Under the pieces are notes generated by a model. It did not search any database, had not been told where the DNA came from, and worked only from the letters and a program-made list of their open reading frames with translations. 64,000 bases of DNA from Thiomicrorhabdus indica (GTDB taxonomy: Bacteria; Pseudomonadota; Gammaproteobacteria; Thiomicrospirales; Thiomicrospiraceae), in assembly GCF_004293625.1 (NCBI RefSeq), contig NZ_CP033040.1, positions 496,001-560,000 on the forward strand, read 5' to 3'. The translations under genes and the position numbers were made by a program. Shown here piece by piece: positions 1 to 64,000 of the stretch; position 1 is the stretch's first letter; every line of letters begins with the position of its first letter.

Positions 1-408
1 CCTGTGAATACCGGAACGATTGGTGTTTACACCGTGACTTACAATGTAAGTGATATGGCAGGAAATAGCGCAGCTCAAGTCACTCGAACGGTTCATGTTG
101 TTGAGCCTGCGGATACCACTGCACCAGTTATTACCTTGTTAGGAGAGCCTTCAGTGACCTTAGAATTAGGTCAAGCTTATACCGATGCTGGTGCGACCGC
201 TTCTGACAACAAGGATGGCGATATTACAGGTCAGATGACAGTAGTCAATCCAGTGGATATTAATACGGTTGGACGCTATGAAGTAACATACGACGTTCGC
301 GATGCGGCAGGTAACCTTGCGGAACAAGTATCAAGAATCGTGAATGTTATTGAGGCCACTAAGCCAGAAAATTGGGGCAGCAATTGGGATGAAATGCACT
401 GGAGTTAA
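1..408 (+). CDS. C-terminal part of an Ig-like (DUF5011/HYR-type) repeat protein
   Basis: The reading frame is open from base 1, so the gene begins before the window and only the last 135 codons are visible. They hold the end of one Ig-like repeat and one complete repeat of about 75 residues, with the signatures APVITLLG, DAGATASDNKDGDIT, GRYEVTYDVRDAAGN and a final VSRIVNV strand. This pattern is typical of bacterial Ig-like domains strung together in secreted or surface proteins. The tail after the last repeat is short and Trp-rich (ENWGSNWDEMHWS) with no LPXTG or membrane anchor. The function of the whole protein cannot be judged from this fragment. Confidence 0.85.
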   Translation, partial: PVNTGTIGVYTVTYNVSDMAGNSAAQVTRTVHVVEPADTTAPVITLLGEPSVTLELGQAYTDAGATASDNKDGDITGQMTVVNPVDINTVGRYEVTYDVRDAAGNLAEQVSRIVNVIEATKPENWGSNWDEMHWS

Positions 409-463
409 TGGTAAAAGTTTATTGGTTGCGTTTTCTTTTTGAAGCGTTAAGCGTAAAAGTTTC

Positions 464-475
464 TACCGGCCGGTA
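464..475. repeat. TACCGGCCGGTA palindrome
   Basis: Exact copy of the window-wide palindrome, 56 bp after the stop of the Ig-like gene in a convergent intergenic region. Confidence 0.9.
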
Positions 476-543
476 AGTTTATTGCGTTGAGAGAAGCGCT
501 TTAAGTTTATGCCAAAAAGTAGATCAATTTTCTGTATGAAAAT

Positions 544-663
544 AAATTTTAGCCCAACTTTGCGAAGGCTGAAGGCAAGCAATAAATTGTTTAAGCGCCG
601 AGAGTGATTGTTGGACTAAATCAAGTGAGCTTGGCTATTTTTTCTTGGCTTTTTGCCAAGCTC
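544..663. other. Intergenic region with two imperfect inverted repeats
   Basis: The 321 bases between the Ig-like gene and the SIMPL gene hold no credible ORF. Two inverted repeats are visible: TTTAGcCCAAC near 548 pairs with GTTGGaCTAAA near 609-620, and GAGCTTGGC (627-635) pairs exactly with GCCAAGCTC (655-663). The second could be a terminator for either converging gene, but neither side has a clean T-run. Confidence 0.4.
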
Positions 664-729
664 TGAGCTTAATGCTAAAGCCATAAATCAAAATCTAGCT
701 TTACCCATTACATCTCTGCCCGTCCAAAT

Positions 730-1467
730 TTATGGACTTAAAAGTAGGCTTCCTGTTATGCGAACACGTACGTCACTGTTACCTTGTTCTTGGTAAGGTG
801 CCGAGCTTGAGGCGACACGTGCTTCCATGACCATTGGTGTTTTGTAACGAACAACTGGTGCGCTTGCATGTGGTTGGATGTCTGTCTTGATTAAGCGATA
901 GTTTTGATGTCCAAACCCTTTTGCAATTACTGAAGCTTTTGCCTGATAACCCTCGATCACTGTTTTTAACAGAGTGGCTTCTGCCTTTTGGCGTTTCTCA
1001 TTACTTAATGTGAAGCTCATTGATTGAAAGGCTAAAGGTTGTTGTAACTGAGTTAATACTTTGTCCAAGTTTGCATCCGTTTTAGCGGACAGTGTGAGTG
1101 TTTGTTGACCCCGCCAATGAGAGATTACCCGGTTTTTGCCATAGACCGGTGATACCTGATAATTACCCGTCTGCAAAGATTCGACATCGGCATTCTGCAA
1201 AATGGTTTTGGCTTTTTGCATCATTTTGTTGATTTTAAGGCTGACATCAGCGGAACTTTCACCTTCTGCAATGGCAGCGAATTGTAACTCCATCAAATCG
1301 TTTTCCAGTTGCATGACTTCTTCATACGAAAAATTCACTTGATGACCGGCCGGCAAACTTTCGTTAGCGATAACTGGTGTACTCAAAGTGCCAATAAGTA
1401 GTGCGACAAATAAGTGGTTTGTCACTTTGAGCTTTTGTAAATGGGGTTTGATGAATTGAAATTGCAT
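730..1467 (-). CDS. SIMPL-domain (DUF541) periplasmic protein
   Basis: The 245-residue product starts with a signal peptide: a basic N-terminus, a hydrophobic stretch LFVALLIGTL and a likely cleavage after VIANE near residue 35. The rest resembles the SIMPL/DUF541 family: the segment QNADVESLQTGNYQVSPVY, a second β-rich part with KTVIEGYQAKASVIAKGFGHQ, and a C-terminal VRVRITGSLLL strand. Family members are periplasmic or outer-membrane-associated proteins of largely unknown role. The start is supported by GAGGAAC about 8 bases upstream. Codons 41-43 contain the variant palindrome GCCGGCCGGT read as Pro-Ala-Gly. The gene appears monocistronic, divergent from the MFS gene. Confidence 0.8.
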   Translation of the reverse strand: MQFQFIKPHLQKLKVTNHLFVALLIGTLSTPVIANESLPAGHQVNFSYEEVMQLENDLMELQFAAIAEGESSADVSLKINKMMQKAKTILQNADVESLQTGNYQVSPVYGKNRVISHWRGQQTLTLSAKTDANLDKVLTQLQQPLAFQSMSFTLSNEKRQKAEATLLKTVIEGYQAKASVIAKGFGHQNYRLIKTDIQPHASAPVVRYKTPMVMEARVASSSAPYQEQGNSDVRVRITGSLLLSP

Positions 1468-1614
1468 ACCCGTTCCTCATTAATCAAAATATTAATTTTC
1501 AGTATACGTTAATAGACGCATTTAAAAGTGAGTTAACGTGAATTTTATGGGGTGAATTTTTAATAGAGCGTGACTTTCTATTCGATGGCTTTTTCTCCTT
1601 TGAATTCTATTCGT

Positions 1615-1620
1615 TATAAT
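1615..1620 (+). promoter_or_regulatory. -10 element of the MFS-ssb promoter
   Basis: An exact TATAAT lies 60 bases before the MFS start codon; no good -35 hexamer is seen at 16-18 bases spacing, so the assignment is tentative. Confidence 0.45.
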
Positions 1621-1680
1621 AGCGGCCTTAATTTTCGAATGTTCGGATAAACCGAGCGTAAAACACCATAGGCAACTTAT

Positions 1681-3105
1681 ATGTCCATTCCTCAACCCGA
1701 TTCAATGACTCCAGTCGAGCGTCGAGCTGCTTTTTCTATTGCGGGCATTTTCTCGACTCGAATGCTTGGCCTTTTTATGGTTTTTCCGGTCTTTGCACTC
1801 TTTGCAGAGAAAGAGTTTGAAAATATTACTGGTACGCAAATCGGGATTGCTATTGGGGTTTACGGCTTAACTCAGGCTTTGTTACAAGTGCCATTTGGTA
1901 TGTTGTCCGATAAGTTTGGCCGCAAACCTTTGATTATGGTCGGCATGATAATTTTCATGATTGGATCTCTGATTTGTGCGGTGGCTGATTCAATCGAAAT
2001 GATGATTATTGGTCGGGCGCTTCAGGGAATGGGCGCTGTTGCGGCGGTATTAATGGCCTCTGTAGCGGATTTGGTTCGCGAACAATATCGCCTTCGAGCT
2101 ATGTCGATTGTTGGTATGACCATTGGTTTGTCATTTACCTTGTCATTGGTTGCTGGGCCATTGTTGGATGCGTGGATTGGTGTGCGTGGTATTTTTTGGG
2201 TGATTGCAGGCCTCTCGATTCTTGGTATGGTGCTCGTGTGGTTTGCACTGCCTAAAATCGAAAATCAGTCTTTCCAGCGTGAAGCACAAACCGATGTGAC
2301 GCAGTTTTCTGATGTATTAAAACATCCGCAATTACTTCGATTGGATTTGGGAGTGTTTGTTCTACACGCAATTTTGACGGCCATGTTTGTTGTTATGCCG
2401 TTAATTTTGCGTGATTCAGCAGAGTTACCTTCAGTTGAACATTGGTATATCTATTTACCAGTCATGTTGTTGTCGTTCGTGTTAATGGTACCGTTTATTA
2501 TTCAAGCAGAAAGCAAAGGTCGTATGAAACCAGTGTTTTTGGGCGCGATTGCGGCAATTATGTTGATGCAATTGGCATTTATTGGTGTTGACTTAAATTT
2601 CTGGAGCTTGTTTGTTTTATTGCTGATTTTCTTCACTGCGTTTAATTTGCTTGAGGCGAGTTTGCCTTCTTTGGTGGTGAAATTGTCACCGGCCGATAAG
2701 AAAGGTACGGCCAGTGGTGTTTATTCAACCAGTCAGTTTATTGGTGCAGCGATCGGTGGTGCGCTAGGGGGTTATCTGTACCAGCATTATGGTTATAATG
2801 GGGTGTTTGCATTAACCGCGATTTTGGGAATGGTTTGGCTGTTGGCTGCTAGTTCAATGGAAAAGCCTATGCCATTGAGTATTGCGTCTGTTCCGCTTGG
2901 TCATGTGGAGTGTGATGAGATTGAAGCGTTGGAAAAACGCTTGTTAGAGTTTGATGGAATTTATGAGGCGGTGATTTTGGTTGAGGAGAATCGAGCTTAT
3001 TTCAAAATCGACCGCAAAAAATTGGATGAGGTCACTCTAATCGATTATATTGAAAAGAGTAATGAGTCTTTAGTACGGAGAGAAGGTCAGTTATGCGAGG
3101 CATAA
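1681..3105 (+). CDS. MFS transporter, YajR-like, with C-terminal YAM-type domain
   Basis: The 474-residue protein is a major facilitator with about twelve membrane segments in residues 15-395. The loop between helices 2 and 3 carries the MFS signature [13 protein letters not shown] (about residues 77-89), and [14 protein letters not shown] follows helix 4. After the last helix comes a soluble domain of about 70 residues ([21 protein letters not shown]...[11 protein letters not shown]), matching in position and style the ferredoxin-like YAM domain of E. coli YajR. The substrate is unknown; YajR relatives are proton-driven drug/H+ antiporter-like proteins. The gene overlaps ssb by 13 bases, so the two are probably cotranscribed. 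Confidence 0.85.
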
Positions 3106-3695
3106 ACAAAGTAATTTTAGTAGGTACATTAGGTGCAGATCCTGATGTGAAATATGCGGCTAATGGAAATGCCATCGCCAATTTAAGCGTTGCAACTTCG
3201 GAAGAGTGGAATGACAAAAATACCGGGCAGAAACAGCAAAAGACTGAATGGCACCGTGTTTCCATGTTTGGTAAATTGGCTGAAATCGCTGGACAATATC
3301 TTCGTAAAGGGTCTCAAGTATATCTAGAAGGTAAATTGCAAACACGAAAGTGGCAAGATCAGAATGGTCAAGACCGCTACACGACCGAAGTGGTGATTTC
3401 TGGTTTTGACGGTACTATGCAGATGCTAGGTGGTGGTAACCGCGGCGGTGATGCGCCTTATGACAATAACCAAGGGTTTGGTCAGCAGCAAGGAATGAAC
3501 AACCAACCGATGGGTGGTGGGATGAATCAGGCTCCTCAGCAATCAATGGGTAATCAGGGCAACCAAGGTGGTCAACAAATGCCTCCGCAGGGTGGTTTTC
3601 CTCCACAAAATCAAGGTATGGGGCAAACACAACCTATGCAGCCAAGCCCAGCGCCGGCTATCAATGATTTTGAAGATGATAATGTTCCATTTTAA
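3093..3695 (+). CDS. ssb: Single-stranded DNA-binding protein
   Basis: The 200-residue product has an OB-fold in residues 1-110 with family hallmarks [26 protein letters not shown] and [12 protein letters not shown] long Gly/Gln/Asn/Met/Pro-rich linker follows, and the conserved acidic tip FEDDNVPF ends the protein; that tip recruits replication and repair partners. SSB binds ssDNA as a tetramer. The linker is longer than in E. coli (total 178 residues). The ribosome site GGAGAGAAGG lies inside the end of the MFS gene. A strong terminator follows 38 bases after the stop. Confidence 0.97.
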
Positions 3696-3733
3696 CCATC
3701 ACAATAATTATTATTTTTGATAAAGATGCTAAG

Positions 3734-3757
3734 AACCCCGTAATTACGGGGTTTTTT
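3734..3757 (+). terminator. Rho-independent terminator after ssb
   Basis: A perfect palindromic stem, AACCCCGTAA / TTACGGGGTT, followed by a T-run. Confidence 0.9.
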
Positions 3758-4125
3758 GTGTCTGTAGAAAACCTATGCAGGAAGTAGGGTTCAGTAAAAT
3801 ATTTAAGAAATAACGGCAAGATAGGGCTCAGTTATGGTGTTAGGCAGCTTTAGCTTATGACAAATAAAAACTTTATATTTGTTATTCCTACAGATTTGTA
3901 TAGGGTGTTTCTTAGGTTGCTGTAAAAAATTGTTTTTTAAGGATATTTAAGTATTGCATAGTTAGGGTTTGTGTACTGAAAAATAAGTTAGATAGGTTTG
4001 TTTATATTAAAAAAGTATTCGGTTTTTAGATTAGTAAAATTCAATTTATTTATCTATAGATTTAAGTAATCAATTTAGGCGGCGATTTAACTTAAACTTC
4101 TAAAAAAATATTGGAAGTATTCGAT
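3758..4125 (+). other. AT-rich leader region of the chemoreceptor gene
   Basis: About 370 bases with no ORF of note. The stretch is strongly AT-rich. The segment near 4065-4090 (TTAAGTAATC... then GCGATTTA) vaguely resembles a flagellar sigma-28 promoter but does not match well enough to call. Confidence 0.3.
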
Positions 4126-6654
4126 ATGAAAAATAAGTCTCTTAAAACAAAAATTATCGTGATTGCATCGGCAATTGGTGGGTTAGTTGCGGTTATCATC
4201 GCAATAACGCTTTATCTTAATAACGTGGTGCCACTAAAAGAAAAAGTCTCAAAAGAGCTTATTTCAAATATGGAGTCTTTTGTAGAAACGCAAATTTTTC
4301 AAAAAGTCCAAGGTGGCATTATGGGAGCCACTGCGGTGGCGATTGACCCTCGGGTTGCTGAAGCTCTTGCTATAGAAGAAAGAGGGGATTTATTAAAGCG
4401 GTTTGCAAAGATTCGAGATCAATATAAAGGGCAAACGAATTATAAAAATATTCAAACGCAGTTAATCACCGCTGATGGACGTTCCTTAATCAAGTCGTGG
4501 GAACTTGATAGTTATGGTCAAAACCTTGCAAACAGCCCACTTGTTCAGAAGTTGATAAATGAAAAGCAAGCCTTTGGTTCCCTTGCAGTTGGCGCTTTAG
4601 GGGTATCAATTATTGCAATGTCTCCGGTGCTTGAAGGCGATGAGTTTTTAGGTGGAATTGCCATGATTCAGGGACTGGCCTCCGTTCGAAAAAACTTTAC
4701 AGCACAAACCGGTGGAGAGTGGCTTCTGCTTGTTGACCGTGAATATATAAGCGACAAATATGGAGAAATGCCTGTCATTGAGAAAAACACCTCTTTTAAT
4801 GAACGATTTATTGTTGCGAATGATCGGTGGTTTAAAGAAGACGTCATAAACTTGGTCAAAAGTAATTATCAACAAACAACGGGAATCAATCAAAATATCT
4901 ATTTTCATCATCAAAAAATCATAATTGATTTACCTGCCATGGATGAGACAAACCAACCATTTGGTCGCCATATCTTTGTCATGGATGAAAAAGAGTACTA
5001 TGGTCCAATTAATGAAGCTATGAATTCAGCTTTGATTGCCATTATAGGTATCGTGCTAGGTATTTTCCTCTTAACGACCGTGCTGGTGGTTGTTTTTAGT
5101 AAGATTGTCATCAATCCTTTGATCAATATGCAAAGTTCTATTAAAAAGATTGTTTCGACTGGAAATTTTGATATCAGAAATTCGGTTGAATCGGAAGATG
5201 AAATTGGTCAGACTTCTGAAGCTTTGAATTCATTACTCCATCAGATAAGCATCATCATTAAAGATTCAAACATAGCCGTCAAGGCAATTTCTGAAGGTGA
5301 TTTTTCGAAAATAATCGATGGAACCTATGCAGGTAACTTGGCTGAACTTCAAGAAGGGATTAATTCAAGTGTAACGAATATCGATTCTGTCATACAGCAA
5401 ATTTCTAAAGTCATTCATGCAATGAAAGTAGCTGATTTCAATATTTCAATTGAAAACAATACAAAAGGTCAGTTCTTCGAAATCTTGAAAGATTCGGAAC
5501 AAGCGATTAATTCCACCAATAACATTATTTCTGAGATTAATCTTGTGATGGAAAGTATGCAGAAAGGTGATTTCTCATTAAGAGTATCAATTGACGCGAG
5601 CGGAGAATTAAATACGCTAAAAGAGCATATAAATCAGTCAATGGATTCACTAAACAGTGCGATTCAAGAAATTTCTTCAGTTGCCTCTTCTATGAGTCAA
5701 GGAGATTTAACTCGTACTGTCAATAATGAATATCATGGAGAACTTAGTGCTCTCAAAGAGGCGATGAATCTATCTCTTGAAAAACTGGGTGAAAGTATTG
5801 GTTTGGCAATCAGTTCGGCAAATATTGTGACCAGTGAGGCTGAAAAGGTCTCTTTGGGTGCGGATAATTTAAATACTCGTTTACAGCAGCAAGCGTCTGC
5901 TGTAGAGCAAACTTCTGCAACGATGGAACAAATGAACTCAGCGGTTCAGAATAACACCGAAACGACTGATAGCGTTGCAAAAGTCATGCAAAAAGTTCAA
6001 GGCCAAGCGAATGAAGCGGCTCAAATTATGAAGTCGACAATTGATTCGATGGATAGTATCCAAGAGTCTAGTCAGCAAATCTCTGAAATTGTCACCTTGA
6101 TTGATAGCATCTCTTTCCAGACAAATTTATTGGCTTTAAATGCTGCTGTGGAAGCTGCAAGAGCAGGAGAGCATGGTAGAGGTTTTGCTGTGGTGGCGAG
6201 TGAAGTAAGAAGTTTGGCTCAAAAGTCAGCAGATGCAGCGAAAGATATCAAAAATTTAATTGATTCGAGTGTGCAGAGAGTGAGTCAAGGAAGCGTATTA
6301 GCTAGTCAGTCAGGTGATGCTATTAAGCAAATCACGGCTTCAATTGAAGAGGTGAGTAATATGATTTACCAAGTAAATACTGCCTCTCATGAGCAAGCTC
6401 AGGGTATTGGTCAGGTACACAATGCAATCAATGAAATTGATTCCGCAACACAAGAGAATGCTGCGCTTGTTGAGCAAACCTCAAGCTCAACATCTCATAT
6501 GACGCAACAGGCCGTAGAACTCAAACAGAATATGGAGTTATTTAAAACCGTTTCTTCATTGCCAGACAGAACAACTACCCAAAAAGCTTTAGTGACGAAC
6601 AAGGATAAAATGCTTAAGCTTGAGAAACCATCTGATTCGTGGTCAGATTTTTAA
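4126..6654 (+). CDS. Methyl-accepting chemotaxis protein with large periplasmic sensor
   Basis: The 842-residue chemoreceptor has an N-terminal membrane helix (IASAIGGLVAVIIAITLYL), a periplasmic sensor of roughly 270 residues resembling a double Cache domain, and a second helix (IAIIGIVLGIFLLTTVLVVVF). HAMP-like segments follow, at least three of them repeating the pattern GDFS/GDLT with regular spacing. The signalling hairpin [20 protein letters not shown] (about 660-680) is the contact for CheA/CheW. The start chosen is the ATG at 4126, preceded by GGAAG at the right distance; a TTG at 4111 is open in frame but lies before this ribosome site. The protein ends in SWSDF, which fits the WxxF pattern of CheR-tethering pentapeptides. 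The ligand is unknown. Confidence 0.92.
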   Translation: MKNKSLKTKIIVIASAIGGLVAVIIAITLYLNNVVPLKEKVSKELISNMESFVETQIFQKVQGGIMGATAVAIDPRVAEALAIEERGDLLKRFAKIRDQYKGQTNYKNIQTQLITADGRSLIKSWELDSYGQNLANSPLVQKLINEKQAFGSLAVGALGVSIIAMSPVLEGDEFLGGIAMIQGLASVRKNFTAQTGGEWLLLVDREYISDKYGEMPVIEKNTSFNERFIVANDRWFKEDVINLVKSNYQQTTGINQNIYFHHQKIIIDLPAMDETNQPFGRHIFVMDEKEYYGPINEAMNSALIAIIGIVLGIFLLTTVLVVVFSKIVINPLINMQSSIKKIVSTGNFDIRNSVESEDEIGQTSEALNSLLHQISIIIKDSNIAVKAISEGDFSKIIDGTYAGNLAELQEGINSSVTNIDSVIQQISKVIHAMKVADFNISIENNTKGQFFEILKDSEQAINSTNNIISEINLVMESMQKGDFSLRVSIDASGELNTLKEHINQSMDSLNSAIQEISSVASSMSQGDLTRTVNNEYHGELSALKEAMNLSLEKLGESIGLAISSANIVTSEAEKVSLGADNLNTRLQQQASAVEQTSATMEQMNSAVQNNTETTDSVAKVMQKVQGQANEAAQIMKSTIDSMDSIQESSQQISEIVTLIDSISFQTNLLALNAAVEAARAGEHGRGFAVVASEVRSLAQKSADAAKDIKNLIDSSVQRVSQGSVLASQSGDAIKQITASIEEVSNMIYQVNTASHEQAQGIGQVHNAINEIDSATQENAALVEQTSSSTSHMTQQAVELKQNMELFKTVSSLPDRTTTQKALVTNKDKMLKLEKPSDSWSDF

Positions 6655-6794
6655 ATGAACGCAAGCTAAGGCAGTTGAGTGAACGAAGTTTGCTTGAAAG
6701 TACTTTAACGACCTTGGCTGTGCTTTTCAGACCAAGCCGTTTAAGTGAACTTTTTAAAAAGTACTTAACAAGAGGCTCTTGCTTTAATGGAATT

Positions 6795-6806
6795 TACCGG
6801 CCGGTA
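6795..6806. repeat. TACCGGCCGGTA palindrome
   Basis: Exact copy between the chemoreceptor and the LuxR-type gene, which converge; it lies 21 bases beyond the stop of the latter. Upstream (6690-6770) are imperfect repeats built from AAAGTACTT and CCTTGGCT/CCAAGCCG. Confidence 0.9.
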
Positions 6807-6827
6807 GAATTTTGATTGTTTCTCAAC

Positions 6828-7490
6828 TCACAAGACACTATTGCTAGTTTGTTTGTGAAATAGATGGATTGCTTCAATCCCAGAACTGACCCCCATTTTT
6901 TTATAGAGTCGATTGCGGTGAGTTTTAATGGTATTTTCGGCAATAAAAAGTTTTTCGGCCATTTGGTTAATAGAATAGCCGTTTACCAGATAATGCAATA
7001 TCTGCTTTTCGCGGATCGTCAATTCAAACTCGCGGCTTAATTGGGTTAAATCAGCGCCTTTGCGCATTTGAGTGATAATCTCAAACTGTTCACGCGAGAA
7101 CCAAAAAGAGCCTTGGTCTATTTTTTCAATCCCTTGTTGCACTAATCCATTTGACATTTCTTTGGTGAATACGCCTTTGACAATAAACCGTTTGATTAAT
7201 TGGCTGATGTCTGTCTCGGGTTCTATAAACAAGGCGACGTGTGCATCATTTAATCGAATCTGCAATTCATCGATAATTTTCGTGCTGTTTTTGACTTCTC
7301 CAGCCGGTACTTCAAAAATAATTAGATCGTCATCATTAAATTTTAGGCTTCGGTCATAGGTCGAGAAGATGACCGGCGTTTCAAAGCTCAATTTGAGTGT
7401 GTTTAAAAAGTTTTGTGCCGCTGGTGTAAGGTCGGATAGAAAATAGATGCGTGAAAAACTTTGTAGAGTGGTTTGTTGAACCTGAAACAT
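6828..7490 (-). CDS. LuxR-family transcriptional regulator with atypical N-terminal domain
   Basis: The 220-residue protein ends in a clear LuxR/FixJ helix-turn-helix (about 150-215): LTIREKQILHYLVNGYSINQMAEKLFIAENTIKTHRNRLYKKMGV. The N-terminal 130 residues look like a response-regulator fold (IYFLSDLTP, LIIFEVPAG, VALFIEPETD, GVFTKE) but the usual acidic pair and phospho-Asp environment are not convincing, as in CsgD-like regulators. The ATG at 7490 is taken as start; a TTG directly before it is equally open. The regulator diverges from the unknown gene at 7641. Targets are unknown. Confidence 0.8.
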   Translation of the reverse strand: MFQVQQTTLQSFSRIYFLSDLTPAAQNFLNTLKLSFETPVIFSTYDRSLKFNDDDLIIFEVPAGEVKNSTKIIDELQIRLNDAHVALFIEPETDISQLIKRFIVKGVFTKEMSNGLVQQGIEKIDQGSFWFSREQFEIITQMRKGADLTQLSREFELTIREKQILHYLVNGYSINQMAEKLFIAENTIKTHRNRLYKKMGVSSGIEAIHLFHKQTSNSVL

Positions 7491-7640
7491 CAATCAGTTC
7501 TCGTTTTACTGTGAATTATGCGAGCAATTATAACAAAGTATCATAATATTTAATGACTTCGATAAGGGTGTTACAGTGCTTTCAAAATTCACTAAACTTT
7601 GGCTGAAATTTGCCGCTATAAGTGACAGAGGTATGAATTT

Positions 7641-8213
7641 ATGGCAAAGAAAATCAGTAAAAAAATTGAGGTCACACCCGCACTCAAGTACTTTTTTGCA
7701 AAGTTAGAGAAAGAAAATAGTCGGTACGAAAGTGAGCTTGAGCGTATTGAAGAAGAGAGCCTCTTGCCAATTGATGAGATTGAGGCATTTGTTCGTGCGC
7801 TAAAAACTCAAAATATCTTTATTCATACTGTTGGGTTATCTGGAAAACGCGAGTCAACCATCTTAAGTAAAGCAATTTTCAGCTTAAATAAAATCATTAA
7901 AATTTATTACAGTACGAGTTTTGATGAGCATGACACCGGTTTTATTCGTGTGCGATCTGACTTGGAAGAACGAACAATTGTGGTTGAGCGTTTACACGGT
8001 TTTCGACCAAAAGCAGAAACCATGTATCAGAGTTCTGATCAATGTCATGTCATTCGCTATTTAACGAAATGGTTAATTCAACGGATTGACTGGACGAAAA
8101 CGAAGCTGTCTACGCTGGAAATTTACTCGATCTATCAAGCGGTGATAGAGGAGGAACGTCAAGAAGAGTTGTTTGAAGAAGACAATTGGATGGAACACGA
8201 AAACGTGCACTAA
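7641..8213 (+). CDS. Hypothetical protein, highly charged, no family recognised
   Basis: I do not recognise this 190-residue protein. It starts with a Lys-rich segment (MAKKISKKIEV), continues with an acidic helix (KLEKENSRYESELERIEEES), has a central mixed α/β part (FIHTVGLSGKRESTILSKAIF, then IIKIYYSTSFDEHDTGFIRV, then RTIVVERLHGFRPKAE) and ends in an acidic helix. There is no signal peptide or membrane segment, so it is probably cytoplasmic. Codon use and the AGG ribosome site at a suitable distance support real translation. It diverges from the LuxR-type regulator, and its own downstream side carries a small palindrome array. Confidence 0.75.
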   Translation: MAKKISKKIEVTPALKYFFAKLEKENSRYESELERIEEESLLPIDEIEAFVRALKTQNIFIHTVGLSGKRESTILSKAIFSLNKIIKIYYSTSFDEHDTGFIRVRSDLEERTIVVERLHGFRPKAETMYQSSDQCHVIRYLTKWLIQRIDWTKTKLSTLEIYSIYQAVIEEERQEELFEEDNWMEHENVH

Positions 8214-8243
8214 GTTTGTAAAATGCTTTGATTTTATAAGAAG

Positions 8244-8292
8244 ATTTACCGGCCGGTAGAGATTTACCGGCCGGTAGAGATTTAGCGGCCAG
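8244..8292. repeat. Two tandem TACCGGCCGGTA palindromes plus a decayed third unit
   Basis: An 18-bp unit (GATTTACCGGCCGGTAGA) is present twice in direct tandem with palindromes at 8247-8258 and 8265-8276. A third unit GATTTAGCGGCCAGT at 8279-8293 differs at two palindrome positions. The array lies between converging genes, 33 bases after the stop of the unknown gene. Confidence 0.9.
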
Positions 8293-8327
8293 TTTTTGTT
8301 TGTAGCAAGTTGATATCGGATAGAGCT

Positions 8328-9305
8328 TTAGTGAGTGCGATGAACCGCGAGGTCCGCTAAGCTTTTAAGAGCTTCTTTAAGTTCTGATGCCTCTAGAGAA
8401 GCTAAAGCAGATTTGGCTTTTTCTGCTTCACTTTGTGCCAATTTCTGCGTGTAGGCAATGGCACCACTATTTTTGATGATGGCAGTGACTTCTTCTAAAC
8501 GTTCAGCGCCGTCTTTTTCAATGGCTTCACGAATGATTTGTTTCTCATTGTCGTTGCCATTTTGCAACACATAAATTAGCGGTAGCGTAGGTTTGCCTTC
8601 CGCCAAATCATCGCCAACGTTTTTACCAAGTTCTTCCTCATCTGCCAAATAATCCAACGCATCATCGATTAATTGGAAAGCTGCTCCAAGATGACGACCG
8701 TATAAAACAAACGCTTCTTCTAAATCTGTCCGGCCGGTAAGGATTGGGCCCATTTGAGTTGCGGCCTCAAACAGTTTTGCGGTTTTACGGTGAATGACCT
8801 CCATGTAGCGTTCTTCGGTCGTGTCTGCATCATGAATGTTCAGTAGTTGTAGCACTTCGCCTTCAGCAATGACGTTCGTTGCCTCCGACATGACTTGCAT
8901 AATACGCATAATCCCCGGTTCAACCATCATTTCAAAAGAGCGAGAGTACAGGAAGTCACCGACTAAAACGCTGGCAGCATTCCCCCATACCTCGTTGGCC
9001 GTTTGATTGCCTCGGCGCGTATCGGATTCATCGACAACATCATCGTGTAATAACGTCGAGGTGTGGATAAATTCAATGACTGCAGCCATGGTAAGATGGT
9101 CGGTGCCTTGATAACCACAGGCGCGAGCGCTGAGTAAGACCAGTAGAGGTCGCAAACGTTTGCCACCACTATTAATAATGTAGTGACCAATTTGATTAAT
9201 CAGAACAACATCTGATGAAAGACGGTTTAAAATTAGTTGGTCAACCGCGTCAATATCGTCTGCAATCAGTGCGCGAATTTCTTTTAGGGTCATAAGACTT
9301 GTCAT
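8328..9305 (-). CDS. ispB: Polyprenyl (octaprenyl) diphosphate synthase
   Basis: The 325-residue protein is a trans-prenyltransferase that elongates farnesyl diphosphate with isopentenyl diphosphate to make the quinone side chain. The first Asp-rich motif is LLHDDVVDESDTRRG (about 88-102) and the second is QLIDDALDY (about 216-224); both bind Mg-diphosphate. GGKRLRP near residue 48 binds isopentenyl diphosphate. Length and the divergent position next to rplU-rpmA match ispB of other gammaproteobacteria. Chain length cannot be read from the sequence with certainty. A second in-frame ATG four codons in is possible. Positions 8729-8739 hold a variant palindrome (TCCGGCCGGTA). Confidence 0.92.
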   Translation of the reverse strand: MTSLMTLKEIRALIADDIDAVDQLILNRLSSDVVLINQIGHYIINSGGKRLRPLLVLLSARACGYQGTDHLTMAAVIEFIHTSTLLHDDVVDESDTRRGNQTANEVWGNAASVLVGDFLYSRSFEMMVEPGIMRIMQVMSEATNVIAEGEVLQLLNIHDADTTEERYMEVIHRKTAKLFEAATQMGPILTGRTDLEEAFVLYGRHLGAAFQLIDDALDYLADEEELGKNVGDDLAEGKPTLPLIYVLQNGNDNEKQIIREAIEKDGAERLEEVTAIIKNSGAIAYTQKLAQSEAEKAKSALASLEASELKEALKSLADLAVHRTH

Positions 9306-9413
9306 AAGACTCTTTTAGCTTGTGGCGAATTTATTCAAAATAAGGGTCACTATTTTAGACTGAAACCCTGATTCTGACCAGTTGGATATGCGATTCATTC
9401 AAAGCCGTATTTT

Positions 9414-9425
9414 GACCGGCCGGTA
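9414..9425. repeat. GACCGGCCGGTA palindrome
   Basis: Copy with the exact 10-bp core in the divergent ispB/rplU region, 60 bases upstream of the rplU -35 element. Confidence 0.9.
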
Positions 9426-9484
9426 ATCCTTGCCTGAAGCTCGCAAGTGTTTGAAAACTATTTGAATTTATTTTGTTTTTGGCG

Positions 9485-9513
9485 TTGACCTTGTATATGG
9501 AAATCTATATAAT
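9485..9513 (+). promoter_or_regulatory. Sigma-70 promoter of rplU-rpmA
   Basis: TTGACC (9485-9490) and TATAAT (9508-9513) are separated by exactly 17 bases; the rplU start codon lies 60 bases downstream. Confidence 0.85.
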
Positions 9514-9572
9514 CCGGCTTTCGCTAAATTTAGCGGCTTATTAAAAAGATATAGATATCCGGGAGATAATCA

Positions 9573-9887
9573 ATGTACGCAGTAATTAAAACCGGTGGTA
9601 AGCAGTATCGAGTTCGTGAAGGTGATGTGATTCGTGTTGAGTCATTGAATGCAGAAGCCGGTGACGCGATTGAATTCGACCAAGTATTGATGGCAGGTGA
9701 AGGCGCAGACGTTAAAGTTGGTGCACCACTTCTTGAAGGTGCTAGGGTTGCAGCCACTGTTGAAGCAAACGGTCGTGGTCAAAAAGTGACCATCATCAAG
9801 TTCCGTCGTCGTAAGAACCGCTCGAAAACGAAACAAGGCCACCGTCAAAACTTCACAGAAGTTAAAATTGGTAAAATCACTGCTTAA
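9573..9887 (+). CDS. rplU: Ribosomal protein L21
   Basis: The 104-residue protein matches bacterial L21 throughout: [14 protein letters not shown] at the N-terminus and the basic [17 protein letters not shown] stretch near the C-terminus, which contacts 23S rRNA. GGGAG lies 8 bases upstream of the ATG. It is the first gene after a consensus promoter and is followed by rpmA, the usual arrangement. Confidence 0.98.
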
Positions 9888-9987
9888 TTCTGTTTGCCAG
9901 AAATTAGGTATGTTTGTTTAGAAAGATTAATTAAAACAGCGGCTGGCTCTGAGTAGGGGACGGCTCTGTGAACAAAAGGACATTGCT

Positions 9988-10245
9988 ATGGCTCACAAAA
10001 AAGCAGCAGGTAGTACTAAAAACGGTCGCGATTCTAATGCCAAACGATTGGGTGTGAAAGCATTCGGTGGTCAAGCGGTTTCTGCGGGAAGCATCATTGT
10101 TCGTCAACGTGGTACTAAGTTCCACGCGGGTGATAACGTTGGTCGTGGTAAAGATGATACTCTTTTTGCAAAAGCAGACGGTCAAGTTGCTTTCGTATCA
10201 AAAGGTAAGCCTGTACGTACTTTCGTAACAGTTGTTGCTGAATAA
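9988..10245 (+). CDS. rpmA: Ribosomal protein L27
   Basis: The 85-residue protein is a standard L27: [19 protein letters not shown] at the N-terminus, which reaches the peptidyl-transferase centre, then [20 protein letters not shown]. There is no N-terminal cleavage extension of the kind seen in Firmicutes. AAAGGA precedes the start. A terminator follows 25 bases after the stop, so the ribosomal pair can be a transcription unit separate from obgE. Confidence 0.98.
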
Positions 10246-10270
10246 TCAAAACTGATTATTTTTGCAAATG

Positions 10271-10308
10271 AAAAGCGCCCTACCGATATTTTCGGTGGGG
10301 CGTTTTTG
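10271..10308 (+). terminator. Rho-independent terminator after rpmA
   Basis: An 11-bp stem (GCGCCCTACCGA with TCGGTGGGGCG, one G-T pair) with a short ATTT-type loop and a following T-run. Confidence 0.88.
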
Positions 10309-10331
10309 TTTGTGGAAGATGATTGGTGTTT

Positions 10332-10452
10332 TCAAGCTTTGCTAGCGATGAATATTCCAAAAAGTTTCACAGGGCAAGGATGTCCTGTGAGAGTCCTCAG
10401 AGATGAGCTCGAAACGTCTTTTTGAAATATTCATCGGTAGCGAAGTTTTACG
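10332..10452. repeat. Large imperfect inverted repeat between rpmA and obgE
   Basis: Two arms of about 30 bases face each other. The left arm, from 10332, reads GCTAGCGATGAATATTCC then AAAAAG. The right arm (about 10412-10450), read on the other strand, gives GCTACCGATGAATATTTC then AAAAAG. Between them is an inner hairpin, TCACAGG (10369-10375) with CCTGTGA (10384-10390). No ORF is present. The shape suggests a small mobile or structured intergenic element; a cis-acting RNA leader of obgE is the alternative. Confidence 0.7.
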
Positions 10453-10501
10453 CCTTTTGAAACACAATTTTCTAACATTTCTCGTGGCATGCCTCTGGTA
10501 A

Positions 10502-11659
<1,158 letters not shown>

Positions 11660-11703
11660 AGTCGAATTTAAATTTAGATATTAGGTTTGGATGAAACATT
11701 AGT

Positions 11704-12831
11704 ATGCAGCGGTCTGAATTAAAAAATACCAAACGTTGGGTGATTAAAATTGGCAGTGCTTTACTGACCGATGATGGTAAGGGCTTAAATAAACAAGCGC
11801 TTGGCCAGTGGGTTGAGCAGATGGTTGAGCTTAAGCGTCAAGGCATTGAAGTGGTGATTGTTTCTTCTGGATCTGTTGCAGAAGGTATGAAACGTTTGGG
11901 ATGGCAGACACGACCGAAACAGTTGAATGAGTTGCAAGCGGCGGCTTCTGTTGGCCAAATGGGGTTGATTCAGGCATATGAGTCAAAGTTCATGAGGTTT
12001 GACATTCACACTGCACAAATTCTAATGACGCACGATGATTTGTCGAACCGCAAGCGTTATCTGAATGTTAAAAACACGGTTGAAACCTTATTGGAATATG
12101 GTGTTGTTCCCATTATTAATGAAAATGACGCGGTAGTGACCGATGAAATTCGCTTTGGGGATAATGATACTTTAGGTGCTCTAACAGCAAATTTGATGGG
12201 AGCCGATGTGTTGGTCATTATGACCGATCAGCAAGGTTTGTATGATGACAATCCCCGTACCAACCCTGACGCAAAATTGATTGAAGAAGCGCAGGTTAGC
12301 CGCAAAGATATTGAAGCCATGGCTTCCCCGGAGGGCGGAGCATTAGGCAAAGGTGGTATGTATACCAAAGTCATGGCTGCCAAGCGTGCTGCTCGCTCAG
12401 GGACAGCAACCATTATTGCTGCTGGGCGCGAACCCAATATTTTGACGCGTTTACTGGCTGGTGAAAATAAAGGTACGCTGCTAATTCCTGATTTAGAGCC
12501 TTTATCTGCACGCCAACAATGGTTAGCTGGGCATTTGCAAGCCAAAGGTCGATTGATATTAGATAAGGGTGCTGTAAAGGTTCTGCGAGATTCTGGCAAG
12601 AGTTTACTTCCCATCGGTGTCAGAGCACAGCAGGGTGATTTCCAGAGAGGTGAAATGGTCGTGTGTGTGGATGAATCTGGACAAGAAGTGGCTCGTGGTT
12701 TAATTAATTACCCAGCCAATGAATCAGCAAAAATTTTGGGTCAAGCATCTCACCAAATTGAGTCCATCCTTGGTTATACCGAAGATGAATCCCTTATCCA
12801 CCGAGATAATCTGGTCCTGATTGATTCATAA
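11704..12831 (+). CDS. proB: Glutamate 5-kinase
   Basis: The 375-residue protein phosphorylates glutamate in the first step of proline synthesis. Amino-acid-kinase motifs are visible: [45 protein letters not shown] and [19 protein letters not shown] domain (about 280-370; [25 protein letters not shown]) completes the usual two-domain architecture. The gap to obgE is 44 bases with no terminator, so cotranscription is likely. The ribosome site is weak. Confidence 0.96.
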
Positions 12832-12868
12832 CGATATTTGGCGAAGGATGCAGAATTAGCTAGTGGTA

Positions 12869-14368
12869 TTAGTTCATCGTAACGCAGTTACGACCTTGTT
12901 GCTTGGAAGCATAAAGTCTTGAATCTGCTCTTTTAAACATTTCATCAAAACCTCCTTCAAAACTACAATCTGCGCCAATGGACATTCCTACTTTTATTGG
13001 TACCTCGATTTTTTCAAGATTGAAAGAGTGGCTTAACAAGTCTTCCAATAATCGTTGCAATATATTTTTAGCGCTCTCACAATCAGTATTTTGCAAAATT
13101 ACGGCAAATTCATCTCCACCAATGCGTGCAAAATAATCGCTTGATTTTAGAGAGTGTTCAACGAATTTTGCAAAGGCTTTTAGTAAAGAATCACCTATGT
13201 CATGGCCGTATTTATCATTAACAGGTTTAAAACCGTCTAAATCTAGAACTGCAAGAGTCATTGGTTGCTTGGCTTTTTGATGATCGTCAAAAAATTTTTT
13301 ACCACTTTCTACATAATCTCTGCGGTTAGGCAAACCTGTTAGAACATCGGTTCGAGCAGCGTCGTTCGCTTCGATATAACTGTTGTAATGGATAATATTT
13401 GCCAAGGCTAAAGAGATTTTTGAAATATAGAGATCCAGTAAGAATTTATCTTGTTCAGAGAGCTCAGGCACCCCATACAAAATTGCAACCGCAGGCTGGC
13501 TTGTTTTTGAGCCGACGTATAAAGCGGTTAGGCCGTGTTCAAAAATGGTTTCTTGTTCTATGAATGCAGCTTTTGCCAGAGTAATCGAGTTTTTAATAAG
13601 TTCAGGGTGTTGGCTGCCAGCAATATCGACTTCCAAGCGAAGTGCACCCATTGAGCCAATCACTTGGATTTCGCCATCAACCTTTACAGAATGGTCGACT
13701 TCCAGTTTCGATTGAAAATTATTATTGAGGGGTTGTAGGCACATTAACCCTGACGGTTCGGTAGAAAGAAAGCTAGCCAGTTGGTAGAGCACGCCGGTGG
13801 CAAATTTTTCAATTGAAGCAAATTCAAATAATGAATCTGTACTATCAAGAATCATTTCTAGCCCTTGTCGGCTTAATTCAAGGTTTTTCAAGCTACGATA
13901 AGCTCTGAGTGCCGAGATAACTGAGGTGACAAGCTTGCGAGCGGTGAGTTCATTCTTTGATTTATAGTCATTGATGTCATAGTTAAAGATAACTTGTGAT
14001 TCTGGTGCTTGACCAGGGTGGCCCGTGCGGAGAATGATGCGGATGCTACTGTTATCTAGATCATGACGAATAAACTCGACTAAGTCTAGTCCAGCAGACT
14101 CGGTTTCCATGACAACATCAAGTAAGACTAAAGCGATATTATTGTGTTTGGTGAGCATTTCTTTTGCTTGATCACCGCTGTAAGCATTGAGCAACTCAAC
14201 AGAGTGGCCTTCAAACTTTAAATCTTTCAGAATCAATCGACTAATTGTGTGGACTTCGCTCTCATCATCCACAACTAATACTTTCCATGAAGAGTTCAGA
14301 CGCTCGAATTTTTCAGCGATTGGCTCTCTATGACGAAGCTTTAATGCTCTTGCTGTATTGCTGCTCAT
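12869..14368 (-). CDS. Response regulator with GGDEF output (REC-DUF3369-like-GGDEF)
   Basis: The 499-residue protein begins with a receiver domain (about 28-150) with acidic pair VVDDE and phospho-Asp in VLLDVVME. The middle (about 170-320) resembles the GAF-like DUF3369 domain. The C-terminal GGDEF domain has ARIGGDEFAVI intact, so it is a likely diguanylate cyclase making cyclic-di-GMP. The four residues at the usual product-inhibition site read KSSD instead of RxxD, so that feedback may be absent. Its ATG overlaps the kinase stop in a TAATG junction, implying translational coupling and a dedicated kinase-regulator pair. It converges with proB with a gap of only 37 bases. Confidence 0.9.
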   Translation of the reverse strand: MSSNTARALKLRHREPIAEKFERLNSSWKVLVVDDESEVHTISRLILKDLKFEGHSVELLNAYSGDQAKEMLTKHNNIALVLLDVVMETESAGLDLVEFIRHDLDNSSIRIILRTGHPGQAPESQVIFNYDINDYKSKNELTARKLVTSVISALRAYRSLKNLELSRQGLEMILDSTDSLFEFASIEKFATGVLYQLASFLSTEPSGLMCLQPLNNNFQSKLEVDHSVKVDGEIQVIGSMGALRLEVDIAGSQHPELIKNSITLAKAAFIEQETIFEHGLTALYVGSKTSQPAVAILYGVPELSEQDKFLLDLYISKISLALANIIHYNSYIEANDAARTDVLTGLPNRRDYVESGKKFFDDHQKAKQPMTLAVLDLDGFKPVNDKYGHDIGDSLLKAFAKFVEHSLKSSDYFARIGGDEFAVILQNTDCESAKNILQRLLEDLLSHSFNLEKIEVPIKVGMSIGADCSFEGGFDEMFKRADSRLYASKQQGRNCVTMN

Positions 14369-16338
14369 TATTGTCTCCCGCCTGATTCAAGTGGCTTTCT
14401 CGCAACTTTATTAGGATCTATTTTAGGTTGCTTAAGATCTGATAATAATGCATCTTGTGAATCGGTGTTTTGTCTTTTTTCTATTTTTTGAGGCAGTATT
14501 ATAAATACATCCGTCCCGTGATCCGGTTCACTTTCAACACGAATATCTCCTTGTAGAAGCTGTGTTACTAGATTGTACACAATATTTAATCCTAAGCCAC
14601 TACCTCCATTTGATCGAGCAGTGGTGTAGAAAGGTTCAAAAATATGCTTTTGAACCTCTGCCGACATGCCACAACCGTTGTCGCTGATACGGAGAATAAC
14701 TTGGTTTTGAGGAAGGTCGACGAGAGTTTGTAAGGTGATAACATTTGTACTGTGGCTTTCAAATGCGTGGTTTACCGCATTCATTACTAAGTTGTTGATG
14801 ATTTGAGAGAGTGCGCCAGGATAACTTAGCATGGCTGTGTCTGAGTCACAGTCAAATCGTACTTGAATTGATTTGTGTTTGAAACTAGGTTTTAAGCTCG
14901 TTAAAGTGTCATCGATATATGCACATAATTGAAATTCACGAAATTCAGTTTGAGTCTGATCAATGGCGACTTGCTTGAAGTTATTAATCAAATTAGCAGC
15001 TTGTTCGAGGTTGCGAGTGATTAATTGAGCAGTTTCGAGCTGGCCATTTAGGTGTTCTTCCAGTTGCTCAAACGTTAGATTATCGTTAACAAAATCAGAT
15101 TTAGTATTCTGGAGTTGATCTGACATGTGGGTAATCGCTGTCAAGCTAACGCCTAAGGGGGTATTTATTTCATGAGAAACGCCTGCTACAAGTGTTCCTA
15201 AGGCGGCCATTTTTTCTGATTCTGCAAGGTGATGGGTAATGTGCTGAAGTTTTTGCATACTAGCGGCGAGTTCGCGGCTACTTTCTCTTAGTTTTTCCCG
15301 GTCTTCAAGTTCTTTTGAAACATCACGTATTGAGGCAATAATTAAAATATCCTCATGATCTTGCCAGCAGCTTAGTTGAACCTGAACGGAAGATGTTTGC
15401 TCATTGGCAAGCTTTATTTTAATCGGATGGCCTTCATTGATTAGCCCATCTGGAAGATCTTTAGGATCCATTGAGTTCGAGAGATTATCCAAGATCGGGC
15501 GAATGAAATTATCCCCCAGAAGATATTTGATATTCATTTGTAACAGTTGTTGTTTACTGAATCCAAAGTAATCCAACGCTTTATTGTTAATTCGAACAAT
15601 ATTTCCTGTTACATCAATGAAAAGTGTTGGATCGGGTGTTGTATTGAATAGTTGAGTTAATTTTGTATTCGATTGGTGGGCTTGTTCAATTAATGATTGT
15701 GATTTTTTGAACATGTATAAGATGTAAAACATCATACCTACAATTGGTAGCATCAAAATATAATTCAGTACCGATAAGGAAAGGCTTTTATCGAGTTGAG
15801 CCTGGTTATTTTCTTGAGCGGCTTTAAGGCGGCGCTTTATGCTTTCGTTCAGCATTTCTAGTGCGAGAGTTGCTGTGGGTTCATTTATTTTTACCAGCCG
15901 GTCAATGGTTTGGACGGGGGTATTCTTTGCAATCAGGCGCTCCATTTCATCGACATAGCCAACATAACGGCCAAAAATATAGTTGAGCTGATCCAATGCG
16001 ACCAATTCATCAGGGTGGTTTAACAATTGTTCGAGATTTCTCAGTGCATTCTTGACATTTCGAATATCGAGGCGCAGTTGCGCAAGATCACCGGGTGTTT
16101 GCCGGATTAGATAATTTTTGTAGTGATGAATAAACCCTTCATAGCCGAGAGTCTGGTGCAGGGTATTAAGAGACTCTGTAATTTTGAGTTCATTTTCAGA
16201 GTATTGTTTCCAAGATTGAACACTTTGCTGTTGAAGCTTTAGGGAACTGTGGTTGAGCCAAATTAGAATGCATATCAAGAGAGTAGAAAGGAATAAAACA
16301 GAAAAGGCATAGAACTTTTGTTTTTTTATGAATTCCAT
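14368..16338 (-). CDS. Membrane sensor histidine kinase with PAS domain
   Basis: The 656-residue kinase has membrane helices near residues 9-28 and 189-208 enclosing a helical periplasmic sensor of about 160 residues. A PAS domain follows (about 225-335; LFNTTPDPTLFIDVTGNIVRIN). The phosphoacceptor motif is LVAGVSHEINTPLG, and the ATP-binding domain has LVMNAVNHAF (N box), ISDNGCGM (G1) and GGSGLGLNIV (G2). The C-terminus carries a Lys/Asp-rich tail. The signal is unknown. It is the first gene of a two-gene operon with the REC-GGDEF regulator. A 28-bp perfect palindrome lies just upstream of its start. Confidence 0.92.
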   Translation of the reverse strand: MEFIKKQKFYAFSVLFLSTLLICILIWLNHSSLKLQQQSVQSWKQYSENELKITESLNTLHQTLGYEGFIHHYKNYLIRQTPGDLAQLRLDIRNVKNALRNLEQLLNHPDELVALDQLNYIFGRYVGYVDEMERLIAKNTPVQTIDRLVKINEPTATLALEMLNESIKRRLKAAQENNQAQLDKSLSLSVLNYILMLPIVGMMFYILYMFKKSQSLIEQAHQSNTKLTQLFNTTPDPTLFIDVTGNIVRINNKALDYFGFSKQQLLQMNIKYLLGDNFIRPILDNLSNSMDPKDLPDGLINEGHPIKIKLANEQTSSVQVQLSCWQDHEDILIIASIRDVSKELEDREKLRESSRELAASMQKLQHITHHLAESEKMAALGTLVAGVSHEINTPLGVSLTAITHMSDQLQNTKSDFVNDNLTFEQLEEHLNGQLETAQLITRNLEQAANLINNFKQVAIDQTQTEFREFQLCAYIDDTLTSLKPSFKHKSIQVRFDCDSDTAMLSYPGALSQIINNLVMNAVNHAFESHSTNVITLQTLVDLPQNQVILRISDNGCGMSAEVQKHIFEPFYTTARSNGGSGLGLNIVYNLVTQLLQGDIRVESEPDHGTDVFIILPQKIEKRQNTDSQDALLSDLKQPKIDPNKVARKPLESGGRQ

Positions 16339-16359
16339 TCTTAATTCCCTAGTAGAACC

Positions 16360-16387
16360 GTAAACATTACCGGCCGGTAATGTTTAC
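16360..16387. repeat. 28-bp perfect palindrome centred on TACCGGCCGGTA
   Basis: The arms extend the core with GTAAACAT on one side and ATGTTTAC on the other, giving perfect dyad symmetry over 28 bases. It lies 22-49 bases before the histidine kinase start codon and 89 bases beyond the RND gene stop. The position would suit an operator or a terminator of the RND operon. Confidence 0.9.
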
Positions 16388-16476
16388 GTGAATGATGCGA
16401 TGCTTGCGCATGGATGTATTTCAGTCTAGCGAAAAACACACCGAAAAACTAGCATCGACCTCAACTCCGAGAGTTT

Positions 16477-19400
16477 CTACTCGTTTGAAGGGAGGCTTTT
16501 TTTCTCTGATTTTAAAATTCTGTTTAAACGCTGTGTCGTATATTGTGGTGTGTGGGTATGCTTCGCAATCAGAGCGTATAGTGCGGGGATTAAAAACAGG
16601 CTTAATAAGGTTGAAAAAGCGACTCCCCAAATCAATATATACCCTAAGATTTGACGCGTTTCCGCACCGGCACCTGATGAAAAGATCAACGGTACAGCGC
16701 CTGCACAAGTGGTAATAGTGGTCATTAAAATAGGGCGTAATCGCTGTTGAGTTGCCTGAATCAAAGCGTGATAGAGACTTTTGCCTTTGTCCCGTAATTG
16801 GTTGGCAAATTCGACAATCAAAATTCCGTTTTTAGTCGCTAATCCGAGCAGGAGTATCAAGGCAATTTGACTAAAGATATTGAGGCTGATTTCATGCACG
16901 AGCATTGCAATTAAACCACCTGCAAGCGCTAAAGGTACGCCAAGCATAATCACTAGTGGAGACTTGAAGCTTTCAAATTGTGCCGCCAACACCAAGAAAA
17001 TCACGCTTAATGCAAACATAAAAGTAAACGTCATGTTGCTACTTGATTCCTGAAATTCTAAAGACTGGCCTTTGTAACTGATAATCGCGTGACTTGGAAG
17101 CTCTTGCTTTACGAGCATTTCTAAATGCTCTAGCGCTTGTGCTAGCGGTAAACCTTCATCGAGATTGGCTGAATAAGTAATCGAGCGCATTCGGTTGTAG
17201 CGGTTCAGTGTTGAGGGAGCCGCAAATTGTTCAAACGAAACAATCTGTCCAAGTGAAATCATATCGCCACTGTCGGATTGCAAATAAATATTATTTAAGT
17301 CATGAGGTGCTTGTAATTCTTTGTGTTCAGCCTCAAGTAAAATATCGATTTCTTCTCCTTTAAAGGGAAAGGTCGTGACGGTTTTTGAACCTAACAATAC
17401 TTGAAGAGTTTCGCTCAGCGTTTTCTGGTCAATACCGAGTACATCGGCTTGATCATAATCAATATGTATTTTGAGTTGTGGTTTACTTGGGTCGTAGTCC
17501 CAATCACCGCCTAGCAAGCCTGGGTTGTTCTCGGCCAGCGCTTTATCCATAATTTGTTGCCACTGTGCAAGCTCTTCGTAACTATTGCCGCTAACGACAA
17601 ATTGAACCGGTTTTGAGATTCTGCCACCGATGCCTGATCGCATGATAGGAAAGGCTTTAACACCGGTTAAGTCTTTAAGCCGTTCGCGTACGTCGGCCAT
17701 CATCTTGTAGGCGTTAGGGCGTTTACTCCAGTCTTCAAGTACGATGATTGCAAAGCCTGTGTTAAAGACTTGACTGTTGCCAAACGAACGAGGGGTGCGA
17801 ATCAGTAAACGTTTGACATATCCTTGTTCAATCCAAGGACTAAGACGACGTTCAATTTCTTCCATATATTGATTCATATATTCGAAACTCGCTCCTTCAG
17901 GTCCTTTCACCGATACAAAGAAGGCGCCTCGATCTTCTTTAGGTACTAGCTCTTGTGGTACTTTTGGTGCTTGCCAAACCAGAGCTGCGATTAAGGCCAC
18001 TAAAATACTAAAAATAATCCAAGGATAACGAAGGTTGGTTTTCAAAAGCTTTCCAAAGATTCGTTTTAATCCACGGTTGGAGTGAGAAGAGCGTTGCTTC
18101 GTTTGATTGCTAGAGAGAATTTTTGATGCCAGCGCAGGTGAAAGTGTTAGCGCTACCCAGCTTGATAGAATTACTGCGACGGATAGCGTGACGGCAAATT
18201 CGGTAAATAAGCGTCCGATATTCCCTTCTAAAAAACCAATCGGCATAAAGACTGAAATCAATACTAAAGTGGTTGCAATAACCGCAAAGCCGACTTGGCG
18301 CGCACCTAAATAAGCAGAGCTCAGAGGGTGATGACCGTGTTCAATGTGTCGTTGAATATTTTCTAGCACGACAATTGCGTCGTCTACGACTAAACCGATC
18401 GCTAAAACCAGAGCTAACAGGGTCAGCAGGTTGATTGTGAAGCCAAACTGATAGAGCAGCCAGAAAGTGGCTAGGATGGATATGGGTAGTGTCACGAGTG
18501 GAATGATTGCGGCCTTAAGGCTTCGTAAAAACACGAGCATGACCAGTGCGACCAGTGCCAAAGCGATAAATAGAGTTTTGTAGACTTCATTGACCGCGCT
18601 AGCAACGAATATCGAAGCATCATAACTGTCTTCCAAAGACATACCGGCCGGTAACATTCGATTAACCTGTTCTTTTTTTACTTTGGCTAATTTGGCAACG
18701 GTTAAGGTATTGGCCGTGGATTGTTTAATAATCCCGACACCGACCATTGGCACACCGTTTCCACGGAATGCACGGCGAGTTTCAATTGCGCCTAATTGGA
18801 CTCGAGCGATTTCTTTTAAGCGAATTTGAGAGGTGTTTTGTGAGTCAATGACAAGGTTTTCAATTTGCTCCACGGTGGAGAAAGGTTTTTGTACCTGAAC
18901 GGTTAACATGGTGTTTTTGCCCTGAAGATTACCGGCCGGTAATTCAACATTGGCTTCACGCAAGCGAGATTCGACATTGGTCGTAGTGATACCGTAACTG
19001 GCCATTTTTAATGGGTCGAGCCAGATGCGTAGTGCATAGGATTGCCCCCCACCAACACGCACTCGTGCCACGCCATCCAGCACAGAAAACTGATCGACTA
19101 CATAGCGCTCAGCATAGTCAGTCAGTTCAGTGACATCTAGGCGGTCGCTGGCAAGGTTAAACCACATGATGACGCTTTCATCGCCATCGGCTTTTTCCAC
19201 TTCAGGTGGATCTGCTTGTTCAGGTAAGTTGTCCAATACTTTGGAAACTCGGTCGCGCAGGTCATTAGCCGCTGCATCAATATCTCGTTCCAATGAGAAT
19301 TCTACGGTGATTTTAGAGCGTCCATCCTCAGAGGTTGAGGAGATGTATTTAATACCATTGACCCCTGAAATCCGGTTTTCAATCAGCTTGGTAATGCGGT

Positions 19401-19581
19401 TTTCCACCACCGTTGCCGAGGCTCCGAGGTATTTGGTATCAATGGTAACAATGGGAGGGTCGATATTTGGATATTCCCGCAAACTCATGCGTTCAAAAGA
19501 AATTAAACCAAAAGCGAGTAATAAGGTTGAAACCACAAACGCTAAAATAGGGCGTTTGACCGAAGTATCAGACAAGATCAT
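16477..19581 (-). CDS. RND-family (HAE1-type) multidrug efflux pump subunit
   Basis: The 1034-residue inner-membrane protein has the twofold RND layout: helix 1 at the N-terminus (RPILAFVVSTLLLAFGLI), a large periplasmic loop, a helix block around 335-540, a second loop and a final helix block ending near 1015. The proton-relay pair is in GLVVDDAIVVLENIQRH (about residue 405). EYPNIDPPIVTI near the N-terminus is typical of the hydrophobe/amphiphile exporters. Drug specificity cannot be predicted. It follows its adaptor by 5 bases; no outer-membrane TolC-type gene is adjacent, so that partner must be elsewhere. Two exact palindromes inside are read as Leu-Pro-Ala-Gly. Confidence 0.93.
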   Translation of the reverse strand: MILSDTSVKRPILAFVVSTLLLAFGLISFERMSLREYPNIDPPIVTIDTKYLGASATVVENRITKLIENRISGVNGIKYISSTSEDGRSKITVEFSLERDIDAAANDLRDRVSKVLDNLPEQADPPEVEKADGDESVIMWFNLASDRLDVTELTDYAERYVVDQFSVLDGVARVRVGGGQSYALRIWLDPLKMASYGITTTNVESRLREANVELPAGNLQGKNTMLTVQVQKPFSTVEQIENLVIDSQNTSQIRLKEIARVQLGAIETRRAFRGNGVPMVGVGIIKQSTANTLTVAKLAKVKKEQVNRMLPAGMSLEDSYDASIFVASAVNEVYKTLFIALALVALVMLVFLRSLKAAIIPLVTLPISILATFWLLYQFGFTINLLTLLALVLAIGLVVDDAIVVLENIQRHIEHGHHPLSSAYLGARQVGFAVIATTLVLISVFMPIGFLEGNIGRLFTEFAVTLSVAVILSSWVALTLSPALASKILSSNQTKQRSSHSNRGLKRIFGKLLKTNLRYPWIIFSILVALIAALVWQAPKVPQELVPKEDRGAFFVSVKGPEGASFEYMNQYMEEIERRLSPWIEQGYVKRLLIRTPRSFGNSQVFNTGFAIIVLEDWSKRPNAYKMMADVRERLKDLTGVKAFPIMRSGIGGRISKPVQFVVSGNSYEELAQWQQIMDKALAENNPGLLGGDWDYDPSKPQLKIHIDYDQADVLGIDQKTLSETLQVLLGSKTVTTFPFKGEEIDILLEAEHKELQAPHDLNNIYLQSDSGDMISLGQIVSFEQFAAPSTLNRYNRMRSITYSANLDEGLPLAQALEHLEMLVKQELPSHAIISYKGQSLEFQESSSNMTFTFMFALSVIFLVLAAQFESFKSPLVIMLGVPLALAGGLIAMLVHEISLNIFSQIALILLLGLATKNGILIVEFANQLRDKGKSLYHALIQATQQRLRPILMTTITTCAGAVPLIFSSGAGAETRQILGYILIWGVAFSTLLSLFLIPALYALIAKHTHTPQYTTQRLNRILKSEKKSLPSNE
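18642..18653. repeat. TACCGGCCGGTA inside the RND gene
   Basis: Read on the coding strand as TTA CCG GCC GGT, Leu-Pro-Ala-Gly (context RMLPAGMS). Confidence 0.9.
18930..18941. repeat. TACCGGCCGGTA inside the RND gene, second copy
   Basis: Also read as Leu-Pro-Ala-Gly (context ELPAGNL), 288 bases from the previous copy. Confidence 0.9.
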
Positions 19582-19586
19582 ATCGG

Positions 19587-20756
19587 CTACTCCGCAGTTT
19601 TAGAAGAATCAGGTTGTGTTTCAGTCTGAGTCAGTAATTTATCGTCGGGTGTTTGTCCCTCAATTGCTTTAATACTGACCTGACTTTTTGGCGACATACG
19701 AATCACCCCTTGACTGACCAAAATATCGCCTTCTGTAAGGCCTTGCATGATTTCGGTGAATTGATGTAAGCGCTGGCCAATTTGAACTTCGACTTTTTCC
19801 ACGCCATAGGAGTGAGATGAGACCGCAAGATTTGCGTCTTTCAAACGGTACACATATTTACGTTCACCGACCATTAAAATGGCACTGTTGGGAATCCAGA
19901 GTTTGGCTTTCGGTGTGAGCTTGATTTGGCTTTTGATAATCATGCCACTTTTTAAGTCTTTTGGCTTTTTAATCAGTGCACGGACTTGTAATAATCGAGT
20001 TTGAGGGTTGAGCCGTGGGCTAATGGCGATGATTTCAGCAAAAACTTCTTTGCTTTCGGTTTGATAAGCACTATCCAGCGTTGCTGGGCTAGGACCATAG
20101 ACTTTAATTGCTTGTCCAATCTTCAAGTCATTTCGATATTGGCTAGGGATATCCATATCTAAAAAAAGATTTGAACTGTCATCAAGCGTGGTTAAGGTGG
20201 TGTCACTGGAGACTAAATCCCCAACACTGACATCGATTAGACCAATTGTGCCATTAAAAGGGGCTTTGATAAGGCGTTCATCGATTTGAGTCTGAATAAT
20301 ATTGATTTCGGATTCTGCCGTTTTCCAGATGGCCTTTAGCTCATCAATTGTTGCTTCGGTAATGTTGCCTTGACCACGTAACTTGCGAGCGCGCTCGAAT
20401 TGACGTTTTGCTTCAGCGGCGACAATTTTCGCTTTAGCCAGTGTTGCCAATTCTTCTTGATCACTGAGTTCAAATAGCAGTTGCCCTTTTGTGACAGTTT
20501 GACCATCTCGAATAAAAATCTTATCAAGGCGTTCGCTAACATTCGCCCTAAGCTCAATGGATTGTTTTGCTCTGAGAGTGCCCAAAACTTCTAATGGCTG
20601 AGTCTTACTTTCAAAGATTACAGGGGCGACAACAACAGGAAAAGTTTTGGTGTTATTTGCAAGTGTCGGTGATGGTACGCTTGTAAATAAAACCATAACG
20701 ACGAATAACGTGTGAAAAAAAGATGTGTGATGCCCCAAAAAAAACGACCGAATCAT
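19587..20756 (-). CDS. RND efflux periplasmic adaptor (membrane fusion) protein
   Basis: The 389-residue protein has an N-terminal hydrophobic export segment (TLFVVMVLFTSVPSPTLA). A β-barrel/lipoyl/hairpin organisation follows: the lipoyl half-motif FIRDGQTVTKGQLLFEL, a helical hairpin with many Ala/Lys/Glu (about 110-150), then the second lipoyl half IKAPFNGTIGLIDVSVGD. It would bridge the RND pump to an outer-membrane channel. No lipobox Cys is present. GAGG lies 8 bases before the ATG. It is the promoter-proximal gene of the pump operon. Confidence 0.93.
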   Translation of the reverse strand: MIRSFFLGHHTSFFHTLFVVMVLFTSVPSPTLANNTKTFPVVVAPVIFESKTQPLEVLGTLRAKQSIELRANVSERLDKIFIRDGQTVTKGQLLFELSDQEELATLAKAKIVAAEAKRQFERARKLRGQGNITEATIDELKAIWKTAESEINIIQTQIDERLIKAPFNGTIGLIDVSVGDLVSSDTTLTTLDDSSNLFLDMDIPSQYRNDLKIGQAIKVYGPSPATLDSAYQTESKEVFAEIIAISPRLNPQTRLLQVRALIKKPKDLKSGMIIKSQIKLTPKAKLWIPNSAILMVGERKYVYRLKDANLAVSSHSYGVEKVEVQIGQRLHQFTEIMQGLTEGDILVSQGVIRMSPKSQVSIKAIEGQTPDDKLLTQTETQPDSSKTAE

Positions 20757-20878
20757 GCGATTTGCCTCTAAAAAGATTTCTTATATTTTTGTGAAGATAA
20801 ACTATGCGCGAAGTGTCGCACAGATGCAATCAGATACGTTCGGGATACATATTTTTTTCATATTTGTAGAGAGAAGGG

Positions 20879-20916
20879 AACCTCACTGAAATAACTCGGA
20901 TTACTTCAGTGAGGTT
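20879..20916. terminator. Hairpin AACCTCACTGAA / TTCAGTGAGGTT
   Basis: A perfect 12-bp stem with a 14-base loop, followed by a few T residues on the + strand. It lies 120 bases upstream of the adaptor gene, where no + strand gene is seen, so it may instead be a remnant or an operator. Confidence 0.55.
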
Positions 20917-20960
20917 TTGAACGTGCGTCGCGGAGCAATAGGGGGTGAACGCAGTCGTTG

Positions 20961-21030
20961 AAAATGAATTCTAATCGACTCAAAGCGCCTAAACAGAGAG
21001 TCACAACAATGGATTGTCGGAATTCATTTT
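20961..21030. repeat. Inverted repeat AAAATGAATTC / GAATTCATTTT
   Basis: An 11-bp inverted repeat (20961-20971 and 21020-21030) encloses about 48 bases without coding capacity. It could be the ends of a tiny element or part of a structured RNA. Confidence 0.5.
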
Positions 21031-21422
21031 TTGATTTACCGTTATTCCCTGGAGAATATAACGAATGAGGGAATTTAATCATCTATGTTTTTTGAATGCA
21101 AGCGATTCTCAATAAATTCACCATAAAATTTTCTTGGGAAATTTAAGTCTTGGGTCTTGAGGACTTTAAAAACACAAAATGTGGATAAAGCAGAAAACGG
21201 TTGGATGGTATTTGGGCAAACAAGCTGTTTTAACAGAACAATAAATTATGATTGTCGCAAAAAAGTTTTTTTTAACATACTTAAATGCAGTTAAATCGAT
21301 TGGTTACCGGTGTGTGACTCGTGAATTGACCATCTGGTTGATGAAACAAGATAGGGTGTAAAAGTTGTGGATAAGTTTGTGGGTTATGTACTGTTTTGGT
21401 GTTGAATGAAGTTAGTAAAGGT
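21031..21422. other. Non-coding stretch upstream of the palindrome pair
   Basis: About 390 bases with only very short ORFs. The stretch is AT-rich and includes TTAACATACTT-like runs. I see no RNA gene or clear promoter. Confidence 0.3.
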
Positions 21423-21462
21423 TACCGGCCGGTAACGTTTTGAAGAAGTTTACCGGCCGGTT
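21423..21462. repeat. Pair of ACCGGCCGGT palindromes downstream of adk
   Basis: TACCGGCCGGTA at 21423-21434 and TACCGGCCGGTT at 21451-21462 in the same orientation of flanks, 28 bases apart, ending 27 bases beyond the adk stop. Confidence 0.9.
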
Positions 21463-21488
21463 AGAAATGCTAAAGGAAGAACCTTCGT

Positions 21489-22214
<726 letters not shown>

Positions 22215-22260
22215 CTAAATTCTGCTCAGTAAAAACGAATAAAAGAAAAAGATGTTTGAT

Positions 22261-22529
22261 TAGGGTCTGTTGACAATTCAGACTTGACTCTGTTGCTGCT
22301 TAAAAATGCAGCAATCACGACGCTCAAAGCGCAGTTTGGTTATTCCAAATAAGCGATGAGCAACAAAGAGTGCGACATTTTTAAGCGCAACCCGTAGGGC
22401 TCAAGCCATTTTTGCCCCAGCAGTGTTAGAAATTCGCTCAAATAGAATAACTATTCCACGCTCTTTCTGCCTTGCTGGAACGAAAAATGGTTTGAGCAGA
22501 GCCTAATTATGAATTTTCAACAGACCCTA
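22261..22529. mobile_element. 269-bp MITE-like element with 20-bp terminal inverted repeats
   Basis: The ends TAGGGTCTGTTGACAATTCA (22261-22280) and, on the other strand, TAGGGTCTGTTGAAAATTCA (22510-22529) match at 19 of 20 positions. There is no transposase ORF inside. Internal inverted repeats include TTGCTGC...GCAGCAA near 22302-22325 and a CCATTTTT/AAAAATGG pair. No direct target duplication is evident. The right end overlaps the last codon of the adjacent minus-strand gene: its CTA provides the TAG stop. Confidence 0.8.
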
Positions 22530-23414
22530 GGCGTTGGCTTGGCGAATTAAATTTTCAATGGTGTTTGTGGCTTGATGGGCGTAATGGCCGCCAAACAGGT
22601 TGAAGTGGTTCAATATGTGATAGAGGTTGTAGAGTTCTCGTCGTTGTTGATAGCCTTTGTTGAGAGGAAACACTTCGTTATAGCCACGATAAAAATCGGA
22701 TGAATAGCCACCGAATAGTTCGGTCATGGCTAGATCGGTTTCGCGATCACCGAAATAACTCGCAGGATCAAAAATAAAGGGAGAGCCATCCACGAGAAAA
22801 GCGCTGTTGCCAGCCCATAAATCACCGTGCAATAAAGACGCTACAGGTTGGTAGTCTTCAAACCAAAAATCAAGGTGTTCAATCAATTCGTTTCCGAGGT
22901 CGAACAGGCGTTGTGAACCTGCATTTAATCGGCTTAATTCTAGCTGAGGACGAAGCCGTTGCTCACCATAAAAGCGAACCCAGTTGTTCTGCCAGGTATT
23001 TTTTTGCAGAGTTTTGCCAATGAAGTTGTCGTTGAACCAGCCAAAAGGCGAGGGCTCTTTACGAATTTGTTGGTGCATTTCAGCTAAAGCACGTCCGCGT
23101 TGAGCATCATCTCCATGAGAGGTCAATTGATGAAATGGCATGACGAGCCAACACTGGTTGTTAAACTCACCCGTTGCAAGAGGCTTGGGGCAGGTCAAAG
23201 TGTTTGTGTTGGCTATCCAATCAAGGCTTACAGCCTCTGCTTGCATCATCGGCAAAAAGTGCGATTGATTAAGTTTGATAAACAAATCACCGAGGCTTGT
23301 TTGCAGTCGATAGGCTTGGTTAATGTCTCCGCCATGGACTGCCGACGCACTTTGAATGTCGATTGGTTTTCCAAGATGGGAACTTAACGTTCTTGCAAAA
23401 TCTTGCCAATTCAT
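22527..23414 (-). CDS. Fructosamine/ketosamine-3-kinase family protein
   Basis: The 295-residue protein belongs to the fructosamine kinase group, which phosphorylates sugar adducts on protein amines and so helps remove them. Visible motifs are VHGGDINQAYRL near residue 27 for ATP binding, the catalytic LLHGDLWAGNSAF (about 197-209) and the metal-binding FIFDPASYFGDRETDLAMTELFGG. The length is normal for the family. The TAG stop is formed by the terminal repeat of the neighbouring element. No convincing ribosome site is seen upstream of ATG, yet the conserved N-terminal WQDFARTLS supports it. The natural substrate is uncertain. Confidence 0.9.
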   Translation of the reverse strand: MNWQDFARTLSSHLGKPIDIQSASAVHGGDINQAYRLQTSLGDLFIKLNQSHFLPMMQAEAVSLDWIANTNTLTCPKPLATGEFNNQCWLVMPFHQLTSHGDDAQRGRALAEMHQQIRKEPSPFGWFNDNFIGKTLQKNTWQNNWVRFYGEQRLRPQLELSRLNAGSQRLFDLGNELIEHLDFWFEDYQPVASLLHGDLWAGNSAFLVDGSPFIFDPASYFGDRETDLAMTELFGGYSSDFYRGYNEVFPLNKGYQQRRELYNLYHILNHFNLFGGHYAHQATNTIENLIRQANA

Positions 23415-23434
23415 TTTTTACCCCATTTAAAGTA

Positions 23435-23446
23435 TACCGGCCGGTA
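23435..23446. repeat. TACCGGCCGGTA palindrome
   Basis: Sits in the 44-base gap between the PBP1A stop and the kinase-like gene start, both on the minus strand. Confidence 0.9.
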
Positions 23447-23458
23447 GCTTTATATTTG

Positions 23459-25987
23459 TTAATCAAACAAATCCTCGACAATCGTTTCTAATTGCTGCTG
23501 GGAGATTTTGGGAACTTCCGGCGCATTTTCCTCGCGGAAAATTTCATATAAGGCATCGGCTGAATCCGCAGACACGGCTTGTCCGGTTTCTTTATTCACA
23601 GGGACGGTGACAATGCCTTCTGGCATGCTTGGTTCTTCGTTGGGGTAAGCCTGTAATGCCAACTCCATATATTCCATCCAAATAGGGAGAGCTGCTCTAC
23701 CGCCAACTTCGTAGCGTCCCAAAGTAGAGGGTTCATCAAAGCCAACCCAGACGGTGGTGGTGATATAAGGGTTGAAACCTGAAAACCATGCATCTTTTTG
23801 ATCGTTGGTGGTTCCGGTTTTACCGGCAATGTCTTCACGTTTTAATGCTCTGGCTTTTCGTCCAGAGCCGTAGGTTACGACATCTTTCATAATGCTTTTC
23901 ATTATGTAGGCATTACGCGCTTCAATAATTCTAGGCGCGTATTGTGGATCGTTTTCAGGACAATAACCGGTTTGACAGACGGTTCGAGGTTCAGAGCGAT
24001 AAATAGTGGTGCCTTCGAAGTCTCTAACTTCCTCAATAAAGTATGGGTCAATCAAATGGCCACCATTTGAAAAAGCGGCATAAGCACGAGCGACTTCAAG
24101 AGGAGAAAACTGGACGCTTCCCAAAGACAGCGAAAGGTTTTTACTCCGGTTGAGTTCTTCCGTAGGAAAGCCAAAGCGTTGGAAATAATCGATGCCGGTT
24201 TGAACGCCCAATTGCTGTAATAAACGGATTGAAACTAGGTTTCGAGAGAGGGCTAGAGCTTTTCTTAATCGGGTTGGCCCATAGAACTTCCCTGAATAGT
24301 TTTCAGGACGCCAGTGTTCTTCCAAATTACGATCATAAAAGGTCACCGGCGCGTCATTTACTGTCGTAGCAGCGGTCATACCGTTTTCTAAGGCAGCAGA
24401 ATAGAGGAAAGGTTTAATGTTTGATCCCACTTGGCGCTTACCTTGAATTGCACGGTTAAATTTTGAACGGAAGTAATCAAAACCACCAACCAATGCTTGA
24501 ATTTGGCCATTCGCAGAGTTTAGAGAAACCAAAGCGGATTCTGTCTTTGGATCTTGTGCCAGTTGCCACTGGTTGTTTAGCATTTGGATATAAATGACAT
24601 CGCCGATTTTTAGAACGTCTTGAGGTGTTTTAGGCGATTTACCTTTTCGGTTGACGGAAATGTAAGGTGCTGCCCATTCCATTGTTTTGAAGTCTAAGCG
24701 CTGAGTTTCACCTTCTTGTGAAAAGACTATGGTTTGATTTTTCTCAAAGCCCGTGACAACTGCAACTTTTAAATCACCGAAGTTGCGAATCGATTTGAGT
24801 GTTTTAAGCAGAGTTTCTTGGTCGTTTAACTGGTCAGCGTCAAGTGTTTGAATCGGGCCACGATAGCCATGACGGCGCTCGTATTCTTGAAGACCGTGGC
24901 GAAGAGCTCGGTTGGCTTGTTGTTGCAAGTCACTTTGCAACGTAGTGACAATCGTTAAACCGTTTTGAAGGGCTTCTTCGCCAAAGTTTTCCAACGCAAA
25001 GCTTCGAGCCATTTCCGCAATATAGTCGGCTTCAACTTCAATAATAGGGCCATGTTTCTCAGCGTGTACTTCAACGGCTAATGCTTGAGCGAGTTCTTCG
25101 TCATTAATGTAGTTCAGCTCATGCATACGGCGTAGAACATAATCACGGCGTAATTTGGCGCGTTCAGGGTTGATAATCGGATTATAGGCAGAAGGGGCTT
25201 TAGGTAGCCCTGCAATCATTGCATATTCATCAAGCGATAACTCTCGAATCGGACGTCCATAGTATGTGTTCGCAGCTGCTGCGACACCATAAGAGCGATA
25301 CCCTAAAAAAATCTTGTTGAGATAGAGTGCAAGGATTTCTTCTTTTGATAGTTCGTTTTCAATTTTATAGGCAAGTATGATTTCATTGAGTTTACGAAGG
25401 TAGCTTTTTTCTCGTGTTAAGAAAAAGTTACGGGCAACTTGCATGGTAATGGTTGAGCCACCTGATTTCTTTTCACCGGTTGTCACAAGTTGATAGACTG
25501 CACGAGCAAGACCTTTATAGTCCACTCCGCTATGAGCAAAGAAATTTTCATCTTCTGCGGAAATAATGGCTTGAGTCATACGTTCAGGAATTTCTGGGTA
25601 TTCCAATGGAATTCGACGCTTGGTACCAATTTCAGTAATTAATTTGTTGTCTTGCGTAACAATTTTTAGAGGCACTTGATAGGTGACTTCTTTAAGCTCT
25701 TTTGGGTCAGGAAGCGTTGGATAAATGGTGAGGAAATAAAACAGTATCGCAGCGACAGGAATCATAATGAAGCTGCTGGCAAAGCTTAACCAAAATAGCA
25801 CTTTCCAAATGCGACGTTTTGTTTTTTCAGGTCTGTTCGGCTTCTTGGGATGGTTCGAGTCTGCAGTGTCAGAATATTGAGTTTGCCCTGTAGAAGATAA
25901 TTCTGCGTCTTTATTTGCGCGACCAAAAAGTGGTAGGGAGTCTTTTGCTGTTGATCCATTTGATGGGGTTTGCGGTGTTTCAGTCAT
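23459..25987 (-). CDS. mrcA: Penicillin-binding protein 1A (class A)
   Basis: The 842-residue bifunctional peptidoglycan synthase has a cytoplasmic N-terminus rich in Pro/Lys and one membrane helix (FIMIPVAAILFYFLTIY, about 76-92). Its GT51 glycosyltransferase domain contains AEDENFFAHSGVD, GGSTITMQVARN and LALYLNKIFLG. An OB-like insertion precedes the transpeptidase domain with QVGSNIKPFLYSAAL (SxxK) near 510, SLSLGS, and KTGTTNDQKDAWFSG (KTG). These features and its length point to PBP1A rather than 1B. AGAG precedes the ATG. It is separated from the downstream kinase-like gene only by a palindrome. Confidence 0.95.
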   Translation of the reverse strand: MTETPQTPSNGSTAKDSLPLFGRANKDAELSSTGQTQYSDTADSNHPKKPNRPEKTKRRIWKVLFWLSFASSFIMIPVAAILFYFLTIYPTLPDPKELKEVTYQVPLKIVTQDNKLITEIGTKRRIPLEYPEIPERMTQAIISAEDENFFAHSGVDYKGLARAVYQLVTTGEKKSGGSTITMQVARNFFLTREKSYLRKLNEIILAYKIENELSKEEILALYLNKIFLGYRSYGVAAAANTYYGRPIRELSLDEYAMIAGLPKAPSAYNPIINPERAKLRRDYVLRRMHELNYINDEELAQALAVEVHAEKHGPIIEVEADYIAEMARSFALENFGEEALQNGLTIVTTLQSDLQQQANRALRHGLQEYERRHGYRGPIQTLDADQLNDQETLLKTLKSIRNFGDLKVAVVTGFEKNQTIVFSQEGETQRLDFKTMEWAAPYISVNRKGKSPKTPQDVLKIGDVIYIQMLNNQWQLAQDPKTESALVSLNSANGQIQALVGGFDYFRSKFNRAIQGKRQVGSNIKPFLYSAALENGMTAATTVNDAPVTFYDRNLEEHWRPENYSGKFYGPTRLRKALALSRNLVSIRLLQQLGVQTGIDYFQRFGFPTEELNRSKNLSLSLGSVQFSPLEVARAYAAFSNGGHLIDPYFIEEVRDFEGTTIYRSEPRTVCQTGYCPENDPQYAPRIIEARNAYIMKSIMKDVVTYGSGRKARALKREDIAGKTGTTNDQKDAWFSGFNPYITTTVWVGFDEPSTLGRYEVGGRAALPIWMEYMELALQAYPNEEPSMPEGIVTVPVNKETGQAVSADSADALYEIFREENAPEVPKISQQQLETIVEDLFD

Positions 25988-26078
25988 AGAGTGCTCTTTG
26001 TTGATACGGCGGTCGCGAGTGATGAAATTTGGTAACTATTATAACGTTTCAATCTAGAAACAGTAGAGAGCAAACTTA

Positions 26079-26118
26079 TCTAAGGAATCTCTGATTCAAT
26101 TAGAGGTTTCCTAAGAGA
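26079..26118. repeat. Inverted repeat AAGGAATCTCT / AGAGGTTTCCT
   Basis: An imperfect hairpin upstream of PBP1A. The half-site AAGGAAYCTCTGATTNAA recurs at 56237. Confidence 0.5.
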
Positions 26119-26147
26119 TATGTTTTAGCTGAAGATTGCCTTTAATA

Positions 26148-26174
26148 CAAAAAAACCCCGCGTGAGCGGGGTTT
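26148..26174 (-). terminator. Terminator of the small membrane protein gene
   Basis: Perfect stem CCCCGC / GCGGGG with flanking A/T pairs and a GTGA loop. On the minus strand it ends in an eight-T run; on the + strand only three T follow. Confidence 0.88.
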
Positions 26175-26210
26175 ATGTTCAGGCTTTAGCTCTTTTTCAA
26201 GAGTTAAATT

Positions 26211-26426
26211 CTAAGACTTTTTCGAGTAACGACCTGATTTGATGTCACCCCACATTAACATTAGGTTGCCCCCAACGATGAATGCGATAGCGGCAATTAC
26301 ACCAAATAGACCGATTGCCACTTGAAGCTCTTGTGGAAGAATGTCTGCCCAAATCCCTAGAAGGATGGCCAAAGGCACGACAACTGAAACCACAATCGTT
26401 AATAGCATTTTTGTTAAATTACTCAT
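26211..26426 (-). CDS. Small two-helix membrane protein
   Basis: The 71-residue product has two hydrophobic segments: MLLTIVVSVVVPLAILLGIWA (residues 7-27) and VAIGLFGVIAAIAFIVGGNLMLMW (about 36-59), with a basic C-terminus (KSGRYSKKS). I do not recognise a family. The start has a good AGGGG ribosome site and a strong terminator follows, so it is a genuine single-gene unit. Inner-membrane location is inferred. Function is unknown. Confidence 0.8.
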   Translation of the reverse strand: MSNLTKMLLTIVVSVVVPLAILLGIWADILPQELQVAIGLFGVIAAIAFIVGGNLMLMWGDIKSGRYSKKS

Positions 26427-26614
26427 ATTTGCCCCTCATATTTTGTAGTCGCATATAAGCAGATGATGACTATACTCGGCTTGATTGCAAAATTCAATCT
26501 CCACTCTTGATTTGACTCAAGCAATTTATGGATAACCGTTTGAAATATAAGTCATATCATAGTTTTTATAAAAAAGCACTGAAATTGATTTGGTTTCAGT
26601 GCTGTTGGGATGAT

Positions 26615-29600
26615 TTAGTGAGGTTTTTGTAATTGTCGAGAAGCTGACATCTTAATGGCGGCAATTTCTGCTTGGGTTAAGGCCTCAATCACCGCTTCAC
26701 TTAATTCATTCATTGTTGCAAACAAGGTTTCCACAACCTCGTCTTTGCCTTGTTCATGGGCTTCGATAATTTGTTTGATTATGGCATGCAGTTCGGCGTG
26801 GACTTTTTCAACATGCTGCATTTCTGGCAAATGCGCATAGTTTTGGCCGTCGCCTTCATAGTGCCATTTACCAAGAGCGCATTGAGTATGGTCTGTTGCA
26901 GCATTGTGATTGAAATCAATATTCATACCTTCAATGTAAGCATGAATTACGCCTCTCCATTGGCGGTGAGCACGTCTTGCGTGGGCAAAGTTAAAGATAC
27001 CGCTCTGCATCGCATTTTGGAAACCGATTTGGTTGATGTCAATGTTGAAAGATTTTGTGACACCGATAACCTCATTTGCTAGATTTCCCATTGCCTGCGT
27101 TTGCTGAGCAGTATGCTCAACCAGCGCAGAGTTTTTCTGTGTGACCTGATCAATTTGGGTAATTGCAATATTGATTTGATCAACGCCCTTCGCTTGTTCA
27201 TTTGAGGTTTCAGAAATTTCACTCATAAATTGGCTAATACGATTAATCGAGTTGTTAATCGTATCTAAAGCTTTTCCTGAGTCTTCGGCAAGTTTTGAAC
27301 CTTGTTGCACTTTTTCGAGCGTATCGTCAATTAAGTCTCGAATCTCTTTCGCTGCTTCAGCAGACTTACTGGCAAGTGAACGGACTTCTCCTGCAACGAC
27401 TGCAAAACCTCGTCCATGTTCGCCTGCTCGTGCAGCCTCAACAGCGGCATTTAGCGCAAGCAAGTTGGTTTGGAATGCAATGCTGTCAATAAGGGAAGTG
27501 ATTTCTGAAATTTTACTACTTGCCGCACTGATTTCATTAATCGATTTAATGGTGTTGTGCACCACGACGCTGGCTTGACTCGCTTCTTGCAACGATTGAT
27601 TGGCTACTTGGTTAGCCTGTTCTGCATTTTGAGCAGTTGATTTGATAGTTGAAGTGATCTCCTCCATACTCGCAGCGGTCTCTTCCAATGACGCGGCTTG
27701 TTCTTGTGTTCGAGCGGCTAAATCTTGAATGCCTATCGAAATATCTTTTGCACCATTTGCGAGTTTCAGCAGAGAGTAATTAGATTGAGAAATCAAGCTA
27801 CCGGTGTTGCTAACCGAATTGTTAATCCCGTCTTTAAGAATCGCCAGTGTCCCTGCGTAGTCTGTCTCAATACGACGTGTTAAGTCGCCGCTACCTTGCG
27901 CAATCATCACTTCTGTACTTTCTGAAACCGCTCTGTTGAGTTGATCAAGTGAGTCATTAATGTTGTCAACAAGGGCTCTGACTTCACCCTGGGCCTCTAC
28001 GTCCAGGCGATGGGAAAAGTAACCACGAGAGACTTCATTCATTAAATGGTTAATTTTCGTGAAAGTCTGTTTTAAGCCATCCAGAAATTGCAGAGTGTTA
28101 TCCATACTAAGTTGGAAGTTACCTTGCAGTTTGTGTTGGGGTTGGTATTCAAAGATCCCTTTCTGGATGTTGTCCAGAACGTTTTCTAACTCTGAGAATG
28201 AATTACTGATACTGACGATAGTTTTGGTAATGTTTTCACGAATTGCTGCAAAATCCCCTTGCATCGGAAGGGTTGATTCGGTATCGAAGCGACCATGGGC
28301 AACATCATTAATTAACCGGCCGGCTTCTCCCATTGTAATGGCTACGCTTTGCATTTGTTCGTTGTAAGCAGTGGCTAATTGCGCAATCTCATCTTTGCCA
28401 TCCGATTTTAGGCGAACGCTCAAATCACCTTTGTCTACAGCGCTTTTAATATGTTTAGCCATTCGAGTGATTGGGTTAACAATATTGATTTTGGCTAAAA
28501 GAATAAAGGCAATCATCAGTAATATCATTGCACCAACAACAATCATCATTGTTGAGAAGACATTCTCTAAAGAGGTATCGTTGAGTGCAATCAGAGAATC
28601 TGCTGGTTCAGCGATTAAGTGATAACCAATTAATTCATCTCGGGCATCATAAATAGGGTAAGTATTAAAGAAATGCCCAGACTTAAGGATGAACCCTTGA
28701 TTAATGAGAGTATCTAGTTGAATTTCTTGCATCCACTTATCAAAAGTGGCATCCAACCCCTTTGAATTGGCAATGGTATAGCTTCCAGCTTTTGGATTAT
28801 TGGTTGCGGAAGTTGCAATATTTAATGCTTCGGCATTTAAAAGTGTTGCGTAGTAAGAGTTTGAGTTGTTAAAGAAAGCCTCGATTTCTGATAGTTTTGT
28901 CATGACTTCTAGCGAACCAAGATAGTTGCCAGGTTGTTTCACTTCATCAAAAATAGGAACGATGCTTCGCATAGAAAGACCTGCACGGCCAAGCTCAAAG
29001 ACAAAGCGAGCTTTTTTGTCTTGACTGGTTTTATTAATGGCAAAGCGAAAACTGGTTAAATCATCACCTGATTTTTCAGTCCAACTACGAACAAATGAAC
29101 GCACATCAGGTGTGTGGATATGAACTGTAGGTGCAAAACCATTTATTTTTTTGTAACTTTCTAAACGCGCATTCAAAATTTTACTGGTTAGTTTTTTATT
29201 ACCACTTAAGATCGTTTGATGAATTTCGGGTGAGGCGCTGAGAATTGTTGCGGTATTAATCCCTTGTCGACCAAATGCCGTCAACTGTTGGTCTAAGGTG
29301 TGTTTGATGCTGGCATGTCGACTACTTTCGTTTAATTCGACAGCATTCAAGTAAGTTTGTTGAGTAATCAAGCCGGTAAGCAAGGTACCTACAATCACTA
29401 ATAACAAACCTAAAAAATTTATTTTTCCTAGAAGCCCAAGCTTTTGAAAAGGGTTAATGGCTTGCAGCGCTTTTTGTTTTGACGTAATAACATTAGCGTT
29501 TTGAACAAATAGCTTGCCGGCATTAATGGCTTTATAAGCTTCACTGGCTTTGTTAGCGAGTTCCGGCGAGATCGGTTTGCGAATTGAAATGTAGCCAATT

Positions 29601-29917
29601 ATTTGCCCGTTCTCTTTAAGAGGAGAAACGTTCGCCAGAACCCAATAACTTCGACCATCTTTGGTGCGATTTTTGACAATTTGAGTCCATGCTTTGCCGG
29701 ATTGAATGGTCTCCCACATATCTTTAAAGACCGCTTTGGGAACATCTGGGTTTCGCAAAATATTGTGCGGTTGACCAATTAATTCGTCTTCAGAATAACC
29801 GCTAATTTCGACAAACTCTGAATTCGCTTCAACAATGGTGCCGTGTTTATCGGTACGAGAAATAAGACGGTAGTGATCGGGAATGTCAACCACACTAGGG
29901 TCTTGAAAAGTAGCCAT
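26615..29917 (-). CDS. PAS-containing chemoreceptor with C-terminal CZB domain
   Basis: The 1100-residue receptor starts with an Aer-like PAS domain (about 15-115: [26 protein letters not shown]). A membrane helix ([19 protein letters not shown], about 180), an extracytoplasmic Cache-like sensor and a second helix ([18 protein letters not shown]) follow. HAMP-type segments lead to the signalling hairpin [20 protein letters not shown]. The C-terminus is a CZB zinc-binding domain with [24 protein letters not shown] and downstream His residues. CZB domains sense zinc or hypochlorite oxidation. The ATG at 29917 is preferred because GGAG lies 7 bases upstream; an in-frame start 12 codons earlier is possible. 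Its downstream gap carries no terminator I can identify. Confidence 0.93.
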
Positions 29918-30070
29918 AATAGTCTCCAAAGGCAAACGTTTGATACTCACCAATGATGCCTGTTTTTACGTAGCAAATCTAAGTAATTTGCTATGGAGTT
30001 CTTATTTTTTTAAGAAAAGTTGATAGGGCGCAATGAGTATCGCAATTGGTTTCAAATTATTTCCTTAGGG

Positions 30071-30958
30071 TTATTCAATATTTTGTACCTGTTCGCGCAT
30101 CTGTTCGATTAAAACCTTTAACTCGACACTGGCTTGGCTTGTACGAGCGTCAATCGATTTAGAACCCAGCGTATTGGCTTCTCGGTTGAGTTCTTGCATT
30201 AAAAAATCTAGTCGGCGGCCTTTCGGTTGGTCTGTTTTTAAGATGTGACGAATTTCAATCAGATGTGTTTGCAGTCGCTGTAATTCCTCATCAATATCGA
30301 TTTTTTGTGCCAGAATTGCGGCTTCCTGATGCAACCTCTGATGATCTAGGTTTTCGCTCAGATGGCCTATTCTCTGTTCAAGTTTTTGTAAATGTTGTTG
30401 GCGGATTTCTGGAATCAAAGGTGTAATAATTTCCAGTTGAGTTTGAATTTGATTGCAACGGTCTAACAAAACTTGCCCTAATGCTTGGCCTTCTCGTAAA
30501 CGATGAGATTTAAGTTGTTCTAGAGCGGTTTCAAGTTCGGTAAGGATTTGGTTTTCAATTGCCTCATCAAGTTGTGCTTCCTGTGTGTCGAGGATGCCCG
30601 GCCATTTTAAAACTTCCAAGGGGTCGACTGGTATTGTTGTTTCAAAGCGGTCGCAAGTTTTATCAATCGCAGATTTTAGTTGTGCGAGCATTGAATGGTT
30701 TAGGCTAAACGCTTGTGTCTGCTGTTGCAGGAATAAAGAACAATTTACGTCAATTTTTCCGCGAGAAACATGTGCTTTCATGAGTTCTCGAATGTTGGGT
30801 TCGAGATGTTTTAGCGCATCCGGTAATTTGAAATGAAGTTCTAGATAGCGTTGGTTAACCGAGCGTAGTTCCCAAGTGAATTGCCCTGAAACTTTTTGAT
30901 TGGCAAAATCGGCTTGATGGCGGGCATAAGCCGTCATGCTGTAAATAGGATAGTCCAT
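30071..30958 (-). CDS. yicC: YicC-family endoribonuclease/adaptor
   Basis: The 295-residue protein matches YicC: SMTAYARHQ near the N-terminus, WELRSVNQRYLELHFKLPD, and a C-terminal block GRRLDFLMQELNREANTLGSKS with VELKVLIEQMREQVQNIE. The family are stress-linked ribonucleases conserved across bacteria. AGAGA precedes the start. It diverges from rdgB across 83 bases. Confidence 0.93.
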   Translation of the reverse strand: MDYPIYSMTAYARHQADFANQKVSGQFTWELRSVNQRYLELHFKLPDALKHLEPNIRELMKAHVSRGKIDVNCSLFLQQQTQAFSLNHSMLAQLKSAIDKTCDRFETTIPVDPLEVLKWPGILDTQEAQLDEAIENQILTELETALEQLKSHRLREGQALGQVLLDRCNQIQTQLEIITPLIPEIRQQHLQKLEQRIGHLSENLDHQRLHQEAAILAQKIDIDEELQRLQTHLIEIRHILKTDQPKGRRLDFLMQELNREANTLGSKSIDARTSQASVELKVLIEQMREQVQNIE

Positions 30959-30991
30959 ATTTTCTCTCGTTTTTAGGGCAATACAATCGTT

Positions 30992-30997
30992 TATAAT
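30992..30997 (+). promoter_or_regulatory. -10 element of the rdgB promoter
   Basis: An exact TATAAT 45 bases before the rdgB start; the -35 region is T-rich and not a good match. Confidence 0.4.
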
Positions 30998-31041
30998 CTG
31001 CGCATAGTTTAAAACACCCTGTAGATTGAATGGAGCTCAAA

Positions 31042-31656
31042 ATGAAAAAAGTGGTTTTAGCAACCGGCAACGTGGGTAAATTGCAGGAAATGAATGCCAT
31101 TCTTCAACCATTGGCTTGGCAGGTGGTTTCTCAGAAAGAACTGTTCTCGGAAGAAGCAGAAGAAAATGGCAAAAGTTTTATCGAAAACGCGATTTTGAAG
31201 GCGCGTTTTGCGGCAGAAAAAACCGGACTACCAGCAATTGCCGATGATTCAGGTATTGAGGTGAGCGCATTAAAAGGACTGCCGGGAATTTATTCTGCAC
31301 GTTTTGCTGAGGAGTTAATGCCGGCCGGAAAATCTCCGAGTGATGAAGATAATTTACAAAAACTACTTTTAGACATGCAAACTATACCGGCCGGTCAGCG
31401 TCAGGCCAGTTATTATTGTGCAATGGTGTATGTCGAACATGAAAATGATCCAACTCCTATTATTGGTTTGGGTCGTTGGTATGGTGAAATTCTGCATGAA
31501 AAACGTGGCGATGGTGGTTTCGGCTATGATCCGATTTTTTGGATTGACGAGCTTGGAAAGTCTTCTGCTGAGTTGGATAAATCTCAGAAGAACCAAATCA
31601 GTCATCGTGCACAAGCGCTAAATGCTCTAGTCATGCAGTTACGTCGTGGGGCTTAG
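31042..31656 (+). CDS. rdgB: XTP/dITP diphosphatase (non-canonical purine NTP pyrophosphatase)
   Basis: The 204-residue enzyme removes ITP, dITP and XTP from the nucleotide pool. Signatures are KVVLATGNVGKLQEM at the start, ENAILKARFAAEKTGLPAIADDSGIEV (metal site) and GDGGFGYDPIFW. The ATG at 31042 is preferred over 31030 because GGAG lies 7 bases before it and the product then starts at the conserved MKKVVLATGN. It contains an exact palindrome (31385) and a variant (31319), both read as Pro-Ala-Gly. hemW follows 64 bases later. Confidence 0.96.
   Translation: MKKVVLATGNVGKLQEMNAILQPLAWQVVSQKELFSEEAEENGKSFIENAILKARFAAEKTGLPAIADDSGIEVSALKGLPGIYSARFAEELMPAGKSPSDEDNLQKLLLDMQTIPAGQRQASYYCAMVYVEHENDPTPIIGLGRWYGEILHEKRGDGGFGYDPIFWIDELGKSSAELDKSQKNQISHRAQALNALVMQLRRGA
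31385..31396. repeat. TACCGGCCGGTC inside rdgB
   Basis: In frame as ATA CCG GCC GGT, Ile-Pro-Ala-Gly. The variant GCCGGCCGGA at 31321-31330 encodes Met-Pro-Ala-Gly. Confidence 0.9.
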
Positions 31657-31720
31657 CTTAAGTCCAGTCCATAGAGCAGCCTATCACCGTGTTTAAAACC
31701 GTATTGACAGATCTTAAAAA

Positions 31721-32890
31721 ATGACTCAATTGAACTTCTCACACCCGCTGCCTCTTAGTTTGTATGTGCACTATCCGTGGTGCATTCAAAAATGCCCGTA
31801 CTGTGATTTTAATTCTCACAACGCCAAAGATTCCGACAACGAAAAAGCTTACGTAGATGCGATGCTACTCCAGCTTGAGAAAACCTTGCCTCTAATTTGG
31901 GGACGTCCGATTCGCAGTATATTTTTTGGGGGAGGAACGCCAAGCTTATTTTCCGAGAAAGAATTCAAACGATTTATGTCGCAAGCACGAGCTTTATTGG
32001 GTTTCTCGGGTCAAATTGAAGTCACGCTTGAAGCAAACCCTGGAACGGTGGATTATGAGAAATTTGCAATGTTTTTCGATAATGGCGTGAATCGATTGTC
32101 GATGGGAATTCAAAGTTTTGATAATGAAAAACTGGAAGCTTTGGGGCGTATTCATTCATCGCAAGACGCTAAGCGAGCCATTGACGCAGCAAGAAGTGCA
32201 GGTTTTAAAAATTTTAATTTGGATTTGATGTTTGCCTTGCCGAACCAAACGCTTGAACAGGCGGTTGCGGATGTTGAGCAAGTGCTGGAGTTTGAGTCGC
32301 CACATCTATCGCATTACCAGTTGACGCTTGAACCCAATACACCATTTTATCGCCAGCCGCCGGTTTTACCAGACGATGATTTAGCGTGGGATATGCAGCT
32401 TGCTTGCCAAGAACTTATTGCCAGTGCAGGTTATGATCATTACGAAGTTTCAGCTTATGCACAACCGGCTCAGCGTTGTTTGCACAATTTAAATTATTGG
32501 CAGTTTGGGGATTATTTGGGGATTGGAGCCGGTGCGCATGGCAAGATTACACATGCGCCCAATGGCGAGATTTTTCGCACACAAATGCCGGCTTCTCCGG
32601 GTGGTTATATTGAGACAATGCTTGCAGAAAAAAACGGTCGCTTGACAACGATTGACCATAGAGAATTACCGTTTGAGTTTATGCTGAATACGTTGCGCTT
32701 ACAGCAAGGTTTTGCATTGAGTCTATTTGAAGAACGAACAGGTTTAAAACTTGAAACGATTCGGGAAAAGCTCAGCGAATTAGAAGGCCTGAAACTTATT
32801 GAGTGTGACCAAGATTACTTGAGACTGACGGATAAAGGAAAAACGTATTTAAATGATGTGATGTCAGCCTTTTTATCGATGACGGAATAA
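31721..32890 (+). CDS. hemW: Radical SAM protein HemW (heme chaperone)
   Basis: The 389-residue protein has the radical-SAM cluster motif CIQKCPYCDF (CxxxCxxC, residues 21-28), preceded by YVHYPW as in HemW, then FFGGGTPSLF and GMGIQSFD-like SMGIQSFD. A winged-helix C-terminal region (HELPFEFMLNTLRLQQGF...) is present. The cluster loop ends in CDF, the HemW signature, rather than the HemN form. HemW transfers heme to target proteins. The ribosome site is poor; a TTGACA at 31704-31709 upstream has no partner -10. Confidence 0.92.
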   Translation: MTQLNFSHPLPLSLYVHYPWCIQKCPYCDFNSHNAKDSDNEKAYVDAMLLQLEKTLPLIWGRPIRSIFFGGGTPSLFSEKEFKRFMSQARALLGFSGQIEVTLEANPGTVDYEKFAMFFDNGVNRLSMGIQSFDNEKLEALGRIHSSQDAKRAIDAARSAGFKNFNLDLMFALPNQTLEQAVADVEQVLEFESPHLSHYQLTLEPNTPFYRQPPVLPDDDLAWDMQLACQELIASAGYDHYEVSAYAQPAQRCLHNLNYWQFGDYLGIGAGAHGKITHAPNGEIFRTQMPASPGGYIETMLAEKNGRLTTIDHRELPFEFMLNTLRLQQGFALSLFEERTGLKLETIREKLSELEGLKLIECDQDYLRLTDKGKTYLNDVMSAFLSMTE

Positions 32891-32905
32891 ATCCACACGA
32901 TTTAT

Positions 32906-32917
32906 TACCGGCCGGTA
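32906..32917. repeat. TACCGGCCGGTA palindrome
   Basis: Exact copy, 15 bases after the hemW stop. Confidence 0.9.
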
Positions 32918-33013
32918 AGTATTTGAATGTGATAAAGATAGCGAACAGTGGCGAGTCGTTCTGATAGCGATTGGGAAAGTTTTGAAATTTGTATTAAATA
33001 AAGAGTTTAGCGA

Positions 33014-34129
33014 ATGAGGAAATTGAAAAAAAGCGTAAGAATTGGCTTGTATGTGCTCATTATTTTGCCGGTATTAGTGTTTTTAGGCTTTGCTGGAGCG
33101 GTGAGTTTTATTGATTTTAATCGTTATAAACCTCAAATAGAGGCACAAGTAAAAAACCTCACACAACGCGATTTTAAAATTGAAGGGGCTGTGGATGTTT
33201 CGGTGATTCCATTTGCGATGAGCATTGGAAAATCAACGTTAAGCAACTCTCAGGCATTTTCAGAGTCGGGGCCTCAATTAGAATTTAAAGAGCTGCGGGC
33301 TGAGTTGTCATTGTCTCAGTTGTTCTTAAATAAACGCTTAGATGTGCAAAGTTTGCAATGGATTGATCCGAAAATTGTTTTTTCGAGTGATGAGCAAGGA
33401 CGAAATAATTGGCAGGATTTGCCTAATATCGAAGCCTTGATTGCAAGTTTTTTGGAATCTAATCAAGTGGCTGAAACGAGTAAGGAGGAGTCTGTTGCGC
33501 ATACTTGGCAATTGAGTAGTTTGGTGATTCAAGATGGCCAGATTGCATATCAATCTGCTAATGCAGATAAGAGCTGGACAATGGAAAATATCTCAGTTGT
33601 GGCTAATCAATTGGCGATGGATGCTCAGTTTCCAGTGCACATTATGTTTGACTGGAAAAAGCCTGGCGCTCAACGTTCACTGGATGTCAGAATGAATAGT
33701 GAACTTTTGTTACCGGCCGGTTGGAAATCGATCGAAATGCGCTCATGGCAAGGTGTGATGAATTCTCAACTGTTGGAGCAGGAAATTTATCCAGTGGTGA
33801 ACCTAACTCAAAAAGGAAAAGGACTGCGTTATCAGTGGGATAAAAAATTGGTGCAACTGGAATCTTGGGAAATCCAAGGTTTAAATGGAAAATTACAAGT
33901 GAGTGCCAATGGACAGTTGGACGAAGAGGTGATTGGTCAAGCAACGACGGTCAATGTCGATTATCAAACTTGGTCAAATCAGCTGAATATTGCTCTGCCA
34001 GAGCGTGAACAGAGCAAACTTCAGCAGGCAGATGCATTGATTGAGTGGCGTTATAAAAATCATGCCTTGACGTTAGAAAATATCACTTTGCAAGGCAAAG
34101 CAAAAATTCAAACGCCAACGGCAGAATAG
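33014..34129 (+). CDS. AsmA-family protein (short form)
   Basis: The 371-residue protein has one N-terminal membrane helix (IGLYVLIILPVLVFLGFAG, about 10-28) and the AsmA opening VSFIDFNRYKPQIEAQVKNLTQRDFKIEG. A β-rich repetitive body follows, with VQSLQWIDPKIVFSSDEQGRNNWQDL typical of the family. AsmA-like proteins sit in the inner membrane with a periplasmic domain and act in lipid transport to the outer membrane. At 371 residues it is much shorter than E. coli AsmA (617); no frameshift or downstream remnant is seen, so it looks naturally short. It is bounded by a palindrome on the 5' side and converges with trmB. Confidence 0.82.
   Translation: MRKLKKSVRIGLYVLIILPVLVFLGFAGAVSFIDFNRYKPQIEAQVKNLTQRDFKIEGAVDVSVIPFAMSIGKSTLSNSQAFSESGPQLEFKELRAELSLSQLFLNKRLDVQSLQWIDPKIVFSSDEQGRNNWQDLPNIEALIASFLESNQVAETSKEESVAHTWQLSSLVIQDGQIAYQSANADKSWTMENISVVANQLAMDAQFPVHIMFDWKKPGAQRSLDVRMNSELLLPAGWKSIEMRSWQGVMNSQLLEQEIYPVVNLTQKGKGLRYQWDKKLVQLESWEIQGLNGKLQVSANGQLDEEVIGQATTVNVDYQTWSNQLNIALPEREQSKLQQADALIEWRYKNHALTLENITLQGKAKIQTPTAE
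33711..33722. repeat. TACCGGCCGGTT inside the asmA-like gene
   Basis: In frame as TTA CCG GCC GGT, Leu-Pro-Ala-Gly (context LLPAGW). Confidence 0.9.
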
Positions 34130-34177
34130 CTTGTTGAGTTTTTACATCAACGTCGAAAAGAGGTATTTCTTAGTCGA

Positions 34178-34948
34178 CTACTTAACTTTTTCGAAAATCA
34201 AATCCCAAACGCCATGACCGAGGCGGTGGCCTCGTTGTTCGAATTTCGTTAACGGCCGGTAGTCAGGTCGTGGCGTATATTGATTTGTACCACTGGTGTT
34301 TTGATAGTTAGGTGCGGCACTCATGACTTCCATCATATGCTCTGCGTAGTTTTCCCAGTCGGTTGCCATGTGAAAATGCCCTCCAACTTTGAGATGTTTA
34401 GCGATGGTTGCCGCAAATTCAGGTTGAACAATTCGGCGTTTGTGGTGACGTTTTTTATGCCAAGGGTCAGGAAAGAATAAATACAGACCGCTTAAGCTGT
34501 TGGGTGGAATGCAGTTGGCGAGCACTTCAATTGCGTCATCATTAAACACACGTACATTTTCCAGTTGTTCATCGGCCACTAGTTTTAACAAAGCACCCAC
34601 ACCAGGCTTATGAACTTCGATACCAATATAGTTGTTTTGCGGATTTGCTTTGGCCATTTCTGCCAAACTTTTTCCCATGCCAAAACCGATTTCAATGATA
34701 GTTGGTGCTTCTCGTCCAAATACCTCGTTGAAATCTAAAGCGCCTTGAGAAATTTCCAAACCGAATGTCTGCCAGTGTTCGTCTAAAGCTTTTTGTTGTG
34801 ATTTGGTTAATCGACCTTGACGCAGCACAAAGCTTTTAATGCGTCTTTGACTTTCATCAATCGTTTCTTTGGTGTCTGTTTCGGTATGTTCACCGGCCGG
34901 TAAAGTTTCGGAATTGACGGTAGAATTTTCAGTTTTTGTATCGGTCAT
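34178..34948 (-). CDS. trmB: tRNA (guanine-N7-)-methyltransferase
   Basis: The 256-residue SAM-dependent enzyme forms m7G46 in tRNA. Motifs include [18 protein letters not shown] (SAM loop), [37 protein letters not shown] (family signature) and the C-terminal [17 protein letters not shown]. The first 30 residues are a Thr/Glu-rich extension containing Leu-Pro-Ala-Gly from an exact palindrome. The ribosome site is weak. The gene diverges from mutY, as in E. coli. Confidence 0.95.
34891..34902. repeat. CACCGGCCGGTA inside trmB
   Basis: In frame as TTA CCG GCC GGT, within the low-complexity N-terminal extension of TrmB, a place where conservation of protein sequence is unlikely to demand it. 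Confidence 0.9.
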
Positions 34949-35024
34949 GCTGGCTATCTTTACGAATTGAATCTTTAAAAATGAGCGTTATTATAGCCCG
35001 AAAACTAAATTGCACAGAAATAGG

Positions 35025-36131
35025 ATGACTCAATTGAGAATGCAAGCAGATCAATTTTCTCAAGCTTTATTAACTTGGTTTGATGATTATGGACGACATG
35101 ATCTACCTTGGCAGCGAAATAAAACACCTTATCGGGTGTGGGTGTCAGAAATCATGTTGCAACAAACGCAGGTTAAAACGGTGATTCCCTATTATGAACG
35201 TTTTATGCAGCGCTTCCCAAATGTGAATGCTTTGGCGGCGGCTGAGCAAGATGAGGTGTTAAGTTTCTGGGCGGGGTTGGGCTATTATGCGCGAGGACGG
35301 AATTTGCATAAAGCCGCGCAAATCATTGTTCATGAGTTTGCAGGAGAGTTTCCCACAAAGTTTGAGGAAATCGTTGCGTTGCCTGGAATTGGCCGATCAA
35401 CTGCTGGGGCGATTTTAGCGATTGCGATTGGCAAGCGTTATCCGATTCTTGATGGGAATGTGAAACGGGTTTTGTCGCGTGTGGATGGTGTGGCAACTTG
35501 GCCGGGCGAGAGAGAAACGGAGAAAATGCTTTGGCAAAGGGCGGATTCATTCACCCCGGCTGAAAGGTTTAGTGATTACACTCAGGCAATTATGGATTTA
35601 GGCGCCACTCTGTGTACGCGTTCCAAACCAAAGTGTGAGGATTGTCCGATGCAATCTGATTGCCAAGCCTATCTGCAAAATAAAGTGGCGGAATTGCCGG
35701 TCAAAAAACCGAAAAAAGAGAAACCTGTTCGTCAAGCCCATTTGTTGATTGTTCAAAATAATAACGGAGACGTTTGGCTGGAGCAACGACCTCAAAAAGG
35801 GATTTGGGGAGGGCTCTGGTCATTCCCTCAATTGGATTCGTGGCAGGAATGTCAAACAATGCTGGAATCGCAATTTTGTTCCGCGTCAAGTTTGTTAAAA
35901 TGGGAAGAATTTAGACACACTTTTTCGCATTATCACTTGGATATTACGCCAGTTTTTGCTGAGCTGAATTCTGTCGATAGACTGGTTAAAGAACCTTCCG
36001 AAGAGTATCAAAATAACCGGCCGGTAAAGAGTGGTCTTGGAAAGTGGGTGAGTCGAGAAGCACTGATTAAGAACGAATTAGGCTTGCCAGCACCCGTTCA
36101 AAAGCTGGTTCAAAGTTTGCATAACTATTAA
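35025..36131 (+). CDS. mutY: Adenine DNA glycosylase MutY
   Basis: The 368-residue enzyme removes adenine mispaired with 8-oxoguanine. The glycosylase core has [24 protein letters not shown], the helix-hairpin-helix [13 protein letters not shown] with catalytic Asp downstream ([11 protein letters not shown]), and the Fe-S loop [17 protein letters not shown] (C-x6-C-x2-C-x5-C). A NUDIX-like domain (about 220-365) reads the oxidised base. Start choice is open: TTG 35010, ATG 35025 and ATG 35040 are all in frame, and no ribosome site is decisive. It contains an exact palindrome (36015) read in a different frame (Asn-Arg-Pro-Val). yggX follows by 23 bases. Confidence 0.95.
36015..36026. repeat. 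AACCGGCCGGTA inside mutY
   Basis: Read as AAC CGG CCG GTA (Asn-Arg-Pro-Val), unlike most genic copies. Confidence 0.9.
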
Positions 36132-36154
36132 AGAATTAATAAAAGGGAAGCACT

Positions 36155-36424
36155 ATGTCACGTAAAGTTCAATGTGTAAAACTAGGTGAAGAGTTGGATG
36201 GTTTGGATTTCGCACCATTCCCAGGGCCTTTGGGTGAGAAAATTTTCAATAGCGTCTCGAAAGAAGCTTGGAAACAGTGGTTGAGCCAACAAACAATTTT
36301 GATTAATGAATACCGTTTGTCGAGTTTGGATCCAAAGGCAAAGACGTTTTTGCAGGAAGAGATGCAAAAGTTTTTGTTTAATGATGAAGACATCGACATG
36401 CCGGATGAGTTTAAAGCGGTCTAA
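36155..36424 (+). CDS. yggX: Fe(2+)-trafficking / oxidative damage protection protein YggX
   Basis: The 89-residue protein matches YggX: VQCVKLGEELDGLDFAPFPGPLG with the conserved Cys, then W-rich WKQWLSQQTILINEYRLS and FLQEEMQKFLF. YggX protects Fe-S enzymes from superoxide and is normally downstream of mutY, as here. AGGGAAG precedes the start. Confidence 0.97.
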   Translation: MSRKVQCVKLGEELDGLDFAPFPGPLGEKIFNSVSKEAWKQWLSQQTILINEYRLSSLDPKAKTFLQEEMQKFLFNDEDIDMPDEFKAV

Positions 36425-36533
36425 CAACTATTAATATATAGACAGTCATTACCAAACAAAATGTTTTTCTGCCTAAATTTTTAGGCGATTTCTTTGCTAA
36501 CTACGAATATTTTCGATAGGAAAGGGAGCTCTA

Positions 36534-37739
36534 GTGAGTCAATTGTTAGACATCTATGTTGCCCGTCAACCAATCTTTAAACGAGATTTAACGGTGTTTG
36601 GGTATGAGTTGTTGTTTCGAGCCAATAACCAGGAGAATCAGGCGGTTATTCTAGGGGGAGACGAAGCTTCTGCACAAGTCATGATGGGCGCTTTCGGCGA
36701 TATGGGTATCTCGGACGTGGTTGGCGAAGATAAAGCCTTTGTGAATTTCACAGAAGGACTTCTGTTAAGAGAAAATCAACCCTTCTTTCCTCGCCGACAA
36801 GTGGTGATTGAGATTTTGGAAGATGTAAAAGTTACGCCAAAATTGATTCAGGCGGTACGCCAATTAAAAGAGAAAGGCTATACGATTGCCTTGGATGACT
36901 ACGTTTTTAATCCTGATTTTGTCCCTCTTGAAGCGTTTGCGGATATTCTCAAAATTGATATTTTATCGGTTGGCCCTAAAAAGTTGATTGAGCATGCTAC
37001 ACGATTGAAAAATCATGACTTAAAGCTGTTGGCTGAAAAAGTTGAAACGCGCGAGCAATTTGAGTTCTGTGTCAAACTCGGGTTTGACTATTTTCAAGGC
37101 TATTTCTTTTCTAAGCCGAAAATTGTTGCTGGAAAGCGTCTTCCTAATAATAAATTACTGTTACTTGAACTTTTATCGAATGTTTATGATCCCGATGTAG
37201 ATATGCATAAGCTGTCCGAAATCATTGGACGAGATGTTGGATTGAGCCAGAAGCTATTAAGATTCGTCGCAGAAGGGTATCCCAAATATCAACCGATGTC
37301 ATCGATTCATGATGCGGTGCTGCGTTTTGGCCTTGACCGCTTAAAAAGTTGGACCAGTATGTTGGTGTTATCGGGTGTCGATGACAAGCCTTTAGAGCTG
37401 TTTCAAACCTCGTTGATTCGAGCAAAATGTTGCGAATTAATCGGGCAAAAAGTAGGTCATCACAGTAAAGACAGTTATTTTACCGTCGGACTTTTTTCGA
37501 CCTTGGATGCGGTTATGGAAGCGCCATTAGAAGGGTTGCTTGAAAAGCTAAAGTTAGAATCGCATGTGGAACAAGCGCTTTTGAACTATGACGGCCTTAT
37601 GGGAGAAACGTTAGAGTTGGTGGTTGGCTTAGAAAGAGGTCGCACAGATATGAAAGTTCCTCCTTCTATTTCAATTGGTGAGGCTTCCCATTGTTATTTG
37701 CAAGCGATGCAATTTGCGAAGAGTGTCAATTTAGCCTAG
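36534..37739 (+). CDS. EAL-HDOD (YuxH-type) signalling protein
   Basis: The 401-residue cytoplasmic protein joins an EAL-like domain (about 5-200) to an HDOD domain (about 205-395: RDVGLSQKLLRFV, then RFGLDRLKSW). The EAL motif has drifted to YELLFR. The usual DDFGTG loop reads LDDYVFNP, so phosphodiesterase activity is doubtful; family members often act by binding. The GTG start has GGGAG eight bases upstream. It is followed 330 bases later by groES but separated by a palindrome and a heat-shock-like promoter. Confidence 0.88.
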   Translation: MSQLLDIYVARQPIFKRDLTVFGYELLFRANNQENQAVILGGDEASAQVMMGAFGDMGISDVVGEDKAFVNFTEGLLLRENQPFFPRRQVVIEILEDVKVTPKLIQAVRQLKEKGYTIALDDYVFNPDFVPLEAFADILKIDILSVGPKKLIEHATRLKNHDLKLLAEKVETREQFEFCVKLGFDYFQGYFFSKPKIVAGKRLPNNKLLLLELLSNVYDPDVDMHKLSEIIGRDVGLSQKLLRFVAEGYPKYQPMSSIHDAVLRFGLDRLKSWTSMLVLSGVDDKPLELFQTSLIRAKCCELIGQKVGHHSKDSYFTVGLFSTLDAVMEAPLEGLLEKLKLESHVEQALLNYDGLMGETLELVVGLERGRTDMKVPPSISIGEASHCYLQAMQFAKSVNLA

Positions 37740-37795
37740 TCAGTTATTAGTTATTCAGAGTCGACTATATATGCAAATGTGTTCTTGATAAACGT

Positions 37796-37807
37796 TACCG
37801 GCCGGTA
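37796..37807. repeat. TACCGGCCGGTA palindrome
   Basis: Exact copy 57 bases after the EAL-HDOD stop; flanks AACG(t)...(g)CGTT extend the symmetry imperfectly. Confidence 0.9.
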
Positions 37808-37918
37808 GCGTTTTTCTTTTTCTTAAATTTCTTCAACGCTGAATTCTCACGCGGTTTCAACGCGTATTCATTGCATTTTGGTTTTTTAAGCAAAAAACTC
37901 AAATTTTTTTACTTTCTT

Positions 37919-37947
37919 CCCTTGAATAAATTTATATCGGCACCAAT
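37919..37947 (+). promoter_or_regulatory. Possible sigma-32 heat-shock promoter of groES-groEL
   Basis: CCCTTGAA (37919-37926) matches the sigma-32 -35 element; CACCAAT (37941-37947) is a partial match to the -10 CCCCATNT at 14 bases spacing. No CIRCE inverted repeat is seen upstream of groES. Confidence 0.45.
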
Positions 37948-38068
37948 AAACACAACGTTGTGAAACGTTTGAGCATTTCAGTGGAAGTGTTAGAGAAATG
38001 ATCAGACGAAAAACGACCCAAATTTTTACCATTTAAATTTTAATCGTGATTATTTTTAGGAGAAACCT

Positions 38069-38359
38069 ATGAACATTAAGCCTTTACAAGACCGCGTTGT
38101 GGTTCGCCGTGTTGAAGAGAAAAAAGAAACTGCTAGCGGTATTCTGCTGCCAGGTTCTGCGCAAGAAAAAGAAAACATGGGTGAAATCGTTGCAGTGGGT
38201 CCAGGTAAAGCCTCTGATTCAGGGACTATTATCGCTATGACGGTGAAAGTGGGCGATAAAGTGATGTTTGGTCAGTATTCAGGTCAAGAAGTCAAAGATG
38301 ACAACGGTGAACCGCTAATGATTATGCGCGAAGATGACATCATCGCAATCATCGACTAA
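38069..38359 (+). CDS. groES: Co-chaperonin GroES
   Basis: The 96-residue co-chaperonin matches the family: [17 protein letters not shown], the mobile loop [15 protein letters not shown], and [26 protein letters not shown]. It caps the GroEL ring as a heptamer. AGGAGA precedes the start. groEL follows 60 bases later. Confidence 0.98.
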
Positions 38360-38416
38360 TTAGATTGAACACATTTCATAGAAATTTCTGAAAAATTTAC
38401 AAAAATAAGGATTTAA

Positions 38417-40054
<1,638 letters not shown>

Positions 40055-40856
40055 TGCGACGAGAGTCGCCTGCGAGACACCTTGACATAGCAAATAGGCT
40101 TTGTTAAGGTGATTGCCGAATCAGGAGGTGTTGAGCCTTACTGATTCATCCCGCACAGGACTAAGTTATGCGGGAAAACCAATGCGTTGGTTACCAGTCC
40201 ACTCAAAAACTGCGTTCATATATACGATGAACATTCATAGCATTGACTAGTTTTGTCATGCTAGGTAGCTTCCTTACCATCACCCGACGGGATGGTGGTA
40301 AGAAGCTATTCCCATCCGTCTCTTATGACACTTATAGAATTTTCCCGTTATGGCGAAATATTCTAGTCACTCGTTTACCATGTAAACACGCAAACTTTTT
40401 TTTACTTCGTTGAAGTAATAAAAGTTACCTCTTGTTTGTTAAATCGACTTTTGCGACGCAAACAAAAACGGCTTCATTGCAATCTATAATGCAAGGATGC
40501 TTTTCACTTCGGCTTGTACGGCCAACCAATAAACTCGCAGCGGCATAAGCTGTGACGATGTCTGTTCGATACGCTAGAAATAGTGTGTAGTGAACCTATT
40601 GTTCAGCCAATAGTAGCCTAGGAATAGTGCGACCTTAGTAATGAGGTGGTGCGAAGCTTTCTGACAATGCAACCCCTTTTATAGGTGAATGAATACCGTG
40701 AGGATTCATTCAGATTCTGCAAGTGGAAATGCGGATGAGGTGCTAGGCTCGAAGGTATGGTTAACGTAAGTGAACTGCTGATAAATACCGTCAACCGCGA
40801 AAAGCCAAATCCACTGATAGGCTTTAACCAAAAGGTGTGTAGTTGGTTATCTCTTT

Positions 40857-40862
40857 TACATC
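40857..40862 (+). other. Candidate EBS1 of the intron
   Basis: TACATC, complementary over 6 of 6 bases to the exon end GATGTA; lies in domain I as expected. Confidence 0.65.
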
Positions 40863-41224
40863 TGGGGATACGCTGATACTCAAACTACCGGTAGATAGGC
40901 AGAACCTAACCCTTCAGTGGCATCGTCACGGAACTCGACAACCCCGTATATTCGCCTTCGTGGCAGGTAATCCGTAAGGAGAGCTGTTGAATATGCGGGA
41001 GCAGGAGGATGGAAAAAGCGAATGCTTGGCTGTAATGGTCAAGATAGGGATTCAAACTTTGTCCCATGCGAAAGCAGGCAGACGTCCATCTGGTCTTTAC
41101 TTGCGTGAATGCATGTAAAGCTCTCTAACTAAGTACGGTCTTACCGTTTATTTACAACAGCCCTGTGGGGAGTATTCCCCATAGGGGAGTTCTCTCTTCG
41201 GGCTATTCAATTGAGGATAGCAAG

Positions 41225-42916
41225 ATGAGTGCTAATGATTTAACACCTGCATTCTCGCACCGTGCCACAAGTTGGCATTCGATTAACTGGGAAACCTGTC
41301 ATCGAAAGGTGAGAGAGCTACAAGTACGTATCGCAAAGGCAACTGCTCACAACGATTGGCGAAGGGTCAAGAAGCTCCAGCGTATGCTGGTGCATTCTTT
41401 CTCTGCGAAAGCCATTGCTGTGAGACGGGTCACTGAAAACAGAGGTCGTAATACGGCTGGCGTTGACGGTGAAAAATGGGATACACCAATAACCAAGTGG
41501 TTTGCTATTTTTCGGCTTTCACGAAAAGGCTACAAACCACAACCTCTTCGCAGAGTTTACATACCTAAGGCCAACGGTTCCCGGAGACCTTTGGGTATTC
41601 CAACGATGCTGGACAGAGCAATGCAGGCACTTTACCTGTTAGGGCTTGAACCAGTGTCGGAAACGACTGCGGATCGGAACTCCTACGGATTTCGCCCAAT
41701 GCGTTCAACAGCAGATGCGATTGAACAATTGTTTGTCAATCTCAGTCGCAAGTCCTCTGCTAAATGGGTGTTGGAAGGTGACATCAAAGGATGTTTCGAT
41801 AACATCAGCCATGATTGGCTAATTAGTCGTGTTCCAATGGATTCGCGAGTGCTGCGTAAGTGGTTACAAGCTGGATTCATGGAGCAAGGCGTATTACATC
41901 CGACTGGTTCAGGTACTCCACAGGGAGGTATCATTTCGCCTGTTCTGGCTAATCTTGCGTTAGATGGATTGGAAGACGTGTTGGAATCTCATTTTGGGAA
42001 GAAAAACACAAAAGCCAGTTACAAAACCAAGGTGAACTATGTGAGATATGCTGATGATTTTGTTATCACAGGTATCTCTAAAGATCTTCTGGAAAATGAA
42101 GTTAAGCCTATTGTTGAAGACTTTATGTATCAGCGAGGGTTAGCTTTATCACCAGAAAAGACTTTAGTAACTCACATAGAGGATGGGTTTGACTTTTTGG
42201 GGCAAAATTTGAGGTCTTACAAGGGCAAGATGTTTATCAAGCCTTCGGCTAAGAATCTCAAATCAGTTCTGTTTAAAATTCGTCAAATCGTCAAGCAATA
42301 TGCGGCGTTACCAGCATGGATGTTGATACAAAGACTAAACCCGATTATTCGGGGGTGGGCTAACTATCACCGCCATGTGGTGGCAAAGCAAACGTTTAAT
42401 TACTTGGATTACAGGGTTTGGAAATTACTCTGGCAGTGGTCCAAGAGAAGGCATTTAGGGCGTAAAAAGCGTTGGATTAAAGATAAGTATTTTCCTGTTT
42501 TTGGGAACCGAAAATGGTGCTTTTCTGCGGTCGATGCTGATGGAAATAGACTCTATCTCCAATATGCTATGGATGTTCCAATTAAGCGTAAAGTCAAAAT
42601 CAAAGCAATGGCTAATCCATACCTGCCTGATTGGGACCAATATTTTGAGAGACGTCTTGAATATATTTGGAAAGATTCAATGCAAGGTAGGAAGCGTCTA
42701 TACTCGCTTTGGCGGAGACAAAAAGGTTGTTGTCCAATTTGTTCACAACCCATAACCAAAGAGACAGGATGGAATGTTCATCATATAGTCTTTAGGTCTA
42801 ATGGAGGCACTGATAAATTGGGTAATTTGGTGTTATTACATCCCACCTGTCATCGGCAACTTCATTCGCGTTTAGCGAAAGAAGAAACCGATACTTTGCC
42901 GGCTTCGTCGCCATGA
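41225..42916 (+). CDS. ltrA: Group II intron reverse transcriptase/maturase with HNH endonuclease
   Basis: The 563-residue protein has reverse transcriptase blocks ([40 protein letters not shown]; catalytic [12 protein letters not shown] near residue 278). The maturase X domain follows ([16 protein letters not shown]). The HNH endonuclease at the C-terminus contains [22 protein letters not shown] and [14 protein letters not shown]. It assists splicing and retrohoming of its own intron. The ATG at 41225 follows GAGGATAG; an in-frame GTG 60 bases upstream is less likely. The symbol is used by analogy to the lactococcal intron protein. Any expression should depend on the groESL transcript unless the intron has its own promoter. 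Confidence 0.93.
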
Positions 42917-42934
42917 CGTGGCTTGTAAAGGCTT

Positions 42935-42968
42935 GAGCCGTATGCGGGGAAACTCGCACGTACGGTTC
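42935..42968 (+). ncRNA. Intron domain V
   Basis: A 34-nt hairpin GAGCCGTATGCGG...CGTACGGTTC with a GAAA-type tetraloop and the expected two-base bulge, the most conserved catalytic part of group II introns. Domain VI follows at 42969-43009. Confidence 0.92.
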
Positions 42969-43009
42969 TTAGGGGGCGGGAGGGCAGTAATGCACTCTTG
43001 CTACCCGAC

Positions 43010-43152
43010 ATTTTCTGCTAGAGCGTTTAAATTTTTGCGCTAACGGCGTTAAATTTGAACTTCCGGTGCTCACGTACTTTAATGTACGCTGCGCTCCGGT
43101 TTCAAAATTTACCTTGTTATCATCAAAGATTTATACCGCCTAGCTAGAAAAT
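43010..43152. mobile_element. 143-bp inverted-repeat (MITE-like) element abutting the intron
   Basis: The ends ATTTTCTGCTAG (43010-43021) and, on the other strand, ATTTTCTAGCTAG (43140-43152) are inverted repeats with a one-base indel. Inside is a cruciform-like core, AAATTTGAAC..CCGGTG..CACGTAC with GTACG..CTCCGG..CAAAATTT. There is no ORF. Its first base is the A that completes the groEL UAA stop after splicing. Confidence 0.65.
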
Positions 43153-43178
43153 TGAGTGCTAATCAGTTCTCTGAAAAG

Positions 43179-43204
43179 ACCGGCATTTTTAATGCCGGTT
43201 TTTT
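43179..43204 (+). terminator. Rho-independent terminator of the groESL transcript
   Basis: Perfect stem ACCGGCATT / AATGCCGGT with a TTT loop and a T-run, 170 bases beyond the intron. It is the first strong terminator downstream of groEL. Confidence 0.9.
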
Positions 43205-43335
43205 GTGGGCAGAATATCGAGCTTCTGTTGCGACTGTTCTATTTGTACATTCCACTTCGGGTCAAATTCTCGCCTTGAAGCTAGCATAAAACTGCAACCT
43301 CTAATCCCCTAAATTGGCCACTAAGCCTTTTGTTT

Positions 43336-43361
43336 AAAACCAGCCTTGTGCTGGTTTTTTT
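43336..43361 (+). terminator. Second terminator-like hairpin
   Basis: AAAACCAGC / GCTGGTTTT with a five-base loop and a T-run. The 130 bases between the two terminators hold no ORF, so a small RNA or a remnant is possible. Confidence 0.75.
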
Positions 43362-43409
43362 ATGCCCAAAGTGCGAGCTCTATTTTTATGTCCGAGACTG
43401 GAAAAACAA

Positions 43410-43421
43410 TACCGGCCGGTA
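43410..43421. repeat. TACCGGCCGGTA palindrome
   Basis: Exact copy, 90 bases downstream of the lipoprotein stop. Confidence 0.9.
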
Positions 43422-43510
43422 GAAAGTAAAAACGAGGCTTTATGCCCCGTTGTCTTGGATTGACTTTCAAAGAGTCAACTATGTCACTGTGCGACTTTTC
43501 TCAGTCGTAC

Positions 43511-44611
43511 TTAATCATTCGGGTTCGTTCCTGCCCAGTTAATCGTAAAGCTGTCACTGATTGTGTCACTGCCTGCATCGTCCAAGAAGTTGATTTGTAC
43601 TTGGTAGTCTTCAGTGACCTGTGTCGACGCAACACTCTGGAACTGTAACGCTTTATCCATCAGTGCCATATCTCCGGTGTTCCACAGGATCTGATACTGT
43701 CCTTGATAAGGTTCATGGTCTTGATTGCCATTCACCAATCCTCGGAAGGCTTCGCTTTGTGAGGTGGTTAAGACAGCTTGTTGATTGCCTTGGGTCAGGA
43801 CACTTTGCCCTGTCACGGATAATTGCCATTCATTGCCTTGGCGCTGATAGCTTTGAGTGTAGCCATCTTGTAGTGCATTCCCCGAGCTTTGATCGCCAGC
43901 GGTGGCCGTTTGCGTTAAGCCATTTTGTACGGTACTGGTTAAGACAAGGCCACCATTGGTATTGATCTCTAATAATCGATTCCCATCCAGTGCAAAGGTT
44001 GCGGCTTGGGTTTGTACCGTTAAATGGGTGTAGGTCAGCAGTGCTTGGTGTTCTGTGACGGTTTGAGTGGCTTGGTAAGCGTATTGCAGGGTTCCGTCTA
44101 AGAGCATAGTTCCACTGTCTGTGGTGATTTGACATTGGTTAAAGGTGTAGCTCATGGATTCACCTTCAAGGGTGACTTGTCCATCACTGTTGAGGTCGAC
44201 CATTTGTGGCGTGGCCGAGCCGCTGTCACAGGCCGCATTGGGTTGAATCACATTGTCATACGCGAGTTTGGCGGCTTGTGGGTAGTAAAACAGTGCTTTA
44301 ACCACTTCTTGTGGTTGATCCCCGTTGGCATAGGGTTGTAGGGTTTCTGTGAACACGTACATGGCTCGTTGGAAGGCGACACCGTAATCTAGCGCATCGC
44401 TGGCGGTGAGTTCCAGTGCTTCCGGCGTGGTTGGTTCTGGATCTGTGCCTGGATCGGTATCTGGATCCGGTTGTTCAATTGGGGTGTCTGGATTCGAGCT
44501 TCCGCCGCCTCCGCCACAGCCCACTAACGATGTGCTTAGCGCTAGTAACAGAGCTAGGTTGAGTTTATTTAGTCGGTTTAGGTTGTTTGAGTTATTTGAG
44601 GTTGTTTTCAT
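43511..44611 (-). CDS. Hypothetical lipoprotein
   Basis: The 366-residue product begins MKTTSNNSNNLNRLNKLNLA, then a hydrophobic LALLLALSTSLVG and a lipobox LVGC followed by GGGGGSS, so it is a lipid-anchored envelope protein. A Pro/Asp/Glu-rich linker (IEQPDPDTDPGTDPEP) precedes a β-rich body with many Thr/Gln/Asn. No known domain is recognised. An in-frame ATG five codons upstream is also possible. It lies 60-70 bases downstream of the giant surface-protein gene on the same strand, separated by two palindromes. A functional link is an inference only. Confidence 0.8.
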   Translation of the reverse strand: MKTTSNNSNNLNRLNKLNLALLLALSTSLVGCGGGGGSSNPDTPIEQPDPDTDPGTDPEPTTPEALELTASDALDYGVAFQRAMYVFTETLQPYANGDQPQEVVKALFYYPQAAKLAYDNVIQPNAACDSGSATPQMVDLNSDGQVTLEGESMSYTFNQCQITTDSGTMLLDGTLQYAYQATQTVTEHQALLTYTHLTVQTQAATFALDGNRLLEINTNGGLVLTSTVQNGLTQTATAGDQSSGNALQDGYTQSYQRQGNEWQLSVTGQSVLTQGNQQAVLTTSQSEAFRGLVNGNQDHEPYQGQYQILWNTGDMALMDKALQFQSVASTQVTEDYQVQINFLDDAGSDTISDSFTINWAGTNPND

Positions 44612-44634
44612 AAAATTCTGTCTCATTCAAAGTT

Positions 44635-44665
44635 GACCGGCCGGTAAGGTTTCTACCGGCCGGTG
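44635..44665. repeat. Two ACCGGCCGGT palindromes, 19 bp apart
   Basis: GACCGGCCGGTA at 44635-44646 and TACCGGCCGGTG at 44654-44665 fill most of the space between the surface-protein and lipoprotein genes. Confidence 0.9.
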
Positions 44666-44686
44666 TTTGTTATGTGTTGCTGGATG

Positions 44687-47600
44687 TTAGAAGAACAACA
44701 GACCAGAGGTGGCAAAATCATTGATCTGACTTTCGCCTGTTAAGGTAATGGTCACATCCGCGAATTCCAGATATTCAATATTCACCAGCGTGTCGGTGCC
44801 TTCTGTCGCATGACTGACTTGCCATTGGGGCGTGCCGTCTTCGGTATTTTCCAGTTGTGTAATGCTGTATTCGGCATAGTCATAGGCGAACACGGCAATG
44901 TCCGTTCCGACACCGCCGTCAATGAGGTCGTTTCCGGTACCGCCGAAGAGTATATCGTCACCTGCATCGCCATAGAGCTGGTCATCACCTCCGCGACTGC
45001 CAACAGTATCATTCCCATCACCCGCATGTAGCTCATCGTCTTCGGCACCTAGGACAATATTCTGACCACTGCCGCCGGCAAAGACGATGTTACTGCCTTC
45101 TCCTCCACGAACTTGGACATCTCCGACAATAATGGCAAATTCAATATTATCGAGATCAAGCACTGTGCCAGCCGGTAGTTGACTCGCATCAATCACCATG
45201 ACTTCGGTTTTGTCATTCCCTTCGACACCACTGACTTGAATCGGTTGTGATGGCGCTTCATCGCTTGATGAACTAAACGTCACTTGATTCAACCAGCCGG
45301 CACCCTTACCATTCAACCATTGGTCGAGTCCATTAATCATTGAAAACCAATCAGATTCGGGCGCTGAATCTCTCAGTAAATACAATGCATCTCGGAAGCT
45401 GGTTTGATCAACCGCGGTCTCATTACTGCGTGCCGTCACACCAATTCCTTCTGGAAGCCTTAGGGTGGTGACTGGATTGTTATCGGCATCAAAGTGTAAT
45501 GGGATGTCGGCCAGATCACTACTCTCGTCGGTGTTCTGTCGGCCGGCCGGTATAGGGTTAATAATGATTTTATTCACAGTCTGACCGTTTTCGGTGACTT
45601 CGTCTTGCTCGACCGTCACCCCATCAATTATATTTGTTGGGGCCTCTGTGGGAGCCTCAGTAGGTGCTTCGGTCGGAGGCTCCGTTGGTTCTGGTGTTGG
45701 AGGCGGTGGTGGTGACGTGACATTGATTGTCACGGTATCACTGGCTGTTCCTGCACCATCCTCTCCGCCATCGGCAAGTGTGATGTCAAAGGTGACTGCC
45801 CCCGTTGTTCCTGCCGCTTCAAAGGTTAATAAATCATTATCAATGTCGGCTTGGGTAAAGGTTTGCCCCTGTGTTAAAGCGACATTATTAAGCAGTAAGG
45901 TTCCACTGGTTGGGAGTGTATCCAATGTGTAGGTGAGCTCGGCACCATCATCGTCTGGGTCACCTTCGTTTAGGTGTGTATTATTAATGGTGACCGTGTT
46001 ATTCGTTTGCACATTTGGACCACTGTTGGTGGCAATGGTCGGCGCATCGTTGACGGCCGTAATATCAATATTGACGGTCGGATTCGGCGAAAGCGCAGCA
46101 CCGATTGCATCGACAGCACTTATGGTGAGAGTTGCTGAGTCATCACCCGACACATCTAAATCACCGGTATATTGAATATTGCTCGCGGTGTCTAAGTAGG
46201 TGTTAATATCCGCAGCCGTTCCTTCAAGGGTAATGGTTTGAGCATTGACCAACGTCTCTGTTACGCCTGAGCCAGTAGCTGCGCCATCCGCCGGAGTTGC
46301 GAAGCTACCGGCCGATGCGGTTAAGGTCACAGTGATGTTATTACTCTCTGGATCGGCAAACTCGACAGAGGATAAATCAACATTCGAAGCAGTGTCTTCT
46401 GTAACGGTCACATCGGTCACGCCATTCAGATTCACCGTAGGCGCATCATTGGTGGGGGTAATCGTGACCGTTGCTTGATTTGTTCCAGTGGAATCACTGG
46501 TGCCATCATTGAAGGTATAGTCCAGAGTGACGGTTGCAGGCGGTGTATCAGAGGTATTTGAGTAGGCAATGTTTTGCAAAACACTGTTCACAATGGCACT
46601 GGTTGCACTGCTGTTAAACGTTAAGACTAATGTTCCTGAAGCATTCGTTGTCACGGTTCCGACGGTGACACTGTTGTAAGTAAAGTCTTGTCCTTGGGTT
46701 AAAGTGCCAAGCTGTCCATTATGACTGAATACATCTTCTGCGTTGGCACCGCCATTACGTGCAATCGTAATCGATGCGCCATCAAAGTTACCATTCCCAC
46801 CATTCAGTGCATCCTGCTCGGTATCGGAAACGGTTACGTCGCTGTCAATCACCACGGCTGAACCATCTTCAATAAAGGTGGCGCCGCCATTTAAATCCGC
46901 AAACACTGGTGCATCGTTGGGTGATTGGAAAGTAATCAGGGTATCCGGACCGCTGTCTTCAACCGTATAGGCTAGGTTAGCGCCAGCACCATTGGTTAAA
47001 GCCATTGACATTTCAGGGGTTGCAAATGTCGTGGCGTCGGCGTCGGTATCAATTTCTAAGACACTGGTTCCATTAAAGCGGACATTGGTGGTTGTGAGTC
47101 CAGTAATACCGGTAATGAGAAGCTTATCGCCTATCTCTAAGTCGGAAATGGTATCGCCATTTAAACTACTTACAGAACCTTTAAACGTATCGGCGCCATC
47201 GCCACCGGTTAAGGTATCTGCACTTGATCCAACGACCATTGTGTCATCGCCGGTGCTACCCGTGACAGAATGCCCACTGTCGCTGAGCGTAATGGTATTG
47301 GCCGCGTTTAAGACATAATTTTCCACATCACTGTGCGCATTGACCCCGCCGGTAGAATTACTAATAGTAATCTGATTGGTGCCGGTTGCTGTAATGGTGC
47401 CGTTAACGGAATTGTTTTGCGCTTCGGTCATGGTGACGCTGGCACCGGAGTCGAGAGTGAGGTTGGTGATTCCTGTTAACATTGCTGAGGCAATGGAGCT
47501 ACCGTCGCCCATTTGTAAGGTATCATCACCATTATTACCCATTAAAGTGCCGGTGAAATTTAACGCACCAATATTAATTGTATCGGAATCACCATTACTG

Positions 47601-50600
47601 CCCACATTGACTATGGTAGTCGCTTCTGTCACGGTAATGGTACGACTATTCGTCGAATCATCACCTACCAGATAGTATTCAATATTTGCAAGCGTCGTAA
47701 AATCGCCATCGCCTGAAACGTGAATCAATTCATTACCTGCAGCCGAAACGCTACTAAATTGCGCTAGTTGTGTCGCTGCGAGTTCTACGTTTGCATCGTT
47801 GTCTAATGTCAGATTTTCAAAGTTCGATACGGTTGCACCTGAAATATCTGCCCCTGTTTTTAGCCACAATCTATCGGTTCCAGAACCTCCATTTAAGGTT
47901 CCTGTTGCGGTTAATGCGCCTACAATCACCGTATCACTACCAGAGCTCCCGGTAACATTTTGTCCAGCTGCACCAAGAGTGAAGGTCGTGTCTTGGTTTA
48001 AAACATAGGTTTCAATTGCAGCCTTTCCCGTCATGGTTGTGAGGGAGGAACTAATGGTAATTTGCTCATTACCTGCCGCAGTGATTGCTGAAAAATCATT
48101 ATGTTGCGCAGCCGTCATAGTGACACTGGCACCCGTATCTAGCGTTAAGTTTTCAATATTTGCAAGTGTTGCACCCGAAATTGAGCTACCATCGCCCATT
48201 TTTAGGGTGTCATTGAAGGTACCTTCACCACTCAGTGTTCCGGAGTAATTAAGGTTGCCAATGTCAAACGTCACCGCATCCGTCGAACTTGTTGCGGTCA
48301 CATTGGTATTCGATTGTGCGACCGTAATGGTTCGGCTATTGGTTGAATCATCGCCTGCGACAAAATTTTCAATATTAGCAAGCGTGGTAAAGTCACCATC
48401 ACCATTTACATTCATCGTCTCAGTACCGGCTGCAGTGATTGTTCCAGTGAATTGCGCTAGCTGACTCGCAGCAATGGTCACTGTTGCATCATTGGCTAAT
48501 GTCAGATTTTCAAAGTTCTGTAGCGTGGTCATGTTGCTAAGATTAACGCCTGTGACCACACTTAGGGTATCCGTGCCACCTTGCCCATCGGCAATGGAGC
48601 CAACTTCATGACCTTGAGTGCTGATAATAATGGTCTCGTCACTTGAATCTGTCGTGATATAGGGCGTTAAATTCGTTCCATTCGAGGTATTAAACCCAGC
48701 ACCAGTTGAGGTCGCAGAAGTGACATCGGTAATGTTAAGGGTCACTGTATCCGCAGTGCCGTTAACGGTGCCGTCATTTGGCGTGACGGTTAAGGTCGCA
48801 CTACTATCCGCATTGGTGCTTGCGGAGGTATAGGTGATCTTGGAAGTATCATTCAGATAGGCATTCAGATCACCAAGAGTTCCTTGTAAGGTCATCGAAG
48901 CAGAGCCTGAATTGGCAATGGTTACATTGCTAAAAGTGCCGTTGCCATCTATCGAAGCCACTGTTCCAGAGCTAACCGCTAGAGTCAGAGTGACCGTGTC
49001 ACCATCTGTATCGCCAATATTATAGGCAGATAAATCAACCGCTGTCGTTACCTCTTCATTGACCGTTGTATCAACTGGTGCTCCGCCGAGCGTTGGCGTA
49101 GCATTGGATGATCCCGTTGTAAAACTCAAAGCGGTTTTATCATCAATTCCCATAAAGGTCATGCCGTCTGCATCGAAAAAGGCTTGCTTCTCAATCAGAA
49201 TGTAGTATTCGGTGCTTGCCGTTAAACCGGTTGTCGGGTTGATTGAAATGGTAGTGGTTCCAGAACCTGTAACTCGACCATCATTGCCTGGAATCGATTC
49301 AACTAAAGAATTATCTGAAGCCTTATAAATCTTAATTGTACCGGTGCCCGTTGAAGAGATAACTTCATCAAACGTTAGGCTAATGTTTGCTGTAGGGTCA
49401 ATACCTGTCGAGTTGTCTGTGGGAGTACTGGAAGAAATAACGGGAGGCTTATTGTCAGTTCCACCAACGGTACCATCTTGACGATAATAAGTCGAAGTAT
49501 TAGCGCCAATATCAGCCGCCATGACATCTTCGTCACCGTCATTGTCAAAATCGGCAACAAGATATTCCCTCGCATTTGTCAGATTGAATGTTACGTTTGG
49601 AACTGTCTCTGTAAAACCGCCACTGCCATTATTAACATAGAGCTTATAAGCGGAACCATCATAAGCGATAAAGTCTCTATCACCATCCGAGTCATAATCT
49701 ATGTCGATAACTACTCGAACACCACCTGCGGTAGTTTGCGCACCAGCCGCTTCCAATGGGTCAGCGACAGTGGTAAAGCTGCCACCATCATTTCGATAAT
49801 AAGTCGAAGTATTAGCGCCAATATCAGCCGCCATGACATCTTCGTCACCGTCATTGTCAAAATCAGCAACAAGATATTCTCTCGCATTTGTCAGATTGAA
49901 TGTTACGTTTGGAACTGTCTCTGTAAAACCGCCACTGCCATTATTAACATAGAGCTTATAAGCGGAACCATCATAAGCGATAAAGTCTCTATCACCATCC
50001 GAGTCATAATCTATGTCGATAACTTTTCGATCACCATTAGCGGCAGTTTGCGCACCAGCCGCTTCCAATGGGTCAGCGACAGTGGTAAAGCTGCCACCAT
50101 CATTTCGATAATAAGTCGAAGTGTTAGCGCCAATATCAGCCGCCATGACATCTTCATCACCATCATTGTCAAAATCAGCAACAAGATATTCACTCGCATT
50201 TGACAGATTGAATGTTACGTTTGGAACTGTCTCTGTAAAACCGCCACTGCCATTATTAACATAGAGCTTATAAGCGGAACCATCATAAGCGATAAAGTCT
50301 CTATCACCATCCGAGTCATAATCTATGTCGATAACTTTTCGATCACCATTAGCGGTAGTTTGCGCACCAGCCGCTACCAATGGATCTGAAACTTCAGTAA
50401 ATTGTGATGCTAAAACGTTTGAAAAACTTATGCTGGCTATACTTGTGGATTCTATGTTGCCAGAAGACTGTTCTAAAACCCAATCTCCCCCTTTATCAAT
50501 AGCGCCTGTCAAATCATCCGAGGCCGCAATATCCGCGCTAGTGGCTTGTGCCAGTTTGCCAATAAAGTCTACGCCGGTTTCAGTGGCGGCGACATTACAG

Positions 50601-50920
50601 CCGTACAGCAAAATATCGCCATTTTCAGTCAGACTCTGCTGAATCACTGCCAGCTCGTCACTGTAGTTTGCAAGCGTGTCGGAATTTAAGACTTCACCAC
50701 CTAAAAAGACTTGACCGTCCGCGCCATGCGAAAGAATATGCAATGCTTCAATATCTGACCGGCCGGTCAGCTTTTCCGCCAGTTGCTCAAAACCATCGCC
50801 CTCAGCAGAAATTAAAATAACTTCCAAGCCTTGTGCTTTCGCACCTTCAACCAGTGTTTGATAGTCTTGGACGGTTTGGTCAATAACAGCAATTTGCCGT
50901 GGCGATTGGAGAGCAGTCAT
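44687..50920 (-). CDS. Giant secreted adhesin-like protein: DUF4347, FG-GAP repeats, Ig/cadherin-like repeats, RTX end
   Basis: The 2077-residue protein starts with a DUF4347 domain (about 8-160: IAVIDQTVQDYQTLVEGA, LHILSHGADGQVFLG, ILLYGCNVA). Three nearly identical 104-residue FG-GAP/VCBS-type repeats follow (DSDGDRDFIAYDGS, DFDNDGDEDVMAAD). Next are an SbsA-type Ig-like domain (about 500-605), bacterial Ig/cadherin-like repeats with DTDGDTVTLTL and VNDAP motifs, and a Thr/Pro linker with APTE repeats. The end carries RTX calcium-binding nonapeptides (GDGNDTVGSRGGDDQLYGDAGDDILFGGTGND). This is the style of type I-secreted surface adhesins. No ABC/MFP secretion genes are in the window. AGG precedes the ATG. 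Confidence 0.9.
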   Translation of the reverse strand: MTALQSPRQIAVIDQTVQDYQTLVEGAKAQGLEVILISAEGDGFEQLAEKLTGRSDIEALHILSHGADGQVFLGGEVLNSDTLANYSDELAVIQQSLTENGDILLYGCNVAATETGVDFIGKLAQATSADIAASDDLTGAIDKGGDWVLEQSSGNIESTSIASISFSNVLASQFTEVSDPLVAAGAQTTANGDRKVIDIDYDSDGDRDFIAYDGSAYKLYVNNGSGGFTETVPNVTFNLSNASEYLVADFDNDGDEDVMAADIGANTSTYYRNDGGSFTTVADPLEAAGAQTAANGDRKVIDIDYDSDGDRDFIAYDGSAYKLYVNNGSGGFTETVPNVTFNLTNAREYLVADFDNDGDEDVMAADIGANTSTYYRNDGGSFTTVADPLEAAGAQTTAGGVRVVIDIDYDSDGDRDFIAYDGSAYKLYVNNGSGGFTETVPNVTFNLTNAREYLVADFDNDGDEDVMAADIGANTSTYYRQDGTVGGTDNKPPVISSSTPTDNSTGIDPTANISLTFDEVISSTGTGTIKIYKASDNSLVESIPGNDGRVTGSGTTTISINPTTGLTASTEYYILIEKQAFFDADGMTFMGIDDKTALSFTTGSSNATPTLGGAPVDTTVNEEVTTAVDLSAYNIGDTDGDTVTLTLAVSSGTVASIDGNGTFSNVTIANSGSASMTLQGTLGDLNAYLNDTSKITYTSASTNADSSATLTVTPNDGTVNGTADTVTLNITDVTSATSTGAGFNTSNGTNLTPYITTDSSDETIIISTQGHEVGSIADGQGGTDTLSVVTGVNLSNMTTLQNFENLTLANDATVTIAASQLAQFTGTITAAGTETMNVNGDGDFTTLANIENFVAGDDSTNSRTITVAQSNTNVTATSSTDAVTFDIGNLNYSGTLSGEGTFNDTLKMGDGSSISGATLANIENLTLDTGASVTMTAAQHNDFSAITAAGNEQITISSSLTTMTGKAAIETYVLNQDTTFTLGAAGQNVTGSSGSDTVIVGALTATGTLNGGSGTDRLWLKTGADISGATVSNFENLTLDNDANVELAATQLAQFSSVSAAGNELIHVSGDGDFTTLANIEYYLVGDDSTNSRTITVTEATTIVNVGSNGDSDTINIGALNFTGTLMGNNGDDTLQMGDGSSIASAMLTGITNLTLDSGASVTMTEAQNNSVNGTITATGTNQITISNSTGGVNAHSDVENYVLNAANTITLSDSGHSVTGSTGDDTMVVGSSADTLTGGDGADTFKGSVSSLNGDTISDLEIGDKLLITGITGLTTTNVRFNGTSVLEIDTDADATTFATPEMSMALTNGAGANLAYTVEDSGPDTLITFQSPNDAPVFADLNGGATFIEDGSAVVIDSDVTVSDTEQDALNGGNGNFDGASITIARNGGANAEDVFSHNGQLGTLTQGQDFTYNSVTVGTVTTNASGTLVLTFNSSATSAIVNSVLQNIAYSNTSDTPPATVTLDYTFNDGTSDSTGTNQATVTITPTNDAPTVNLNGVTDVTVTEDTASNVDLSSVEFADPESNNITVTLTASAGSFATPADGAATGSGVTETLVNAQTITLEGTAADINTYLDTASNIQYTGDLDVSGDDSATLTISAVDAIGAALSPNPTVNIDITAVNDAPTIATNSGPNVQTNNTVTINNTHLNEGDPDDDGAELTYTLDTLPTSGTLLLNNVALTQGQTFTQADIDNDLLTFEAAGTTGAVTFDITLADGGEDGAGTASDTVTINVTSPPPPPTPEPTEPPTEAPTEAPTEAPTNIIDGVTVEQDEVTENGQTVNKIIINPIPAGRQNTDESSDLADIPLHFDADNNPVTTLRLPEGIGVTARSNETAVDQTSFRDALYLLRDSAPESDWFSMINGLDQWLNGKGAGWLNQVTFSSSSDEAPSQPIQVSGVEGNDKTEVMVIDASQLPAGTVLDLDNIEFAIIVGDVQVRGGEGSNIVFAGGSGQNIVLGAEDDELHAGDGNDTVGSRGGDDQLYGDAGDDILFGGTGNDLIDGGVGTDIAVFAYDYAEYSITQLENTEDGTPQWQVSHATEGTDTLVNIEYLEFADVTITLTGESQINDFATSGLLFF
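49470..50405 (-). repeat. Three tandem 312-bp coding repeats
   Basis: Matching landmarks (the CGATAATAAGTC segment) recur at 49482, 49794 and 50106, a constant 312-bp period. Copies differ at only a few bases. They encode the FG-GAP-like repeats of the surface protein. The high DNA identity suggests recent duplication or gene conversion. Confidence 0.9.
50756..50769. repeat. TGACCGGCCGGTCA palindrome inside the adhesin gene
   Basis: A 14-bp perfect palindrome in the DUF4347 part, read as Leu-Thr-Gly-Arg-Ser, not as Pro-Ala-Gly. A variant GGCCGGCCGGTA lies at 45541-45552. Confidence 0.9.
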
Positions 50921-51110
50921 AAAAAACCTCTAAAGCATTAAATTTTTATTATTTGTATATGTGTATATTTCTGTTTTATTTGAATTTTCAGGTAAAACAT
51001 AAGGTTATGTAGAGATTACAGTGAAAAATAAGAGAAGTAAATTGAATACAATAAAATATTATGCGTATTAGATACCGAAATCATTTGAATTCAGCTCTAG
51101 AGTGGAGCGG
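50921..51110. other. AT-rich upstream region of the surface-protein gene
   Basis: About 190 bases, strongly AT-rich, presumed to hold the surface-protein promoter. TATAAT-like strings are abundant, so none can be selected. Confidence 0.3.
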
Positions 51111-51143
51111 GCGCTGTCTAGTTCTTTTTTAACTAGACAGCGC
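51111..51143. terminator. Perfect 13-bp hairpin GCGCTGTCTAGTT / AACTAGACAGCGC
   Basis: The loop is CTTTTTT. The hairpin lies 79 bases beyond the stop of the TPR gene. Neither side has a strong T-run, so terminator is the likeliest but not the only reading. Confidence 0.6.
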
Positions 51144-51180
51144 GAGTTTTATTTTCGTGGCCGAGTGAATGGAGAAACGA

Positions 51181-51192
51181 TACCGGCCGGTG
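51181..51192. repeat. TACCGGCCGGTG palindrome
   Basis: Exact core, 30 bases downstream of the TPR gene stop. Confidence 0.9.
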
Positions 51193-51221
51193 AGAAATGG
51201 GCGTTTGTGAAGGGCTTTTGT

Positions 51222-52127
51222 CTATTCTTTGGTTGTCTCATCAAAACTAGAGTCGTATTTTTTAAGCAAAGCAATGAACTTCGGTTCGTCTTTGATATTA
51301 TCAAAATGTGGGTCACTAAGAATACTGCCTGCAACACCTTCTGCATCTTGAAGTGAGGCTTGCAAGAACTGCAGGGCTTTATCATTTGCGCCTAGCAATG
51401 AATAAGCGCTAGCTAGTTGGTAAAGTGCGTGGGAATTATTACTGTCTACTCGTAAGGCTTGCTGGCAAAGAGAGATTGCCCAGTAAGGTTCGTCCATATC
51501 CAAAACCACGTCAGCTTTATAGGTCAATGCTTCGGCGTTTTCAGGATCTAGTTCTAGTATTTGGTCGTAAATTTCTACTTTGTTGCTCAATATTTGCTCT
51601 TGTCCGGCTTTTAACCACAGGCTGTAAATGTCTTGATGTTGTGAAAGACGTTTTTGTGCGCTGGTAATCCCTCGTGATTTGCGATGGAGTTCCTCTTCTA
51701 ATTTTTCAAGACGTTCTTCATACTCGCTGACCACTTCTTCAATTTTCGAGTTGGCAAGTGTGTGAACTTTGTCTTTCACGTCTCGAATCGAGTTCCAGCC
51801 GACGAGTACTAAGACCGAGCTGACACCTGCAATCAGATAAAAGAAATAGGTGATGGTGTCGGTTGCATAACTTACTGCGCGTGTTGTCGCTGCCAATTCT
51901 CGGTTGGTGATCTCTTTGGTCACTTCCACATGTAGGTCATTCATGTCAGTACGAAGTTGTTTGAGTTCGTCAATCACATAACGCTCGATGAATGGATTGT
52001 ATAAAGGTTCTTCAAGAGTATTCACATCTTGCGTGCTTTTATCATGCAGTTGAGCGGCGTGAGTCATCGGACTGATAAGCATTAGAAGACTAAGAAAGGC
52101 GAAAGTTTTCAAAATTGAAAAGGACAT
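51222..52127 (-). CDS. Membrane-anchored coiled-coil/TPR protein
   Basis: The 301-residue protein begins with a signal peptide (FAFLSLLMLISPMTHAAQ). One central membrane helix lies at about 95-113 (ITYFFYLIAGVSSVLVLVGW), then a charged coiled coil (about 118-160: KIEEVVSEYEERLEKLEEELHRK). The C-terminal TPR-like repeats (about 175-280) include YDQILELDPENAEALTYKADV, CQQALRVDSNNSHALYQLAS and ALQFLQASLQDAEG. The topology suggests periplasmic N-terminus and cytoplasmic TPR. No family name is recognised. AGGAA precedes the ATG. Confidence 0.8.
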   Translation of the reverse strand: MSFSILKTFAFLSLLMLISPMTHAAQLHDKSTQDVNTLEEPLYNPFIERYVIDELKQLRTDMNDLHVEVTKEITNRELAATTRAVSYATDTITYFFYLIAGVSSVLVLVGWNSIRDVKDKVHTLANSKIEEVVSEYEERLEKLEEELHRKSRGITSAQKRLSQHQDIYSLWLKAGQEQILSNKVEIYDQILELDPENAEALTYKADVVLDMDEPYWAISLCQQALRVDSNNSHALYQLASAYSLLGANDKALQFLQASLQDAEGVAGSILSDPHFDNIKDEPKFIALLKKYDSSFDETTKE

Positions 52128-52429
52128 AGAAATTTCCTGAGCAGGGTATTTAAACTGCGTTCGAATTGGGTGTGTGAATTTAGTGAATCCTATCCTAACA
52201 AAATTGGGTGGGCTTTTGACAGGGATGGTTTTTGTTGAGTGGTTTGTATTGAAGTGGTTGGCAAGGGCATGCGAACAAATTTAGCTTATCAGAATATAAG
52301 AAAGCTCTTCTGTGTTTTATTGATAAAAGCTTTTAATATCAGTGCATCCAATTTTCAATGTAACGAAATGTACTTTGAAAAAAATAGAATTCGAATGTGA
52401 AACGTAAGCCATAGGAAAAAGGAAGAAGG
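52128..52429. other. Divergent intergenic region
   Basis: About 300 bases between the TPR gene and the GGDEF-EAL gene. A TTGACA at 52216-52221 has no matching -10 element. I see no RNA gene or palindrome here. Confidence 0.3.
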
Positions 52430-54325
52430 GTGCGACAAATTACTTCAAACAACTCAATGCGTATGTACTTGAAAGTGAGCGTGATAATGGCGTTGTTGAT
52501 TGTGCCTTTGACTCTGATGCAGCAGTACATTGTTGAGAAACAACTCGAAATTAGCTTTTGGGCGATTCCAACTTTGGTGATTGTTTTGATGGTGGTGGTT
52601 GGCGGCCAATTGCTGAAAGTTTTAGAGTGGCAAAAATCTGAAAGCCAACTCTTTAAAGCTCTGACCGATTTCTCGTTGGAGTTTACTTATATCCGTTCGG
52701 TGGAAGGTGAATATCAATATGTTTCGCCAGCCGCTGAAGATATCACTGGCTACAGCGAACAGTATTTTTATGATAAGCCGAATTTTATGGACAGTTTAAT
52801 TGTGGAAGAGGATCTGGAAGCTTGGCAATGCCATGTTCATCTTATGAATGAAGACAGTGCACCTGAGCGAGTTGAGTTCCGCATTCGTGATAAAAAAGGT
52901 GAGATTCGTTGGATTGAGCATTTATGCGGTCCGGTGCACGATAAACACGGAAATTTAGTCGCTGTGCGTTCGGTCAATGTCGATATTACTGAACAGAAAC
53001 AGGCCATGTCAAAATTGGAGCGAATGGGCTTTTATGACCCTTTAACTAACTTGCCCAATAGACGGTATCTTAATCAACACCTTAAGAAACTTATTCATAA
53101 AATTGAACAGGAAGACTCCGACAAAAAATTTGCGGTCATTTTTATTGATCTGGTGAATTTTAAATATGTGAACGATGCTCACGGGCATTCGATTGGTGAT
53201 CGCTTGTTGCAGATGGTTGCTAAGCGTTTTAACAATTCTTGCTTAGACTGCGAGCAAGCAATAATTTCACGTTTTGGAGGGGATGAGTTTGTATTGGTCA
53301 ATCAAATGTCAACAACCACCGAATCGATTCAGAGCTGTGTTAAACGAATTAACCAATTACTCGAAAAGCCATTTAAGGTACACGGCTACCGTGTCAATAT
53401 TGGAGCGAGTTGTGGTGTGTCCATGTATCCAGATGACGGTTTAACGCCAGAACTTCTGATTAAAAATGCGGATGCTGCAATGTTCCAAGCAAAAAGCCAG
53501 TCGCTTAATATGGCGTTTTTTAGCCCGGAAATGGCGACGCATGCCACTGAAATGGTGACGATTCAGGCTAAGCTTCGAAAAGCAATTCAGCGAGGAGAAA
53601 TTCAACCGTATTATCAGCCTTTAATAGATTTGCAAAGTGGCAAGATTATGGGCGTTGAGGTTTTAGCCCGCTGGATTGATATGAATGGAGAACCTTCGCC
53701 ATCGCCTGCGGTGTTTATTCCCATCTCTGAGGAAACCGGGTTAATTTGGGCGTTGAGTGAAACCATGATTGAACAAGCCGGCCAGCAAATTCTAAAGTGG
53801 CAATCGCAAGGGTTGAAATTAAGTTACTCCATCAATGTTTCGGCACGTCAATTTTCCGATGAAAACTTTTGTGATAATGCGATTGCGCAGTTTAAGCAAA
53901 TGGGAATTGATCCAACTCATGTACAAATTGAATTAACTGAAAGTGTGTTGATGGATAACATTCATCGTAGTATTGATAAAATTGAATATCTTCGTTCGCA
54001 AGGTTTCAAAATTGCATTGGATGATTTTGGAACCGGTTTTGCCTCTCTGCAATACCTAACGATGTATCCATTAGATACTTTGAAAATCGATCGCACTTTT
54101 GTCATGGATATGTTGGAAGATTCCCGTAAGTTGGCGATTGCTAAATCGATTATCAATTTAGCAAAAGATTTAAATTTGAAAGTTGTGGCGGAAGGTATTG
54201 AAACAGATGAGCAAAAATCTGTATTGATGGAGTTGGGTTGCGATATTGGTCAGGGCTTTCTTTTCAGCCGGCCGGTCTGCAAAGAAAACTTGACGGAACT
54301 TATGGAGTTACAAGAGGCTGCTTAG
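52430..54325 (+). CDS. Membrane PAS-GGDEF-EAL protein (cyclic-di-GMP turnover)
   Basis: The 631-residue protein has two adjacent membrane helices (VSVIMALLIVPLTLM and FWAIPTLVIVLMVVVGG) with almost no periplasmic loop. A PAS/PAC domain (about 70-195) is followed by GGDEF (about 200-365, SRFGGDEFVLV) and EAL (about 380-625). The EAL active-site set is complete: EVLARW, NVSARQF, ELTES, LDDFGTGF, KIDRTF, VVAEGIE and QGFLFSRP. It therefore probably degrades cyclic-di-GMP, while GGDEF may be regulatory or active; the RxxD inhibition site is missing. The GTG start at 52430 follows AGGAAGAAGG. Position 54267 has a variant palindrome. Confidence 0.92.
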   Translation: MRQITSNNSMRMYLKVSVIMALLIVPLTLMQQYIVEKQLEISFWAIPTLVIVLMVVVGGQLLKVLEWQKSESQLFKALTDFSLEFTYIRSVEGEYQYVSPAAEDITGYSEQYFYDKPNFMDSLIVEEDLEAWQCHVHLMNEDSAPERVEFRIRDKKGEIRWIEHLCGPVHDKHGNLVAVRSVNVDITEQKQAMSKLERMGFYDPLTNLPNRRYLNQHLKKLIHKIEQEDSDKKFAVIFIDLVNFKYVNDAHGHSIGDRLLQMVAKRFNNSCLDCEQAIISRFGGDEFVLVNQMSTTTESIQSCVKRINQLLEKPFKVHGYRVNIGASCGVSMYPDDGLTPELLIKNADAAMFQAKSQSLNMAFFSPEMATHATEMVTIQAKLRKAIQRGEIQPYYQPLIDLQSGKIMGVEVLARWIDMNGEPSPSPAVFIPISEETGLIWALSETMIEQAGQQILKWQSQGLKLSYSINVSARQFSDENFCDNAIAQFKQMGIDPTHVQIELTESVLMDNIHRSIDKIEYLRSQGFKIALDDFGTGFASLQYLTMYPLDTLKIDRTFVMDMLEDSRKLAIAKSIINLAKDLNLKVVAEGIETDEQKSVLMELGCDIGQGFLFSRPVCKENLTELMELQEAA

Positions 54326-54370
54326 TTTTGTTAAGTTGATGTCGTCGTTCTAAAGAGCGTTGGTTGGATT

Positions 54371-56161
54371 TTAATCTTCTTTGAAATCCGCCGAATCAAT
54401 GACATAAAACTGATTGCCGCCCATGGCCTTTGCTCCTTTTTTCGCCTTGGTTGCCAAGGACGAAAGCTTCTGTCTGTGTGAAAACAGCCCAGGTTCCACG
54501 CATAGCACGCCCAGCGATAAGCTCATCATTGGAAAGAATTTTTGTTCACCATCGCGCCCAATCGCAGAAATACCGCCTTTGAGTTTATCTTCCTCGTGAT
54601 AAAAATCATCAATTAGAATCGAGAATTCTTCCAATATTCGCTCGCAAATCGGTTGGTAGTCATCTGGAGTCAGAATCACAAAATCATCCCCTCCAATATG
54701 ACCGATAAAGCTGTCACTGCCTAATGTTGCAGACTTTAAAACGCTGGCAATTGTGGTAATCACCTGATCACCTTGTTCAAAGCTATAAAAGTCGTTGTAA
54801 GGTTTAAAGTTATCGACATCGACATAAATCACATTAAAACGAAGCTGTTGGTCAAGATTGTCTTGCAATGTTGTTTGAATAGGAACATTGCCCGGCAGTC
54901 CTGAAAGAGGGTTGGCGTATTTCGCACTTTGTACTTTTAAGTCGGTAATGGTTTCCAGCAATTGGACCAGTGTGGCAACACCTACAAATTTTCCTTGTCG
55001 AGTAATCAAGAAAGCAGAGTTGAAACTGCTTTCATGTGAAGTGATTTCACGACTCACATTGACTAGAGATTCACTGAAATCAAAAACTTTCGGAGGGCGA
55101 TTCATAAAGTGAGAAACCGGCTTTTTCAAATGCAAATCTCGACCATATTGACTTGCCAGTAAGCTTAGAAGTTCATCTCGCCAAACAATACCGGCCGGTA
55201 TTTGATTGTCTAAAACAGGTAAGAAATTCACGTTTGAATTTTTCAGAAAAAATTCCGAGGCATCTTTCACTCGGGCTTTAACATCCAGAACTGGATGCGG
55301 CTTTGAAATGGAACCAATTGACTCATTTTGTGAGAATCGATTTTCCGTTGTTTGTGGCCATTCATAGTCTAGTTTTAAACTGGGAAGTGGGGAAGGGCGT
55401 TTGAACAAAAAACCTTGGACATAATCGATTCCAATTTTTTGGAGTGCTTTGAGTTCATTTTCGGTTTCGACGCCTTCTGCAATCACTTTGGCATTAGAAC
55501 CTTTCGCTAAGGTGTTAATGGTTTCTAAAAAACGGTATTTATCTGCATTAATATCTACATTATGCACAAAATGTTTATCGATTTTGACGTAATCCGGTTT
55601 GAGTTCCGACCAAAGTTTTAAGCCGTTATAGCCTGCGCCTAAATCGTCCAATGCGACTTGAAATCCGAGAGAACGGTAATGATTAATAGCTTTTAAAAAT
55701 GGCTGAATATCGTCAATTGGGTGGGATTCGGTGATTTCAATCACAATCTGGTTTAAATTCATGTCATTTTCGGTCAAAAAGTTCAGCGTTTGGCCTGATT
55801 GGTGTGCAGCACTCATTAAGGATTGTGCTGATACATTGATGAATAATTTGGCACAGTTGTTGTGGATTGAACGAGTGTTTGCAAAATTTTTAATGGCGGT
55901 TTTACGTGCTAAAACATCCATCTCCAGCAAGCACTGATGTTTTTCAGCGGTATAAAAAAGGTTTAATGGCGAGTAGAGTTTTGAGCTTTCAGGGCCTCGC
56001 GTTAATGCCTCAAATGCAAAGGTTGAGCGGCTTTTTAGTTCAACAATCGATTGGAAGTGGGTTGATAGGTTTTCAGTCGCAAAAATTGCACACAACTCCT
56101 GACCTGAAGAGGTTTGTAATAATTCGACTTTTTTTGAGTTTGAAAGCTCCTGCGAAAACAT
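54371..56161 (-). CDS. EAL-CBS-GGDEF protein (cyclic-di-GMP turnover)
   Basis: The 596-residue cytoplasmic protein has an EAL domain first (about 20-265), with a complete catalytic set: FEALTRGP, INVSAQS, EITES, LDDLGAGY, KIDKHF, VIAEGVE and QGFLFKRP. A pair of CBS-like modules follows (about 285-405), possibly binding nucleotides. The last domain is GGDEF-like with IGHIGGDDFVIL, the E being replaced by D, so cyclase activity is uncertain. The likely role is a nucleotide-modulated phosphodiesterase. AGGA lies 9 bases before the ATG. It converges with the PAS-GGDEF-EAL gene with a 45-base gap. Confidence 0.9.
   Translation of the reverse strand: MFSQELSNSKKVELLQTSSGQELCAIFATENLSTHFQSIVELKSRSTFAFEALTRGPESSKLYSPLNLFYTAEKHQCLLEMDVLARKTAIKNFANTRSIHNNCAKLFINVSAQSLMSAAHQSGQTLNFLTENDMNLNQIVIEITESHPIDDIQPFLKAINHYRSLGFQVALDDLGAGYNGLKLWSELKPDYVKIDKHFVHNVDINADKYRFLETINTLAKGSNAKVIAEGVETENELKALQKIGIDYVQGFLFKRPSPLPSLKLDYEWPQTTENRFSQNESIGSISKPHPVLDVKARVKDASEFFLKNSNVNFLPVLDNQIPAGIVWRDELLSLLASQYGRDLHLKKPVSHFMNRPPKVFDFSESLVNVSREITSHESSFNSAFLITRQGKFVGVATLVQLLETITDLKVQSAKYANPLSGLPGNVPIQTTLQDNLDQQLRFNVIYVDVDNFKPYNDFYSFEQGDQVITTIASVLKSATLGSDSFIGHIGGDDFVILTPDDYQPICERILEEFSILIDDFYHEEDKLKGGISAIGRDGEQKFFPMMSLSLGVLCVEPGLFSHRQKLSSLATKAKKGAKAMGGNQFYVIDSADFKED
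55189..55200. repeat. TACCGGCCGGTA inside the EAL-CBS-GGDEF gene
   Basis: In frame as ATA CCG GCC GGT, Ile-Pro-Ala-Gly, between the CBS modules. Confidence 0.9.
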
Positions 56162-56633
56162 ACCACTATTCCTATATTGCGTTGAAAACGACGAAATGGT
56201 AAGGGCTTGAGGAGTGTGTTTTATGACATTTTTGTTAAGGAACCTCTGATTGAAACAGAGCTTCTTTAGGTAAAAGAGTTTGAAACGGGTGCTTAAGTAG
56301 TATTGCTTAAGTTGTTTTAGTTTGTAGAGGATGGAAAGTTTACCGGCCGGTAAAAGTTGAGCGGTTTGGCGAATGTATAGTTGTCTTTAGATTGTGTAAT
56401 AAAAAGAGAGCTTTCCACGAGATGATAAATAACCAAAATTGGCTAAAACAGTACTGAACGTTGTTAAAAATTTTGCGAATAGCCAGCTATTCCCTGCAAT
56501 TTTCGTCTAGTTCAGCTCAGTTTTTTCTCAATTTATGCTTTATCTCTAACTCATGCAAAGCTCTCAAAATGATAATATCGGTTTTGAACTTCAGTCAATG
56601 TAACCGTTTGTCAGAATAAGGGAAGAGTAAACG
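56162..56633. other. Divergent intergenic region with palindrome and recurring hairpin motif
   Basis: About 470 bases with no ORF. It holds an AAGGAACCTCTGATTGAA motif with an imperfect hairpin partner (56237-56267), a direct repeat TGCTTAAGT...TGCTTAAGT near 56290-56310, and the palindrome at 56341. Promoters for both flanking genes should lie here; none is clear. Confidence 0.4.
56341..56352. repeat. TACCGGCCGGTA palindrome
   Basis: Exact copy, symmetric over 16 bases with flanking TT/AA, 180 bases upstream of the EAL-CBS-GGDEF start. Confidence 0.9.
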
Positions 56634-58028
56634 TTGAAAGTGAAAAACTTATTGAACAATTTATCTCAAGGCTTGGAAAACTTTGCAAACTCCGGTGTGG
56701 ATTCTCTGGAGAGCTTGTTGAGCCGACAGACTCATAATGTCATTATTACGGGGCTTAGCCGAAGCGGTAAATCAATGTTTTTTACGACCTTAATGACTTT
56801 GTTTGGTCAGAGAGCTAATTCAGCTAATGGAACCTCTGACCATTTACCTCTGCTTTCTAGCTTGCCGTTAGACTTGGTTGAATCGTTTGAATTACGTCCA
56901 ATCTCTGGGGAAGAGAGCTTTCCGATCGATGATTGTCTAGCAAAATTGCAAAATCAACAATGGCCTGCTTCAACGGATCAAGTTTACGGGTTTGAGTTGG
57001 TGTTAACACTCAGGCAAACGCGAGTATTGAAGCGATTGATTAATAAAACAAACAAGGTCGTTTTTCGTTTTTATGATTATCCTGGGGAGTGGTTAACGGA
57101 TTTACCGATGCTACACAAAGAATTTGTGCATTGGTCAGATTCTGCTTGGTCGCAGCAGTCCAATCCTCCACAAAAATTCTATGCCCAAGGCTGGCAAGCA
57201 TTTGTTGAGCAGTTTGATTTTGATTTGTCACCTGAAAGTGCCAGAGTTGAAGAGTACATTCAAAATTTTCGGCATTATTTACAAACTGCGAAAGACAATG
57301 GCATCACTCTCTTACAACCGGGTTCTATGCTAATGGAGGCTCAGACTTTTAATTGGACAGTGAATGGATTTGCTCCATTGCCCAGTTCAGTGAGTAGTGA
57401 TCCTGAACATCCGTGGACTCGACTGTTTAATGAGAATTTTGAGCTGTTTAAAAAGCTCTGGCTAAAACCGTTGCAGGAAAACTACTTTTTAAAAGCGGAT
57501 AAGCAGATCATTATGCTGGATTTGCATGAAGGTTTGAGTCACAGTCGAGCGCATTTGAATCAACTCAAAGAAACAATCAGTAATCTTGCCAATAGTTTCG
57601 TTTATGGTGCGAATAAATGGTACAAACCCAAAATTTTGTTTGGCGATCAAATCTCTAAAGTGGCCTTTGTGGCAACAAAATCTGATTTGATACCACACGC
57701 TCAACAAGGCAATTTTTTAAAGTTGCTGCAAGAAATTACTAGTGGTGTGCGCGCTCATCTAAAGGATCATGATGTTGATTTCCAACACTTTCTGATCTCT
57801 GCCATTCAGGTGACAGATCCAGGTGAGTGTGAAAATTGTTTACGCTTTACGGACACTCATAACGATTATCAAGAATGGGAACTTGAACCGTTGCCATGTT
57901 CTTTGAAAGAGCTTGAACCGAATCAGACTTATCCGGTGATGCCTGCCGCAGTTCCCAAGGATGTTATGAACCGAATGTACCATGCGCAAGGCATTGATCG
58001 TTTAATAGAATATCTAATCAAAACTTAA
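56634..58028 (+). CDS. ycjX: YcjX-family predicted GTPase/ATPase
   Basis: The 464-residue protein matches YcjX: N-terminal helices then the P-loop VIITGLSRSGKSMFFTTL (about 37-54), a family FRFYDYPGEWLTDLPML segment (about 142-158), and a C-terminal KVAFVATKSDLIPHAQ resembling a nucleotide specificity motif. In E. coli ycjX and ycjF belong to the phage-shock regulon; no psp genes are in this window. The TTG start follows GGGAAGAG; a GTG two codons later is possible. ycjF follows 10 bases after the stop. Confidence 0.9.
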   Translation: MKVKNLLNNLSQGLENFANSGVDSLESLLSRQTHNVIITGLSRSGKSMFFTTLMTLFGQRANSANGTSDHLPLLSSLPLDLVESFELRPISGEESFPIDDCLAKLQNQQWPASTDQVYGFELVLTLRQTRVLKRLINKTNKVVFRFYDYPGEWLTDLPMLHKEFVHWSDSAWSQQSNPPQKFYAQGWQAFVEQFDFDLSPESARVEEYIQNFRHYLQTAKDNGITLLQPGSMLMEAQTFNWTVNGFAPLPSSVSSDPEHPWTRLFNENFELFKKLWLKPLQENYFLKADKQIIMLDLHEGLSHSRAHLNQLKETISNLANSFVYGANKWYKPKILFGDQISKVAFVATKSDLIPHAQQGNFLKLLQEITSGVRAHLKDHDVDFQHFLISAIQVTDPGECENCLRFTDTHNDYQEWELEPLPCSLKELEPNQTYPVMPAAVPKDVMNRMYHAQGIDRLIEYLIKT

Positions 58029-58038
58029 GGAGCGCAAA

Positions 58039-58956
58039 ATGAACGCGCCGGACTACCAAGAACGTGTAAAAAAACGAGTGCTTTCTCAAAGACAGCCTGA
58101 AATACAAGCTTATGAAGTGACTGAAGACACGGAAAATCACCGTGAACTTGAAAATATAGAATCGAGTTTGAGTAGATGGGTTTGGGTTGTTGGTATTCTG
58201 CTAATGGCAGTGATTGGCTTTTCGATGGTAGAGGCTTACTTAACGGTAGTAAATCTTTTTCAAACAAATGTTGTTTTAGGCGGTTTTTTATCGTTTTTGC
58301 TGATAGTTGCAATGTTCGCTTTTAGTTACTTGATTGGTCGGGAATGGTTGGGCATTAAACAACTGAAAAGCATCTCGTCATCTTCTTTATCGCTGGATGA
58401 ATTAAAAGATAAAGGCGATCGTGAGACGACCATGAAAGCGATTAATGTTAGAGCCCGAAGCCTTGCTTCGATGACACCCGCTTATGCATTGCATCGAACA
58501 TTTTTTCAAACGATTAAACCTCACCATACAAATGATGAAGTTTTACAGATTTATGGTGAGAAAGTACAAAAGCCATTGTTGGAAAAAGCGAGAAAAGTCC
58601 TCAAACAGGAATCTATCGGTGCAGGTGCAGTGGCATTTATCAGCCCGAATTCCTTACTGCAGACTTTCGGCATTCTTTGGATCAGCATGAGAACGCTTAA
58701 AAAAATCGCTTATGTTTATGGTATTCGTCCAAGCCTTATAGGGAACCTGAAACTTTTTCGTGTTGCTTTAGAAAACCTTGCCGCGAGTTCATTCACTGAT
58801 TTAGTCACTGATGAGCTTGCAAATCAGTTGGGTGGAACCATTGGCGATAAGGTCATTGCAAATTCTGCGGATGCAATTACGGCGGCCAGCCTGAATCAGA
58901 GATTAGGTCGGGCACTCATAAAAGAATTAACAAATTCTTCAACTAAGGTTGAATGA
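58039..58956 (+). CDS. ycjF: YcjF-family (DUF697) inner-membrane protein
   Basis: The 305-residue protein has an acidic N-terminal region, two membrane helices (WVVGILLMAVIGFSMVEAYL; GGFLSFLLIVAMFAFSYLIG, about 48-108) and a C-terminal DUF697-type region (SPNSLLQTFGILWISMRTLKKIAYVYGIRPSL...). It is always found with ycjX. AAGGAG lies 7 bases before the ATG. It probably anchors YcjX at the membrane (inference from operon). Confidence 0.9.
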   Translation: MNAPDYQERVKKRVLSQRQPEIQAYEVTEDTENHRELENIESSLSRWVWVVGILLMAVIGFSMVEAYLTVVNLFQTNVVLGGFLSFLLIVAMFAFSYLIGREWLGIKQLKSISSSSLSLDELKDKGDRETTMKAINVRARSLASMTPAYALHRTFFQTIKPHHTNDEVLQIYGEKVQKPLLEKARKVLKQESIGAGAVAFISPNSLLQTFGILWISMRTLKKIAYVYGIRPSLIGNLKLFRVALENLAASSFTDLVTDELANQLGGTIGDKVIANSADAITAASLNQRLGRALIKELTNSSTKVE

Positions 58957-59028
58957 TCTCTGTGATGTTTACTGGTTAAAAACTTCTGGTGTAAAAAAAG
59001 TTTAGTACTGAAGGCTGGGAAAAAAGAA

Positions 59029-59105
59029 TGGCGCACCCGAGAGGAGTCGAACCCCCGGCCTTCCCCTCCGGAGGGGGACGCTCTATCCAGCTGAGCTACG
59101 GATGC
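59029..59105 (-). tRNA. tRNA-Arg (anticodon CCG)
   Basis: A 77-nt cloverleaf with acceptor stem GCATCCG / CGGGTGC, D-arm GCTCAGCTGGATAGAGC, anticodon loop CTCCGGA (CCG) and T-arm GGGGG TTCGACT CCTCT. The 3' CCA is encoded. The gene reads Arg codon CGG. A poly-T run follows the 3' end on the minus strand. Confidence 0.96.
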
Positions 59106-59121
59106 GCGATAGAAGCCGAGT

Positions 59122-59147
59122 ATTATAAGGGTTTTGACCGGCCGGTA
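59122..59147 (-). promoter_or_regulatory. tRNA-Arg promoter overlapping an ACCGGCCGGT palindrome
   Basis: On the minus strand TATAAT (59122-59127) lies 16 bases before the tRNA. The region 16-18 bases further upstream is TTTTACC, a weak -35, directly merged with GACCGGCCGGTA (59136-59147). The palindrome fills the promoter spacer. Confidence 0.6.
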
Positions 59148-59619
59148 AAATTTTTTTAGTTGAAACTATTTCAAGTTCCTTTCATTTTCAAGATGATTGA
59201 TTCCCCATTCGACTTTAGGGGTCGTTACGTTTTAAGTCATTATCAATTTTGATTAATGGCTTTTTTATCTAGTAGATGGTTTCTGCCCATCGCAATTGCT
59301 TCTTTGGCAATAAAATTCTGATTCTCTTGAACAATCTTTGGTTGCTTCCGCTTCATTGAACGTTATTCCAATCCGCTGATATACATTCCTTATTCGTTTC
59401 TGCCATTGCAGAGAGAGGCCTCTTATGAACTTAAGAAGGTGAGTCTAAGAAGGTAATTTTCTGTTCTGTTTTATGTGATGTTTTGCATGAAAGCTTCATT
59501 TTGTCTGCAAGAAATAAAAAAAGTTACCAAAAGTAAAAAAAAGTTCTTGATGTGAATTTTATTTTTCATTAGTATATGAATCAAAGTTTCTTGATAGGAA
59601 TAACCAAAAGGCAAATGAC
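59148..59619. other. Intergenic region between tRNA-Arg and purU
   Basis: About 470 bases without an ORF. An imperfect hairpin AAGTCATTATC / GATTAATGGCTT with T-run at 59234-59257 resembles a + strand terminator. No riboswitch or good promoter is recognised before purU. Confidence 0.35.
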
Positions 59620-60471
59620 ATGGACAAGAACTCATATGTATTAACAATCTCGTGCCCAGATCGTGTGGGAATCGTGGCAAAGGTATCGGCTTTTCTGGCT
59701 GAAAATGACTGCATGATTTCAGAGGCTAACCACCATGCTGATGCACACAACGGCATGTTCTTCATGCGCAATGAAATTTCTAATATTCAAATTTCTGATG
59801 AGGAATTTCGTAAAGGTTTTTCAAAAATTGCTGAAGAGTTTGAAATGCAGTGGCAGTTGAATTCGACCTGCGTCAAAAAGCGTGTGCTGTTGATGTGCAG
59901 TAAACAGGATCACTGCATGACAGATTTACTTTATCGCTGGAGCAGCGGTGAATTGGAATGTGATATTCCTTGCGTGATTTCAAACCACTTGGATATGAAA
60001 GATTTGGTTGAGTGGCATGGTATTCCTTTTATCCATATTCCTGTTACACCAGATAACAAACCTCAGGCGTTTTCTGAAGTCGTTAAGTGGGTGGATCATT
60101 ATCAGGCTGACACGATCGTTTTAGCTCGCTATATGCAGATTATCCCGCCGGCGCTTTGTGAGAAGTATCCAGGGCAAATTATCAATATTCACCACAGTTT
60201 CTTACCGTCATTTATCGGTGCAAAGCCTTATCACCAAGCGTATGTCCGAGGTGTCAAGCTAATTGGTGCCACTTGCCACTATGTTACGGAAGATTTGGAT
60301 GCAGGTCCGATTATTGAACAGGATGTCACTCGTGTTTCGCACAGTGAATCAGCAGATCAAATGGTTGTGCTTGGAAAAGATGTTGAAAAGAACGTTTTGG
60401 CACGAGGTTTGAAGTATCACTTGGAAGATCGTGTATTGGTGCATGGCAATAAGACCGTTGTGTTTGCTTAG
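59620..60471 (+). CDS. purU: Formyltetrahydrofolate deformylase
   Basis: The 283-residue enzyme hydrolyses 10-formyl-THF to formate and THF. It has an N-terminal ACT domain (about 5-85: YVLTISCPDRVGIVAKVSAFLAEN) and a formyltransferase-like catalytic domain with IPVTPDNKPQAF, VLARYMQIIPP, the NIHHSFLPSFIGAKPYHQA signature and DAGPIIEQDV. It opens an operon with sarcosine-oxidase-type genes 9 bases downstream, so it likely handles the one-carbon units these release. Confidence 0.96.
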   Translation: MDKNSYVLTISCPDRVGIVAKVSAFLAENDCMISEANHHADAHNGMFFMRNEISNIQISDEEFRKGFSKIAEEFEMQWQLNSTCVKKRVLLMCSKQDHCMTDLLYRWSSGELECDIPCVISNHLDMKDLVEWHGIPFIHIPVTPDNKPQAFSEVVKWVDHYQADTIVLARYMQIIPPALCEKYPGQIINIHHSFLPSFIGAKPYHQAYVRGVKLIGATCHYVTEDLDAGPIIEQDVTRVSHSESADQMVVLGKDVEKNVLARGLKYHLEDRVLVHGNKTVVFA

Positions 60472-60480
60472 GAGACTGAA

Positions 60481-61722
60481 ATGCCGCTTAGATTACTTAA
60501 ATATGCATGGAAAAAGTCCGAGGACGAACCTCGATTTTTTCCCGATGAAACGCCGCTAAAAAAAGCTTATGACGTAGTAATCATTGGTGGTGGAGGTCAC
60601 GGAATGGCCTGTGCTTACTACCTTGCTAAAGAGCACGGTATCACTAATGTTGCGGTACTTGAACAAGGTTATATCGGTGGGGGAAATACCGGGCGTAATA
60701 CGACAATCGTACGCTCAAATTACCTGACATCTGAAGGCGTAAAGTTTTATGACGAGAGTCTGAAATTGTTTGAGGATCTGAGCGATGACTTCGATTTGAA
60801 TATCTTTTATTCAACTCGTGGCCACTTCACATTGGCGCACACAGATAGTGCAATGCGCACCATGAGGTGGCGAGCTGAGGTGAATAAGCATCATGGTATA
60901 GACAGTGAAGTGGTTGATGTCGAAACCATTAAAAAAGAAGTGCCTTATATGGATATGAGCTGTAACGGACAGCATCCAGTAATGGGTGCGCTCTATCACG
61001 CTCCAGGATCGGTTGCTCGCCATGATGCTGTCGCTTGGGGTTATGCTCGAGGCGCGCAGCAACGAGGGGTTGAGATTCACCAAAAAACAAAAGTGACAGA
61101 TATTAAGACCAAGAGTGGAAAAGTGGTGGGTGTTGAAACTGATCGCGGATTTGTCGAGGCGAAAAAAGTGATTTCTATGGTGGCGGGATCGACACCAAGA
61201 ATTACTGAGATGCTAGAGATTGAAACTCCGATTGAGATTTTCCCATTACAAGCTTGTGTAACTGAGCCTGTGAAGCCGTTTATGGACACGATTGTAGTTT
61301 CTGGAAGTTTACATGTTTATGTGAGTCAGTCTTCACGTGGAGAGTTGGTTATGGGGGCTTCAGTTGATCCTGCAGAACTTCACTCTACCCGTTCGTCCTT
61401 GGATTTTGTTGAAGGTCTGACTGACCAGATGATGGACTTATTTCCTTTTACCAGCCGTTTGAAGATTATGCGCCAGTGGGCAGGTATGAGCGATATTACG
61501 CCGGATTTTGCTCCGATTATGGGGAAGACTGATGTGGAAGGCTTTTATCTTGATGCAGGTTGGGGAACATGGGGGTTCAAGGCGACACCTGTTAGTGGGA
61601 AAACCATGGCTTACACGGTTGCTAACGATCGCACACATGAATTGATTAAGCCCTTTAGTTTGTCGCGTTACGAAGATTTCAAGTTGGTTGGCGAAAAAGG
61701 TGCGGCTTCGGTCGGACACTAA
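60481..61722 (+). CDS. soxB: Sarcosine oxidase β-subunit family flavoprotein
   Basis: The 413-residue flavoprotein carries the FAD-binding motif VVIIGGGGHGMACAYYLAKEHG (about 31-52) and GYIGGGNTGRNTTIVRSNY. The C-terminal GVEG-like segment GFYLDAGWGTWGFKATPVSGK matches sarcosine oxidase β subunits. It oxidises a secondary N-methyl amine and delivers methylene to THF with its partners. It may alternatively be N-methylglutamate dehydrogenase subunit A; see the δ subunit. AGGAG precedes the ATG. Confidence 0.88.
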   Translation: MPLRLLKYAWKKSEDEPRFFPDETPLKKAYDVVIIGGGGHGMACAYYLAKEHGITNVAVLEQGYIGGGNTGRNTTIVRSNYLTSEGVKFYDESLKLFEDLSDDFDLNIFYSTRGHFTLAHTDSAMRTMRWRAEVNKHHGIDSEVVDVETIKKEVPYMDMSCNGQHPVMGALYHAPGSVARHDAVAWGYARGAQQRGVEIHQKTKVTDIKTKSGKVVGVETDRGFVEAKKVISMVAGSTPRITEMLEIETPIEIFPLQACVTEPVKPFMDTIVVSGSLHVYVSQSSRGELVMGASVDPAELHSTRSSLDFVEGLTDQMMDLFPFTSRLKIMRQWAGMSDITPDFAPIMGKTDVEGFYLDAGWGTWGFKATPVSGKTMAYTVANDRTHELIKPFSLSRYEDFKLVGEKGAASVGH

Positions 61723-61743
61723 GCAGGACACAGGAGAAGAGTT

Positions 61744-62013
61744 ATGAAATTTGTCACTTGTCCGAGTTTAGGACGAAGAGCGCTCAGCGAATTCACCTAT
61801 GGTGGCCGACTGGAAAAAGAACCTGATCAAGAAACAGTCTCGGAAAAAGAATGGACGGACTACGTTTTTTATCAAAACGGTGCCCCACAAACTTTGAAAG
61901 AGTGGTGGTACCACCGTCCGACAGGTATTTGGTTTCTGTTTGAGCGTAATACTTTGACCGACCGCATTACACAGGTCGAATTTGCGAAAAGGGGAGTCCA
62001 AAATGAAGCTTAG
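61744..62013 (+). CDS. soxD: Sarcosine oxidase δ-subunit family protein, zinc cysteines missing
   Basis: The 89-residue protein opens with FVTCPSLGRRALSEFTYGG and ends with EWWYHRPTGIWFLFERNTLTDRI, the δ-family skeleton. Only one of the usual CxxC pair near the start is present, and the later Cys of the WYH region is absent. The zinc site of heterotetrameric sarcosine oxidase therefore is not conserved. This form is seen in my recollection among methylamine (N-methylglutamate) pathway clusters, but I cannot confirm it. The 3' end overlaps soxA by 11 bases. Confidence 0.85.
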   Translation: MKFVTCPSLGRRALSEFTYGGRLEKEPDQETVSEKEWTDYVFYQNGAPQTLKEWWYHRPTGIWFLFERNTLTDRITQVEFAKRGVQNEA

Positions 62014-64000
62014 ACTTGAACCGCAACCATTGGAATGGATTGATCGAAAATCCAGTGTTTCGTTTACTTTTGAAGGGCAAGAAATATCCGGCTTTAAAGG
62101 GGATGTAATTAGTAGTGCATTATGGGCTCAGGAGGCGAAAGTCGTTGGTAGAAGCTTTAAATACCATCGTCGCCGAGGCCTGCTTAGCATGGCCAATCAT
62201 GATATTAATGCCTTATTTCAGGCTAGTGATCGACCAAATGTTCGTGGTGATGTCGTTGAAGCCGAAAATGGTATGGCTTTGAGTGCTGTTAATACCTTTG
62301 GCTCTTTAGCAAATGATAAAGGCGCATTGGTCGAGTGGATTGGAAAGTTTTTACCAGTCGGATTCTACTATCGAGCGTTCTATTCACCAAAATTTCTATT
62401 CCCTAAGTGGGAGCGACTGATTCGTGAAATGGCAGGGCTTGGAAAGGTTGATACTAACTGGACCGAAGAGCGTAAGCCTAAACGTTATCGTCATTGTGAT
62501 GTTGCGGTAATTGGTGCTGGACCTTCAGGGATGGCAGCAGCGATTGCGGCAGCTAAAAAAGGTGTGGATGTCTGTCTGATTGATGAGAATCCGCATATTG
62601 GTGGTTCACTTGATTATCAGTACGTCAATGAAGATGCACAAAAACTTAACCGCCAATTTTTAAAAGAAACGATTGAATTCATGCCGAATATCGAGGTGAT
62701 TACATCGGCTTATGTAGCAGGTTATTACGGAGATAATTGGTTAGGAATTAACACTTTAGACGGTTTGATTAAGCTTTCGTCACAGTCAGTTGTTGTGGCA
62801 ACCGGTGTATTCGAACAGCCTGCAGTTTTCCGAAATAATGACTTGCCCGGTGTTATGAATGCCTCGGCGGCTCAAAGATTGATGTCTCGTTATGCTGTGG
62901 CTCCTTGTAAAGATGCTGTTGTACTCACTGCCAATCCAGAAGGATATCGTGCTGCATTAGATCTGCATAAAAATGGCCTAGCTGTTAAAGCGATTCTGGA
63001 TACTGGAAAAACCGACTGTGAGTGGGCTGCTCAAGCAAAGAGTGCCGGTATTCCGGTGTTTGAAAACGCCAAAATTATTGAAGCCATGGGACGTAAGCAA
63101 CTCGAAGGAGTGAGTTTTTCGGTTGCCGGTATGGAAAAAAATCTTACATGTGATGGTTTATTGATGAGTGTTGGTTGGGCTCCAGCAGGCGCTCCTTTAT
63201 ATCAAGCCGGTGCAAAATTTAGCTATAACCCTATTGTTGAACAGCTACTACCGGTTGCATTGCCTGATGGTGTTTTTGCTTGCGGTCGTATTAACGGGGT
63301 ATTTGATATTGATGATCGAATTAAAGACGGGGAACAAGTCGGTGAAGCCGCAGCACAATTTATGCTAGGTGAGCCAGCTCCCGTTAATAAAGATTATATT
63401 GCTAAATATGCTCATTCTCACCCTTACCCAATCTGGCAACACCCGAAAGGTAAAGAGTTTGTCGACTTCGATGAAGATATTCAGATTAAGGACTTAAAGG
63501 GAGCAATTGCACAAGGGTTTGACAATATTGAATTAATGAAGCGTTTTTCGACCATTGGGATGGGGCCTAGTCAAGGTAAACACAGCAATATGAACGGAAT
63601 CCGTATGCTGGCGAATCTTACTGGTAAAACCATTGATCAAACGGGTTCAACGACTGCTAGACCAATGTTTCATCCAACGCAGGTTTCTCATCTAGGTGGT
63701 ATGCGTTTCCGTCCAGAGCGTTTGACTGCAATTCATAGTTTCCATCAGGAAAACAATGCGTGTTTTATGGAAGCTGGGAATTGGCTAAGACCCGAGTTCT
63801 ACCCAACTCAAGGAAGTCGTGAAGAGTCGATTGCAGCTGAGGTGTCAGCTGTGAGGAATTCCGTTGGTTTGATTGACGTGTCTACGCTTGGAAAGTTGGA
63901 AGTGTTTGGACGCGATGCCGGTAAATTGATGGATCGCCTTTATACCATGCGCATGTCGAATATGAATATAGGCGCTAGTCGCTACGCTTTGATGGTTGAT
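62003..64000 (+). CDS. soxA: Sarcosine oxidase α-subunit family protein (runs off window)
   Basis: At least 666 codons are open to the window end; the gene is truncated there. The start MKLRLEPQPLEWIDRKSSVSFTFEG follows GGGGAG. The segment AKVVGRSFKYHRRRGLLSMANHD, an NAD/FAD domain (DVAVIGAGPSGMAAAIAAAKKG, about 164-185) and GTGVFEQP-like VVATGVFEQPAVFRNNDLPGV are visible. Near the end a GcvT-type folate domain begins (SVGLIDVSTLGKLEVFGRDA). It is the α subunit with the folate-binding site. A γ subunit (soxG) is expected just past the window. Confidence 0.88.
   Translation, partial: MKLRLEPQPLEWIDRKSSVSFTFEGQEISGFKGDVISSALWAQEAKVVGRSFKYHRRRGLLSMANHDINALFQASDRPNVRGDVVEAENGMALSAVNTFGSLANDKGALVEWIGKFLPVGFYYRAFYSPKFLFPKWERLIREMAGLGKVDTNWTEERKPKRYRHCDVAVIGAGPSGMAAAIAAAKKGVDVCLIDENPHIGGSLDYQYVNEDAQKLNRQFLKETIEFMPNIEVITSAYVAGYYGDNWLGINTLDGLIKLSSQSVVVATGVFEQPAVFRNNDLPGVMNASAAQRLMSRYAVAPCKDAVVLTANPEGYRAALDLHKNGLAVKAILDTGKTDCEWAAQAKSAGIPVFENAKIIEAMGRKQLEGVSFSVAGMEKNLTCDGLLMSVGWAPAGAPLYQAGAKFSYNPIVEQLLPVALPDGVFACGRINGVFDIDDRIKDGEQVGEAAAQFMLGEPAPVNKDYIAKYAHSHPYPIWQHPKGKEFVDFDEDIQIKDLKGAIAQGFDNIELMKRFSTIGMGPSQGKHSNMNGIRMLANLTGKTIDQTGSTTARPMFHPTQVSHLGGMRFRPERLTAIHSFHQENNACFMEAGNWLRPEFYPTQGSREESIAAEVSAVRNSVGLIDVSTLGKLEVFGRDAGKLMDRLYTMRMSNMNIGASRYALMVD

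Follow-up and report, generated by a model that had tools for sequence, protein, structure and literature searches.

The structured element between rpmA and obgE of Thiomicrorhabdus indica very likely belongs, as a diverged copy, to a dispersed class of structured repeats (YPAL/TwoAYGGAY/Ysr224), having been inserted beside obgE in the lineage of this species. It is probably unrelated to any obgE leader. The class is a known one; of interest are the union of three existing names and the finding that arms are private yet pair with themselves. A mini-insertion sequence of Yersinia, an RNA predicted to act as a CsrA sponge and one of the bacterial 'sRNAs' annotated most often are brought into one dispersed repeat class. 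Counts of Ysr224 sRNA genes may be counts of a repeat, made on its antisense strand, and private self-pairing arms on near-identical cores pose a testable question of spread and stem upkeep.

The element and its setting

The window is the whole 64,000-nucleotide stretch that was analysed; all features below are on its forward strand. The element is flanked by an 85-aa ORF at 9988..10245, which is presumed to be rpmA from sequence recognition and an earlier note, and by obgE (10553..11659, 368 aa). ObgE has 80% identity to its best named species, in a comparison from which very near records are possibly absent. The original prediction described arms of about 30 bases facing one another around an inner TCACAGG/CCTGTGA hairpin, and both are present. 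Inverted-repeat analysis of the window gives an outer stem of 31-nt arms, 87% complementary, with 53 nt between them. The left arm (10334..10364) is locus-specific, although its inner end, CAAAAAG, is family-like; the right arm is at 10418..10448. Hairpin 1 (10367..10390; columns 20-43 of alignment A3) is formed by TCACAGGGCA (10367-10376) and TGTCCTGTGA (10381-10390), which are 90% complementary, and its loop is AGGA within CAAGGATG (10375-10382). A second small hairpin, CTCA-GAGA-TGAG (10396..10407; columns 51-62 of A3), was not part of the prediction, and nor was membership of a family. It appears on folding, with 10396-10399 paired to 10404-10407, and its loop is GAGA where most other members have GGA.

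The RNA fold of 10300-10480 has an energy of -65.6 kcal/mol, compared with -40.4 ± 4.0 in 200 shuffles, none of which is as low (z = -6.4). No long inverted repeat is stronger than the element in the 464 kb sampled from the T. indica genome (the window plus 20 stretches of 20 kb), where five repeats reach the threshold. When up to 3 mismatches are allowed, the window contains the arm pattern GCTAGCGATGAATATTYC only at the two arms themselves (2 occurrences, 0.07 expected). A consensus scan of the window element shows neither a promoter nor a terminator of its own.

The prediction also placed a separate terminator upstream, and this is confirmed. The rpmA terminator, read from the sequence at about 10271..10307, is apart from the element and about 27 bases upstream of it; its GCCCCGC..GGGGCGTTTT type is kept in 27/27 relatives' gaps. 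The consensus scan reported no rpmA terminator, probably as A/T tracts were counted as stem. On the other side of the element, TAAAAT at 10499..10504 is likely the -10 of the obgE promoter; the string is present in 24 of the 27 relatives' gaps, and the consensus scan gave no full obgE promoter. The 27 relatives are drawn from 30 rpmA-obgE loci, after the T. indica locus, L061 (mis-parsed) and L069 (unparsed) were dropped. The element begins 88 nt past the end of rpmA. A covariance model built from other genomes (R3, described below) was run on obgE loci from 29 relatives and matches none of them at E <= 5 (0/29). Since the element is absent from the relatives' loci while terminator and TAAAAT are kept, it is an addition specific to this lineage, with the rpmA terminator on one side and the likely obgE promoter on the other.

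Other long hairpins in the rpmA-obgE gaps of relatives (genomes G028, G019 and G012; loci L065, L071 and L062) are not matched by the family model R3. Their presence in three relatives suggests frequent uptake of insertions in this gap.

A family recognised by structure

The prediction called for a genome-wide search with the arms, and the outcome depends on the method. BLASTN with the window element gives no second copy in its own genome and short matches only in relatives. One match at 862307 (E 0.004) was rejected as a second copy; it is inside a 269-aa frame, which is taken to be yaaA. A structure model succeeds where BLASTN does not. R1, a covariance model made from the single sequence of the window element, picks out 11 additional places in the T. 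indica genome (E 1.2e-9 to 0.02); in 31 other genomes of the genus its best match has an E of only 0.45. R2, built from the 12 own-genome copies, gives 20 own-genome matches at E <= 0.01, 16 of them strong (E <= 1e-5; 12 of these 16 are its training rows) and 4 weak. For R3, 59 matches from other genomes served as training rows, with no own-genome sequence among them. R3 is the more independent check, although its rows were selected and aligned via R2, so that it shares selection with R2 but not sequence. R3 recovers 15/16 strong copies (L207 is missed) and nothing further below E 0.04 in 510 kb, and it recognises the window element at 10349..10432 with 66.9 bits (E 1.5e-14).

In members of the family, an outer stem carries a core of about 50 nt that folds into two hairpins, both loops of which usually contain GGA. 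In the own-genome copies the consensus core is roughly AAAAGC-KTC-(hairpin, loop ANGGANG)-GAGC-(hairpin, loop ANGGAYG)-TTTACAGCGTCTTTT. These copies are diverse; most pairs of cores are less than 60% identical (91/120 pairs). Comparisons across genomes use a set of 108 copies, which comprises the model matches and 26 copies from genome G108, less eight (L192, L208-L211, L230, L237 and the second L221 match); it leaves out the BLAST-fetched copies from the genus of G283 (L241-L270), L095 and L103. The copies are non-independent, 42/108 coming from two genomes. GGA is found in both halves of 100/108 cores; the window copy, with AGGA in loop 1 and GAGA in loop 2, differs, and it is assigned to the family through R1, R3 and own-genome intermediates. 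Compensatory pairing change, by which the class was tested, is present. Alignment A3 has 75 double-change cells versus 24.6 ± 4.1 when shuffled and at most 23 when slid. In A5, which was fitted to the structure, there are 670 cells versus 193 ± 14 shuffled and at most 153 slid.

The class has been described from several directions. The Yersinia palindromic sequence, YPAL or RU-2, is palindromic, intergenic and multicopy like the family, and its 168-nt repeat, as given in Table 1b of PMC2759123, contains the family core as AAAGCGTC-hairpin-CGAGC-hairpin-TTTACGGCGTCTTT. Cores align to RU-2 above all 100 shuffles in 96/108 cases, and in 10/16 cases in the T. indica genome. Of all 108 cores, that of the window copy resembles YPAL least, scoring 8 where shuffles reach up to 10; the copy is about 115 nt long as against 168 bp, and only CAAGGATG is common in the RU-2 alignment. 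According to the cited passage of PMC2229807, YPAL is associated with duplications of 3-26 bp at targets spanning or adjoining dyad symmetry. The own-genome copies differ in that they share no arms, and the family differs in giving no duplication signal. Over the 108 copies, target-site duplications of at least 6 nt are seen in 4, compared with 4.6 in the control, but arm ends are estimated and short or displaced duplications could escape.

TwoAYGGAY (RF01731) was classed as a probable RNA, probably not cis-regulatory, in the relevant passage of Weinberg 2010 (PMC2864571). As outlined in PMC4333381, it has two hairpins with GGA-type loops and a poorly conserved external stem, as in the family, and is predicted to sequester CsrA; the TwoAYGGAY passages of both papers are silent on any repeat nature. 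RF01731 passes its cut-off on member L222 (44 vs 43 bits), with both loops aligned. Its best score in the T. indica genome is 23.8 of 43 bits, and the window element gives no match at E <= 10, falling short of the 43-bit gathering score. The AYGGAY loops are represented there by AAGGAT and AGAGAT, whereas ATGGAT is found in many other members.

Ysr224 is among the most abundant annotated bacterial sRNAs in the account given by PMC9029176. Its model (RF02770) fits the antisense strand of the family core, as aligned to member L233. Matches are found in 5/20 scanned member loci, all on the opposite strand and all below the cut-off (best 51.3 of 70 bits); there are none on the window copy or in 15 own-genome loci. 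Judged by these models and alignments, the window copy is too diverged to be recognised as YPAL, TwoAYGGAY or Ysr224.

CsrB has GGA motifs in hairpin loops. CsrB/RsmB (RF00018) is in the same Rfam clan (CL00106) as RF01731, but the family has two hairpins only and dispersed copies; RF00018 gives a partial match of 14 bits on L196, against a cut-off of 71. GTAG- and CGTC-tagged REPs are also palindromic repeats after genes, and family cores end in CGTC. However, REPs are 20-40 bp long, and the CGTC type, with stems of 8-9 bp, is mostly alphaproteobacterial as summarised in PMC3733652. The description of a MITE with fixed terminal repeats does not suit the T. indica genome, where outer-arm identity is 0.38 against 0.37 expected, but largely suits the genus of G283, where a 161-bp form has common arms and is highly repeated. 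A full-text literature search gave no paper linking YPAL, TwoAYGGAY and Ysr224, only YPAL with its synonym; a search by core strings returned only unrelated papers among the matches listed.

Distribution, gene context and signs of RNA

The family is patchily distributed. R2 has no match in the 31 other genomes of the genus, so that the family is found in 1/32, none in 5 genomes of the taxonomic family and 1 (in G044) among 21 more distant genomes. Matches at E <= 1e-3, often several, are present in at least 39 of 369 evenly drawn gammaproteobacterial genomes (T. indica included) and in at least 35 of 271 genera; these are minimum values, since at most 12 candidates were scored per genome under stricter filters and weak members are missed. 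Named obgE loci have an R2 match in 2/80 cases (L095 and L103). There are 16 strong copies in the T. indica genome, at least 26 in G108 (26 were read and BLAST shows more) and at least 43-49 matches per genome in the genus of G283. BLAST searches of phages, plasmids and E. coli with the window element gave no match, nor did those with members L213 and L233, though most family members escape detection by BLAST. Of the two options in the original prediction, a mobile element or an obgE leader, it is thus the first that the distribution supports; mobility is read from this pattern rather than from any movement seen.

Every strong copy in the T. indica genome is flanked on one or both sides by the 3' end of a gene (16/16), within about 40 nt in 14/16; L191 is farther off. 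Thirteen follow a same-strand stop and none is between two starts. For the window copy the gene-context script skipped the short rpmA. Among 27 copies from other genomes, 12 are antisense to both neighbours, 6 are sense to both and 3 are between two starts; this mixed orientation fits poorly with a simple 3'-UTR role. Gene context was taken from plain ORFs, and 33/108 copies are within some ORF of at least 70 aa, many of which are probably spurious.

If the arms were a palindrome in DNA only, G.T and A.C mismatches would be equally frequent. In the 108 copies, where both mismatches are scored alike, there are 168 G.T and 46 A.C in the sense of the core (p about 1e-17, assuming independent pairs). 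The ratio is 38 to 12 where the neighbours are co-directional and 25 to 6 where they are opposed. An excess whatever the neighbour direction points to RNA; strand-biased mutation is an alternative source. The T. indica genome alone has a weak excess (14 to 8). The core would be expressed as an RNA hairpin through read-through at gene ends, and its GGA loops would be presented to a protein that binds RNA, those of the CsrA/RsmA kind being the most plausible candidates. A function in CsrA/RsmA binding is suggested by resemblance of motifs. A look-up of csrA, run without a positive control, did not find the gene in 464 kb of the T. indica genome or in the sampled loci. The window copy, being between a terminator and a promoter, may be untranscribed.

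Private arms and competing explanations

In G108, 30 pairs of copies have cores at least 95% identical, but the mean identity of their outer arms is 0.42 (0.37 between genomes), and only 3/30 pairs exceed the 95th percentile of arm identity. Within each copy the arms pair well; median complementarity is 0.85, with a few poorly paired copies. Outer arms were scored 12-28 nt from the core as ungapped complementarity. In G351 and G284, cores are 92-94% identical and arms have an identity of 0.32-0.41, with 100% complementarity within each copy. Elsewhere the pattern differs: among pairs from genomes other than G108 and T. indica whose cores are at least 95% identical, arms are similar in 14/16. 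In the genus of G283, the 161-bp form mostly starts with TATACC and ends with GGTAT, the at least 43-49 matches being counted in each of 6 genomes (L219, L241-L270). In the T. indica genome the arms are unrelated and the stems more irregular, with a median complementarity of 0.56 versus 0.85 in G108; cores and stems have diverged as if all copies were old. Over the 108 copies, arm length is 28-31 in 44/108, 23-31 in 70/108 and ranges from 12 to 60, the limit of the search.

Three readings of the element dispense with a mobile repeat. An obgE leader or riboswitch would have to stand 5' of the gene, as the element does, but none is found in 29/29 relatives' loci and the element is upstream of the likely promoter; this reading is rejected as scarcely credible. 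The prediction had held that presence in all relatives with compensating changes would speak for a leader. Such presence was looked for at rpmA-obgE and is absent (0/29 loci), even though the family as a whole is rich in compensating changes, as is an orthologous proB-rpsT copy in Thalassolituus/Oleispira. A large bidirectional transcription terminator is highly improbable. It would explain the position at gene 3' ends, the strong hairpin and the T/A-rich flanks in G108 (right flank T 0.33 vs 0.25 farther out; left flank A 0.36 vs 0.25), but rpmA already has a conserved terminator, the element has a conserved core, and the G.T excess is independent of neighbour direction. Moreover, T runs are not in excess after the arms, either over all 108 copies (0.27 vs 0.29) or in the T. 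indica genome (0.28 vs 0.33). A simple terminator was rejected on these T-run counts, and the remark that the element is too large for a terminator is fair, with the reservation that some T-run excess exists in G108. A stand-alone sRNA gene which sequesters CsrA, as published for TwoAYGGAY, has in its favour that prediction (in the passage of PMC4333381), the place of RF01731 in the CsrB clan CL00106 and the GGA loops. The reading is very unlikely in view of the copy numbers per genome given above and of the window copy, where no promoter or terminator of its own is seen.

The preferred reading, a dispersed repeat whose core would be copied to new sites as DNA or via RNA, leaves the origin of the arms to be explained. 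The stem could be a dyad already present at the target, the core inserting at the centre of a palindrome such as a post-gene stem-loop, in a YPAL-like manner. This is a reasonable candidate, if a doubtful one: own-genome copies are near gene 3' ends, and arms in G108 often end AGC...GCT plus T, within the T/A-rich flanks already mentioned. Against it are the lack of a T-run excess in the 108 copies and in the T. indica genome, and the stems themselves, which are mostly 23-31 bp, exceed usual terminators and leave no old loop. At the G252 site, moreover, no long dyad is present in relatives G412 and G414, where the alignable stretches are only 7-11 nt apart; but G418 carries a strong, unrelated hairpin at this place, and the spacing is 47 nt in G413 and 93 nt in G410. 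Alternatively, the stem could be made at insertion by copying flanking DNA back, so that host sequence makes up one arm and an inverted copy of it the other. This can be held only tentatively. The G108 data agree with it, in that near-identical cores (30 pairs) have arms at 0.42 vs 0.37 expected with a self-complementarity of 0.85, and the 26 G108 left arms have few outside matches (one subfamily, one direct repeat and weak ones). Weak indications come from L204, whose left arm extends into the end of the upstream gene and takes in its last codons and stop, and from L343, where one of the two copies of a 56-nt direct repeat serves as left arm and meets the core at CAAAAACCGT; the same string occurs at the start of other cores. 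However, this L343 repeat lies between genes and contains a broken second element, which leaves it open to other readings; a coding origin of this arm was rejected, as the frame ends at 392. A same-strand gene end is inside the left arm in only 1/108 copies, and the 14/16 near-identical-core pairs outside G108 and T. indica share similar arms. In Halomonas, the degenerate copy of L103, close to proB, is missing with both its arms from eight aligned sister loci.

An old vertical family, in which arms drift with pairing kept and near-identical cores arise from gene conversion, is unlikely. The aligned proB-rpsT copies of Thalassolituus/Oleispira (L095, L083, L134 and L132, of which R2 matches only L095) do show arm divergence in which changes are paired and G.U pairs occur, and the low identity of own-genome cores (91/120 pairs below 60%) would be expected. 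On the other hand, conversion tracts of about 70 nt would have to end repeatedly at the arms, and the distribution is patchy (1/32 genus genomes; 39/369). In its most general form, the copying-back account would have a small mobile RNA or DNA core invert about 15-30 nt of flanking host DNA on insertion, giving a private near-perfect stem of similar length, with YPAL, TwoAYGGAY and Ysr224 as three views of such a class in about a tenth of gammaproteobacteria; this generalisation is speculative.

Several other repeats were seen. Palindromes of ACCGGCCGGT recur in the T. indica genome (L162:5647-5716, L160:14228-14278, L155 near 11040 and L173 near 355), some with extended arms. L173 (G000:1039911-1040000) is a 35-bp imperfect hairpin of the same genome with a fold z of -3.5; its locus, L160, has no family match. 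In G108, the 56-nt direct repeat at L343:389-624 has a truncated element between its copies and a full element at the second, and the gene before it is presumably ispA-like. A second, unrelated repeat of about 80-115 nt occurs in G108 just upstream of an element copy (L273:339-457) and is dispersed and partly clustered (contigs C2 and C15). In L219, the 161-bp form is inside another palindromic repeat (CCTAAAAAGAGC.../...GCTCTTTTTAGG).
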